This document shows positions 1-44,517 of a DNA stretch of 44,517 nt, in pieces; the stretch's first letter is position 1; every line of letters begins with the position of its first letter. A program made the translations under genes and the position numbers. The notes under the pieces are model-generated. The model was not told the DNA's origin, did no database searches, and was given only the letters and a program-made list of their open reading frames with translations. This DNA is from Thermodesulfovibrionales bacterium (lineage in GTDB: Bacteria > Nitrospirota > Thermodesulfovibrionia > Thermodesulfovibrionales > JdFR-86). The stretch covers positions 1 to 44,517 of the forward strand of contig JAUXOF010000080.1 of assembly GCA_030682405.1 (NCBI GenBank). The letters run 5' to 3'.

Positions 1-990
1 CAGTGCATAATGCCGGCCATAGTCGAGCTTTCAAAGAAATTCCACACAAAGGTAATCACTACGTCTCCGAAGGCCATGATACAGGGCGCGGTGCATGTTG
101 AGTACGACGAGCACAGGGCAAGGGAAGTGGCAAAAGAGGTAGTTAAGATGGCGATAGACAACTTCCCCAATAGGAAAAAGGAGGGAAGCCACGTTACGGA
201 CAAATTCCCTGTGATAGCCGGTTTCTCCCACGAGTACATAGAATACATGCAGGGCGGAAGATGGAGGGCCTCGTTCAGGCCCCTTAACGATGCGATTATA
301 GCCGGCAGGGTAAGAGGGGTGGTCGGGCTTGCAGGGTGCGACAATCCGAGGGTGCCTGCAACCGGCGCTCACAGGTTCCTTGCCATGGAGCTTATAAAAA
401 ACGACGTCCTCATCGTCTCCACCGGATGCGGCTCCGCTGCATGCGGCACATCAGGCTACCTCACGCCCGAGACTGCGCTTGAACAGGCAGGGCCCGGGCT
501 TAAGGAAGTCTGCGAGGCCATAGGCATTCCTCCGATATTGCACCTTGGGTCGTGCGTGGATAACTCAAGAATACTCACAATAGCCACGGCAATGGCTGAG
601 GAGGGCGGGCTTTCCGACGAAATCGCCGGCATGCCTGCGGTCGGCATTGCGCCTGAGTGGATGTCGGAGAAGGCAATTGCCATAGGGTGCTACTTTGCGG
701 CCTCCGGAGTGCCTGTCATATTCGGCGGGGACTCGCCGGTCGGGGCAAGCCAAGAAGTCACGAAGATAATGACCGAGGTGTGGATGGAGAGGTTTATGGG
801 AGCGCTTCATTTCGAGCCGGACCCGGAGAAGATGCTTGAGCTTGCCCTCAACTACATAGATGCCGCCAGAGAGAGGCTTAAACTGAGGAAATACGAGCCC
901 GGAAGGTTTGGCACTGAGAGGGTTCTTATGGATATGGCTGCAAGGAGAGAGATAGAGAAGGCCGCAAAGCCGCATATAGGAATTTATTAG
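1..990 (+). CDS. cooS: Carbon monoxide dehydrogenase catalytic subunit, 5'-truncated by the window
   Basis: This is the C-terminal half of a Ni-Fe-S CO dehydrogenase, which interconverts CO and CO2 and passes electrons to ferredoxin-type carriers. The frame is open to base 1, so the ATG at 10 is internal. Numbering from that Met, the conserved C-cluster cysteines appear in order: C110 in GCDNPRV, C140 in STGCGS and C182 in GSCVDNSR. APEWMSEK follows, with K221 matching the conserved lysine proposed as the catalytic base. The missing N-terminal half would hold the B/D-cluster cysteines and the other C-cluster ligands. The fragment has about 329 residues of a family of about 640. A NuoE-like gene starts 13 bases downstream, so the enzyme probably delivers electrons to the NuoEFG-like module that follows. 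The family call is firm. Whether this CODH is monofunctional or part of a CODH/ACS complex cannot be seen, because upstream sequence is absent. Confidence 0.95.
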   Translation, partial: QCIMPAIVELSKKFHTKVITTSPKAMIQGAVHVEYDEHRAREVAKEVVKMAIDNFPNRKKEGSHVTDKFPVIAGFSHEYIEYMQGGRWRASFRPLNDAIIAGRVRGVVGLAGCDNPRVPATGAHRFLAMELIKNDVLIVSTGCGSAACGTSGYLTPETALEQAGPGLKEVCEAIGIPPILHLGSCVDNSRILTIATAMAEEGGLSDEIAGMPAVGIAPEWMSEKAIAIGCYFAASGVPVIFGGDSPVGASQEVTKIMTEVWMERFMGALHFEPDPEKMLELALNYIDAARERLKLRKYEPGRFGTERVLMDMAARREIEKAAKPHIGIY

Positions 991-1003
991 TCCGGAGGTT
1001 TAT

Positions 1004-1498
1004 GTGAAGATAGAAGAACTTGAAAACATAGATGTGGATTCTAAAATAGGCAGGGTCGGAGAGGTGCTTACCGAAAAGCAGAAAAAGAGGGGGCTTCTCA
1101 TCTATGCGTTCCAGCAGATACAGAAAGAATACAATTATCTGCCTGAGGAGGCCTTAAATGCCCTTTCAAAAAACCTCGGGATACCCCTTTCGGATGTCTA
1201 CAGCACGGCATCCTTCTACAGGCACTTTTATTTCAAGCCGAGGGGAAAGAACATTGTCTCCGTCTGCACCGGGACGGCCTGCCACGTCAGGGGCGCCGGG
1301 AAAGTACTCGATGCGCTGAAGGAAAAATTCGGCATAGGCGAGGGCGAGACAACGGAGGATATGTTCCTTACCCTTGAGACCGTGGGCTGTGTCGGCTGCT
1401 GCGGCCTTGCTCCCGTGCTTACGGTAAATGAAGAGGTTGTCGGCGAGGTTACCCCAAAGAAGCTCGGCAAGGCAATAGATAAGACGAAGAGGGGATAG
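1004..1498 (+). CDS. NuoE-like [2Fe-2S] subunit (thioredoxin-like ferredoxin)
   Basis: A 164-residue protein of the 24-kDa complex I/HydC family. An N-terminal helical region is followed by a thioredoxin-like [2Fe-2S] fold with ligands C88 and C93 (CTGTAC) and C129 and C133 (CVGCC). Such subunits work in the cytoplasm next to the FMN/NADH subunit. The start is GTG at 1004: the ATG two bases earlier runs straight into TGA, and GGAGG at 994-998 fits the GTG. It lies 13 bases after cooS and 4 bases before the NuoF-like gene, so it is almost certainly co-transcribed with both. A second NuoE paralogue at 26748-27251 serves the formate dehydrogenase operon. The family is secure; partnership with CODH is inferred from gene order. 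Confidence 0.92.
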   Translation: MKIEELENIDVDSKIGRVGEVLTEKQKKRGLLIYAFQQIQKEYNYLPEEALNALSKNLGIPLSDVYSTASFYRHFYFKPRGKNIVSVCTGTACHVRGAGKVLDALKEKFGIGEGETTEDMFLTLETVGCVGCCGLAPVLTVNEEVVGEVTPKKLGKAIDKTKRG

Positions 1499-1502
1499 GA
1501 CT

Positions 1503-3401
1503 ATGGAAAAACTCAAAAACATAGATGAACTTAGCGCCCTGAGGTCAAGGCTTGAGGCTGAGACCTTCAGGCCCGAAACCCCGAGGGTCAGGGCATGCTG
1601 CGGCACCGCATGCACTGCGAGCGGCTCCTCAGGCGTGATAGACGCCCTTAACGAGGAGGCAAGTAAAAAGGGCGTGGAGATGGATGTGGTTAAGACCGGC
1701 TGTCAGGGCCTCTGCCAGAAAGGCCCTGTAATGAACGTAGAGCCGCAGGGGATTTTCTACCAGAAGGTCAGTCCCGAACATGCCCCATGGCTTGTCAACT
1801 ATACGATTGTCGGAGGCGTGCCCTACAGGCAGGGGCTTTACAGGGATTCCATACTTGAGGAGCCGATGGCCCGGATGACTGACATCCCGTTTTATAAAAA
1901 GCAGGTGAGGGTCGCCCTCAGAAACAACGGCCTCATAGACCCGAGGAATATTAATCATTATATCGCAGTAGGAGGATATTCGGCGCTCGAGAAGGCCATG
2001 AGCTCCATGAGCCCTGACGCGGTGCTCGATGAGGTGGACAGGGCAAACCTAAGGGGAAGGGGCGGCGCCGGTTTCCCTGCGGGAAGGAAGTGGAGGCATA
2101 CCAAAAAGGCCGGCGGGAATATAAAATTCGTCATAGCCAACGGAGACGAGGGAGACCCGGGCGCATTCATGGACAGGGCCATAATGGAAGGAGACCCCCA
2201 CGGCCTGATTGAAGGGATGCTCCTCTGCGCCTACGCCATCGAGGGCGGCTACGGCATCATCTACGTTAGGCATGAATACCCTCTGGCAGTCAAGAACTTA
2301 AACATAGCGATAAAACAGGCAGAAGACCTCGGTCTTTTGGGCAAAAACATACTCGGCTCCGATTTCAGTTTCCACCTTGACGTAAGGGAAGGCGCCGGGG
2401 CCTTTGTATGCGGCGAATCCACGGCCCTCATAGCCTCTATAGAGGGAGAGAGGGGATTCCCGAGGCCGAGGCCGCCGAGGCTCTCGGAGCACGGGGGAGG
2501 CGCATGGGGCTATCCGAGCAACCTCAACAACATAGAAAGCTATGCATGCGTGCCGCCGATAGTGCAGAGGGGCGCGGACTGGTTCTTAGGCATAGGCACC
2601 CGGAACTCGCCGGGCACAAAGGTCTTTGCCCTTACAGGAAAGGTTAAAAACACCGGTCTTGTCGAAGTGCCGATGGGGATAACCTTGAGGGAGATAATAT
2701 TTGAAATAGGCGGCGGCATTATGGGCGACAAGAAGTTCAAGGCGGTGCAGACCGGCGGGCCTTCGGGCGGGTGCATCACAGAGGAGCACCTCGATATGCC
2801 GGTTGATTTCGACTCTCTCGTGAAGGTCGGCTCGATGATGGGTTCGGGCGGAATGGTCGTTATGGACGAGGATACCTGCATGGTGGATGTCTCTAAGTTC
2901 TTCCTCTCGTTCACGCAGTCGGAGTCTTGCGGGAAATGCCCGCCCTGCAGGATAGGCACATACCAGATGCTTGAGATACTCGAAAAAATAACCACGGGCA
3001 AGGGCACACTTGAGGATATAGACGAACTGGAACGGATAGGCAGGCTTGTTCAGGGCGCATCCCTCTGCGGTTTGGGGCAGGGCGCTCCGACCCCGGTTCT
3101 TTCGACCCTGAAGTACTTCAGGGAGGAGTACGAGGAGCATGTGCGCGAAAAGTATTGCCGGGCAAAGGCCTGCAGCGGCCTCGGCACTTATGTTATAGAC
3201 AACGATGCCTGTTTCCTCTGCGGCCTCTGCAAAGAGGCGTGCGCCTTTGATGCGGTTATTGAGACAAAAGACAGTTTCTTTGTTGACCAGGATTACTGCA
3301 CAAAGTGCAAGGCATGCTATGTTGCATGCCCAATAGATGCGGTGAAGATACAAAAGGGGTCTCAGACCCCCCCTGTTTCGGAGGCGAAATGTCAGAGATA
3401 A
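1503..3401 (+). CDS. NuoF/HydB-like NADH-binding flavoprotein with C-terminal 2x[4Fe-4S] ferredoxin
   Basis: A 632-residue soluble NAD(P)H-FMN subunit of the HydB/NuoF type. Domains in order: an N-terminal thioredoxin-like [2Fe-2S] domain (C32, C37, C67, C71); the FMN/NADH fold with RGRGGAGFPAG at 184-194 and NGDEGDPGAFMDR at 213-225; an SLBB region; the NuoF [4Fe-4S] domain with C476, C479, C482 and C522; and a bacterial ferredoxin tail with C570/573/576/580 and C599/602/605/609. Fusion of the N- and C-terminal Fe-S domains is typical of soluble HydABC/NfnAB-like and NAD-dependent FDH complexes rather than membrane complex I. The gene overlaps the next gene by 13 bases. It probably oxidises or reduces NAD(P)(H) for the CODH-linked complex; bifurcation is possible but cannot be shown from sequence. 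Confidence 0.93.
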   Translation: MEKLKNIDELSALRSRLEAETFRPETPRVRACCGTACTASGSSGVIDALNEEASKKGVEMDVVKTGCQGLCQKGPVMNVEPQGIFYQKVSPEHAPWLVNYTIVGGVPYRQGLYRDSILEEPMARMTDIPFYKKQVRVALRNNGLIDPRNINHYIAVGGYSALEKAMSSMSPDAVLDEVDRANLRGRGGAGFPAGRKWRHTKKAGGNIKFVIANGDEGDPGAFMDRAIMEGDPHGLIEGMLLCAYAIEGGYGIIYVRHEYPLAVKNLNIAIKQAEDLGLLGKNILGSDFSFHLDVREGAGAFVCGESTALIASIEGERGFPRPRPPRLSEHGGGAWGYPSNLNNIESYACVPPIVQRGADWFLGIGTRNSPGTKVFALTGKVKNTGLVEVPMGITLREIIFEIGGGIMGDKKFKAVQTGGPSGGCITEEHLDMPVDFDSLVKVGSMMGSGGMVVMDEDTCMVDVSKFFLSFTQSESCGKCPPCRIGTYQMLEILEKITTGKGTLEDIDELERIGRLVQGASLCGLGQGAPTPVLSTLKYFREEYEEHVREKYCRAKACSGLGTYVIDNDACFLCGLCKEACAFDAVIETKDSFFVDQDYCTKCKACYVACPIDAVKIQKGSQTPPVSEAKCQR

Positions 3402-3988
3402 AAGAGAAAAAGACAGAGGAGATTAAAAAGGAGGCGGCTGCCATAAAGTGTCCCGCAGGCAGGGCGCTTTATTACATTGAGGAGTTTTTGAGCGGCCCGA
3501 TGTGCGGCAAGTGTTTCCCTTGCGAAATGGGCTCGTATGAGATAAAAATCAGGCTTGGAAACATAATAGAGGGAAGAGGCAGGGGGTCCGACATAGATGC
3601 AATCAAGGCCGTCGCGGACCTCATGCTTGAGACATCCAGATGCAAAAAAGGCAAGGACACGGCGCAATTCATATTCGAATGGCTCAAGGACGGCGCATTT
3701 GCCGGGCATATCGAAGGCGTATGCCCTGAAATGGAGTGTAAGGCATTCATAGAATACAGGATTATTCCGGAAAAATGCATAATGTGCGGCCTCTGTCAGG
3801 AGGCGTGCAAATACAATGCAATAACGGGCAAGAAAAAGGTTGCCTATAAGACAGGGTATAACCCTTATGAGATACGGCAGAAAAGGTGCGTCAAGTGCGG
3901 CGACTGCGTAAATGCCTGCCCCACTTCGGCGATAGAAATAGCAGGCGTTTCAGCCGGAACCAAGGAGCTTGCGGGTTCTAAAAAATAA
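3389..3988 (+). CDS. Small Fe-S protein duplicating the NuoF C-terminal [4Fe-4S] plus ferredoxin domains
   Basis: A 199-residue protein that parallels only the last third of the preceding NuoF-like protein. It has a NuoF-type [4Fe-4S] domain (C39, C42, C45 in GKCFPC, then C85), followed by a 2x[4Fe-4S] ferredoxin (C130/133/136/140 and C167/170/173/177). It has no FMN or NADH site. The start at 3389 is chosen because GGAGG at 3380-3384 precedes it; an in-frame ATG further up lies deep inside the upstream gene. The 13-base overlap with the NuoF-like gene implies translational coupling. It looks like a partial tandem duplication turned into an extra electron-carrying subunit, probably bridging CooS and the NuoEFG-like core. 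The domain reading is firm; the role is inference. Confidence 0.85.
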   Translation: MSEIKEKKTEEIKKEAAAIKCPAGRALYYIEEFLSGPMCGKCFPCEMGSYEIKIRLGNIIEGRGRGSDIDAIKAVADLMLETSRCKKGKDTAQFIFEWLKDGAFAGHIEGVCPEMECKAFIEYRIIPEKCIMCGLCQEACKYNAITGKKKVAYKTGYNPYEIRQKRCVKCGDCVNACPTSAIEIAGVSAGTKELAGSKK

Positions 3989-4023
3989 GAAATGAATATT
4001 AGATATATACGAGGAGGATTCAG

Positions 4024-6036
4024 ATGGCCAATACGGTAAAGCTTAGAATAGACGGTAAAGAGGTTCATGCCCCTGAGGGCGCAAACCTCGTTGATGCGGC
4101 TGAGGCCGCCGGCATCCATATACCGAATCTCTGTTACCTCAAAGGCACAAAAGCGGTCGGCGCCTGCAGGCTCTGCCTTGTGGAGGTGGAGGGTGCGAAG
4201 GCCCCTCTGATAGCCTGTAACACAAGGGTCAAGGAGGGCATGAACGTCGCCACAAAGACCGAGAAGATACAGGAGATGAGGAAGTTCGTGATAGACCTCG
4301 TGGTTTCCATGCATCCGCTTGACTGCATGACCTGCACAAAGGCCGGTGTGTGCAACCTCCAGAAATACGCCTACGACTTTGAGGTAAAGGAATCCTCCTT
4401 CACAAGGAAGAAGTTCGGCTATCCCACTGACGAGGCCAACCCGTTTATAAAAAGAGACCCCGAATACTGCATCCTCTGCGGCAAGTGCGTCAGGGTCTGC
4501 AAGGAGCAGGGCACAAACGTCCTTGACTTCATGGGCAGGGGCGTGGGGGCAAGGGTCATAACCCCTAACGACAAGCCCCTTCAGGAATCCGAGTGCACGT
4601 TCTGCGGAAGCTGTGTGGACGCATGCCCGGTAAACGCCCTGCTTGAGGCCGGCAGGTGGAGAAAGGGCAGGGAGTGGGAATACGAGAAGGTCAATTCCGT
4701 GTGCCTGCTCTGCGGCAACGGCTGCGACATTTCGGTAAGCACAAAAGACGGCATGGTGCAGAAGATAAACTCAGGGGCAGTTGAAGGCTCTGTAGAGAAG
4801 TACATATGCGCCTACGGCAGGTTCGGCTTTGACTCTATAGATGCGGATTCAAGGCTTACCTCTCCCCTTAAGAGGGTAAACGGCGCGCTTAAGGAGACCA
4901 CATGGGACGACGCCATAGGCATTGTCGCCGGAAAGCTTAAGGCGGCAAAGGAGGACGCGGGCTTCATAAGCGCCGCGAGTATTCTGAACGAGGACGCACT
5001 TGCGCTTAAAAATCTTGCCGCATCTGTCAAGACGGAAAATGTGGATACGACCCTGAGCCTTTATGCGGACCCGGATACCCTCAGGGCGTCGGGCAGCGCG
5101 GATATAGATACGGCAGACCTTATCCTGATGGTCGGTCTTAACCCCTCCCAGCAAAAAAGGGTTCTTCCCGCACTTGACGCGTCGGTAAGAAGGAGGGTTC
5201 AGAGGGGTGCAAGGCTTATCGTAATAAACTCCGTTGAGGCAAAAATCGGCGAGGTTGCATCCATAAACCTTGTAGGAGATGAGGCATCCCTGCTTAAGGC
5301 TGTCTTGAAGGCGGCAATCGGCAAAGGCATGAAGGCCGGCAAGGAGCTTCAGGCCGCTACAAAAAACGCTGATACTTCCGAGGATATAGAGAAGGCGGGC
5401 GAGATGCTTTTAGGGGCCAAAGGCCCTCTGATATTTTCATCACCCGCGCTTTTTGCCGCAGCTCTCAACTTAAAAGGCGCTGTGGTAGCAGTGCCGCTTG
5501 AAAGCAACGCAAAAGGCATTGCCGTCATGGGGCTTAGAGGAAAGGGCAAAACCTATAAAGAGATGGCCTCCGGCGCAGCAGGACTTAATGTCCTTTATGC
5601 CGTCGGCGAGGTGCCTTTAAACAAGAGGCCCGGGGTTGACTTCCTCGTTGTACAGGCCTCACATCTTACAGAGATTGCAAAACAGGCGGATGTGGTGCTT
5701 CCTTCTGCCGTTTTCCTTGAGGCGGCAGGCACAATCATAGACTATATGGGAAGGCTCAAATATCTCCCCATGGTGGTAGAGCCTCAGGGAGACTCTATGG
5801 GTCACACGGACATTTTCATTGCAGTGGCAAAGGCCATGGGCAGCGCCATTAAAAAACCCACAGAGGCTGAGGTTAAAAAGGCTGCCAAGGCCAAGGCCAA
5901 GGCCGTAGCAGGGCCGTTTGAGAAAAAAGAAGGGCTTGACGTTTCTCCTGAGGAGATGATAGAGTCTGTCAATGCCTCTGTGATAAACGGCTCAAGGCTC
6001 CTGTGGCTTAAGCAGGCCGAGGCCGCGGGCGTTTAA
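4024..6036 (+). CDS. NuoG-like Fe-S subunit (catalytically reduced molybdopterin-fold protein)
   Basis: A 670-residue protein with the N-terminal architecture of NuoG, HydA and FdhA. It has a [2Fe-2S] domain (C37, C48, C51, C65), the His-Cys cluster site H97/C101/C104/C110, a two-cluster ferredoxin domain (C149/152/155/159 and C191/194/197/201) and a further [4Fe-4S] site C227/230/234/262. The C-terminal part has a molybdopterin-oxidoreductase-like fold but no Cys/Sec active-site motif like the one in the FDH of this window. It also lacks the H-cluster cysteines of [FeFe]-hydrogenase. It is therefore best read as an electron-transfer scaffold like complex I NuoG. The RBS is GAGGAGG at 4011-4017. 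It closes the cooS-nuoEFG-like operon. An Ala/Lys-rich stretch lies near residues 615-635. Confidence 0.88.
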   Translation: MANTVKLRIDGKEVHAPEGANLVDAAEAAGIHIPNLCYLKGTKAVGACRLCLVEVEGAKAPLIACNTRVKEGMNVATKTEKIQEMRKFVIDLVVSMHPLDCMTCTKAGVCNLQKYAYDFEVKESSFTRKKFGYPTDEANPFIKRDPEYCILCGKCVRVCKEQGTNVLDFMGRGVGARVITPNDKPLQESECTFCGSCVDACPVNALLEAGRWRKGREWEYEKVNSVCLLCGNGCDISVSTKDGMVQKINSGAVEGSVEKYICAYGRFGFDSIDADSRLTSPLKRVNGALKETTWDDAIGIVAGKLKAAKEDAGFISAASILNEDALALKNLAASVKTENVDTTLSLYADPDTLRASGSADIDTADLILMVGLNPSQQKRVLPALDASVRRRVQRGARLIVINSVEAKIGEVASINLVGDEASLLKAVLKAAIGKGMKAGKELQAATKNADTSEDIEKAGEMLLGAKGPLIFSSPALFAAALNLKGAVVAVPLESNAKGIAVMGLRGKGKTYKEMASGAAGLNVLYAVGEVPLNKRPGVDFLVVQASHLTEIAKQADVVLPSAVFLEAAGTIIDYMGRLKYLPMVVEPQGDSMGHTDIFIAVAKAMGSAIKKPTEAEVKKAAKAKAKAVAGPFEKKEGLDVSPEEMIESVNASVINGSRLLWLKQAEAAGV

Positions 6037-6056
6037 AGCCGCCCTCACTTTTTTTA

Positions 6057-6086
6057 TTGACATTTAGGCTGGTTTTCTATTAAAAA
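6057..6086 (+). promoter_or_regulatory. Candidate sigma70 promoter for the dsrE-like operon
   Basis: A perfect TTGACA (6057-6062) lies 20 bases after the NuoG stop. At a spacing of 17-18 bases comes a weak A-rich -10 (TTAAAA/TAAAAA, 6080-6086). A structured leader and the dsrE-like gene follow. The -35 is convincing and the -10 is poor. Confidence 0.4.
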
Positions 6087-6090
6087 ATAA

Positions 6091-6169
6091 GGGGCTGCGC
6101 CTCCGGATACTGCGGGAACGACTATCGAGAGGGGCAGACCACCATTCCATCAGGGGTCTTATCCCTGAT
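6091..6169 (+). promoter_or_regulatory. Structured 5' leader of the dsrE-like gene (candidate cis-regulatory RNA)
   Basis: Two helices can be drawn by eye. CTGCGCCTC (6095-6103) pairs with GAGGGGCAG (6129-6137) with one mismatch, and an inner GATA/TATC helix is possible. A second hairpin follows: ATCAGGG (6149-6155) with CCCTGAT (6163-6169) and a 7-base loop. It ends a few bases before the AAGGAGG ribosome-binding site at 6175-6181. The arrangement suggests a leader that could control translation. It matches no riboswitch class I recognise. Confidence 0.35.
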
Positions 6170-6186
6170 ATTGCAAGGAGGCGCGT

Positions 6187-6489
6187 ATGAAATTAGGGAT
6201 TCTAATTACGACGGACAGGCATGCGGCTGATGTTGTTGGCCTGACTAAGGCGGCTGTCTCAAAGGGGCACGAGGTAATAATATTCAACATGGATGCGGGG
6301 ACAAAGCTCCTTGGGAATGCTTCCTTTACGGAACTCTGTAAGACAAAGGGCGTTACCATGGCCTTTTGCGACCACAGCGCCGGCAAGGAAGGCGTTTCAA
6401 AGGAGGGCATCCCTGCGGAGATGGTCTGCGGCAGCCAGTTCAACAACGCAAACATGATGCACGATGCCGACAGGGTTATTAATCTGTAA
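6187..6489 (+). CDS. DsrE-family sulfur-relay protein
   Basis: A 100-residue single-domain protein of the DsrE/DsrF-like family. It opens with the usual alternating beta strand MKLGILITTD and has a second strand HEVIIFNMD. The conserved-region cysteines are C58 and C67 within the central part and C79 in MVCGSQ, candidates for a persulfide-carrying cysteine. Family members pass sulfane sulfur between carriers such as TusA and Dsr/Hdr-type enzymes in the cytoplasm. AAGGAGG lies 5 bases before the ATG. It is followed 22 bases later by a DsrH-like small gene and then a rhodanese gene, which supports a sulfur-transfer role. The precise partner is unknown. Confidence 0.8.
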   Translation: MKLGILITTDRHAADVVGLTKAAVSKGHEVIIFNMDAGTKLLGNASFTELCKTKGVTMAFCDHSAGKEGVSKEGIPAEMVCGSQFNNANMMHDADRVINL

Positions 6490-6511
6490 CTTATTCTAAA
6501 AGGAGACGACT

Positions 6512-6682
6512 ATGAAGATTCTTCACATTCTGGCCGACGGACCGACAGGCACTTCAACAAAGATAATAGACGCCCAGTCAAAAGGCAACGATGTTACAGT
6601 CATTGACCTGTCGAAAAAAAATGTCTCTTATGATGCTGTTGTGGATGCGATGTTTTCAAACGACAGGGTTGTAAGCTGGTAG
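6512..6682 (+). CDS. Short DsrH/TusB-like sulfur-relay protein
   Basis: A 56-residue ORF starting at ATG 6512, with AGGAG at 6501-6505 as ribosome-binding site. The N-terminus MKILHILADGPTG and the end YDAVVDAMFSNDRVVSW match the pattern of DsrH/TusB: an opening LHIL strand and a closing (Y)xxFVxLxxxHxxVxSW-like segment. It is only about 60% of the usual 90-100 residues and has no cysteine, so it cannot itself carry a persulfide. It could be the non-catalytic partner of the DsrE-like protein encoded just upstream. The reading frame, RBS and position make the gene credible; the family assignment is moderate. Confidence 0.65.
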   Translation: MKILHILADGPTGTSTKIIDAQSKGNDVTVIDLSKKNVSYDAVVDAMFSNDRVVSW

Positions 6683-6691
6683 TGAAATTCA

Positions 6692-6714
6692 AATAAGGCT
6701 CTTCAGGCCTTATT
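6692..6714 (+). terminator. Intergenic stem-loop between the DsrH-like and rhodanese genes
   Basis: AATAAGGC (6692-6699) and GCCTTATT (6707-6714) form a perfect 8-bp stem with a 7-base loop. No U-run follows. It could be a weak terminator, an attenuator or an RNA-processing or stability element ahead of the rhodanese gene. Confidence 0.4.
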
Positions 6715-6735
6715 ATCAACGAGGCGGAGGTTTGT

Positions 6736-7206
6736 ATGAAAAAGTTGGCTCTCTTAGTATTGTTTCTTGCCGTAGCCGTACCTGCTCACGCGCAGGACAT
6801 GGCGGCAACATTGAACGCTATCCTGCTTAAGGCTTCCTCAGAGGGGCACTGGCAGGTAAAGGCCGCCGACGTGGCCAAGATGATAGCAGAGAAGAAGACG
6901 GATTTCCTTGTCGTGGATGTCCGGCCTGTACCCCCCGGGCAGAAGGGCGGGAAAATCCCCGGCTCCATTTTCATCTCCTATAACGAGATACTGAAACCCG
7001 AAAACCTCAAGAAGCTCCCCAAAGACAAGAAAATAATCCTTGTGTGCGTTACAGGGCAGACCCAAAACCTGCCTGTGCTTGCCTTGAGGGCGCTTGGTTA
7101 CGACGCCCGCACGATGTCGTTCGGCATGTCGGCATGGGCTAAAGGCTACTTTGGCGGCACTCTTATGACAGGCGCCATCAACGAGGCCAATTACCCGGTA
7201 GAATAA
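6736..7206 (+). CDS. Exported rhodanese-like sulfurtransferase
   Basis: A 156-residue protein with a clear Sec signal peptide: a KK start, a hydrophobic core, and AHAQ as probable cleavage site after residue 19. A single rhodanese domain follows. VVDVRP at 59-64 is the CH2A-like motif, and the active-site loop CVTGQTQ carries C104. The closing YDARTMSFGMSAWAKGYF segment is typical of the family. It would act in the periplasm or at the outer face of the membrane, moving sulfane sulfur. GGCGGAGG (6723-6730) sits just before the ATG. It follows dsrE/dsrH-like genes and precedes a thiosulfate-transport pair, which suggests a local sulfur-handling set. The natural substrate is not evident. Confidence 0.85.
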   Translation: MKKLALLVLFLAVAVPAHAQDMAATLNAILLKASSEGHWQVKAADVAKMIAEKKTDFLVVDVRPVPPGQKGGKIPGSIFISYNEILKPENLKKLPKDKKIILVCVTGQTQNLPVLALRALGYDARTMSFGMSAWAKGYFGGTLMTGAINEANYPVE

Positions 7207-7238
7207 AAATCCGGCGTCTCTGGCCGGCTGAATGGAAA

Positions 7239-7264
7239 TCAGGGGCATCATTAGATGCCCCTGA
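7239..7264 (+). terminator. Strong hairpin after the rhodanese gene
   Basis: TCAGGGGCATC and GATGCCCCTGA form a perfect 11-bp stem with a 4-base loop. It lies 33 bases after the rhodanese stop and ends 13 bases before the TTG start of the next gene. No T-tract follows, so it is either an unusual terminator or a translational control element for the glycosyltransferase gene. Confidence 0.5.
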
Positions 7265-7277
7265 AAATGAATAAGCC

Positions 7278-8987
7278 TTGTCTACACTTAAAAAAACCGA
7301 CCATATTCTGATAATCTCTTTCCTTGCAATATTCGCCTTTCCGGTGCTCTTTGCCTTCCGCCATCTCGATGACAACAGGCTTACAAGCTGGCAGTGGGTG
7401 TTCACCGGAGTCAGCGCTGAGGAGGTCTTTTTCCTGCTTCTTTTGGGGATAGCCCTCTCCTACGTCATCGCGAGATATCCACTGTTTCATCCGTCTCCCC
7501 GGCGGCTGCCCTTTGCGCTTTTCATTATATCGTTTGCAGCCTCGGCGTTTTTTTGGAGGGAGCCGGAAGTCATTGTGGATGCGTCAAGGTATTTTACGCA
7601 GGCCAAACACCTTGAAATATACGGCATGGGATATTTCATCAGGGAGTGGGGTGGAGAGATAGCGGCATGGACGGACATGCCTTTTGTGCCGTTTCTTTAC
7701 GGCCTGATATTTAAGTTTTTAGGCGAGACAAGGCTTTTCATACAGGTCTTTACGTCCATGCTGTTTTCCCTGACGACCGTGCTTACATATCTGATAGGCA
7801 GGGAGCTGTGGGACGAAGGCGTGGGCTCGGCGGGCGGGTTTCTTATGTTGGGCATGCCGTATCTCATGAGCCAGGTGCCGCTTATGCTCGTTGATGTCCC
7901 CTCGATGTTTTTCCTTACATTTTCGGTTTATACCTTCCAGAGGGCGTTGTCACGCGGAGGTGCGGGAACGATATGCCTTTCAGCCGCCTCAATATCCCTC
8001 AGCGTCTTTTCCAAATATTCCCTCTGGCTTATGCTCTCGGGAATGGTTGTCCTGTTTATTGTCCGTGCGAGGGAGGACAGGGCCGGGGCGTTCCGCCGCG
8101 GGGGTGCGGCGCTCTGCCTGACGGCAGTTCTTTCGGGGGCAATCCTGTTTTACAGGTTTGATGTAATATCCGAGCAGATAAGGTTTCTTATGAGCTATCA
8201 AAGGCACGGGCTTGGCAGGTGGTCCGAGAGCTTCACGTCCACCTTTTTGTTTCAGGTGCATCCGTTTATAACAGCCTTTGCGTTGTTTTCAGTGTATGCG
8301 GCCATGAGGAAAAGGGATTTGAGATATGCAATCATAATCTGGCTCCCTCTCCTTATTTTGCTTCTTGAGATTAAAAGGATACGCTATCTAATCCCGGTAT
8401 TTCCGATGTTTGCCCTGATGGCCTCATACGGTCTAAGGGAAATAAAGACCGATGAGGTTAAAAGATTTATCGTATCGGTTGCAGTATTAAGTTCCCTTAC
8501 ATTGGCTGTTTTTGCCTATCTGCCGTTTCTCCGGCAGATAAGCCTGATAAACCTTAAGGATGCCGGCAGGTTCTTAGACTCCCTTGATGTTGACGCCGTA
8601 GAAGTGTTCACCCTGCCGCAGAAAAGCAATGTTAACCCGGCGGTTTCCGTGCCGCTTTTAGACCTGTTTACCAAAAAAAGGATTATCTACGACTACGGGC
8701 CGGATAACCGGCCTCTGCCTGAGGGCATAGCCCCGGAAGATATAGAAAGGTCGCCGCTTAGGTTTACATGGGAATATAAAAACCCCGCATACTATGCCTT
8801 CGGAGACAAGGCAGGGACGAATGCCGCTATGGTGTTGATATCCGGCTCTCGCGAGGCTGTCGTCCCTGCCCATATCAGGCAACGTCTTCGGGGGTATCGC
8901 AAGTGCAGGGAGTTTGAGGTCTTTTCGGATGACTTCAGATATAAAACCATTGTGGCGGTTTTTGCAGCCGGGCCGCCTTCTCCATAG
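7278..8987 (+). CDS. GT-C fold membrane glycosyltransferase (ArnT/PMT, GT39-like)
   Basis: A protein of about 569 residues with many hydrophobic segments (for example at 10-27, 50-66, 79-92, and repeated helices to about 425), then a soluble C-terminal region. The first extracytoplasmic loop has an acidic REPEVIVDASRY motif with D101. This is the position of the catalytic Asp in polyprenyl-phosphate-dependent GT-C enzymes such as ArnT, PMT and GT83. It would add sugars to lipid or protein on the periplasmic face. The start is uncertain: TTG 7278 has only a weak ribosome-binding site, and the nearby ATG at 7267 is in another frame and stops quickly. It appears to be a single-gene unit. Family call moderate to good; the acceptor is unknown. 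Confidence 0.75.
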   Translation: MSTLKKTDHILIISFLAIFAFPVLFAFRHLDDNRLTSWQWVFTGVSAEEVFFLLLLGIALSYVIARYPLFHPSPRRLPFALFIISFAASAFFWREPEVIVDASRYFTQAKHLEIYGMGYFIREWGGEIAAWTDMPFVPFLYGLIFKFLGETRLFIQVFTSMLFSLTTVLTYLIGRELWDEGVGSAGGFLMLGMPYLMSQVPLMLVDVPSMFFLTFSVYTFQRALSRGGAGTICLSAASISLSVFSKYSLWLMLSGMVVLFIVRAREDRAGAFRRGGAALCLTAVLSGAILFYRFDVISEQIRFLMSYQRHGLGRWSESFTSTFLFQVHPFITAFALFSVYAAMRKRDLRYAIIIWLPLLILLLEIKRIRYLIPVFPMFALMASYGLREIKTDEVKRFIVSVAVLSSLTLAVFAYLPFLRQISLINLKDAGRFLDSLDVDAVEVFTLPQKSNVNPAVSVPLLDLFTKKRIIYDYGPDNRPLPEGIAPEDIERSPLRFTWEYKNPAYYAFGDKAGTNAAMVLISGSREAVVPAHIRQRLRGYRKCREFEVFSDDFRYKTIVAVFAAGPPSP

Positions 8988-9167
8988 TCTCCCCCCACCC
9001 ACAATCCCCTTGACTTTTCAACCGAATTTTTGTTTCTATATTACACGGTTTTTAAGGGGAGGGTTAACGGCAAAAAATAACAGCAAAAGTTAACACCGTT
9101 CGCCTGTTCGGTTAAAACATCATTTTTCAGGAGTTTCGGAAGGGAGGTAGATAGGGTAAATGACATC

Positions 9168-9223
9168 TAAATTCGCAGAAAAGCCTGCTTATCGGTTGTT
9201 CCGGCCGGCAGGTTTTGAATTTA
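9168..9223 (+). promoter_or_regulatory. Long imperfect hairpin in the leader of the YeeE-like gene
   Basis: TAAATTC (9168-9174), AAAA (9179-9182) and CCTGC (9184-9188) pair in order with GCAGG (9208-9212), TTTT (9213-9216) and GAATTTA (9217-9223). Two one-sided bulges leave 16 base pairs in total. It lies directly upstream of the AGGGAGGAGG ribosome-binding site (9231-9240). The rest of the 8988-9250 gap holds a possible TTGACT (9010-9015) with a poorly spaced TATATT (9037-9042). I see nothing else there. Confidence 0.4.
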
Positions 9224-9250
9224 AACGTCAAGGGAGGAGGTAATAAGGAA

Positions 9251-10699
9251 ATGGAAAACAATAACGTTGACAAAAAAAATGCGTTCTGGGCTTTCGCCAT
9301 ACTGGGCATTTTCATCCTCATCAGCTTAGTCTACTACAAGGTGAATGTCTTTTACATGTACCTTGTGGCGTATACATGGTTCGGCATTGCCTACGGGATG
9401 ATGCTCCAGTACGGACGGTTCTGTTTTGCCTCGGCCTCAAGAGACCTGTTTGCCGCGGGAGTCCCAAGGATGGCCGTCGGCATACTTGTTGCGCTCACCT
9501 TCTTCAGCCTTATTCAGGCTACGCTTGCCGCAACCAACATGAGCACCTTTCACCCCGCGCCGTTTGGGATTCACACGCTGGCCGCGGGACTGGTTTTCGG
9601 GGTTGGAATGGTCCTTGCCGGAGGTTGCGCATCAGGCTCCCTCTATAAAATCGGCGAAGGCAATATGACCTCCTTTACGGCGGCATTTTTCGGCCTTTGC
9701 ATCGGACAGGCAGTGTTTGTGGATGTAAAATGGTTCAACTTTCTGATACCTCAGAAATGGGTGGATGCGGCCGCGGCAAAAGTCGCAGCGGGCTTTCCTC
9801 CAGCCGACAAGATGACTGCCTCTTTCGACACATACCTTGCAGGCTATGTGTGGGACAAGCCTTCGGTTCAGCTTTCCCATACAAAAGCCCTATCGGAGGC
9901 CCTGCCCGGCGCCTCCAAATACTTTGTGGCGGATGCCCTCCTTAATGCGATTATCCCGGCGATGTTGCTTTTGGTCGTGATATACGCTATTTGGGTAAGG
10001 AAGGGTTTTATCAAGAAAAGGGCGAAACAAAAAGGCGGCTCAACAATAATGGGTTTGGGCGGTGAGCTTTCCGGCATCTGGTCCATGATAACCGCCTCAA
10101 AGAGAACCACCATCATGGGCGTGATAATCGGCATGGTGGCCGGACTCCATATCTTTGTGATGAAGGGCATGCAGATAAAATTCGGCGTAACCAACTTTGG
10201 ACAGCTCCTTACAAAGATGGGATACGGGGCCGATACGAGCGTAAAGGGCACTGTATTTGACCCGGGCTATTGGTACATAACGAGTCAGGAAGGACAGCTT
10301 GGCGCATGGCTGCTTGAGAAGTTCGGCTGGAACATGCGCGACAACCTCTTTTTCGGCGTCAACAACGGACTCCCCCACCCCCTCAGAAACCCGGCGCTTT
10401 GGATGTCTATAGGCATCATCTTCGGCGCCATGATAATGGCGAGGCTGAGCAACGAGTATAAATTCAAAATGCCAAAGGGCGAACTCTGGGTATGGGCGCT
10501 GGTAGGCGGAGTCCTGATGGGATGGGGATCAAGGCCGTCTCTGGGCTGTAACATAGGCGCCTTTTTTATAAGGGTTGCAGGCGGAGACCCGAGCGGCTGG
10601 CTATACCTTGCAGGCATGGCAAGCGGCGCCTTCATCGGGGTCAAGTTTTTTAACTGGTGGTCCGAAAGGAAGATGGCAAAGGAAATGGAAGCATTTTGA
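9251..10699 (+). CDS. YeeE/YedE (TsuA-like) sulfur-compound transporter
   Basis: A 482-residue polytopic membrane protein. Key cysteines sit in conserved Gly-rich turns: YGRFCFASASRD (C58), LAGGCASGSLYK (C126) and WGSRPSLGCNIGAFF (C433). These fit the thiosulfate-conducting cysteine path described for YeeE/TsuA. The protein has the double-length DUF395 arrangement with a central loop. ATG 9251 is preferred over an upstream TTG at 9215 because AGGGAGGAGG at 9231-9240 serves it and the N-terminus then starts just before the first membrane helix. A TusA gene follows 39 bases downstream, the usual YeeE-YeeD (TsuAB) pairing for thiosulfate uptake. The substrate is inferred from the family. Confidence 0.9.
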   Translation: MENNNVDKKNAFWAFAILGIFILISLVYYKVNVFYMYLVAYTWFGIAYGMMLQYGRFCFASASRDLFAAGVPRMAVGILVALTFFSLIQATLAATNMSTFHPAPFGIHTLAAGLVFGVGMVLAGGCASGSLYKIGEGNMTSFTAAFFGLCIGQAVFVDVKWFNFLIPQKWVDAAAAKVAAGFPPADKMTASFDTYLAGYVWDKPSVQLSHTKALSEALPGASKYFVADALLNAIIPAMLLLVVIYAIWVRKGFIKKRAKQKGGSTIMGLGGELSGIWSMITASKRTTIMGVIIGMVAGLHIFVMKGMQIKFGVTNFGQLLTKMGYGADTSVKGTVFDPGYWYITSQEGQLGAWLLEKFGWNMRDNLFFGVNNGLPHPLRNPALWMSIGIIFGAMIMARLSNEYKFKMPKGELWVWALVGGVLMGWGSRPSLGCNIGAFFIRVAGGDPSGWLYLAGMASGAFIGVKFFNWWSERKMAKEMEAF

Positions 10700-10738
10700 T
10701 TAAGTTAAAGATAAAAAATAAAAAGGAGGAGATTTGCT

Positions 10739-10990
10739 ATGGCTATGAAGTTTGAAAAAACAGGTGAGGGGACCTACATGCTTGACGTATGCGGGTATGT
10801 CTGCCCCCACCCGCAGATTTATTGCAAAAAATCCCTCGAGAAAATAAGCGAGGGAGAGGTTGTCGAGATGATATTCGACAATCCATCCTCTGCCGAGACC
10901 ATCGTACAGATGTGCGACAGTCAGGGCCACGAGATCATCGAGAAGAAACAGGAAGGCGGCAAGTTTATCTTTAAGATAAAGAAGGGATAA
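10739..10990 (+). CDS. TusA/SirA/YeeD-type sulfur carrier
   Basis: An 83-residue TusA-family protein with the diagnostic CPxP motif (CPHP, C22), preceded by C18 in LDVCGYVCP. The persulfide forms on the CPxP cysteine. The order, directly after the YeeE-like transporter with AGGAGG at 10724-10729 as RBS, matches TsuB/YeeD, which takes sulfur from the transporter and feeds it to downstream relay proteins. An alternative start codon lies two codons in. It is co-transcribed with the transporter and probably with the Gly-rich gene and uspA downstream. Confidence 0.92.
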   Translation: MAMKFEKTGEGTYMLDVCGYVCPHPQIYCKKSLEKISEGEVVEMIFDNPSSAETIVQMCDSQGHEIIEKKQEGGKFIFKIKKG

Positions 10991-11025
10991 GGAATAGAGG
11001 TTTAGAGGACAATAAGGGAGGCGAC

Positions 11026-11238
11026 ATGAAAACACCGATTGTGATTATTATTGTATTGGTTGTAGGAATCCTCGGCTTCCTCGCAATCTATAGCCAGCAG
11101 CATGAAATGCCTGCACAGCCGGCGGCTGGCGGCAGTTCGGGCGGTTATGGAGGAGGTGCACCGGCGGGCGGTTATGGAGGAGGAGCACCGGCAGGCGGTT
11201 ATGGAGGAGGTGCTCCGGCGGGCGGCTACGGCAAATAA
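11026..11238 (+). CDS. Small membrane-anchored Gly/Tyr-rich repeat peptide
   Basis: A 70-residue protein. Residues 4-23 form one hydrophobic helix (IVIIIVLVVGILGFLAIY), followed by a short linker and a tail built of the nine-residue unit GGYGGGAPA repeated three times, plus a final GGYGK. The ATG follows GGGAGG (11016-11021). I do not recognise a family. The tail is low-complexity and likely disordered, projecting from the membrane. A true expressed gene is supported by the RBS, by unit variation only at synonymous sites, and by its placement between tusA and uspA at short distances. Function unknown; a role in envelope or sulfur stress can only be guessed from neighbours. Confidence 0.7.
   Translation: MKTPIVIIIVLVVGILGFLAIYSQQHEMPAQPAAGGSSGGYGGGAPAGGYGGGAPAGGYGGGAPAGGYGK
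11140..11232 (+). repeat. 27-bp in-frame tandem repeat, 3.4 copies
   Basis: Units at 11140-11166, 11167-11193 and 11194-11220 plus a partial copy to 11232. Each encodes GGYGGGAPA. The copies differ only at third codon positions (GCA/GCT, GGT/GGA, GCG/GCA), which indicates purifying selection on the peptide after duplication. Confidence 0.9.
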
Positions 11239-11291
11239 GCCTTACATCCGGTCGTAGACCAAACGGGTCATAAACCAAAAAGAGGTGAGGA

Positions 11292-11753
11292 ATGAAAAAG
11301 ATATTGATTGCTGTTGACGATACAAAGGGCTCCAAATCCGCGGTTCCCATGTGCAGCGATATATGCCGGTGCGTAAGCCCTGAGGCCGTAGTGATTGTAT
11401 ATGTGGAGAAGTTTGAGGGCCGGTCACTGATAGACGAAATGCTTGGAGATGCCGAGATGGCGACCCTGCGCGATGCGCTGGAAGGCACGGAATACAAGGC
11501 AAGACTTGATGAAAAGGCCGACAAGATTGTAAGCTTCTTTAAGAAGCGCCTTGAGGGAGCGGGTGTTGCCAATATAAAGACCGTCATAAGGTCAGGGCAC
11601 CCTGCCGAGGAGATATTAAAGACTGCGAAAAAGGAAAAGGTTGACATGATATTGGTGGGCTCAAGAGGCAAGAGAGTAGGTAAGCTCTTCATGGGAAGCG
11701 TAAGCAGGGAGGTTGCCAATAACGCCGAAGTGCCCGTGCTGATAATGAAGTAG
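11292..11753 (+). CDS. Universal stress protein (UspA family)
   Basis: A 153-residue single-domain Usp protein: the N-terminal strand ILIAVDDTKGS is followed by the nucleotide-loop region VGSRGKRVGKLFMGSVS near residues 122-138. The spacing is G-2x-G-8x-G-S, one residue shorter than the usual 9x spacing, so ATP binding is likely but not certain. Cytoplasmic; such proteins help cells tolerate stress or starvation. It has GAGGTGAGG just upstream and lies 53 bases after the Gly-rich gene. It ends the tusA-containing cluster, with a terminator-like hairpin 27 bases downstream. Confidence 0.9.
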   Translation: MKKILIAVDDTKGSKSAVPMCSDICRCVSPEAVVIVYVEKFEGRSLIDEMLGDAEMATLRDALEGTEYKARLDEKADKIVSFFKKRLEGAGVANIKTVIRSGHPAEEILKTAKKEKVDMILVGSRGKRVGKLFMGSVSREVANNAEVPVLIMK

Positions 11754-11780
11754 GATTAGACAGCAGAACCGTTACATATG

Positions 11781-11817
11781 AGCCGGGACGATGCCCTTTA
11801 TTACATCGTCCCGGTTT
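11781..11817 (+). terminator. Likely intrinsic terminator after uspA
   Basis: CCGGGACGATG (11783-11793) and CATCGTCCCGG (11804-11814) form a perfect 11-bp stem with a 10-base loop, followed by TTT. The T-run is short, but the hairpin is strong and sits between two genes of different type. Confidence 0.65.
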
Positions 11818-11910
11818 GCATGTTGTCCTCCCTGTTATTACATCTGATGCGTTTTGAAAATAAACAGACTCCGGCTGCGGGCAATGCAGTCAGGACGTTG
11901 GAGAGTTTCC

Positions 11911-13296
11911 GTGGCGCTTGACAGTAGGAGAGCCGCCGTCGTATTAGGCGGAGGACTGACCGGCCTTTCCGCAGGATATGCCCTTGCACAGGCAGGGGTT
12001 GATGTCGCAGTGTTTGAGGCGGATTCCGGCGTGGGCGGCCTTTCAAAAACAATTCTCAGAAACGGCTTCCGCTTTGACCTCGGGGGACACAGGTTTTTCA
12101 CAAAAGACGAAAAAATAGAGAAGTTCGTGAAAGACCTGATGGGAGACGAGCTTCTTTATGTCAACAGGAAAAGCAAGATATACCTCATGGAGAAGTACTT
12201 CGATTACCCCCTTAAGCCCCTAAACAGCATCCTCGGCCTCGGGCTTGCGACTACTATTAAGATAGTCGCAGATTACGGCAGGGAAAGACTGAGGACGCTT
12301 ATCAAGAGGACTGAAAGCGTCTCTCTGGAGGACTGGGTGGTAAGCAATTTCGGCCGCACGATGTTCAACCTGTACTTCAAGCAGTACAGCGAAAAGGTCT
12401 GGGGGATAGACTGTAAGAGGATAAGCAGGGACTGGGTGGCGAAGCGTATTTACGGGCTTTCTTTGGGCAAGGCGATTAAAAATGCGCTGTTTAAGTTCAA
12501 CGGAAAGGACCTTCCGACCCTTGCCGACAGGTTCCTGTATCCCAAGCTCGGAATCGGCAGGATATCCGAAAGGCTGAAAGAGGAAATTGAAAGGAGCGGC
12601 GCTGTTCATACCGGCAGAAGGGTGGAGCGGATAAGCCACGACGGGCAACGGATAAAAAGCATAGGTGTGAGAAATTCCAAGGAATCTTATACCGTAGAAG
12701 GGGATGAATTCATATCGAGCATACCCCTTACAAATCTTATAACAGCGCTTCGGCCCGAGCCGCCGCCGGATGTCATTAATGCTGCCGCCTCGTTAGGCTA
12801 CAGGGACCTTGTGATTGCAGCGATTATGCTGAACCGCCCTCAGGTCACAGACCAGACATGGATATACGTGCCTGAACAAAAAATACCTTTCGGAAGGATA
12901 CATGAACCCAAGAACTGGAGCCCTCACATGGCGCCTGAGGATAAAACCCTTCTGGTGATAGAGTACTTCTGCTTCAGGGGCGACGGCACATGGAACGCCG
13001 GCGACGATGAGCTTACGGAGCTGACTGTTAAACACCTTGAAGGGCTTGGTTTCATTAAAAAAGAAGATTTCGCAGGAAGCATTATTTTAAGGGTGCCAAA
13101 GGCCTACCCCCTGTTTGAAGTCGGATATCAAGAACACGCGGAAAAGATAATGGATTACCTGAGGCGTTTTAAGAACCTCCAGACGGCAGGAAGGGGGGGC
13201 ATGTTTCAGTACTACAACATGGACCACGCCATAAGGAGCGGGATGGAGGCCGCGGGAAAATGCCTCGCCCGGGCCGGGGCAATAAAAACCCCTTGA
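11911..13296 (+). CDS. FAD-dependent amine-oxidase/UDP-galactopyranose-mutase-like oxidoreductase
   Basis: About 461 residues. An N-terminal Rossmann motif GGGLTGLSAG (13-22) and the second FAD motif GVGGLSKT place it in the NAD(P)-binding Rossmann/amine-oxidase superfamily. The RFDLGGHRFF and YSEKVWGIDC segments resemble the UDP-galactopyranose mutase/protoporphyrinogen-oxidase-like group found in polysaccharide and lipid clusters. GTG 11911 is preferred because GGAG (11900-11903) lies 7 bases upstream and the FAD motif then has a normal N-terminal position. Longer starts at ATG 11884 and TTG 11854 lack an RBS. It overlaps the next gene by 37 bases. Substrate unknown; a sugar or isoprenoid-linked substrate is a guess from neighbours. 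Confidence 0.8.
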   Translation: MALDSRRAAVVLGGGLTGLSAGYALAQAGVDVAVFEADSGVGGLSKTILRNGFRFDLGGHRFFTKDEKIEKFVKDLMGDELLYVNRKSKIYLMEKYFDYPLKPLNSILGLGLATTIKIVADYGRERLRTLIKRTESVSLEDWVVSNFGRTMFNLYFKQYSEKVWGIDCKRISRDWVAKRIYGLSLGKAIKNALFKFNGKDLPTLADRFLYPKLGIGRISERLKEEIERSGAVHTGRRVERISHDGQRIKSIGVRNSKESYTVEGDEFISSIPLTNLITALRPEPPPDVINAAASLGYRDLVIAAIMLNRPQVTDQTWIYVPEQKIPFGRIHEPKNWSPHMAPEDKTLLVIEYFCFRGDGTWNAGDDELTELTVKHLEGLGFIKKEDFAGSIILRVPKAYPLFEVGYQEHAEKIMDYLRRFKNLQTAGRGGMFQYYNMDHAIRSGMEAAGKCLARAGAIKTP

Positions 13297-14723
13297 GGTG
13301 CCTCCTTTTAATACCCTCGTGGGTGCCTGAGGAAATCTTCTCGTCAAAAACCTCGCAGTCGCAGATAAACTACTGGCAGCCTCTGGGAACCCTCTATGTG
13401 GCCTCAAGCCTTATTCAGGCAGGGCACGAGGTGAACTTCCTAAACGGCGCATTCATGAGCCATGAGGAAATTATGGCTCATGTAAAGAGCTATAAGCCTG
13501 AATTCGCAGGCATTTACTCAACCACATTCGGCTGGAAAAAGGCCCTGAAGACAGCCAAAGACATAAAAGATGCTGACAAAGACATCTTCATCTGCACCGG
13601 AGGCCCGTATCCCATTGCCATGAAAGATGCCTGCCTTGTGGATAATATAGATGCGGTCGTGACGGGCGAGGGCGAGCTTACGGTTGTCGAGATGCTTGAG
13701 AGGCTTCAAGCAGGGAAGGGACTTGAGGGGGTCCAAGGGGTCATATACAAAGACAGCGGCAAGGCTGTCGTCAACCCCCCGAGGCCTCTTATCGCGGACC
13801 TCGATTCCATTCCTTTTCCCAAAAGAGAGCTTTTGGGAGACTCAAGCCTCTATATCCCCCCGCCTGCCACATACAGAAGAAAGCCGGTTGCGGTCATGAT
13901 TACCTCAAGGGGCTGCAACAGGCAGTGCATTTTCTGTTTCCAGATAGACAAAGAGCGCAAGAGCGGAGTCCGCTACCGGAGCGTGGGAAACGTTATGGAG
14001 GAGATAGAGCTATGTCTCAGGCAGGGCTACAGGGAGATAAAATTTCTTGATGATACTTTTGCCGCTGACTATAAGCGCGCCATGGAGATAGCCCATGAGA
14101 TAAAGGCAAGGCGTCTTGATTTCACATGGTTTGCCTCTGCCTGCGTGAATCAGGTGGATAAGCCCCTGCTTCGTGCATTTAAGGATGCCGGCTGCTGGGC
14201 AGTGCTTTTCGGGGCTGAAAGCGGGGTGCAGAAGAACCTCAACTCTATAAAAAAGGGAACGACTATAGAGCAGATAAAAAAGGCTGTTCAGGCGGCAAAA
14301 GACGCCGGGCTTAAGGTAAGCACCCCTTTTATGTTCGGCATACCCGGAGAGACCTTTGAGGAGGGCCTTCAGACCATAGAGTTTGCCATAAAGCTCAACC
14401 CGGACATGGCCAATTTCCATGCCATAACCCCCTTTCCCGGCTCCTATCTTTACGATAATCTCCAAAAGTACGGGACCATGTCCGAGGAGCTGACGGACTT
14501 TACCTATCAGGGGGCGGCCTTTGTCCCATACAGCATGACCAAAGAGCAGATATTTGAGCTCAGGAGGCTTGCTTTTAAGAAATTTTATTCAAGACCGTCA
14601 TTTATCCTTAAAAAAATGATGGAGATGAGAAGCCTCAATGACATAAAAACTGCCGCAAAGTCTCTAAGAAGCCTTTTCTATCTCTGGAAGGGTTACAGGC
14701 CGCATAAGGAAAAGGGGAATTAA
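13260..14723 (+). CDS. B12-binding-domain radical SAM enzyme
   Basis: A 487-residue class B-type radical SAM protein. Residues about 14-165 form a cobalamin-binding-like Rossmann domain (LLLIPSW, GTLYVASSLIQAGHEV, ICTGGPYP, VVTGEGE). The radical SAM core has CxxxCxxC as C219, C223, C226 in TSRGCNRQCIFCFQ, and a later FGAESGVQ strand. The family includes BchE, hopanoid modifiers and many uncharacterised methylases or cyclases. It starts inside the preceding FAD gene; a TTG at 13293 on the stop codon is an alternative start. Its stop codon shares the palindromic TTAA (14720-14723) with the convergent gene's stop. The joint context with an FAD oxidoreductase suggests a small-molecule or lipid modification pathway. 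Confidence 0.88.
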   Translation: MPRPGRGNKNPLRCLLLIPSWVPEEIFSSKTSQSQINYWQPLGTLYVASSLIQAGHEVNFLNGAFMSHEEIMAHVKSYKPEFAGIYSTTFGWKKALKTAKDIKDADKDIFICTGGPYPIAMKDACLVDNIDAVVTGEGELTVVEMLERLQAGKGLEGVQGVIYKDSGKAVVNPPRPLIADLDSIPFPKRELLGDSSLYIPPPATYRRKPVAVMITSRGCNRQCIFCFQIDKERKSGVRYRSVGNVMEEIELCLRQGYREIKFLDDTFAADYKRAMEIAHEIKARRLDFTWFASACVNQVDKPLLRAFKDAGCWAVLFGAESGVQKNLNSIKKGTTIEQIKKAVQAAKDAGLKVSTPFMFGIPGETFEEGLQTIEFAIKLNPDMANFHAITPFPGSYLYDNLQKYGTMSEELTDFTYQGAAFVPYSMTKEQIFELRRLAFKKFYSRPSFILKKMMEMRSLNDIKTAAKSLRSLFYLWKGYRPHKEKGN

Positions 14724-15805
14724 AGCTGAAGATATTCTTTAAGTAACGCTGGATAAGTTCTCGGATTAAAAAGAATATTAGTCATCATGTAGCATTCGTG
14801 CGAGCAATGGCATTTGTTCTTTTCAATCAGGGAATTAACATCCATGGCCCTATTGTTTCCGAGCAGTTTTTTGATATTACAGTCATAATCCCTTGCATTG
14901 CCCATGCCCATTGTAAACGACTCGCAGGGGAAGACCTCTCCTGTTTCAGTCAGCACAAGGTTCAGGCGGCCTGCATAGCAGGGGATTTGCTGCCTGTCCT
15001 CTGTTATCGTCCGGTATATGAGCCGCCTCTGGAGGATATCCTGAGCAGCCTTGACCTTTGCCCCGCGGAACCCGTACATTGGGGATGTCCTGTTTTTCAT
15101 CCCGGCCTCAAGCTTTTCCGCTGCTTTTAAATACTTATTTATATCCGTGTCCGTATAAGAATTTCCCCTTACAAGCGATATGGTATGGGTTTTTATCTTG
15201 TCAAGTCCCTTAACGAATTCCAATATCTCGTCCATATAGTCCTCGTTTAAGGAGCAAAATACCGTGTTTATTCCGAGTTCAAAGTTTGGGTATTCGCGCA
15301 AAAGCCCGGAGAGCATCCCGTATGTCTCCATCACCTTCAGGAAGCTTCCGGCTGTGCCCCTCATCCTGTCGTGTTTTTCATCTATCCCGTCTATGGAAAG
15401 CTTAACAACGACAGTGCTCTTTTTACAGTGCCTGAGTATCTCCGATATCCGCTCTTTAATAAGCCCGGGCATCATGCCGTTGGTGGGATAAAGGAGTATG
15501 GAGGGCCTGTTGTTTTTATAGAATACCTTGCTTATATCAACAATATCGTCCCTTAAAAAAACCTCGCCGCCTGAGAATGCCAGCCAAAGGAGGCTGTCCA
15601 TGGATGAGGAAATCTTCTCTATCTCCTCCATGCTAAGGGGGTCGCTGCCGGTCTCCTTAGTATCCCCTGTAGCCGCATCAGCCCTGTTTGTATAAAAGCA
15701 GAAAGGGCATTTCTGATTACACCTGCCTGTTACAAAGAAGGTGAGGTGGACGGGCCTTTTTTTGCTGAAAACAGACGGCATGAACCTAAGCGGAGTGTGC
15801 ATCAT
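14720..15805 (-). CDS. Radical SAM protein with SPASM-like C-terminal cysteine cluster
   Basis: 361 residues. The radical SAM motif is C29-x3-C33-x2-C36 in TGRCNQKCPFCF, followed by FSGGEVFLR at 77-85. A SPASM/twitch-like C-terminal set comprises C276 (PCYAG), C294 (VFPCE) and the closely packed C332, C334 and C338 (KCHCSHEC). Such enzymes modify peptides or carry out other radical chemistry using auxiliary Fe-S clusters. The start at 15805 overlaps the stop of the GT2 gene by ATGA, so the two are translationally coupled. No precursor peptide gene is visible next to it, so a glycan or lipid substrate is at least as likely as a RiPP. Confidence 0.87.
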   Translation of the reverse strand: MMHTPLRFMPSVFSKKRPVHLTFFVTGRCNQKCPFCFYTNRADAATGDTKETGSDPLSMEEIEKISSSMDSLLWLAFSGGEVFLRDDIVDISKVFYKNNRPSILLYPTNGMMPGLIKERISEILRHCKKSTVVVKLSIDGIDEKHDRMRGTAGSFLKVMETYGMLSGLLREYPNFELGINTVFCSLNEDYMDEILEFVKGLDKIKTHTISLVRGNSYTDTDINKYLKAAEKLEAGMKNRTSPMYGFRGAKVKAAQDILQRRLIYRTITEDRQQIPCYAGRLNLVLTETGEVFPCESFTMGMGNARDYDCNIKKLLGNNRAMDVNSLIEKNKCHCSHECYMMTNILFNPRTYPALLKEYLQL

Positions 15806-16926
15806 GGGGACCGAACCCCCTTATGGGGCTGGGCATATAGCCCCAGAGCTTTTGAGGTAAAGTATTTTAGAGCGCCAAAGAGAGAACCGAATCCAACTGT
15901 AAGCGGGTATAGGCTCATGTAATAAAGCAGCGCCTTAATAAAAAAGCTCGCCCCGCCGTTACGGAGCAATGCCTTCAGAAAGCGCCTGTTTATGAAAAGA
16001 TTGACGCCTGAAACTATGGGTAAGACGGATAAATAAAGGCTTTTCCCCGTAAGAGCGAATAGGGTGGAAAGCAGGATGCATGAAAACAAAGAGACGACAT
16101 CGGCCTTAAGCCCTATGGATGCCGTTCCAGAGTCCCTGAGCAGGTCTTTGTTTCCTATGGAATAAACCGTCCAGTACAAGGATTTTCTAAAGGCGTTTTT
16201 AAGCGACTTAAAGAGAGAGAAGCCGAATATGTGCCTGACGAGTATGTCCGTATCCATAACGAGCCTTACTCCCTGCCTCCTTAACCTGTGGCTGAACTCC
16301 ACGTCTTCTATGATGGGAAGGAAATCCTCCTTAAACCCGCTGCTTTTTTTAAAAACCTCCTTGCCTATCAGCATGGCATGTGTGGCGATATAGTCGGGTT
16401 TATCCTGATGTGGCACGGCCCCTTTCGCCGGGGGTCGTACCCCCTCGGAGTAGTTTATGAATATGGACTGAAATGTGCTGAAGAAATCCGTGTCATAGGG
16501 TAAAGGGGTATAAGTTCCGCCTGTAATCGCATCAGGATGTTTTCTGTAAGCCTTCAGAACGGCTGGCAGAGTGTTTTCCGTAAGAAGGCAGTCTGCGTCA
16601 ATAAAAAACAACGCTTCGCCTGATGCGTTCCTTGCGCCTTCATTCCTTGCGCGTGATGCCCCTGAGCGCCGAGCAAGGCGTATCAGCCTGCACGGGAATT
16701 TTTTTATTATCTCCGTTGAGCCGTCGTCGGAACAGTCGTCTACGACGATGACCTCAAATGGAAAATCGGGCGGGTTTTTATAGATGGACTTAAGGCACAA
16801 GCCGATGGTTTTTTCCCCGTTATAATTGGGAATTATTATTGCTATAAGTGCTATAAGAGGCTTTACTCCCATATTTTCCGCCATGTTTGAAAGTAACACA
16901 TATTCTGCGGTCTGGTCAAAGAGCAA
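15802..16926 (-). CDS. Family 2 glycosyltransferase with C-terminal membrane helices
   Basis: About 374 residues. GT-A fold motifs: IIIPNYNGEKT at 30-40, VVDDCSDDGST at 61-71 and the metal-binding DAD at 110-112 (FIDADCL), then a acceptor-side IEDVEFSHRL segment. Two or three hydrophobic helices near the C-terminus anchor it to the inner membrane. The start is unresolved: TTG 16926 has AAGGAGG but 13 bases away, while ATG 16884 and ATG 16872 keep the whole catalytic domain but lack a good RBS. Sugar and acceptor cannot be read from sequence. Its coupling to the SPASM-like radical SAM gene by an ATGA overlap is the best clue to its role. Confidence 0.88.
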   Translation of the reverse strand: MLFDQTAEYVLLSNMAENMGVKPLIALIAIIIPNYNGEKTIGLCLKSIYKNPPDFPFEVIVVDDCSDDGSTEIIKKFPCRLIRLARRSGASRARNEGARNASGEALFFIDADCLLTENTLPAVLKAYRKHPDAITGGTYTPLPYDTDFFSTFQSIFINYSEGVRPPAKGAVPHQDKPDYIATHAMLIGKEVFKKSSGFKEDFLPIIEDVEFSHRLRRQGVRLVMDTDILVRHIFGFSLFKSLKNAFRKSLYWTVYSIGNKDLLRDSGTASIGLKADVVSLFSCILLSTLFALTGKSLYLSVLPIVSGVNLFINRRFLKALLRNGGASFFIKALLYYMSLYPLTVGFGSLFGALKYFTSKALGLYAQPHKGVRSP

Positions 16927-17407
16927 TGACCCAATAATTCCTCCTTGCTTTAATTTAAGGGGGGAGGGGGGGTGCCCGAGCCTAACCCATTGATTTTATT
17001 CAATTCAAAGTTTAATAAGTTTACATTTGGTTTACAAACCAGCACCTTTTTAAACCTCCCTTTCAACTTTTTATCCCCTCTTTATTCCTAAAATCCCCCT
17101 CCCTCCCACTTTTCCAAAGGGGGATAAGCAATTCACCCCTCCAACCTCCCCTTATTAAAGGGAGGATTAAATCCCCTCCTTGCTAAGGAGGGGCACAGGG
17201 GAGGTCTTTCCTCCGTGTCCTCTGCGGCTAATATATTACAGGGTTAAGGAACTGGTCTACCCGAACTGGTTCAGCCAAATGAGGACAGTCTATTCTGACG
17301 GGTCGTGACCCGCTGTAAGGTAGTGTAAGGGGACAGGGGGGAATATCGTAGCTCCAGCGCTATACGGACTGAGGTGTGTTAAAATAATCAAAAAGGAAGG
17401 AGGAAAA
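16927..17407. repeat. Gene-free spacer with clustered C/G-rich inverted repeats (dispersed-repeat remnants)
   Basis: No convincing gene is present on either strand. Several palindromic blocks follow one another: ATCCCCC...GGGGGAT around 17094-17124; CCTCCC...GGGAGG (17145-17165); a perfect CCCCTCCTT-GCT-AAGGAGGGG (17173-17193); and CGGGTC-GT-GACCCG (17299-17312). The text resembles REP/MITE-like intergenic repeats common in environmental anaerobes, and a related block is at 19261-19300. The last 30 bases supply an A/T-rich possible -10 (TTAAAATAAT) and the GGAAGGAGG of the toxin-antitoxin pair. Confidence 0.6.
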
Positions 17408-17608
17408 ATGCTGAGCGCCTTAAAGATAAGTATCTCGCCAAAGGAAATGATAGATGCCGTAAAAGGCATGAAGAAAAAGGAGAGGGACGCATTTCTGGAG
17501 GACCTGCTTGCCGCGACCTCCCCTGAATATCTTGAAAGCATCAAAGAGGGCAGAGCAGACTATAAAGCCGGAAGGATAAAGACCCACCGTGAGGTTTTCG
17601 GCGATTGA
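17408..17608 (+). CDS. Antitoxin of a RelE/ParE-type module
   Basis: A 66-residue, charged, helical protein (KISISPKEMIDAVKGMKKKE ... EYLESIKEGRADYKAGRI). The C-terminal GRADYKAGRIKTHREVFGD pattern is common in small RelE-partner antitoxins. Strong RBS GGAAGGAGG at 17395-17403. The stop TGA overlaps the TTG start of the toxin, typical of coupled toxin-antitoxin pairs. It has no obvious DNA-binding domain, so promoter control may rely on the complex. Confidence 0.75.
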   Translation: MLSALKISISPKEMIDAVKGMKKKERDAFLEDLLAATSPEYLESIKEGRADYKAGRIKTHREVFGD

Positions 17609-17862
17609 AATATGAGCTTGTCTATACCCGCAGGGCCGAGAAAGACATCTTGAAGCTTGAAGAGTCCGCAAGAAAAAGGATAGGCAAGGCGATCCTTTAT
17701 TATAAAGAAGACCCTTTAAGACACGCCGAAAAACTTACCGATTCAAAGCTTGGGACATACCGCTTTAGAATCGGCGATTACAGAGCGGTGTTCGATATTG
17801 AAGGCAATGAAATAGTCGTCTTAAGAGTAGGCCACAGAAAAGAGATTTACAGAAGACGATAA
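17605..17862 (+). CDS. RelE/ParE-family toxin
   Basis: An 85-residue compact protein with the RelE fold pattern: YELVYTRRAEKDILKL at the N-terminus, KLGTYRFRIGDYRAVF in the central sheet and a C-terminal VVLRVGHRKEIYRR. The basic/His residues near the C-terminus (H77, R78, Y82) fit the mRNA-interferase site of RelE-type toxins. The TTG start overlaps the antitoxin stop. Likely cytoplasmic ribosome-dependent RNase; a ParE-like gyrase effect cannot be excluded. Confidence 0.87.
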   Translation: MKYELVYTRRAEKDILKLEESARKRIGKAILYYKEDPLRHAEKLTDSKLGTYRFRIGDYRAVFDIEGNEIVVLRVGHRKEIYRRR

Positions 17863-17920
17863 ATCAGGCCGTCCTACGTTTATCGAAATCGCAATTATCT
17901 TCCTTCTCTAAGTTGGAAGA

Positions 17921-18094
17921 CTAAATTTCGCGGACAACTAACTGTTCAAAGGGAATAGTGAGGCGAGAACTCTTGTTACCGTCCACATAAAAGTCTAAGA
18001 CGATAAAGCCATCATGCACCTCAACATAATGCGCCCCACGGCTCATAATGGCACTCTTATTAAGAAACCTTTCATAATACGCTTTGCTGCTCAT
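17921..18094 (-). CDS. Small conserved-looking hypothetical protein (57 aa)
   Basis: A minus-strand ORF of 57 residues from ATG at 18094 to TAG at 17921. It starts MSSKAYYERFLNKS and ends IPFEQLVVREI, with a beta-rich middle (HYVEVHDGFIVLDFYVDG). GAGGAG (18099-18104 on the complementary strand) lies 4 bases upstream of the ATG. A TATAAT box is 21 bases upstream, preceded by a palindrome. I do not recognise the family. The RBS, promoter and absence of an overlapping gene make it a believable small gene, perhaps an orphan toxin-antitoxin or phage-type component. Confidence 0.6.
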   Translation of the reverse strand: MSSKAYYERFLNKSAIMSRGAHYVEVHDGFIVLDFYVDGNKSSRLTIPFEQLVVREI

Positions 18095-18114
18095 AACGCT
18101 CCTCTATTATTTTG

Positions 18115-18137
18115 ATTATAGCAAGTTCGAAACTTGC
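18115..18137 (-). promoter_or_regulatory. -10 box and 17-bp operator-like palindrome for the 57-aa gene
   Basis: On the minus strand TATAAT (18120-18115) directly follows the perfect inverted repeat GCAAGTT-TCG-AACTTGC (18121-18137). That repeat exactly fills the 17-base spacer of a promoter. The -35 hexamer would be GGAACT, which is poor and suggests activator dependence or repression through the palindrome. Confidence 0.45.
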
Positions 18138-18284
18138 AGTTCCTTGCGGCTAACGCCAAACATCGGCGGTAAGCAGGGAATACACGCTGGAATGACGTGT
18201 CCATGCGATTGTACGTTTCGCTTCAAAAGCAATTTTTGCCGTTGCCTCCTTCTTCATAAACATTTTTAATGCCAAGTCTATACA

Positions 18285-18473
18285 CTATTTCAGACCGTAT
18301 CTTTTTCCAAAATCTTTAACCGTTATAGACTTTTCAAGGTCAATATCTCTCATCCTTTGAATAAACTCCGCTCTCAACCCGGGTTCTTCCAGAAGACTTT
18401 TCTTAATCTGAACAACATCTTGTTGCAATTCGACAACTTTGTTGTAAAGAGTTTCAATGGTAATATTCTTCAT
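18285..18473 (-). CDS. Small helical protein, possible orphan antitoxin (62 aa)
   Basis: 62 residues. An N-terminal heptad-like coiled coil (MKNITIETLYNKVVELQQDV) is followed by the charged tail MRDIDLEKSITVKDFGKRYGLK. AGGAGG lies 8 bases before the ATG on the minus strand. Proteins with this type of tail are often the antitoxin-like partner of a small toxin, but no toxin gene follows: downstream only a 37-codon ORF without RBS is seen. Function is unassigned; the reading frame is well supported by its RBS and by intergenic placement. Confidence 0.65.
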   Translation of the reverse strand: MKNITIETLYNKVVELQQDVVQIKKSLLEEPGLRAEFIQRMRDIDLEKSITVKDFGKRYGLK

Positions 18474-18577
18474 TTATGTATCCTCCTATGTTTCCGATAA
18501 GGCGCTTACATTGTAAAATTATACCACATTCTTCCGTTTGCCTTTTTCCGCATCTTGCGGTATCTTTTAACCGTAGA

Positions 18578-19210
18578 ATGGAACCTCATAAAAAGGTCAA
18601 GGAGATAATCCGCCTTCTAAAAAGGGAGTATCCCGCTTCCAAGACCGCGCTCAACTACGGAAGCGTTTTTGAGCTTCTTACAGCCACCATGCTTTCGGCC
18701 CAGACAACGGACGTCCATGTCAACCGCGTGACAGAGAAATTATTTAAAAAATATAGGTCAATAGGCGATTATGCTTCCGCACCGATTGAGGCCCTGCAAA
18801 ACGATATAGGCTCTATAAATTTTTATAAGACAAAGGCGAAAAACATTAAAAACTGCGCTGTGCTGATAATGGAGAGATATGGCTCGCAGGTTCCAAAGAC
18901 AATGGCAGAGCTTGTAGAACTTCCCGGGGTGGCAAGGAAGACCGCAAACATCATACTCTCAACCGCTTACGGCATAAACGAGGGGATTGCCGTGGATACG
19001 CATGTAAAAAGGCTTGCATACAGGCTCGGGCTCTCAAGGCACGAAGACCCGGTCAAGATAGAAAAAGACCTGATTGGTATAACACCTAAAAAAGACTGGG
19101 GCAACATCTCGCATCTGCTGATTTCTCACGGAAGAAAGACATGTCAGGCAAAGAAGCCCAAACACAAAGACTGCGTTCTTTTTGCTCTCTGCCCGTCAAA
19201 CAGCATATGA
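18578..19210 (+). CDS. nth: Endonuclease III (DNA glycosylase/AP lyase)
   Basis: 210 residues, the normal length for Nth, from ATG 18578. An open frame to 18476 upstream is rejected as its extra residues resemble no family sequence. The helix-hairpin-helix LPGVARKTANII carries catalytic K121, and VDTHVKRL carries D140. The protein removes oxidised pyrimidines and nicks AP sites. The C-terminal iron-sulfur loop normally reads C-x6-C-x2-C-x5-C. Here it is C189-x6-H196-x2-C199-x5-C205, so one cluster ligand is histidine instead of cysteine. RBS weak. It stands before the corrinoid adenosyltransferase but is not obviously an operon partner. Confidence 0.93.
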   Translation: MEPHKKVKEIIRLLKREYPASKTALNYGSVFELLTATMLSAQTTDVHVNRVTEKLFKKYRSIGDYASAPIEALQNDIGSINFYKTKAKNIKNCAVLIMERYGSQVPKTMAELVELPGVARKTANIILSTAYGINEGIAVDTHVKRLAYRLGLSRHEDPVKIEKDLIGITPKKDWGNISHLLISHGRKTCQAKKPKHKDCVLFALCPSNSI

Positions 19211-19260
19211 GCAAAGCACGGGATTGGGGTCTGCGACATAAAAGTGGGGCAAGCCCGATT

Positions 19261-19300
19261 GGGGTTTTGTCCCCTCTTTGGAAAAGAGGGTATAAGAAAA
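19261..19300 (+). repeat. Intergenic inverted repeat related to the 17094-17124 block
   Basis: CCCTCTTT (19272-19279) and AAAGAGGG (19283-19290) form a perfect 8-bp stem with a 3-base loop, followed by TATAAG. The surrounding text (TTGGAAAAGAGGGTATAAG) parallels CCAAAGGGGGATAAG near 17115, suggesting two copies of one dispersed element. It could also act as a weak terminator after nth. The remaining spacer 19211-19372 shows nothing else. Confidence 0.45.
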
Positions 19301-19372
19301 ACAACCAGCCCCACAAATCTGACGCAGGCCCACGGGATTGCAAAAGCCTGCATTAATTTTATAAAGTAGCCA

Positions 19373-19942
19373 ATGGGAGAAAAGACGCTGAAACGCTACG
19401 AACCGAAAAAAAAGGTTGGACTTATAGTCGTAATAACCGGAGGAGGGAAGGGCAAGACTACCTCTGCCTTGGGCATGGCGGTGAGGGCCGCAGGCCACGG
19501 CATGAAGGTATGCATTATTCATTTTATGAAGGGTGATATGTTTTCAGGAGAGTTTGAGGCCTTAGAAAGGCTTTCACCGGATATTGAATTTCATATAATG
19601 GGAAAGGGGTTTTACTACGGGATTAAGGGCGATAAGCTTCTGCCAAAGCAGCATCAGAAGGCCGCTAAGGAGGCCCTTAGGGTTGCCGAAGAAAAGATGC
19701 TTTCGGGAAAATTCGACATGCTCATACTCGATGAGATAAATAACGCTCTAAGCCTCGGCCTCATAAGGCTTGAAGAGGTTTTGGGGCTTCTGGATAAAAA
19801 GCCCCCATTAGTGCATATAGTCCTTACCGGCAGGGATGCGCACCCGGAAGTCATAGAGAAGGCGCATACGGTTACCGAGACGAGAGAGATTAAACATGCC
19901 TTTTTATCCGGGATAGAGCCACAGAAGGGAGTGGATTATTAA
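19373..19942 (+). CDS. cobO: Cob(I)yrinic acid a,c-diamide adenosyltransferase (CobA/CobO/BtuR type)
   Basis: 189 residues. The P-loop GGGKGKTTSALG at 23-34 is the CobA/BtuR signature, followed by IIHFMKGD and the Walker-B-like DMLILDEINNAL. The enzyme transfers the adenosyl group of ATP to the cobalt of corrinoids, making adenosylcobalamin precursors in the cytoplasm. Length and motifs are standard. The RBS is weak. A need for corrinoids fits the B12-type radical SAM enzyme in the window and a corrinoid-dependent Wood-Ljungdahl pathway. Transcription ends at the strong bidirectional terminator that follows. Confidence 0.93.
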   Translation: MGEKTLKRYEPKKKVGLIVVITGGGKGKTTSALGMAVRAAGHGMKVCIIHFMKGDMFSGEFEALERLSPDIEFHIMGKGFYYGIKGDKLLPKQHQKAAKEALRVAEEKMLSGKFDMLILDEINNALSLGLIRLEEVLGLLDKKPPLVHIVLTGRDAHPEVIEKAHTVTETREIKHAFLSGIEPQKGVDY

Positions 19943-19970
19943 AGACTTTATATTTTTATAAAACCCAAAC

Positions 19971-20011
19971 AAAAAAGGGCGGCGAGATTGAATGTAGGCC
20001 GCCCTTTTTTT
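19971..20011. terminator. Bidirectional intrinsic terminator between cobO and fhs
   Basis: AAAAAAGGGCGGC (19971-19983) pairs perfectly with GCCGCCCTTTTTT (19998-20010), giving a 13-bp stem with a 14-base loop and T-tracts on both strands. It serves the convergent cobO and fhs transcripts. Confidence 0.93.
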
Positions 20012-20026
20012 GTGCGATATTTGCTT

Positions 20027-21790
20027 TTAGAACAGCCCTTTGACCTTTCCTGTCTCCACATCCACGTCAACACGCCTGTAAGCCGGGTCTGAGCTTGTTC
20101 CGGGCATGAGCTTGATAGCTCCTGCAACTGGTACCACAAACCCCGCGCCCTTGTATGTAAGGATGTCTCTTACGGAGAGCTTCCAGCCTTTGGGCACGCC
20201 TTTGATATTAGGGTTGTCCGAGAGGCTCAAGTGGGTTTTGACCATGCACACGCCTAACTTGGATATTTCAGGGTCTTCCTCCATCTTTTTGGCCTTGGCA
20301 AGGGCCTCAGGCGAGAACTCTGCGCCGTCTGCGCCATAGACTTCTTTTGCAATGGTCTCTATCCTTTGCCTAAGGGGCATGCTCAGCTCGTAAAGGAGTT
20401 TGAAGTTATTCGGCTCGTTGCAGGCATCCACCACTGCGTCTGCAAGCTCAAGCGCACCCTCTCCGCCGAACTGCCAGTGCTTGGAAACGGCGACCCTTGC
20501 ACCGGCGGCCTCGGCAAGCCTCTTTACGGCCTTAATCTCGTTATCAGTATCCGTAAAGAAGGCGTTTACGCATACAACAGGGTTAATGCCTGCCTTTTTT
20601 ACGGTATTGATGTGCTGGATTAGATTTGCCGTTCCCTTTTCGACCCAGCCGACGTTCTCTGACTTGTATTCCTCGGGCATGGGTTTTCCGGGGACGGGAA
20701 TCGGAGCGCCGCCGTGGCATTTAAGCGCCCTTATTGTTGCAACAATGACTGCTGCGTTGGGCTTAAGGCCCGAGAACCTGCACTTTAGGTTCCAGAACTT
20801 TTCAAATCCGATGTCCGCTCCGAAACCGGACTCGGTCACATGGTAATCCCCTAATTTAAGCCCCACGCGGTCTGCTATGATTGAGGACTGTCCGATGGCT
20901 ATGTTTGCAAACGGCCCGGCATGGACGAGCACCGGCTGCCCCTCGATTGTTTGCAGCAGGTTGGGGTTGATGGCTTCGGCCATCCATGCGGTCATAGCGC
21001 CTGCCACGCCGAGGTCCTCGGTGGTAACCGGGTTGCCCTGCTTGTCGTATGCGACCACTATCCTGCCCATTCTCTCGCGCATGTCCTTGAGGTCTGTAGC
21101 AACGGCAAGTATGGCCATGACCTCGGATGAGACGGCAATCGCAAAGCCGGAGTTCATCATGAAGCCGTCCTGCTTTCCGCCAAGCCCGATGACGATGTCC
21201 CTGAGGGCCTGAGCGCAGAAGTCCATAATCCACTTCATCTCTACGTTTCTGGGGTCAATGTTAAGCCTCTTTAGTTTCCTCTTGGCAAGCTGCTCGTCGT
21301 TGTAGTTGAACTCATGCTGCATCCTCGATGTGAGAGCGACCATGGCAAGGTTGTGGGCGTTCATGATGGCGTTTATGTCGCCGGTAAGACCAAGTGAAAA
21401 CGGTGTAAGGGGAATGCACTGGGAAAGCCCTCCGCCTGCCGCAGAGCCCTTGATGTTCATTGTAGGGCCTCCGGAAGGCTGCCTTATGGCTGCTATTACG
21501 TTTTTGCCCCTTTTGCCCAAGCCCTGCGTAAGTCCCATCGTTGTGGTTGACTTGCCCTCGCCGAGCGGGGTAGGGGTGACGGCTGTCACGTCAATGTATT
21601 TGCAGTCCGGCCTGTCTTTAAGGCGGCCAAGAACGCTCTTGAAATCCACCTTTGCGACATAATGGCCGTGGGGCAGAAGCTCGTGCTTTTCAAGGCCGAG
21701 TTTCTCGGCCAGTTCATAGACGGTCTTCATGTTTTTTTCCGCTGCTTCTGCAATTTCCCAGTCTGCGTGTTTCGTCGGATCAATTGGCAT
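20027..21790 (-). CDS. fhs: Formate-tetrahydrofolate ligase
   Basis: 587 residues, slightly longer than the common ~557. The nucleotide-binding loop [11 protein letters not shown] lies at about 73-83, and the family signatures [21 protein letters not shown]-like and [11 protein letters not shown] are present. It condenses formate with tetrahydrofolate using ATP to give 10-formyl-THF, the second step of the methyl branch of the Wood-Ljungdahl pathway. The ATG at 21790 is preceded by AAAGGAGG. It is the last gene of the nuoE-nuoF-fdhA-CNBD-fhs operon, 39 bases after the cyclic-nucleotide-binding gene, and ends at the terminator above. Direct linkage to the formate dehydrogenase implies channelled formate use. 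Confidence 0.97.
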
Positions 21791-21829
21791 GGTTTTTACT
21801 CCTCCTTTAAGGTGTTGTAGGTAAAATCT

Positions 21830-22285
21830 TCAATAGTTAATCAGTGCGTTTAAGAACTTTTCGTTCATCCGCCTGAGGTTTTTGCTCATAATGAGCGCTA
21901 ACTTTTTTATTATCCGGGAGGCGAGTGAAACCTCCTCCTTCTCCAGCTTCTCAAAGGCATCTTTTGACAGTATCAGCATCTCGGCATTTTCAATGGCCAC
22001 TGCGTTTGCCTCGTGCCTGCGTTTCTCAAGTATCGAAAGTTCTCCGAAGAAATTGCCTACCGGCAGAACCGCAAGGGTCTGTTTCCAGCCGTCAGGGGTT
22101 ACCTTGGTAATCTCTATCTTTCCCGATAGTATCATATAGATGCCCTTTGTATCCTCGCCCTCTTTAAAGAGGAATTCGTCTTTTTTAAAACTGCTTCTTT
22201 GGAGGATTTTTGTCAATTTTTCAAGTTCCGGGTCGCTTATGTCCTCAAAAAGCGTCTGTCTCTTTAGTTCGCCGACACTAATCAT
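21830..22285 (-). CDS. Cyclic-nucleotide-binding-domain protein without DNA-binding domain
   Basis: 151 residues: one CNBD/CRP N-terminal beta-roll (LFEDISDPELEKL, FLFKEGEDTKGIYMILSGKIEI, phosphate-binding-cassette-like FFGELSILEKRRHEANAVA at about 78-96), then a C-terminal helix. The HTH of CRP/FNR proteins is absent, so it is not a classical transcription factor. The phosphate cassette keeps the G-E-L core but replaces the usual RxA/T with HEANAVA, so cAMP binding is uncertain. It overlaps fdhA by ATGA and is followed by fhs. A regulatory or assembly role for FDH or Fhs is inferred from this position only. RBS GAGGAGG is strong. Confidence 0.85.
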   Translation of the reverse strand: MISVGELKRQTLFEDISDPELEKLTKILQRSSFKKDEFLFKEGEDTKGIYMILSGKIEITKVTPDGWKQTLAVLPVGNFFGELSILEKRRHEANAVAIENAEMLILSKDAFEKLEKEEVSLASRIIKKLALIMSKNLRRMNEKFLNALINY

Positions 22286-24972
22286 AATACCTCCTCATAG
22301 GAATTAATTTTTTCTATCTTAACGGCGCATACCTTAAATTCCGGGGTTTTTGCGTAAGGGTCCAAGGCATCGCTTGTTAGTACGTTTGCAGCAGCCTCCT
22401 TGTAGTGCATGGGGATAAAGAGTAAGCCTTCCGAGACCCTTCCGGTTATCAGTGCCTTTAGCCCTATCTGCCCTCTTCTTGATTTAACCCTTATCATCAG
22501 GCCGTCTCTAATGCCCAGCCGTGAGGCGTCCTCTGCGCTAATCTCCACATACGGCTCTCCGGCATGCGCCTCGATAGGGGCAACCCTCCGCGTCATGGAG
22601 CCGCTGTGATACTGGAAAAGGTTTCTCCCTGTAGTGAGGACAAACGGGTATTCGTCGTCAGCAAGCTCGGCAGGCGGTATATACTCAACAGCGCTGAAGG
22701 AAACCCTGCCGCGGGGGAAGCCCGCCTTATAGAGGTAGTCGGTTCCGGGATGGTCCTTTGTGGGGCAGGGCCAGTGGATGCCTTCGCTTCTGATTCTTGA
22801 GTATGAGATGCCGGCCAAGGCCGGCCAGAGGTTCCCGAGCTCTTCAAAGGCAGCCTCTGAAGACGAATAGTTCATAGGGTAACCGAGCCTTACTGAAAGC
22901 TCCGAGATTATCCGCATATCCTCTCTTGCCTCTCCTGGAGGCTCAACGGCCTTTCTTACGAGCTGGACCTTCCTTTCAGTGTTGATAAACGTCCCGTTTT
23001 TTTCGGCAAAACACGTGGCAGGCAGGACAACGTCTGCAAGGGCTGCCGTCTCAGTAAGGAATATATCCTGAACCAGAAGGAAATCGAGGTTTTCGAGCGC
23101 CTTTGTCGTATGCCCGATGTTGGGGTCCGTAATCAGGGGGTTTTCGCCCATTATATAAAGCGCCTTTAGTTTGCCCTCTGCCGCGGACTTTATCATCTCT
23201 GTGGACTTCAACCCTTCTTTGTCAGAAAGCGTTGCTTTCCATGCCTCCTGAAATCTGTTTTTAACCATCGGCATGTCAACCCTCTGGTAGCCGGGATATA
23301 CGTTCGGAAGACAGCCCGCATCGCATGCCCCCTGAACGTTGTTCTGTCCCCTTAAGGGGTTGATGCCCGTGCTCTCCCTGCCTATGTTGCCTGTAAGGAG
23401 CGCAAGATTGGCAATTGCATTGACGTTATCAGTGCCGTGGGTGTGCTGGGTTATGCCCATTGTGTAGAATATCCCCGCCCGCCTTGAGCCTCCATAGAGC
23501 AGGGCGGCCTTTATTATGTCCTCCTTCGGCACACCGGTAATCTTTGAGGCTGCCTCAGGCGTGAATGCCTCTATGGACTTTTTCAACCCCTCAAGCCTTT
23601 CCGTTCTTTCAGTTATGAACTCGTCGTTCTGAAGGCCCTCTTTGAGTATCACATGGGCTATGCCGTTTAGAAGGGCAACGTCTGTGCCCGGCCTGAGCCT
23701 TAAGAATATCTCTGCGAACTTGACGAGAGGCACCTTTCTCGGGTCAGCCACTATAAGCCTTGCTCCCTTTCTTATCGCCTTGAGCATCCTGTTTGCGATA
23801 ACCGGGTGGGTCTCCTTGGTGTTTGAGCCGATTGTGAAGATGACCTCCATACCCTCTATCTCTTTTATGGAATTGGTCATCGCCCCTGAGCCGAATATTG
23901 TGGCCAGACTGGCCACTGTGGGCGCGTGTCAGAGACGGGCGCAGTGGTCGACATTATTTGTGCCTATGGCGGCCCTCATGAATTTCTGGAAAAGGTAGTT
24001 GTCCTCGTTCGTGCATCTGGCAGAGGACAGCCCCCCTATGGAATCAGGCCCGTGTTTTTCCTTTATCTCCTTAAGCCTTTTTGCGGCATATTCAAGCGCT
24101 TCGTCCCACGAGGCCTCCCTGAAACCTCCGGCGGCTTCCTTGATTAGAGGTGTCCTGAGCCTTTCGGGGCTTCCGATAAAGGAGTAGCCGAACCTGCCCT
24201 TTGCGCAAAGCCACCCCTCGTTCCATCCGCTTTCCTTTGAGGTCACCCTCACCACCTCGTTTCTTTTTACATGGAGGGTAATGCCGCAGCCGGTGCCGCA
24301 GTACGGGCATGTGGTATCCACTTCTTTTATGTCCTTCTGTCTTCCCTTATGGGACCAGCCCTTTCCCGTCAAGGCGCCTGTGGGGCAAACGGCAACGCAC
24401 TGGCCGCAGAACTCGCAGTTAAGGTCATGCTCATACGGAGGGCATATCTTGGACTTAAACCCCCTGTATGCGAAATCTATGGCGCTTACGCCCTGAATCT
24501 CTTCGCAGGCATTTACGCACCTTCCGCAGAGTATGCACTTTTCCATATCCCTTTCTATAAACGGGTTGCCGTCTTTCTTTTCGTATATGCGCCTTTCTCC
24601 GGCAAAACGGTTTTCCTTTACGTCATAGAAGTAGGCCAGCTCCTGAAGCGTGCAGTCACCGGCCCTCTCGCAAAGCATGCAGTCGTTGGGGTGGTCGGAG
24701 AGGATAAGTTCCAGTACGGTTTTTCTCAGGTCTTCAAGCGCGGGGGTTGAGGTCGTTACCTCCATCCCCTCGGTTACAGGGGTTGTGCAGGACGTCACGG
24801 GCCTCGGAATGCCCTTTATCTCCACTATACAGAGCCTGCAGCCTCCGAACGGAGACAGCTTCGGATGGTGGCACAATGTCGGTATGGGGATGTTGAGCAT
24901 CCTTGCGGCCTCAAGGACTGTTGCGCCTTCCTTAACCGCACCCGCTTTTCCGTCTATCAGAACTTTTATCAT
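22282..24972 (-). CDS. fdhA: NAD(P)-dependent formate dehydrogenase alpha subunit, selenocysteine-containing
   Basis: One gene read through an in-frame TGA at 23931-23929 (codon 348), giving 896 residues. The context VDHCARL-Sec-HAPTV is exactly the FDH active site where Sec or Cys binds Mo/W. Domains: [2Fe-2S] (C34, C45, C48, C62), His-Cys site (H94, C98, C101, C107), two [4Fe-4S] clusters (C146/149/152/156 and C186/189/192/196), the catalytic-domain [4Fe-4S] (C222/225/229/256), bis-MGD molybdopterin fold and a C-terminal MGD-binding domain. ATG 24972 is chosen because AAAGGAG lies 7 bases upstream; a start at 25014 lies inside the preceding gene. It reduces CO2 to formate or the reverse, with NuoE/NuoF-like partners. 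A gene caller would split it in two. Confidence 0.93.
23893..23931 (-). promoter_or_regulatory. UGA selenocysteine codon and SECIS-like hairpin in fdhA
   Basis: Downstream of the UGA (23931-23929) the mRNA forms GUGGCCA-GUC-UGGCCAC (23916-23900): a perfect 7-bp stem with a GU-containing apical loop. Nineteen bases separate the UGA from the GUCU, which by my count equals the spacing in the E. coli fdhF SECIS. This fits SelB-directed Sec insertion. Confidence 0.88.
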
Positions 24973-24976
24973 TTCA

Positions 24977-26758
24977 TTACTCCTTTGCAACCGCCTTGAA
25001 TTTGCAGACATCAAAGCATGCCCCGCACTTTATGCAGAGGCTCGAATCTATCGTATGGGGCTTTTTCTTCTCCCCTGTTACAGCCCCTGCCGGGCATACC
25101 CTCTTGCACGCCCCGCATCCTGTACAGAACTTTTCAATCACGGAGTACGTAAGGAGGTCCCTGCACACCTTTGCAGGGCATCTGCCTTCAAGGTGGGCTT
25201 CGTACTCTTGCCGGAAGTATTTTAGTGTGCTCAAAATCGGGTTCGGTGCGGTCTGGCCGAGGCCGCAGAGCGAGGCTGACTTTATGTCGCTGCCGAGTTT
25301 TTCAAGGAGTTTAAGGTCATCTTCCGTGCCCTGTCCCTTTGTAATCTTATCGAGTATCTCAAGCAGGCGTTTGGTGCCGATTCTGCAGGGCACGCACTTG
25401 CCGCAGGATTCGGCCTGAGTAAACTGAAGGAAGTACTTCGCCACATTCACCATGCAGTCGTCTTCATCGAGGACTATCATGCCCCCTGAGCCGACTATCG
25501 AGCCGGCCTGAGCAAGGGATTCATAATCCATCTTTATGTCTATCATATCCGCCGGGATGCAGCCGCCCGACGGCCCGCCGGTCTGCACGGCCTTCAGGGC
25601 CTTTTCCCCTTCTATGCCGCCGCCTATGTCGTAGATTATCTCCCTGAGGGGGATTCCCATCGGGACCTCAATAAGGCCGGAGTTCTTCACCTTTCCGGTA
25701 AGGGCAAAGACCTTTGTCCCTTTGGATTTCTCCGTCCCGTAGGAGGAGAACCATCCGGCCCCTTTTCTCATAATGTAAGGAATGTTGGCAAGGGTCTCCA
25801 CATTGTTTATCACTGTGGGTTTTCCCCAAAGGCCGCTGTATACGGGGAAGGGCGGCTTTGCCCTCGGCATGCCCCTCCGCCCCTCTATGGAGGCTATGAG
25901 CGCTGTCTCCTCGCCGCAGACAAAGGCCCCTGCGCCCAGCTTTATCTTTATGTCGAAATTTAAAAAACCCCTGCCGAGGATTTTGTTTCCGAGGAAGTTG
26001 TTTTCCCTTGCCTGCCTTAGGGCAATCTTGAGCCTTTCGACTGCAAGGGGGTACTCGGCCCTTATATACACATAGCCGCCGGCTGCTCCGATGGAGTATG
26101 CCCCGATTATCATGCCCTCTATGACGGCATGGGGGTTGCCCTCTATTACTGAGCGGTCCATGAACGCACCGGGGTCTCCCTCGTCGGCATTACAGATGAT
26201 GTATTTATGGTCGGACTGAATCTTGTTGCATATCTCCCATTTAAGCCCTGTGGGGAAGCCTGCGCCGCCCCTGCCCCTGAGCCCTGATTTCTTTATTATG
26301 TCAATGACTTCTTCCGGGGTCATTGATTTAACCGCAGCCTTTGTCGCCTCGTAGCCGCCGACGGCGATATATGCGTTTATGTCTTCGGGGTCTATATTGC
26401 CGCAGTCCGAAAGCACCACCTTCACCTGTTTTCTGTGGAAGTTGTGGTAATCCTCCCCGACGGTCCATTCCTCTATGGGCGCTCCCTCTATCAGGTGCTC
26501 TTTTACGATGCGGGGCACCATCTCCGAGGTTATGTACTGGTAGGTGGTCTTGTCTCCGTCTATCAGTATGTCAACGAGCACGTCCTTTGCGCACAGCCCC
26601 CGGCAGCCTACCCTGTGCATCGAGCAGCGCTTTTCAACGGACGCCTCAATGCCTGAGGAGCGGAGATGTTCGGTAAACGCCTCCATTACCTGCGTTCCCC
26701 CGGCTGCTATGCCTCCGGTGCCCATGCATATTTTTATGCCGATTTCCTTATTCTTCAT
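24977..26758 (-). CDS. NuoF/HydB-like NAD(P)H-binding beta subunit of formate dehydrogenase
   Basis: 593 residues from ATG 26758 (GAGGA upstream; a longer start at 26782 has no RBS). Domains: thioredoxin-like N-terminus, FMN/NADH fold with RGRGGAGFPTG (161-171) and NADEGDPGAFMDR (190-202), SLBB region, NuoF [4Fe-4S] site in ESCGKCVPCR plus ASLCGLG, and a 2x[4Fe-4S] ferredoxin tail (CTGCGACKRVC; CIKCGACFDVC). The N-terminal [2Fe-2S] set has C11, C52 and C56, but the expected second cysteine is glycine (CMGTGG). That cluster may therefore be absent or altered, unlike in the CODH-linked paralogue. It overlaps the nuoE-like gene and sits 4 bases before fdhA. It probably links NAD(P)H to formate dehydrogenase. 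Confidence 0.93.
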   Translation of the reverse strand: MKNKEIGIKICMGTGGIAAGGTQVMEAFTEHLRSSGIEASVEKRCSMHRVGCRGLCAKDVLVDILIDGDKTTYQYITSEMVPRIVKEHLIEGAPIEEWTVGEDYHNFHRKQVKVVLSDCGNIDPEDINAYIAVGGYEATKAAVKSMTPEEVIDIIKKSGLRGRGGAGFPTGLKWEICNKIQSDHKYIICNADEGDPGAFMDRSVIEGNPHAVIEGMIIGAYSIGAAGGYVYIRAEYPLAVERLKIALRQARENNFLGNKILGRGFLNFDIKIKLGAGAFVCGEETALIASIEGRRGMPRAKPPFPVYSGLWGKPTVINNVETLANIPYIMRKGAGWFSSYGTEKSKGTKVFALTGKVKNSGLIEVPMGIPLREIIYDIGGGIEGEKALKAVQTGGPSGGCIPADMIDIKMDYESLAQAGSIVGSGGMIVLDEDDCMVNVAKYFLQFTQAESCGKCVPCRIGTKRLLEILDKITKGQGTEDDLKLLEKLGSDIKSASLCGLGQTAPNPILSTLKYFRQEYEAHLEGRCPAKVCRDLLTYSVIEKFCTGCGACKRVCPAGAVTGEKKKPHTIDSSLCIKCGACFDVCKFKAVAKE

Positions 26759-27251
26759 CCGTTTCCTCGACAGCGGCGGCATTCTTGTCGGTCTTGCGCA
26801 GCGCCTTTAGCTCTTTCCGTATCTTGTCTGCTCCGGCCTTGCCATGGACTTTCTTATTGATTATTACAACAGGGGCGATGCTGCAAGCGCCCACGCAGTT
26901 GACCTTCTCAAGGGTAAACTCCATATCCGGGGTCGTATCCTGCCCCCCGGCAAGGTTCAACTCGCGCGCTATGCCGTTAATAAGCCTCTCTGAGCCTTTG
27001 ACATGGCAGGCCGTTCCGCAGCATGCGGTGATGATGTTTTTTCCTCTCGGCGTAAAATAGAACTGGGCATAGAATGTGGCAACTCCGAAGAAGGCGCTCC
27101 GTGGAATCCAAAGCCTGTCCGCTATCCAGTTGACCGCCTCTTCGGGTATATAGCCCAACGCATCCTGAACTTCCTGAAGGATGGCTATGACGCCGCCTTT
27201 TTCGCCGATGTGGCCGGCAGCTATTTTCTCTAATGTCTTTAAATCCTGCAT
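26748..27251 (-). CDS. NuoE-like [2Fe-2S] gamma subunit of formate dehydrogenase
   Basis: 167 residues. [2Fe-2S] ligands C77 and C82 (CCGTAC) and C119 and C123 (CVGAC) on a thioredoxin-like fold, after a helical N-terminus. First gene of the FDH/Fhs operon. AGGG is 10 bases before the ATG and a good promoter lies upstream. It overlaps the NuoF-like start by 11 bases. It is paralogous to 1004-1498, so this genome has at least two NuoE/NuoF-type NAD(P)H modules, each tied to a different C1 enzyme. The acidic tail (EETDEE) is not seen in the other copy. Confidence 0.92.
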   Translation of the reverse strand: MQDLKTLEKIAAGHIGEKGGVIAILQEVQDALGYIPEEAVNWIADRLWIPRSAFFGVATFYAQFYFTPRGKNIITACCGTACHVKGSERLINGIARELNLAGGQDTTPDMEFTLEKVNCVGACSIAPVVIINKKVHGKAGADKIRKELKALRKTDKNAAAVEETDEE

Positions 27252-27295
27252 ATTATTTTTTCCCTGTCGTTTCGGCTAAAAGCCGTGGAACTGTT

Positions 27296-27325
27296 ATTAT
27301 AATCAACGAATGCTCGGGTTTTCAA
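27296..27325 (-). promoter_or_regulatory. Sigma70-type promoter of the formate dehydrogenase/fhs operon
   Basis: On the minus strand TTGAAA (27325-27320), an 18-base spacer and a perfect TATAAT (27301-27296). The start site would fall near 27288, giving a leader of about 37 bases. Within it CGGCT-AAA-AGCCG (27273-27285) can form a small hairpin ahead of the nuoE-like ATG. The rest of 27252-27380 shows nothing else. Confidence 0.75.
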
Positions 27326-27380
27326 CGGATTTACCCATTAAATCGTTTAATAATTCAATTAGGAAGAATCCGCCCCTGCT

Positions 27381-28379
27381 CTATCTGAGCATGTAGAGAA
27401 ACATCAGGTTGACTATTAAGACAAGGAGTATCCCTATGGAATCCCACGCAAGCAATAACTGCTTTTTCTCCGCACGGTAGGTCAGCCCGATGACTGCAAT
27501 GGCAGTCATGGCAATGGCGGAGAGCGCGGATATTATGTGGTTCGGGTCTACATAAGAGAGCAGTGGGCCCTGAGTGAAGAATATGTCGTCTATGCCGAGG
27601 ATGAGGATATTGAAGATGTTGCTGCCAAAGAGGTTGCCGATTGCAAGGTCAACGGCGTCCATTTTAACGGCTGAGATGGAGACCACGACTTCAGGGAGGG
27701 ATGTAGAAATCGCAATAAAGATATTGCCGACAAATGTCTGCCCAAGCCCCGTGCTTTCCGCAATCCCTTTGCCTATCCCGGGCAGGAAGAATGCGGCGGC
27801 TATGACAACCGCGGCATTAATGCAGTAATTGATAACCGCCGTCCTTGTCGGAATTTTTTCGTATTTAAGCTCAACAGCCTTTTCTTTTATAAATGCGATG
27901 AGATTTCTTTTTTCGTAGTAATAAACCAGCCGCATCGCAACGAAGTATATGACCGCAAAAACAAGGCTGTAAGGCCCTATCCAGCCGAGCGGGGGGATAT
28001 TCCCGCTTAAAAACAGGCTCATGGCGACGATGCCCAAAAGCAGCATCCCGAACCCTGCGGAAAGCACATTGCCCTGCTGGGCCTTTGCGGAAATGGGTAC
28101 AACCTTGTAAAAGGCGTCAAGAAACGCAAGGATAACCATATTGAACACGCAGCTTCCGAGCGCATCCCCCACTGCAATGTCAGGGACCCCGGCGAAGGTA
28201 ACGGAACTTATGCCGGTCATAAGCTCAGGCAGGCTCGTTACGGTAGCCATGAGCACTATGCCTATCCATGTCCTTCCAAGTCCGGTCTTCTCGGCTATGA
28301 TGTCGCCGTATTTTGAAAGCTTTGTGCCGGAATAAACTATCAAGGAGGTGCACGCTATGAATCCGAGCCAGAAAAGCAT
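27381..28379 (-). CDS. CaCA-family Na+/Ca2+ (cation) exchanger, YrbG-like
   Basis: 332 residues, about 10 membrane helices in two inverted halves. The two alpha-repeat motifs are visible: TSLPELMTGIS...GDALGSCVFNM in the first half and STSLPEVVVSIS...GNLFGSNIFNI in the second. These hold the ion-binding acidic and Ser/Asn residues. Such proteins exchange Na+ or H+ for Ca2+ across the inner membrane. It follows the MscS gene by 3 bases and shares its promoter, a plausible ion and osmotic homeostasis operon. No soluble domain. Confidence 0.92.
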   Translation of the reverse strand: MLFWLGFIACTSLIVYSGTKLSKYGDIIAEKTGLGRTWIGIVLMATVTSLPELMTGISSVTFAGVPDIAVGDALGSCVFNMVILAFLDAFYKVVPISAKAQQGNVLSAGFGMLLLGIVAMSLFLSGNIPPLGWIGPYSLVFAVIYFVAMRLVYYYEKRNLIAFIKEKAVELKYEKIPTRTAVINYCINAAVVIAAAFFLPGIGKGIAESTGLGQTFVGNIFIAISTSLPEVVVSISAVKMDAVDLAIGNLFGSNIFNILILGIDDIFFTQGPLLSYVDPNHIISALSAIAMTAIAVIGLTYRAEKKQLLLAWDSIGILLVLIVNLMFLYMLR

Positions 28380-28382
28380 GAA

Positions 28383-29420
28383 CTATCCCTCTCTTGAGTC
28401 CTTAAGATAAACGGTGCGATGCGGAAATGGTATTTCGATTGCCTCATCCTTGAATCTTTTAAATATCCTCTTCCTGAGTTCATGCTGTGCAAGATACTGG
28501 TCGACGAACTCCCCCACTTGGCATATCAGTGTAAACTCAAGGGAGCTTTCCCCGAACCCCGGTATGAACCTCACAAAAGGCTCGGGGTCTCCCAAAAGAC
28601 CGGGTATCTCGCCGACCGCCTTTTTCGCCTCCTCGACAAGGATTTTTTCAATCCGTTCCGGGTCGGAGGAATAGCTTACTCCTATGGGTATCAAAAGCGA
28701 CATTCTCTTTTCGGGGAGGTTATAATTCGTAACTGTGCTCTGCGATAACTTGCTGTTTGGGATAATGACCATATTATTGGGGAGCATCCGTATCCTTGTC
28801 GTCCTCCATGTGATGTCCTCCACATAGCCCTCCTGACCGGTCTCAAGCCTTATGAAATCCCCGACCCTGACGGACTTTTCCAGAAGGACGTGTATGCCTG
28901 CAAACAGGTTTGCGAGCGTGTCCTGAAGCGCAAGGGCGACTGCAAGCCCTCCGACGCCGAGGGCGGTGATAAGAGGGGTTATTGAGATTCCCAGAACGGT
29001 TAATGTCACCAGTATGCCTATTACGAGCACCGTGCCTTTTAGTATCCCGTATGCAAGGCCTGTGGTGGGGATGGGGAGGCCGCTTTTTTGGATATAGTTT
29101 TTAAATATCTTTCCCGCAAGATTGGCTGTCGCAACCGTAACGGACATTATCACTATCACATGGACGGCCTTGCTGAGATAGAAGATGTACTTTTCCGGAA
29201 GGTCGGAGACCGCAACCCCGATGTAAAGGCCTATCGCCAGACACCAGAACAAGGACGGGGTTCTGAACGCCTTTATGATTATATCGTCAAGCGCGGTTTC
29301 CGTCCTGCCGGCCCATCTGTGAAGAAGCCTGAACGCAATGCCCCTTGTTACCAGCAATACTGAAACGGTTATTGCCGCCACTGTCAAGGGCATGAATATG
29401 CTTGTAAGACTGATTTCCAT
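28383..29420 (-). CDS. MscS-family mechanosensitive channel
   Basis: 345 residues: several N-terminal membrane helices (about 8-30, 50-72, 85-105, 128-150), the pore-lining Gly/Ala-rich helix (LGVGGLAVALALQDTLANLFAG at about 173-194), then the beta domain (RVGDFIRLETGQEGYVEDITWRTT) and the C-terminal alpha/beta cage. It opens under membrane tension to release solutes. GGGGGAGAG precedes the ATG at 29420. It is the first gene of a two-gene operon with the cation exchanger, and the promoter upstream is good. Length is in the usual range of 5-helix MscS members. Confidence 0.93.
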   Translation of the reverse strand: MEISLTSIFMPLTVAAITVSVLLVTRGIAFRLLHRWAGRTETALDDIIIKAFRTPSLFWCLAIGLYIGVAVSDLPEKYIFYLSKAVHVIVIMSVTVATANLAGKIFKNYIQKSGLPIPTTGLAYGILKGTVLVIGILVTLTVLGISITPLITALGVGGLAVALALQDTLANLFAGIHVLLEKSVRVGDFIRLETGQEGYVEDITWRTTRIRMLPNNMVIIPNSKLSQSTVTNYNLPEKRMSLLIPIGVSYSSDPERIEKILVEEAKKAVGEIPGLLGDPEPFVRFIPGFGESSLEFTLICQVGEFVDQYLAQHELRKRIFKRFKDEAIEIPFPHRTVYLKDSREG

Positions 29421-29481
29421 CTCTCCCCCAATAGGTCTAAATTATTAAGGTTACGCCCCTACTTGCATGGTTGTGTATGAA

Positions 29482-29510
29482 AGTATAAAGGCTTTGGGCC
29501 TATGGGTCAA
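29482..29510 (-). promoter_or_regulatory. Sigma70-type promoter of the mscS-exchanger operon
   Basis: On the minus strand TTGACC (29510-29505), a 17-base spacer and TATACT (29487-29482). Both hexamers match consensus at 5 of 6 positions. The transcript would start about 55 bases before the mscS ATG. Confidence 0.75.
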
Positions 29511-29535
29511 GTTTAGGAGGGGGGAAGGGCGCACC

Positions 29536-29566
29536 TTGTTAGGGCTATATATCCCTGTGCTATAAT
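29536..29566 (+). promoter_or_regulatory. Promoter of folD-like/cca operon with an operator-like palindrome in the spacer
   Basis: TTGTTA (29536-29541), a long 19-base spacer, then a perfect TATAAT (29561-29566). AGGGCTATATATCCCT (29541-29556) is a near-perfect palindrome with one mismatched pair, lying inside the spacer. The strong RBS AAAGGAGG (29573-29580) follows closely, so the leader is about 17 bases. Confidence 0.6.
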
Positions 29567-29588
29567 CTTCCGAAAGGAGGTTTTTAAG

Positions 29589-30488
29589 ATGGCCGTACTC
29601 ATGAAGGGAAGCCCTGTGGCATCCCTTATATATAAAGAAATCAGGTCAGAGGTGGAGAAGCTTAAAGGCCATGGGGTATCCGTCGGCCTTGCAATGATTA
29701 TAGTCGGCTCAAACGCCTCCTCAGGGCAGTATTTCATAACAACCGGAAACCTGTGCCGCAAGTTAGGCATAGAAGAATACCCGTCCCGCCTGCCTGAAAA
29801 CGTATCCCTTAACGTAATACTCGATACGATTAGGAAACTGAATAACGACGAGCGCATAAGCGGCATACTGGTGTTTCTCCCCCTTCCTTTGCATATCGAA
29901 CAGAGGGCAGTGTTGAACGCCATTGCCCCGGAAAAGGATGTGGACGGCTTGGGCGCCATTTCCATCGGAAGGCTGGCGGCAGAGGAATCAACATACCAGC
30001 TTTTTACGGCAGGCCCCAATTTTTCAATAAAAAACACGTTTCTTCCCTGCACCCCATACGGTGTCATAAGGCTTCTTGAACATTACGGAGTCGAGCTTAA
30101 GGGCAAAGACATTGTTATAGTGGGAAAAAGCCTGACAGTCGGCAAATCCCTTTCCCTTATGATGCTTGCAAAAGAGGCTACTGTAACGGTCTGCCACAGG
30201 GCAACCAAAGACCTTGCCGAAAAGACGCGCAGCGCCGATATCCTGTGCGTAGCCGCAGGCAAACCCGGCCTTATAACGGCGGATATGATTAAGCAAGGCT
30301 CTGTCATCGTTGACATAGGCATAAACAGCCTTCCGGACGGAAGCTTTGCAGGCGATGTTGAGTTTAAAGGAGTCTCAGAGAAGGTATCACATATCACGCC
30401 CGTTCCCGGCGGGGTAGGGCCGGTTACAATAGCCATATTGCTGAAAAACACGGTCGTCTCCACCAAAAGGATGTTCGGCATCCGGTAA
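29589..30488 (+). CDS. FolD-like methylene-THF dehydrogenase/cyclohydrolase homologue with altered active site
   Basis: 299 residues. Family features: GILV-LPLP (93-100), KDVDG (116-120), VGKSLTVGKS in the Rossmann domain and the closing ITPVPGGVGPVT. Against E. coli FolD, the catalytic lysine of YVASK is replaced: Y48-FIT-T52. The conserved glutamine of VQLPLP is F96. The Asp of KDVDG (D119) is kept. About ten extra residues lie before CTPYG, and the usual Pro of the VGRP loop is Ser. Folate binding and dehydrogenase function may survive, but cyclohydrolase activity is doubtful. The start is firm (AAAGGAGG). The stop overlaps the next start as TAATG. It may be a specialised paralogue; a canonical copy could lie elsewhere. 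Confidence 0.85.
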   Translation: MAVLMKGSPVASLIYKEIRSEVEKLKGHGVSVGLAMIIVGSNASSGQYFITTGNLCRKLGIEEYPSRLPENVSLNVILDTIRKLNNDERISGILVFLPLPLHIEQRAVLNAIAPEKDVDGLGAISIGRLAAEESTYQLFTAGPNFSIKNTFLPCTPYGVIRLLEHYGVELKGKDIVIVGKSLTVGKSLSLMMLAKEATVTVCHRATKDLAEKTRSADILCVAAGKPGLITADMIKQGSVIVDIGINSLPDGSFAGDVEFKGVSEKVSHITPVPGGVGPVTIAILLKNTVVSTKRMFGIR

Positions 30489-31750
30489 TGCCCTCAAAGG
30501 AACAAATAGCAGTTGAAAGAAAAATTTTAAAAAACCCTGCGGTCTCTGCGACCTTTGCCGCCGCAAATAGGGTTTTTTTAGTAGGCTCAACCGACGGAAT
30601 ATACCTTGTGGGCGGATACCTCAGGGACCTCGCAAGAGGCGTGCCGCCCCGGAAGATAAAAGATATTGATTTCGTTGTAAGAAGGGGTCTACTAAAAGCC
30701 CTTGTCAATGCCGTTTCTTCGGAACTGGGGGGGACAGTCGTTGAGCTTAAAAAAGAGCGCATGCTCAGAATTGCCTTCAAAGACGGCGCTACTATAGACT
30801 TTTCAATATTTAAAAAAAATATACTTAATGACCTTAAGTCCCGGGATTTTACATTCAATGCCATTTCCTGGTCGCCGGCAGAAGGCATCATAGACCCTTT
30901 TGGCGGCATAAGGGACATCAAGCAGGGGATTATAAGGGGCATTTTAAAGAATAACTTTAAGGATGACCCTTTAAGGCTACTTCGCACATATAGATTTCTT
31001 TCAGAACTCTGCATCCCGATTGAAAGCTCAACGAGGAAGAACATCAGGGCTCTATCAGCTCTCATAAAATACCCTGCGCGTGAAAGGATTACTTTAGAGT
31101 TTCTTAAGCTTCTTAATGGAAAATGCCCTCAAAAAGCCTTGTCAGCAGCGCTAAAGGACGGAATCCTAACTGAAATTATATCCTTATCTTTTAATACATT
31201 AGCTACAAATATTAATATTATTTCTAAAATCGAGCCAAATCTTAATAAAATCCCTAATGTAAGAAGACTTACGGCTGCACGATTCCCGCAGGACCTTTCA
31301 TATGTCGGACTGCTCAGGCTTGAGGCGGTATTGACCGGCTCGGAACTCAAAAAGAGCCTTTTAAGCCTCAGCTCTGCTGTCGGAAAGAGGGTTGACGCTG
31401 TAAGCAGGCTTAGAGGAGAGTTCAGCAACCTGTCAAGGGAAGACATGGGAAGGGAAGACATGGGAAGGGTCTTTGAGCTTTTTGGTAAATGCGGAGATGC
31501 CCTGACAGACCTTTTAATATTAACCGGACGGTTGGATTTAATTAAAGATGCTCAACGGTTCCTCAGGATAAAAAAGAGGGGCATATTGAGTTCAGAGGAG
31601 ATAATGAGGCTGACAGGCATCAAGACCGGCCCTGAACTCGGAAAAATAATAAATAAGATGAAAAGCCTTCAGTTTACCGGAAAGATACGGAGTAGGGCAC
31701 AGGCTCTAAAGCATCTCAAAACATCTAAGAGGCCGGAATTTCCTGCTTAA
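30488..31750 (+). CDS. CCA tRNA nucleotidyltransferase/poly(A) polymerase family protein
   Basis: 420 residues, class II nucleotidyltransferase fold: VGGYLRD at 41-47, the catalytic DIDF (D59, D61), the RDFTFNA and DDPLRLLRTYRF motifs that bind nucleotide and RNA. The C-terminal region is helical without an HD motif. It adds CCA or A residues to tRNA or RNA 3' ends. The ATG overlaps the folD-like stop by one base (TAATG). Local low complexity near residues 317-326 comes from a 15-bp duplication. CCA-adding and poly(A) polymerases cannot be separated by eye, so no symbol is given. Confidence 0.9.
   Translation: MPSKEQIAVERKILKNPAVSATFAAANRVFLVGSTDGIYLVGGYLRDLARGVPPRKIKDIDFVVRRGLLKALVNAVSSELGGTVVELKKERMLRIAFKDGATIDFSIFKKNILNDLKSRDFTFNAISWSPAEGIIDPFGGIRDIKQGIIRGILKNNFKDDPLRLLRTYRFLSELCIPIESSTRKNIRALSALIKYPARERITLEFLKLLNGKCPQKALSAALKDGILTEIISLSFNTLATNINIISKIEPNLNKIPNVRRLTAARFPQDLSYVGLLRLEAVLTGSELKKSLLSLSSAVGKRVDAVSRLRGEFSNLSREDMGREDMGRVFELFGKCGDALTDLLILTGRLDLIKDAQRFLRIKKRGILSSEEIMRLTGIKTGPELGKIINKMKSLQFTGKIRSRAQALKHLKTSKRPEFPA
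31436..31465 (+). repeat. 15-bp in-frame tandem duplication in the cca/pcnB-type gene
   Basis: The unit AGGGAAGACATGGGA occurs twice in a row (31436-31450, 31451-31465), giving REDMG twice in the protein. The copies are identical, which indicates a recent event or assembly-level variation. Confidence 0.85.
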
Positions 31751-32011
31751 GCGCTGAGTTGAGGGACATCTTTAAACCGGACTTCAAAAGTTTGGCCCCT
31801 AAGTCATTGCCTTTAAAAAGACCTGCCCCTGATTACAGATATTGAATTTAACATAATATATCTTATCGGACATTTCCTCTGAACACTGCATGTTTAGAAC
31901 TTGTTGCTAAGCATGGTTAATCTTCTTTTGTGTTGTTGCGGGATATAGGTTTACCAGCTTGTGTGAACCTTTTGAGCACGACAAAAAGAATGAAAATTCA
32001 AGGGGTTAAAA
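31751..32011. other. Gene-free gap between convergent genes
   Basis: The 261 bases between the cca/pcnB-type gene and mtaB are A/T-rich and hold no gene with an RBS on either strand. A short ACTT-CAA-AAGT inverted repeat lies near 31780. I see no convincing terminator with a T-run. Confidence 0.5.
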
Positions 32012-33250
32012 CTAATTTTCAGGTTTCCCCAAAAGCAGGCCGTTATCCATCCCCTGAACTCTTACTCTGACAATGGTTCCCCTGAGTTTCTCTTTGCTGA
32101 TGACCTTTATCTTCAAGTAATTACTTGAGGTCCCGCTGCATGACCCGTCCGGAAGCCTTTCTTCCATGAGGACATCAAGTGTTTTACCGATATGCCCGAG
32201 CATGTACCCTGTCTTTTTCCTTTCTGAAAGCGCCCTCAGCAAGGCGCTTCTTTTTGTCTTCTCGGAATCCTTAACGCTTCCGGGCATCTCCGCAGCCTTT
32301 GTCTCAGGCCTCGGAGAAAAAGGAAACACATGGATATATGAAAACGGAAGCCTTTCTATTAGATTGCATGTATTTCGGAACTCGGCTTCCCCTTCGCCGG
32401 GAAACCCGGCTATAACATCCGTGCCTATGGAAATGCCGGGATAAAGCCTGCTTATGCTCATTATCTTATCGGCAAAATATCCTGCATTATAGCTCCTATT
32501 CATTGATTTCAATATATTATCATCCCCGCTCTGAAGCGGTATGTGAAGGTGACGGCAGAGCCTTTCGTTCTTAAAAAGCCCCAAAAGCCTTTCATCTATC
32601 TCCGTAGCCTCTATGGAACTTAACCTCAGCCTCTGAACCCCAGTCTTATCCAGAATCCCTTCAACCAGCCCGGAAAGAGTCATTTCAGGCCTTAGGTCAT
32701 GGCCATAGGCGCCAAGATGTATTCCGGTAAGAACTACTTCTTTTTTTCCTGCTTCAACAGCCCTTTTGACCTCTGAAACTATGCCCTCAGGGGCAGCGCT
32801 CCTTGATGAGCCCCTTGCCTTTGGGATTATGCAGTAGCTGCAGGAAGAGTCGCATCCGTCCTGAACCTTTAATGTCAGCCGGGTGCGGCTTGAGGAGAAA
32901 TTTAATGCAAAACCTCCATTTTTACCTGTTATCTCATTGATATAATTATATTTTTCTTTATTGGCGACTACCTTAACAACCCCTTCCATCTTCTTAACAG
33001 AGTCCTTGTTCAACTCAGAGTAACACCCTGTCACCACAACTTTCGCCCCTGCCTTATGCGCCCTTCTAATTAATTGTCTGGACTGGTAATCGCTTTTAGA
33101 GGTTACTGTGCAGGTGTTGACAATGCAGATGTCCGGAGCTTCGCCGAGGGAGACGACCTCAAAGCCGTAGTTTCTCAGGGTTCCCTCCATGAAAGAGACC
33201 TCTGCCTGATTAACCTTGCACCCTAAGCTGAGAAACGAAACCTTTAGTAT
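32012..33250 (-). CDS. mtaB: tRNA N6-threonylcarbamoyladenosine (t6A37) methylthiotransferase, AUA start
   Basis: 412 residues if started at ATA 33250-33248. That frame begins LKVSFLSLGCKVNQAE, the conserved MtaB N-terminus carrying C11. The first ATG, at 33190, would remove this cluster ligand. GGGGAGG sits 7 bases before the ATA, and the miaB stop overlaps it as TAATA, the AUA equivalent of a TAATG junction. The other UPF0004 cysteines are C47 (NTCTVT) and C76 (TGCYSE); the radical SAM site is C133/C137/C140 (CDSSCSYC). A TRAM-like C-terminus follows. It makes ms2t6A37 in tRNA using SAM and sulfide. The function is certain; the AUA start is strongly supported but unusual. Confidence 0.9.
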   Translation of the reverse strand: MLKVSFLSLGCKVNQAEVSFMEGTLRNYGFEVVSLGEAPDICIVNTCTVTSKSDYQSRQLIRRAHKAGAKVVVTGCYSELNKDSVKKMEGVVKVVANKEKYNYINEITGKNGGFALNFSSSRTRLTLKVQDGCDSSCSYCIIPKARGSSRSAAPEGIVSEVKRAVEAGKKEVVLTGIHLGAYGHDLRPEMTLSGLVEGILDKTGVQRLRLSSIEATEIDERLLGLFKNERLCRHLHIPLQSGDDNILKSMNRSYNAGYFADKIMSISRLYPGISIGTDVIAGFPGEGEAEFRNTCNLIERLPFSYIHVFPFSPRPETKAAEMPGSVKDSEKTKRSALLRALSERKKTGYMLGHIGKTLDVLMEERLPDGSCSGTSSNYLKIKVISKEKLRGTIVRVRVQGMDNGLLLGKPEN

Positions 33251-34542
33251 TAAACAACCTCCCCTTTGAGCGAGTGTTTTTTGGCCTCAAGGATTCTGAC
33301 CCTAATGATGCTTCCGGCTGAAATGCCGGGGTCTTTTTTAAAATTCACTATCTTATTTGTCCTTGTCCTGCCGGTAAGCCTGTCGCCGTCGGTCTGGCTT
33401 AGACCTTCTACAAGGACATCCGCTATCGAGCCCTCAAGCCCCTTGTTTTTAACAAGAGTTATGCCGTCCTGTATGCGGAGTATCTCATGCAGCCTTTCTG
33501 CCTTTAAGTCCTCAGGGAGTTGTCCTTCCATGAGCGATGCAGCGGTCCCCGGCCTCGGCGAGAATTTAAACGCAAATATACCGTCAAACCCTATTTCCCC
33601 AAGGGCTTTTACCGTATCCCCGTGGTCTTTATCCGTCTCTGTCGGAAATCCTGCGATTATATCGGAAGTGATTGAGATATCAGGCATTCTATCCCTTAAT
33701 TTGTCTATTTTCTCTTTGTAATCTCCGTAAGCATAGCCCCTGTTCATAAGCCCGAGGATTCTTGTTGAGCCTGACTGAAGCGGAAGGTGTATGTGCTCGC
33801 AGACCTTATCGAGCCTCTCCATAGCCTCTACGAGCCTATCTGAGAGGTCTCTTGGGTGGTTAGTGACAAAGCGTATCCTTTTTAACCCCTCTATTTCGTT
33901 TATCTTATGCAGCAGTTCGGGGAAATCCGTATCGCTTCTAAAGGAATTGACGTTTTGCCCAAGCAGGGTTACCTCCCTGAATCCGTCTTTTGCAAGCCCC
34001 CGTATCTCCCTGAGGATGCTCTCCGATGCCCTGCTCTTTTCCCTCCCCCGCGTATAGGGCACGATGCAGTATGAGCAGAAGTTGTTGCAGCCGTACATTA
34101 TTGAAACCCACGCCCTACCCTTTTCCCCTCTCAAGGCAGGAAGCTCAAGCCCTGCGATGTCCGGGTTGTCTTCCAATGCGGTTTTTTTAACTCCCTCGGA
34201 CTTAACCATATCCCCAATGAGATGTATATTCTGCGGCCCGATAACATAGTCCACATGCCCGGCTCTCTTAAAAATCTCCGCTCCCCTCTGCTGGGCTATG
34301 CATCCGGCCACGGCTATCTTTACGCCCGGCCTCTTTTTCTTTACTGACTTAATCCTTCCGAGTTCGCTTCTGAACTTCTGCTCGGCCTTCTGCCTGATGC
34401 TGCAGGTGTTGAATATTATAATGTCGGCGTCGCTCTGGTCCTCTGCCTGGGCCATTCCGCTTGCCTTAAGGATTCCGGCCATCTTCTCGGAATCGTGGAC
34501 GTTCATCTGACAGCCGAAGGTCTTTATGCTGAACTTCTTCAT
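33250..34542 (-). CDS. miaB: tRNA-2-methylthio-N6-dimethylallyladenosine synthase
   Basis: About 430 residues starting MKKFSIKTFGCQMNVHDSE, the standard MiaB opening; an in-frame ATG six codons upstream (34560) is possible but adds atypical residues. The N-terminal UPF0004 cysteines are in FGCQMN, FNTCSIR and AGCIAQ. The radical SAM CxxxCxxC is in YGCNNFCSYCIVP, and a C-terminal TRAM domain ends the protein. It methylthiolates i6A37 in tRNA. It overlaps mtaB by one base. Pairing of the two paralogous methylthiotransferases in one operon makes both assignments stronger. No clear RBS is seen for either start. Confidence 0.95.
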   Translation of the reverse strand: MKKFSIKTFGCQMNVHDSEKMAGILKASGMAQAEDQSDADIIIFNTCSIRQKAEQKFRSELGRIKSVKKKRPGVKIAVAGCIAQQRGAEIFKRAGHVDYVIGPQNIHLIGDMVKSEGVKKTALEDNPDIAGLELPALRGEKGRAWVSIMYGCNNFCSYCIVPYTRGREKSRASESILREIRGLAKDGFREVTLLGQNVNSFRSDTDFPELLHKINEIEGLKRIRFVTNHPRDLSDRLVEAMERLDKVCEHIHLPLQSGSTRILGLMNRGYAYGDYKEKIDKLRDRMPDISITSDIIAGFPTETDKDHGDTVKALGEIGFDGIFAFKFSPRPGTAASLMEGQLPEDLKAERLHEILRIQDGITLVKNKGLEGSIADVLVEGLSQTDGDRLTGRTRTNKIVNFKKDPGISAGSIIRVRILEAKKHSLKGEVV

Positions 34543-34603
34543 TATCCAATAAACTACCATGTTTTTTGCTTCTTAGTCTATCTGGTTAACTATAAAAGAG
34601 GCG

Positions 34604-34646
34604 TTGACAAGAGTAAAAAACATATGCTATCGTTATGATAGCATAT
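34604..34646 (+). promoter_or_regulatory. Promoter and operator of the RHH-PIN toxin-antitoxin operon
   Basis: A perfect TTGACA (34604-34609), then at 18 bases TATCGT (34628-34633). The -10 lies within the perfect inverted repeat ATATGCTATC-GTTAT-GATAGCATAT (34622-34646). Such a palindrome over the -10 is what FitA/VapB-type RHH antitoxins bind for autorepression. Confidence 0.7.
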
Positions 34647-34667
34647 CATGGAAGGAGGAGATTATTT

Positions 34668-34907
34668 ATGGCACAGATACTGGTCCGCGACCTGAATGAA
34701 GAAGTCGTAGGACGCCTTAAAAGCCGCGCGAAGAAAGACGGCCGCTCTCTCCAGTCCGAGGTAAGGTTGATTCTTGAGCAGGCGGCGCATGAGCCGAAGG
34801 TGAACGTGGAGATGGCCCGCGCCCTTGTTGAAAAGACACGTAAGAAATTCAAGGGGCGCAAGTTCCCGAACAGCGTTGAACTCATTCGCGAGGACAGGGA
34901 CAGGTGA
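34668..34907 (+). CDS. FitA/VapB-like ribbon-helix-helix antitoxin
   Basis: 79 residues from ATG 34668 (GAAGGAGGAG upstream). The N-terminal ribbon-helix-helix MAQILVRDLNEEVVGRLKSR followed by GRSLQSEVRLILEQA is typical of FitA antitoxins. The basic C-terminal tail (EKTRKKFKGRKFPNS) is the likely toxin-neutralising part. An in-frame ATG at 34635 lies inside the operator and is rejected. The stop TGA overlaps the GTG of the PIN gene. It probably binds the palindrome at 34622-34646 and represses its own operon. Confidence 0.88.
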   Translation: MAQILVRDLNEEVVGRLKSRAKKDGRSLQSEVRLILEQAAHEPKVNVEMARALVEKTRKKFKGRKFPNSVELIREDRDR

Positions 34908-35326
34908 AAACCCACATAGTTGACGCAAGTGTCGCCGCAAAGTGGTTTACCGAGGAAGAGTATTCAGCAAATGCCCTTGCGCTCCTCAATAGGGGACATG
35001 AACTCCAAGCGCCGGACTTTTTTATGCTGGAGATGGACGGCATAATCTGCAAGTGGATCCGGCGGGGTATAATCAACGTGGACGAAGGCGAAGAAGTCCG
35101 TTCTACGCTGAACCGTGTTCCTTTGCAAAAGCACCCTTTTGGACCCTTGCGGGATTCGGCATACTCGATAGCCGTAAGTACTGGGAGGAGTTTTTACGAC
35201 TGCCTGTACGTTGCGCTTGCCGCCCTTCTGAAAGGCAGGATGGTTACAGCCGACCGCAAGCTCTACGAAGCCCTAAAGAACGGCCCATTTAAGAAGCATA
35301 TTGTCTGGGTTGGGAATGTAGGATAG
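34904..35326 (+). CDS. PIN-domain toxin (FitB/VapC-like RNase)
   Basis: 140 residues, starting GTG at 34904 and overlapping the antitoxin stop. The PIN acidic residues are in place: D7 (VDASVAAKW), E43 (FMLEMDGI), D99 (SFYDCLYVALA) and D117 (VTADRKLY). Such toxins cleave tRNA or rRNA sites when freed from the antitoxin. All four catalytic acids are intact, so the module appears functional. It is the last gene of the pair; about 110 bases of A/T-rich spacer before secA hold two TATAAT boxes. Confidence 0.9.
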   Translation: MKTHIVDASVAAKWFTEEEYSANALALLNRGHELQAPDFFMLEMDGIICKWIRRGIINVDEGEEVRSTLNRVPLQKHPFGPLRDSAYSIAVSTGRSFYDCLYVALAALLKGRMVTADRKLYEALKNGPFKKHIVWVGNVG

Positions 35327-35405
35327 CCGTTGCCGGTTAACTGCCCAATGGATATGGCTTTGCGGCTCAAAGGGCTTTTTCCGTCATAGCATCGGACGCA
35401 TTTGA

Positions 35406-35419
35406 TATAATCCTATAAT
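35406..35419 (+). promoter_or_regulatory. Candidate -10 elements upstream of secA
   Basis: Two TATAAT boxes, at 35406-35411 and 35414-35419, lie 21-34 bases before the secA ATG. No good -35 is found at 16-18 bases from either, so the promoter call is weak. No Shine-Dalgarno precedes the ATG. Confidence 0.35.
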
Positions 35420-35439
35420 CTTTTTTATTATATGTAGAT

Positions 35440-38061
35440 ATGGTAAACGCTATACTAAGCAAGATTTTCGGCACCCGGAACGAAAGGGAGATTAAGCGCC
35501 TCTGGCCGCTTGTGGAGGAGGTAACCTCCTTAGAGGGGAAGGTCGCCCCACTTTCGGACGAACAGCTAAAGGCAAAGACCGCGGAGTTCAGAGGCAGGCT
35601 TGAGGCCGGAGAAACCTTGGACGACATCCTGCCTGAGGCATTTGCCGTTGTCAGGGAAGTGTCAAAAAGAACCCTCGGGATGAGGCACTTCGATGTCCAG
35701 ATATTAGGCGGCATAGTGCTTCATGCAGGCACAATCGCGGAGATGAAGACAGGAGAGGGCAAAACCCTCGTTGCCACACTGCCTGTCTATCTTAACGCCC
35801 TAACCGGAAAAGGCGTCCACGTCGTTACCGTCAACGACTACCTCGCAAAGAGGGATGCCCTCTGGATGGGGCCTGTCTATAATTTCCTCGGATTCAGCGT
35901 CGGCGTAATCATACACGGCCTAAACGACGAGGAAAAGCAGGCGGCTTACGGCTCTGACATAACCTACGGCACAAACAACGAATTCGGGTTCGATTACCTC
36001 AGAGACAACATGAAATACGACATCTCCCATTACGTCCAGAGGGAACTCAATTACGCCATCGTGGACGAGGTTGACAGCATACTCATAGACGAGGCAAGGA
36101 CGCCGCTTATAATATCAGGCCCTTCCGAGGAGTCCACGGACAAGTATTATAAGATAAACCAGATAGTGCCGAGCCTTAAAAAAGACACTGATTACACCAT
36201 CGAGGAAAAGACAAAGACGGCAGTGCTTACAGAAGAAGGCAATATAAAGGCCGAAAGGCTTTTGGGCGCGGGAAACCTCTACGACCCCTCCAACATAGAG
36301 CTTGTCCATCATGTGCTTCAGGCCCTGAGGGCCCACAGCCTATTCAAAAAAGACGTGGACTATATCGTCAAGGACGGCGAGGTCTTAATCGTGGACGAGT
36401 TCACAGGAAGGCTCATGCCCGGCAGGAGATGGTCGGACGGCCTCCATCAAGCCATAGAGGCCAAGGAGGGCGTGAAGATAGAAAGCGAAAACCAGACCCT
36501 TGCTACGATAACATTCCAGAACTATTTCAGGATGTACGGCAAGCTTGCCGGCATGACCGGCACCGCGGACACCGAGGCCGCGGAGTTTGCCAAGATATAC
36601 AACCTCGACGTCATAGTCGTGCCGACCCACAGGCCCATGATAAGGGCAGACCACCCGGACTTTATATACAAGACCGAAAAAAGCAAATTCAACGCCATCA
36701 TCAGAGATATAAAGGAGCATTACAAAAAGGGACAGCCGGTTCTGGTCGGCACCATTTCCATTGAAAAGTCGGAAATTTTAAGCCATATGCTCAAGAAAAA
36801 TGATATTCCGCATCATGTCCTAAACGCAAAATATCACGAGAGAGAGGCCGAGATTATCGCACAGGCAGGCAGAAACGGGGCAGTCACTCTTGCCACAAAC
36901 ATGGCGGGAAGGGGCACGGACATCATCCTCGGAGGCAACCCCGAGGGCCTTGCGAGGGAACTTTTAATGAACAGTCCCGAACCCCCTGAGGAGGAGATTG
37001 CGGAGGCGCGCAAAAAGGCCTCTGAGATATGCTTGATGGACAGGGAAAAGGTCGTGGCCGCAGGCGGGCTGCACATACTCGGCACGGAAAGGCATGAGGC
37101 AAGGAGAATAGACAACCAGTTGAGGGGACGCTCAGGAAGGCAGGGAGACCCGGGTTCATCGAGGTTTTACCTGTGCCTTGAGGACGACCTTATGAGGATA
37201 TTCGGCTCGGACAGGATTTCAGGGCTTATGGACAGGCTCGGCATGGAAGACGATGTGCCGATTGAAAACAAGATGGTCTCCAGGGCCGTCGAGAGCGCGC
37301 AGAAGAAGGTGGAGGCGCATAACTTTGATATAAGAAAACACCTTCTTGAATACGATGACGTGATGAACAAGCAGAGGGCCGAGATATACGCCTTCAGGCG
37401 TGAAATACTCGACGGCACGGGCCTGAGGGAAAGGCTCTTGGGGATGATGGAAGACGAAGTGGACGAACTCCTCTACATCTACTGCCCCGAAGGCAAACAC
37501 AGCGAACAGTGGGATATGAAGGGGTTTAGGGACGCCGCTTACGGCATCTTCTCTCTGCCGCTTGAGCCTGACGCCCTGCCCGGCGACAGGGCAGACTTAA
37601 AGGCCGCCCTCGTCTCCGCACTGAAGGGGGTTTACGAGAATAAGGAATCCGAGGTAGGGGCCGAAATGATGCGGTACCTTGAAAAGGTGATTCTGCTTCA
37701 GGTCGTGGACTCGCAGTGGAAAGACCACCTCCTCGGTATGGACCATCTAAAAGAGGGCATCGGCCTGAGGGGGTACGGCCAGAGAGACCCGCTTACGGAG
37801 TATAAAAAAGAGGCGTTCGACGTATTTACCGAAATGACCGGCAGGATAACCACGGAGGCCCTGAGCAGGCTCTTTAAGATCCAGTTAAGAAAGGAGCAGG
37901 AGATACAAAGGTCTGCACACAGGCAGAGATTGGTGTATAATAGGGGCGAAGGCTCGGATGTCCATCAGCCTGTGACAAAAGGCAAGAAAATAGGGAGAAA
38001 TGAGCCGTGTCCGTGCGGCAGCGGCAGGAAATACAAAAAATGTTGCGGTGCGAATGCCTAA
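35440..38061 (+). CDS. secA: Protein translocase ATPase SecA
   Basis: 873 residues, full length. Walker A MKTGEGKT at 102-109, the [13 protein letters not shown] Walker-B/DEAD-like region near 207-219, the NMAGRGTDI motif, [10 protein letters not shown], the preprotein cross-linking and helical scaffold regions, and a C-terminal zinc motif [19 protein letters not shown]. It drives secretory preproteins through SecYEG using ATP. The start is fixed by family length ([17 protein letters not shown]). The stop overlaps the next gene by 8 bases, which couples SecA to a GGDEF protein. Confidence 0.98.
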
Positions 38062-39436
38062 GTTACTCCTTGTAGGCGAGGGGATAGAAAGCTACAAAAA
38101 CGTCCTTTCCTCAAAGGGATATGAGGTCTCGGTTTTCAATGCCGCGGCCAAGTCCCATCCTGCCGCACTAAAGGCAGACCTGTTGATAATCGATAAATCC
38201 TACAGAGCGCCGGCTTTAAAACAATTGGTTAAGTCATTAAGGCACATACCCAAGCTTGTGGTTTCTACTGGGCCTTCCAATAAGGGCTTGACACAGTGGC
38301 TCAAGGAGCCTCTTTCATATCCCCTGCACAGCCCGTCTGAAAAGGATTTGCTCTATTTCACGGCGCGCTTAATCAAGGAGTTGGAATCTCAAGGCAATAG
38401 GGACACACTCAGGGACGAGCTTAACCTCGTCAGGAAAGAGCTTGCATTTTACGAAGATATCAATAAGATGCTGACGTCCTCCATAGAGATAAACGAAGTG
38501 CTCGTCATGATAATGAAGAAGGTCAAGGAAATGACAAAGGCCGAGGCATGGTCAATCCTCATGGTGGACGAGGAGACCGGAGACCTTGTCTTTGAGAAGA
38601 CCGAAGGAAGGGCGAAAAAGAAGATAAAAAAGTTCAGGCTCAAGTCCGGCGAGGGCATTGCCGGCTGGGTTGCAAAGAAAGGCATTCCGGTTGTTGTGGC
38701 CGACGTCACGAAGGATAAAAGGTTTTCATGCAGGATAGACAGGGAGATACACTACAATACCAAGTCGCTCATGTGCATCCCCATAAAGAGCAAGGACCAG
38801 ACTATTGCCGTGCTTGAGGTCGTAAACAAGACGACCGGCAAACAGTTCACAAAGGATGACCTCAACCTTATCCTCAGGCTTGTAAATCAGGCCGCGCTGG
38901 CAATAGAGCGCGCATCCCTTTATCAGAAAATGGAAGAGCTTGTGATAACGGACGACCTTACGAAACTCTTCAATACGCGGTACCTTAACAGGACTATCGA
39001 GACCGAGGTCATAAGGAGCAACCGGTACCACACCTCCCTCTCTCTGATATTCATGGACGTGGATTACTTCAAAAATATCAATGACAATTACGGCCACCTT
39101 GTGGGAAGCAAGGTGCTTGTGGAGATGGGGCAGCTGCTGATAAACCAGCTGCGCACAATAGACATAGTCGCCCGTTACGGCGGAGACGAGTTCGTAATCG
39201 TACTTCCGCAGACCGCTTCGGACGATGCCGTGAGGATTGCAGAAAGGATAAGAAAGGCCGTGGAATCAAACGTCTTCCTAAAGAAAGAGGGCTACGGCCT
39301 CAAGATGACCTCGAGCTTCGGCGTGGCGTCGTACCCTGAAAGCGCAAAGACAAAGGAAGACCTTCTCAGGGTTGCCGACGAAGCCATGTACAGGGTCAAG
39401 CACAGCACGAGAAACGGCGTTTTTGCTATAATTTGA
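38054..39436 (+). CDS. GAF-GGDEF diguanylate cyclase with N-terminal receiver-like domain
   Basis: About 460 residues from ATG 38054 (a GTG six bases earlier is also possible). Residues 1-100 look like a degenerate receiver-type alpha/beta domain ([15 protein letters not shown]) with no clear phospho-acceptor aspartate. A coiled-coil linker and a GAF domain (about 120-275) follow, then a GGDEF domain with the intact catalytic motif RYGGDEF (GGDEF at 376-380) and an upstream RTID matching the RxxD product-inhibition site. It should make c-di-GMP, inhibited by its product. It overlaps secA and is 3 bases before the MglA-like gene. Confidence 0.9.
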
Positions 39437-39439
39437 CCA

Positions 39440-40669
39440 ATGGCCCTTTTTAACTACGCCTCAAAGGAAATAACGATTAAGGTGGTCTACTACGGCCCGG
39501 GGTTGAGCGGAAAGACCACAAACCTTCAATACCTGCATCCTATTTTGGACAAGAAGAAAAAAAGCAAACTCCTTTCCCTTTCGACCGAGTCGGACAGGAC
39601 GCTTTTTTTCGACTTCCTTCCTATTGAACTCGGCAAGATAAAAGACTTCTCCCTAAGGTTCCAACTCTACACCGTGCCCGGACAGGTAAGGTACAATGCC
39701 ACAAGAAAGCTCGTCCTGAGGGGCGCAGACGCCGTCGTGTTTGTTGCCGACTCCCAGCGGGACATGAGGGAGCAGAATATAGAAAGCTTTCAGAACATGA
39801 GGGAAAACCTTGAGGCAAACAACATAGACCCTGACAATATACCGGTTGTGCTGCAGTATAACAAAAGAGACCTCGCCAATATCCTGTCCGAGGCGGAGCT
39901 TGACAGGGACCTGAAAATAAACGACTACCCCCATGTAAATGCAGCAGCGATTGACGGCACCGGCGTTATGGACACTTTCCAGCTTACCACAAAACTTCTT
40001 CTACAGGACATCTCAAAGAAGCATCACGTGGCGATAGGGCCGCCTGAGGAGGAGAAGCCGGACGAGACAGACATTGAAGCGGAAATATCTCCGGCCAGAG
40101 AAGAGGTCTCATGGGGCGGCCTTGAAGACAAGGAGGCTGAACCGGCAATAGAGACAACAGCGTATGGGGGCGCACTGCCGTCAGGAATAATCGAGGAATC
40201 CTTCCCGTCGGAGGAGGCTCCAATGGAAGAGCCGCTTTTAGAGGAAACCCTTCCCGGTGAGATTCCCATGGGTGAGGCAATAGAGGATATTGAAAAATTA
40301 GAAGAGGAGATATTACGGACAAGCATTTCAGAGGATATATATGAAGAAAAACCCGCTGGTTTTGCATCCGAGGCGCAAAGGGTTGAGATGGAAAAAAGGT
40401 TTGAAGCCATGCTTAAAGAGCTTGCAGGCGCGGTTGATTCCCTGAAAGCGGCGGTCGAGGGACTGTCAAGGGATGTAAAAGAACAGAAAGCGGAGATGCC
40501 CCTTAAGAGCTTCTCCAAATTATCCAATTATGTCGAAAACACATTAGTAGATCTCTCAAGGGAGATTAAAGACTCAAAGGCAAGGCACAACGAGATATTA
40601 GGCGAGCTCAAGGAGCTAAAACTGATTCTCTCGAACCTGAAGTCAAAGAAGAAGTGGTTTCAAATATAG
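39440..40669 (+). CDS. MglA-like small GTPase with a long acidic and coiled-coil C-terminal extension
   Basis: 409 residues. The first ~195 are an MglA-type GTPase: P-loop GPGLSGKTT (19-27), TVPGQ (78-82) in the switch II region and base-recognition NKRD (141-144). MglA sets the leading pole in gliding or twitching cells. Here the domain is followed by a Glu/Pro-rich acidic linker (about 200-310) and a helical coiled-coil tail (about 310-405). Such tails suggest docking to a polar scaffold rather than a free GTPase. It starts 3 bases after the GGDEF stop and converges on the ExeA-like gene. GTPase assignment is firm; the tail's role is unknown. Confidence 0.88.
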   Translation: MALFNYASKEITIKVVYYGPGLSGKTTNLQYLHPILDKKKKSKLLSLSTESDRTLFFDFLPIELGKIKDFSLRFQLYTVPGQVRYNATRKLVLRGADAVVFVADSQRDMREQNIESFQNMRENLEANNIDPDNIPVVLQYNKRDLANILSEAELDRDLKINDYPHVNAAAIDGTGVMDTFQLTTKLLLQDISKKHHVAIGPPEEEKPDETDIEAEISPAREEVSWGGLEDKEAEPAIETTAYGGALPSGIIEESFPSEEAPMEEPLLEETLPGEIPMGEAIEDIEKLEEEILRTSISEDIYEEKPAGFASEAQRVEMEKRFEAMLKELAGAVDSLKAAVEGLSRDVKEQKAEMPLKSFSKLSNYVENTLVDLSREIKDSKARHNEILGELKELKLILSNLKSKKKWFQI

Positions 40670-40682
40670 GGAGTAGCGCAGC

Positions 40683-41501
40683 CTAATTGTCCCGTGACGG
40701 ATCCATTCCGACTTCCCTTGCCGCTGCATGTATAATCGGTTCATCAATCAGGTTTCGGCCCATGCCGAAGCCCTCAAGCAGCGCCGCAGTGGCCATGTTG
40801 TTTATTATTCTCGGTATGCCGCCCGAATACTTGTACATCGCCCTTATGGCGCTGTCCGTAAAAAGCATGTCGTTTCTGCCTGCAATCGCAATCCTGTGCT
40901 CCATGTAGCCCTTTATCTCGTCTTCGGCGAGCGGACCCACATGGTAAAAAAGCCCTATTCTCTGCTTGAGCGGGAAATATGTTTTGTGGTTAAGCCTTTT
41001 CTTGAGGTCCGGCTGTCCGACAAGGATAAGGCTTAGCATATTGGAGTCGTCAAGCTGGAAATTGGTAAGAAGCCGTATCTCCTCGAACGTCTGCTTATCG
41101 GGAACGAGCTGGGCCTCGTCTATGATTATCACAGGGGTGATGCCTGCCTCATAATCCTGATACACCTTTTCGTATATGGTGTCCAGTAGACTGTCCTTGA
41201 AATTCGACGGTATCTCGACATCGTACCGTTTCACGACATGCCTGAGAAACTGAGACGGCGTCAGCCTTGGGTTGAGGATAAGGATTACCCTGTGTTTTTC
41301 GTTAAGGGAATCTATAAGCGCCCTTGTCAGGGTTGTCTTGCCGCAGCCTACCTCCCCTGTAAGAAGAATCAGTTCCTTCTCCTCCACCGCATACTGCATT
41401 CTTGCAAGGGCCTCTTCGTGCGCCTTGCTCATGAAGAGGAAATTGGGGTCCGGCGTCTTGCTGAACGGTTTTAAAGCCAGGCTGTAAAAATTTTCATACA
41501 T
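40683..41501 (-). CDS. ExeA/GspA-like AAA ATPase
   Basis: 272 residues from ATG 41501 (MYENFYSLALKPF, the typical ExeA opening). Walker A GEVGCGKTT at 49-57, Walker B VIIIDEAQ at 124-131, and sensor-like LILVGQPDLKKRL. It lacks the membrane and peptidoglycan-binding C-terminal part of full ExeA/GspA, so it is a cytoplasmic ATPase version. Such proteins help assemble secretion or pilus machinery. It overlaps cheA by 8 bases and so belongs to the chemosensory operon. AAAAGGGA lies upstream of the ATG; a TTG two codons earlier is the alternative. Confidence 0.87.
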   Translation of the reverse strand: MYENFYSLALKPFSKTPDPNFLFMSKAHEEALARMQYAVEEKELILLTGEVGCGKTTLTRALIDSLNEKHRVILILNPRLTPSQFLRHVVKRYDVEIPSNFKDSLLDTIYEKVYQDYEAGITPVIIIDEAQLVPDKQTFEEIRLLTNFQLDDSNMLSLILVGQPDLKKRLNHKTYFPLKQRIGLFYHVGPLAEDEIKGYMEHRIAIAGRNDMLFTDSAIRAMYKYSGGIPRIINNMATAALLEGFGMGRNLIDEPIIHAAAREVGMDPSRDN

Positions 41502-43452
41502 GCACAAGTCCCTTTTGCTTCAACGACTCTTCAATCGCGGATTCCACATCAATGACGAGTATGACCTCGTGCTTGCCTATCTCAGCCGCACCTGCAAACC
41601 CCTTGAGCCCCTTGAAGTAATCCCCGAGGGACTTTATGACTATCTCATGCTGGCCGAGAAGCTCATCCACCAAAAGCCCTATGCTCCTTTCGCCGAACCC
41701 GACTACAACGGCAAAAGACCTTTCGGAAGCGTCGGCCCCGATATCGAAAAGGGTTTTAAGCCTTGCCATCGGCAGCATGACCCCTCTTAGGTTATAGACC
41801 TCCCTCCCCTCTATGGTCTGGAAATTGCGGTGCTCTATAACAAGAGTTTCGGATATCGTTGTCAGGGGTATGGCGAATTTTTCCCCGCCCACCCTTACGG
41901 TGAGGGACTTGATTATCGCAAGCGTTATGGGCAGGGTGAGGATGAATGTTGTGCCCGCGTCCTTTACGGTCTCGACGTCCGCAAAGCCGCCGAGGGCTGA
42001 AAGCTTGTCCCTGACTATGTCCAGCCCCACCCCTCTTCCCGATACCTCGCTTACGACTTCTTTTGTGCTGAAACCGGGCATGAAGATAAGCTCAATCATC
42101 TCACGCCTTTGCAGTTCCATGCCTTTCTCTATAAGTCCCTTTTCAATGGCCTTCTGCCGTATCTTCTCAATGTCTATGCCTGCCCCGTCGTCCCTGACCT
42201 CAATGACGACATGGTTGCCCTTCTGGAATGCCTTAAGGTAGACCGAGGCTACCTCCTTTTTGCCTTTGCGCTTCCTTACCTCCGGCGGCTCTATCCCGTG
42301 GTCTATGGCGTTTCTTACGATATGGACAAGGGGGTCTATTATCTCCTCGGCAAGATACTTGTCAAGCTCGGTGTCTTCGCCGTACATTGCAAGCTCTATC
42401 TGCTTGCCGACATCCTTTGAGTATCTCCTGATTACCTGAGAGAGCCTTCCGAATATCTGGCCTATCGGCACCATCCGTATCTCAAGCACCTGGTCCTGCA
42501 GTTCGGCAAGCCTTCTGTCAAGTGTCTGGGATATCTTGTGCATATCTATGACAAAGGGATTGTGGCCGTAGTTTTCGGCCATTTCCGCGCTGATTCTCGT
42601 TACGGCCCCTTTGGCGAGGGTCAGTTCCCCGATGGTGTTGAGTATCCTGTCGAGCTTCTCGATATCCACCCTCACGGTGGTAGATGTAGTCTTAATGGAT
42701 GTCTCCTTTATCTCCTGCGGCTTTGAGGCTTCGACCCTGGGGCCGAGGAGTTCGGAAACATCGTAATTTATAGTTTTTTTAATCTCGGCCGGCGGCTTTA
42801 AACTTCCAAATAATAGTATAAACCCTATGGAATCAGGCGGCAGGTTCCGGGAGGTCGGGAGCGTGGAGATAAGCTCTCCAATGGATTTTATGGACTTTGA
42901 TACATTCTCAAGGGATTTGTCAAAGTCCGAAAGGCCGAAGACGGTCTTGACCTGATATATGCCCCTGCCTTCTTTGATGTTTGCCTTAAGCCGGTGTTCC
43001 TCATAGTCGGAGAGCACCTTCAGCATCGCCTCATCGAAAATGCCTTTAAGGCTCTCCAAGCCGGCGCTGCGCGCAATTGACTTTCTGAAGGACTCTATAT
43101 CGTTCAGATATGCCGTTACTTCGGGCTCGCCGCCTTCCTTTACCGCGGCGATGATATCCCTTAAGGTATCAATGCTTTTGAATAGGAATTGGATTATATC
43201 CTCGGTTATATCCACCTTTCCGAGACGGATATCGTCAAGGAGCGACTCCAGCGCATGGCTTATGTCGGTTACCGCAGCGTAGCCGAACAGCCCGGCAAGC
43301 CCTTTCAGCGTGTGCAGGGAGCGGAAAAGCGCATTAACCGTATCAGGGTTTGTCCCTGTCTTGTAGGTATCCTGAACTTCAAGAAGCAGCCTGCCGGACT
43401 CCTCAAGTATGTCCTCGGCTTCCGCTATAAATTCTTTCTCTGAACCTTTCAT
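41494..43452 (-). CDS. cheA: CheA-type chemotaxis histidine kinase
   Basis: 652 residues. P1 Hpt domain with phospho-acceptor H47 in FRSLHTLKGLAG; a linker/P2-like region with weak conservation (about 130-260); P3 dimerisation helices; the P4 ATP-binding domain with the VRNAIDHGIE N-box, GDG-like EVRDDGAGID and GRGVGLDIV G2 box; and the P5 CheW-like domain at the C-terminus. The protein phosphorylates CheY using ATP under receptor control. It is preceded by cheY (18 bases) and followed by the ExeA-like gene. No cheW, receptor or cheB/R is seen in the window. Confidence 0.95.
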   Translation of the reverse strand: MKGSEKEFIAEAEDILEESGRLLLEVQDTYKTGTNPDTVNALFRSLHTLKGLAGLFGYAAVTDISHALESLLDDIRLGKVDITEDIIQFLFKSIDTLRDIIAAVKEGGEPEVTAYLNDIESFRKSIARSAGLESLKGIFDEAMLKVLSDYEEHRLKANIKEGRGIYQVKTVFGLSDFDKSLENVSKSIKSIGELISTLPTSRNLPPDSIGFILLFGSLKPPAEIKKTINYDVSELLGPRVEASKPQEIKETSIKTTSTTVRVDIEKLDRILNTIGELTLAKGAVTRISAEMAENYGHNPFVIDMHKISQTLDRRLAELQDQVLEIRMVPIGQIFGRLSQVIRRYSKDVGKQIELAMYGEDTELDKYLAEEIIDPLVHIVRNAIDHGIEPPEVRKRKGKKEVASVYLKAFQKGNHVVIEVRDDGAGIDIEKIRQKAIEKGLIEKGMELQRREMIELIFMPGFSTKEVVSEVSGRGVGLDIVRDKLSALGGFADVETVKDAGTTFILTLPITLAIIKSLTVRVGGEKFAIPLTTISETLVIEHRNFQTIEGREVYNLRGVMLPMARLKTLFDIGADASERSFAVVVGFGERSIGLLVDELLGQHEIVIKSLGDYFKGLKGFAGAAEIGKHEVILVIDVESAIEESLKQKGLVHV

Positions 43453-43470
43453 AACTCGGTCATGCCTCGG

Positions 43471-43839
43471 TTACAGTTTCATGAGGCTTTTAACCATATC
43501 CTGAAGTTCCTTGGCCTTAAAGGGTTTTGTGATGTAGGCGCTTGCGCCGAGGGACATCCCCCGCTTCTTGTCCTCCTCGCTCTTTTCAGTGCTGACGATA
43601 ATAAGGGGAATGGGCCTGAACCTTTCGTCATTGCGGACAAAATTTATGAGTTCAAGGCCGTTTATGTCAGGCATGTTTATGTCGGTTAAGATGAGGTCGA
43701 AGTTGTGCGCCGGAAGGCATTTGAGGGCATCAAAGCCGGTGGCCGCCTCAACTATCTCGAAATCCCCGGCATCCTCAATCACGGCCCTTATCATCGCCCG
43801 TGTCGTTGTGGAGTCCTCAACTATAAGAATGGATTTCAT
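43471..43839 (-). CDS. cheY: CheY-like response regulator
   Basis: 122 residues, a stand-alone receiver domain. Acidic pocket E8/D9, phospho-acceptor D53 (LTDINMP), switch residue in IIVSTEKS (S83/T84) and conserved K105 (ITKPF). No output domain, so it acts by protein-protein contact, as with a motor or a pilus regulator. Located between a GAF-like protein and cheA, in the same direction. Most likely the direct target of the CheA encoded downstream. Confidence 0.93.
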   Translation of the reverse strand: MKSILIVEDSTTTRAMIRAVIEDAGDFEIVEAATGFDALKCLPAHNFDLILTDINMPDINGLELINFVRNDERFRPIPLIIVSTEKSEEDKKRGMSLGASAYITKPFKAKELQDMVKSLMKL

Positions 43840-43920
43840 AAGCTCACGGCTTAAACCCCGCCCTCCGTTAAAATAGCTGCTTGATTTTACCAGAATAGAC
43901 GATTAAAAGTCATCAAGATT

Positions 43921-44517
43921 TCAACCCCTTTTTTCAAACTCCTGCAACCTGCGGTGCAGTATCGCCTTTTCAAGCGCAAGCCCGGCCTGACTGATGAATA
44001 TCTCAAGCCCCTCCGTCTCCCCTATTTCCCCGTCCTCCGGCAGGTTATCGGCATAAAGCAGGGCAACCACCTTGCCCTCGGCGACGAGGGGAAAAATACC
44101 AGCCTCCGAAGGCCAATCCTCCCCAAGTTCCTCGAGCATCGCCTCCATGCCCTTGTCCTTTTCAACAAGCCCTTTATAATGGCGGCCCTCCTTTATGATA
44201 TCGGCCAGAAAGGGGCTGTCATTGTAGGATAACACCGTCTGCCGTATCTTCTGGTCGGCATCGTCCATACCGAGGCCGAACTGTCCGAGTCCGGAAATCT
44301 TATTGTCGCCCACCATGAAAAGCACGCCCCTCTGAAATATCTCGCTTGCAAACCTGAGTATGAGCAGCGTTATTTCGGATGTGGAGTTCGGAAACCTCAG
44401 TTCCTGCGTAAGGGCCGCGAGAGAGGATATGTCCTTTCTGCTGCCGCCGGCTCCCCAGTCGCTGTCCCAGCCGGTATCCTCCGAGGTTTCTTCCTGTTCC
44501 TCCTCAATCAAAAGCCC
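43921..44517 (-). CDS. C-terminal part of a GAF-like regulatory protein, 5' end outside the window
   Basis: The minus-strand frame is open from the last base to 43921, so the gene is partial and the TTG at 44511 is not its start. An acidic N-terminal linker (EEEQEETSEDTG) and a helix precede a GAF-like domain: EITLLILRFASEIFQRGVLFMV ... PLVAEGKVVALLYADN ... FISQAGLALEKAIL. This arrangement is common in multi-domain proteins (often with DUF4388 N-terminal parts) of Nitrospirota and Myxococcota chemosensory clusters; that N-terminal part is outside the window. Its location just before cheY suggests a signalling input. Family moderate. Confidence 0.7.
   Translation of the reverse strand, partial: GLLIEEEQEETSEDTGWDSDWGAGGSRKDISSLAALTQELRFPNSTSEITLLILRFASEIFQRGVLFMVGDNKISGLGQFGLGMDDADQKIRQTVLSYNDSPFLADIIKEGRHYKGLVEKDKGMEAMLEELGEDWPSEAGIFPLVAEGKVVALLYADNLPEDGEIGETEGLEIFISQAGLALEKAILHRRLQEFEKRG

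Follow-up and report, generated by a model that had tools for sequence, protein, structure and literature searches.

What does a FolD protein do when it lacks both the lysine of the canonical YxxxK motif and the glutamine of VQLPLP? The question is raised by a FolD paralogue encoded in contig JAUXOF010000080.1 of a Thermodesulfovibrionales bacterium, whose analysed stretch of 44,517 nucleotides we refer to as the window. The open reading frame is complete and begins with ATG behind a good Shine-Dalgarno sequence (Table 1). Both FolD domains are full-length and in order, with PF00763 scoring 104 bits and PF02882 207 bits against curated Pfam cut-offs of 32.8 and 27 bits. An AlphaFold model has a mean pLDDT of 92.3, with low confidence mainly in an insert, and its best solved match by Foldseek is C. 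jejuni FolD (3p2o, TM 0.88-0.94). With two domains above cut-off and a FolD fold, the protein belongs to the FolD family. Its best score against the NCBIfam equivalog models for bifunctional FolD is 312 bits, below the cut-off of 423, a shortfall that is weak evidence because those models are lineage-specific. An Rfam search found no riboswitch upstream of the gene, and a promoter scan of the same region found no site on the + strand, with counts at chance level.

Table 1 Features of the window and of related folD loci.
Feature	Coordinates	Strand	Basis
AGGAGG ribosome-binding site and spacer, 5' of ATG	29573..29588	+	sequence
FolD paralogue, 299 aa, Lys54 to Thr and Gln98 to Phe (E. coli numbering)	29589..30488	+	ORF, domains, alignment, model, fold match
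YFITT, codons 48-52; Thr for Lys of canonical YxxxK	29730..29744	+	sequence, alignment
VFLPLP, codons 95-100; Phe for Gln of canonical VQLPLP	29871..29888	+	sequence, alignment
Clade-specific insert before CTPYG, about residues 131-152	29979..30044	+	alignment; model low-confidence at residues 131-150
tRNA nucleotidyltransferase / poly(A) polymerase-type gene	30488..31750	+	PF01743 and PF12627
Formate-tetrahydrofolate ligase (fhs)	20027..21790	-	PF01268, 775 bits
Formate dehydrogenase-like set: catalytic subunit (22282-25014), NuoF-type and NuoE-type subunits	22282..27251	-	
Long divergent FolD	L186:14691-16061	+	open frame
Long divergent FolD	L187:6410-7816	-	open frame
Long divergent FolD	L188:5965-7392	-	open frame
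FchA-linked FolD of family f19, example	L152:3823-4686	-	alignment
Syntrophomonadaceae folD arrays	L053:3820-6884; L064:1339-5614; L071:4127-6032		

Aligned with E. coli FolD and with FolDs of solved structure, the window protein has Y48, T52, F96 and D119 at Tyr50, Lys54, Gln98 and Asp121. The protein therefore departs from bifunctional FolD at the YxxxK lysine and the VQLPLP glutamine, as a sequence-only reading of the locus had proposed. The insert before CTPYG that it described is also real: between Pro125 and the position-147 column, the window protein has 37 residues versus 22 in E. coli. Of the 157 rows aligned, 46, the window protein included, make up one clade and 96 are canonical FolDs. 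Clade members have Thr (31) or Ile (15) at the Lys54 column and Phe (24) or Leu (22) at the Gln98 column. Neither Lys nor Gln occurs at these columns in any of the 46, whereas both are present in 96/96 canonical FolDs, an absence that exceeds chance. Residues shared by clade and canonical proteins at 97% or more include folate-stacking Tyr50, Asp121, P100, P102, G166/S168/G172, His190 and the PVPGG-G loop; the GxSxxVG cofactor-binding loop is retained in the clade as well.

Other positions set the clade apart. N75, R106, K180 and the insert residues E133, S134 and Q137 are fixed in the clade and rare in canonical rows, and R161 is also clade-fixed. The three insert residues are conserved in 98-100% of the clade and give nearly every member an E-S-(x2)-Q signature. 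Canonical DGFHP is replaced by DG(L/Q)G(A/S). An active-site lysine at another position had been named as evidence that would count against the sequence-only reading; in the alignment, neither the catalytic helix nor the VQLPLP loop contains a clade-fixed lysine that canonical FolDs lack.

The paralogue is widespread in its phylum. In a scan of genome contigs, the 11 Nitrospirota relatives recovered were 51-63% identical and had neither the Lys nor the Gln, and the next matches, at ~45% identity, were canonical FolDs; spread outside Nitrospirota is judged from this one scan, which finds close relatives. A copy with E < 1e-94 is present in 44 of the 198 Nitrospirota genomes searched, among them two further members of the organism's own family, at 72-73% identity. 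The clade covers at least two class-level groups and is missing from some families. All listed copies have open frames save L098, which has one stop. Close pairs of clade copies yield dN/dS of 0.037-0.110, similar to the 0.045-0.062 of canonical or FchA-linked partner FolDs (FchA being a stand-alone cyclohydrolase), which argues that these are working genes under strong purifying selection.

We then placed the clade among other FolDs. A tree of 154 rows recovered it with 100% SH-aLRT support, beside a sister group (97%) of 12 Nitrospirota FolDs with both residues retained, here called type A. A second tree, of 62 rows and built without the insert or columns 54 and 98, supported the clade at 100/100 and its grouping with type A at 96/93. 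The phylogeny with active-site mapping that the earlier reading had called for thus puts the window protein in a monophyletic clade lacking both residues, whose sister is a bifunctional Nitrospirota FolD with both. Given this grouping, the two residues would most simply have been lost once, on a long stem within the bifunctional Nitrospirota lineage. Since the bifunctional sister already has DGFGP, and Val in place of Arg234, some of the pocket change predates the loss.

A standard FolD accompanies the paralogue in its own genome (2.03 Mb, 99.8% complete), as had been predicted. The genome's one further FolD, at C7 (locus L001), has the Lys and Gln and adjoins 5-formyl-THF cyclo-ligase, folE and a MetV-type protein in a folate/methyl-branch operon. 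FchA was absent from a search of this genome, and the FolD at C7 is its separate source of cyclohydrolase. In the tree this FolD is of a second kind, type B, nearly identical across many Nitrospirota. Partner sequences inspected in 32 of the 44 carriers comprised 11 type A, 10 type B, 8 FolDs beside FchA and 3 divergent long FolDs. Ten further carriers have a second FolD match; G080 has FchA; and neither a second FolD nor FchA was found in G063, an 83% complete genome. Since nearly every carrier has a partner FolD or FchA, the cell is not asked to live without cyclohydrolase.

Three genomes (G160, G176 and G152) were considered as cases in which the paralogue is the sole FolD. We rejected this because each has a divergent long FolD with YxxxK and Gln, the only FolD with both residues found there. 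These proteins are open frames of 457-476 aa with N- and C-terminal extensions, and they keep YVGMK and FQLP. In G160 and G176 they share the folate-gene neighbours of type B and occupy the standard FolD's operon slot.

Family f19 offers a natural control. In 8/8 genomes with FolD next to FchA, that FolD carries Ala at the Lys54 column, Met at Gln98 and Arg at Leu99; these genomes also contain the present paralogue. One f19 genome, G053, is without FchA but has a second FolD, which is a type B protein with both residues. In this family, loss of the Lys and Gln goes with an outside cyclohydrolase. In Syntrophomonadaceae, we observed tandem arrays of two or three folD genes in which one copy is canonical and the rest are altered at Tyr50, Lys54, Gln98 or Asp121. 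These arrays possibly encode mixed oligomers, and their altered copies show that the Lys and Gln have been lost elsewhere too.

The coupling to a nucleotidyltransferase-type gene was correctly described, with that frame opening at the final base of the stop codon of folD (a one-base overlap at 30488), but the idea that it bears on the enzyme is not supported, as the pairing recurs only in the three f1 carriers (G000, the window's own genome, G032 and G130) and neighbours elsewhere are unrelated. Neighbour clustering of 50 loci found no clade-wide conserved neighbour and none tying the clade to folate metabolism. Partners were family-local: the nucleotidyltransferase in f1, AtpB/AtpE-like and MBL hydrolase-like proteins in f6, a phosphoribosyltransferase-like protein in f3, and CheA- and GlpD-like proteins in f19. 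We therefore rejected a conserved neighbour as a functional clue; there is no guilt by association. Because the own genome also encodes an 868-aa A-adding-type poly(A) polymerase-type enzyme at C33, the gene downstream of folD probably encodes its CC-adding partner, one half of a split CCA system unrelated to folate chemistry. The short and the 868-aa protein together suggest that tRNA maturation is divided into CC-adding and A-adding steps.

The sequence-only reading had found a C1 enzyme odd at this locus. It is not, since fhs and the formate dehydrogenase set lie 2-10 kb from folD, separated from it by two unrelated genes and encoded on the opposite strand. The distance between fhs and the paralogue is also short in G130, at ~6 kb. 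The formate dehydrogenase catalytic subunit has an in-frame TGA at 23926-23928 (- strand) in HCARL-U-HAPTV, a typical selenocysteine context. The site (23876-23934, - strand) has a SECIS_3 match of 34.5 bits with an E of 6e-6, below the 63-bit cut-off. We read the subunit as selenocysteine-type, a gene that a plain ORF list splits in two. Two further metabolic links were considered and rejected. GcvP scores above the Pfam cut-off in 0/68 genomes of the same class, so glycine cleavage seems absent from this class sample. ThyX is absent from the own genome and two carrier relatives and present in many other carriers.

Mutants of known enzymes help to gauge the effect of the two replacements. E. 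coli FolD K54N keeps ~19% of dehydrogenase activity with cyclohydrolase undetectable, and Q98H keeps 8% and ~1%, respectively (PMC5688156). For human MTHFD1, the K56E data have been interpreted as an effect on binding in the dehydrogenase, without a clear role for the residue in catalysis (PMC9173628). Lys54/56 is essential for cyclohydrolase and only partly needed for dehydrogenase in both E. coli and human enzymes (PMC5688156, PMC9173628), which qualifies the earlier statement that Lys54 is needed for cyclohydrolase/dehydrogenase chemistry. The same residue pattern occurs in yeast Mtd1, a monofunctional NAD-dependent dehydrogenase according to the titles of Barlowe & Appling 1990 and Wagner 2005. 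Its sequence equals 1edz at every residue and aligns Thr57 and Tyr98 with the Lys54 and Gln98 columns. The window protein is Mtd1-like in this sense, having Thr and an aromatic residue at these positions and intact folate and NAD(P) sites.

An intact dehydrogenase half combined with Mtd1-like residues at the hydrolysis sites leads us to infer a dehydrogenase-only FolD that leaves hydrolysis to a partner enzyme. This possibility, already raised by the sequence-only reading, is the best supported, and from sequence, structure prediction and published mutants of other enzymes we judge it rather probable. Such an enzyme would bind tetrahydrofolate and NAD(P) and convert methylene-THF to methenyl-THF and back, in a pocket that is more hydrophobic and unable to support hydrolysis. 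Methenyl-THF would then pass to the standard FolD, or to FchA in f19, or hydrolyse spontaneously. In the window organism, the paralogue would serve the methyl branch of the Wood-Ljungdahl pathway, its gene lying close to fhs and the formate dehydrogenase genes. As for the cofactor, the human enzyme holds the 2'-phosphate of NADP with Arg173/His196/Ser197 (PMC3368264), and MTHFD2 uses Arg201/Arg233 to hold phosphate or 2'-phosphate (PMC9173628). The clade has Lys180, His203 and Arg/Lys204 at columns where other FolDs hold these groups, so the basic pair Lys180 and Arg204 of the window protein would fit either NADP(H) or NAD plus phosphate. Counting against a dehydrogenase-only role are the remoteness of Mtd1, which has Glu for Asp121, the lack of a partner in the 83% complete G063 and the absence of a clade-wide folate neighbour. 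In addition, each single change cuts E. coli dehydrogenase so far that the double loss could leave little activity unless other changes compensate.

The paralogue might instead be a weak or inert FolD-like binder of folate and NAD(P) that works as a sensor or joins the standard FolD as a partner subunit. In favour are the loss of both residues on which hydride transfer and hydrolysis are set up, the presence of a competent enzyme in nearly every carrier, and an insert signature that, with N75, R106 and R161, could form a contact surface; the Syntrophomonadaceae arrays likewise mix canonical and altered copies. An inert scaffold, however, would not need Tyr50, Asp121 and the nucleotide loops to be conserved as in canonical FolDs, and Thr and Tyr at the two sites are compatible with dehydrogenase catalysis in Mtd1, which makes a weak or inert binder unlikely in our estimate. 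A dehydrogenase for another substrate, whether a different reduced pterin or the methylene/methenyl form of a modified folate, would account for a pocket remodelled at Lys54, Gln98, Phe123, the DGFHP motif and the insert. We regard this as more doubtful still: DGFGP and the Val at the Arg234 position are already found in the bifunctional sister, and the pterin-binding Asp121 is invariant.

Full bifunctionality, with other residues standing in for Lys54 and Gln98, is very improbable. An unlisted residue or an ordered water could substitute, and one study argues against Lys88 of MTHFD2 acting as the base (PMC9173628), but the invariance of both residues in canonical rows, the abolished cyclohydrolase of E. 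coli K54N (PMC5688156) and the lack of a clade-specific lysine near the catalytic helix in the alignment all oppose it. Least credible is a decaying duplicate heading towards a pseudogene. Two lost catalytic residues and a patchy distribution over families would suit decay, but not the low dN/dS, frames open in all but L098, a clade spanning at least two classes or the restricted replacements. A broader alternative, less likely than not in our estimate, is an old Nitrospirota-specific paralogue without known folate catalysis, acting as a folate/NAD(P)-binding regulator, a partner subunit or an enzyme for a different C1 carrier; the conserved E-S-(x2)-Q insert would then be its new functional element.

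Because the residues for one reaction are swapped while the rest of the active site is kept, this second copy of a core folate enzyme, retained in much of one phylum, is probably a one-reaction version of a two-reaction enzyme. Family-based annotation will label the protein bifunctional FolD, and for cyclohydrolase that label is probably wrong. A 2024 gene-family survey reports that, in prokaryotes, no major phylum had an ancient duplication in its stem (PMC11064299); our clade, over at least two class-level groups and with its own active-site signature, looks like such a duplication. Together with the f19 FolD/FchA pairs, it provides independent natural experiments on the residues that separate the two FolD activities.

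Among known systems, Mtd1 has a substitution pattern that is repeated here in bacteria. Both proteins have Thr at the Lys position, an aromatic residue at the Gln position and a longer stretch before CTP. Mtd1 differs in its remote sequence (E 4e-10), in Glu for Asp121 and in ending its second Rossmann strand with VDV where the clade keeps CH(R/K); its origin is independent, and descent from Mtd1 is not implied. Section 7 of PMC11064299 gives fungal MTD1 cyclohydrolase only, whereas the references it cites describe a monofunctional dehydrogenase, and the wording is probably a slip in the text. Bacterial bifunctional FolD shares with the paralogue two domains, the fold, Tyr50, Asp121, the nucleotide loops and ~44-50% identity; the paralogue is set apart by loss of both residues in 46/46 rows, by a longer loop before CTPxG bearing the E-S-(x2)-Q signature and by being an extra copy. 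The FchA-paired FolD of f19, an acetogen-type split whose fchA-folD arrangement is also found in A. woodii (PMC3315566), likewise lacks Lys54 and Gln98 and draws its cyclohydrolase from another protein. Unlike the paralogue, it belongs to a separate tree lineage, has no insert and adjoins fchA.
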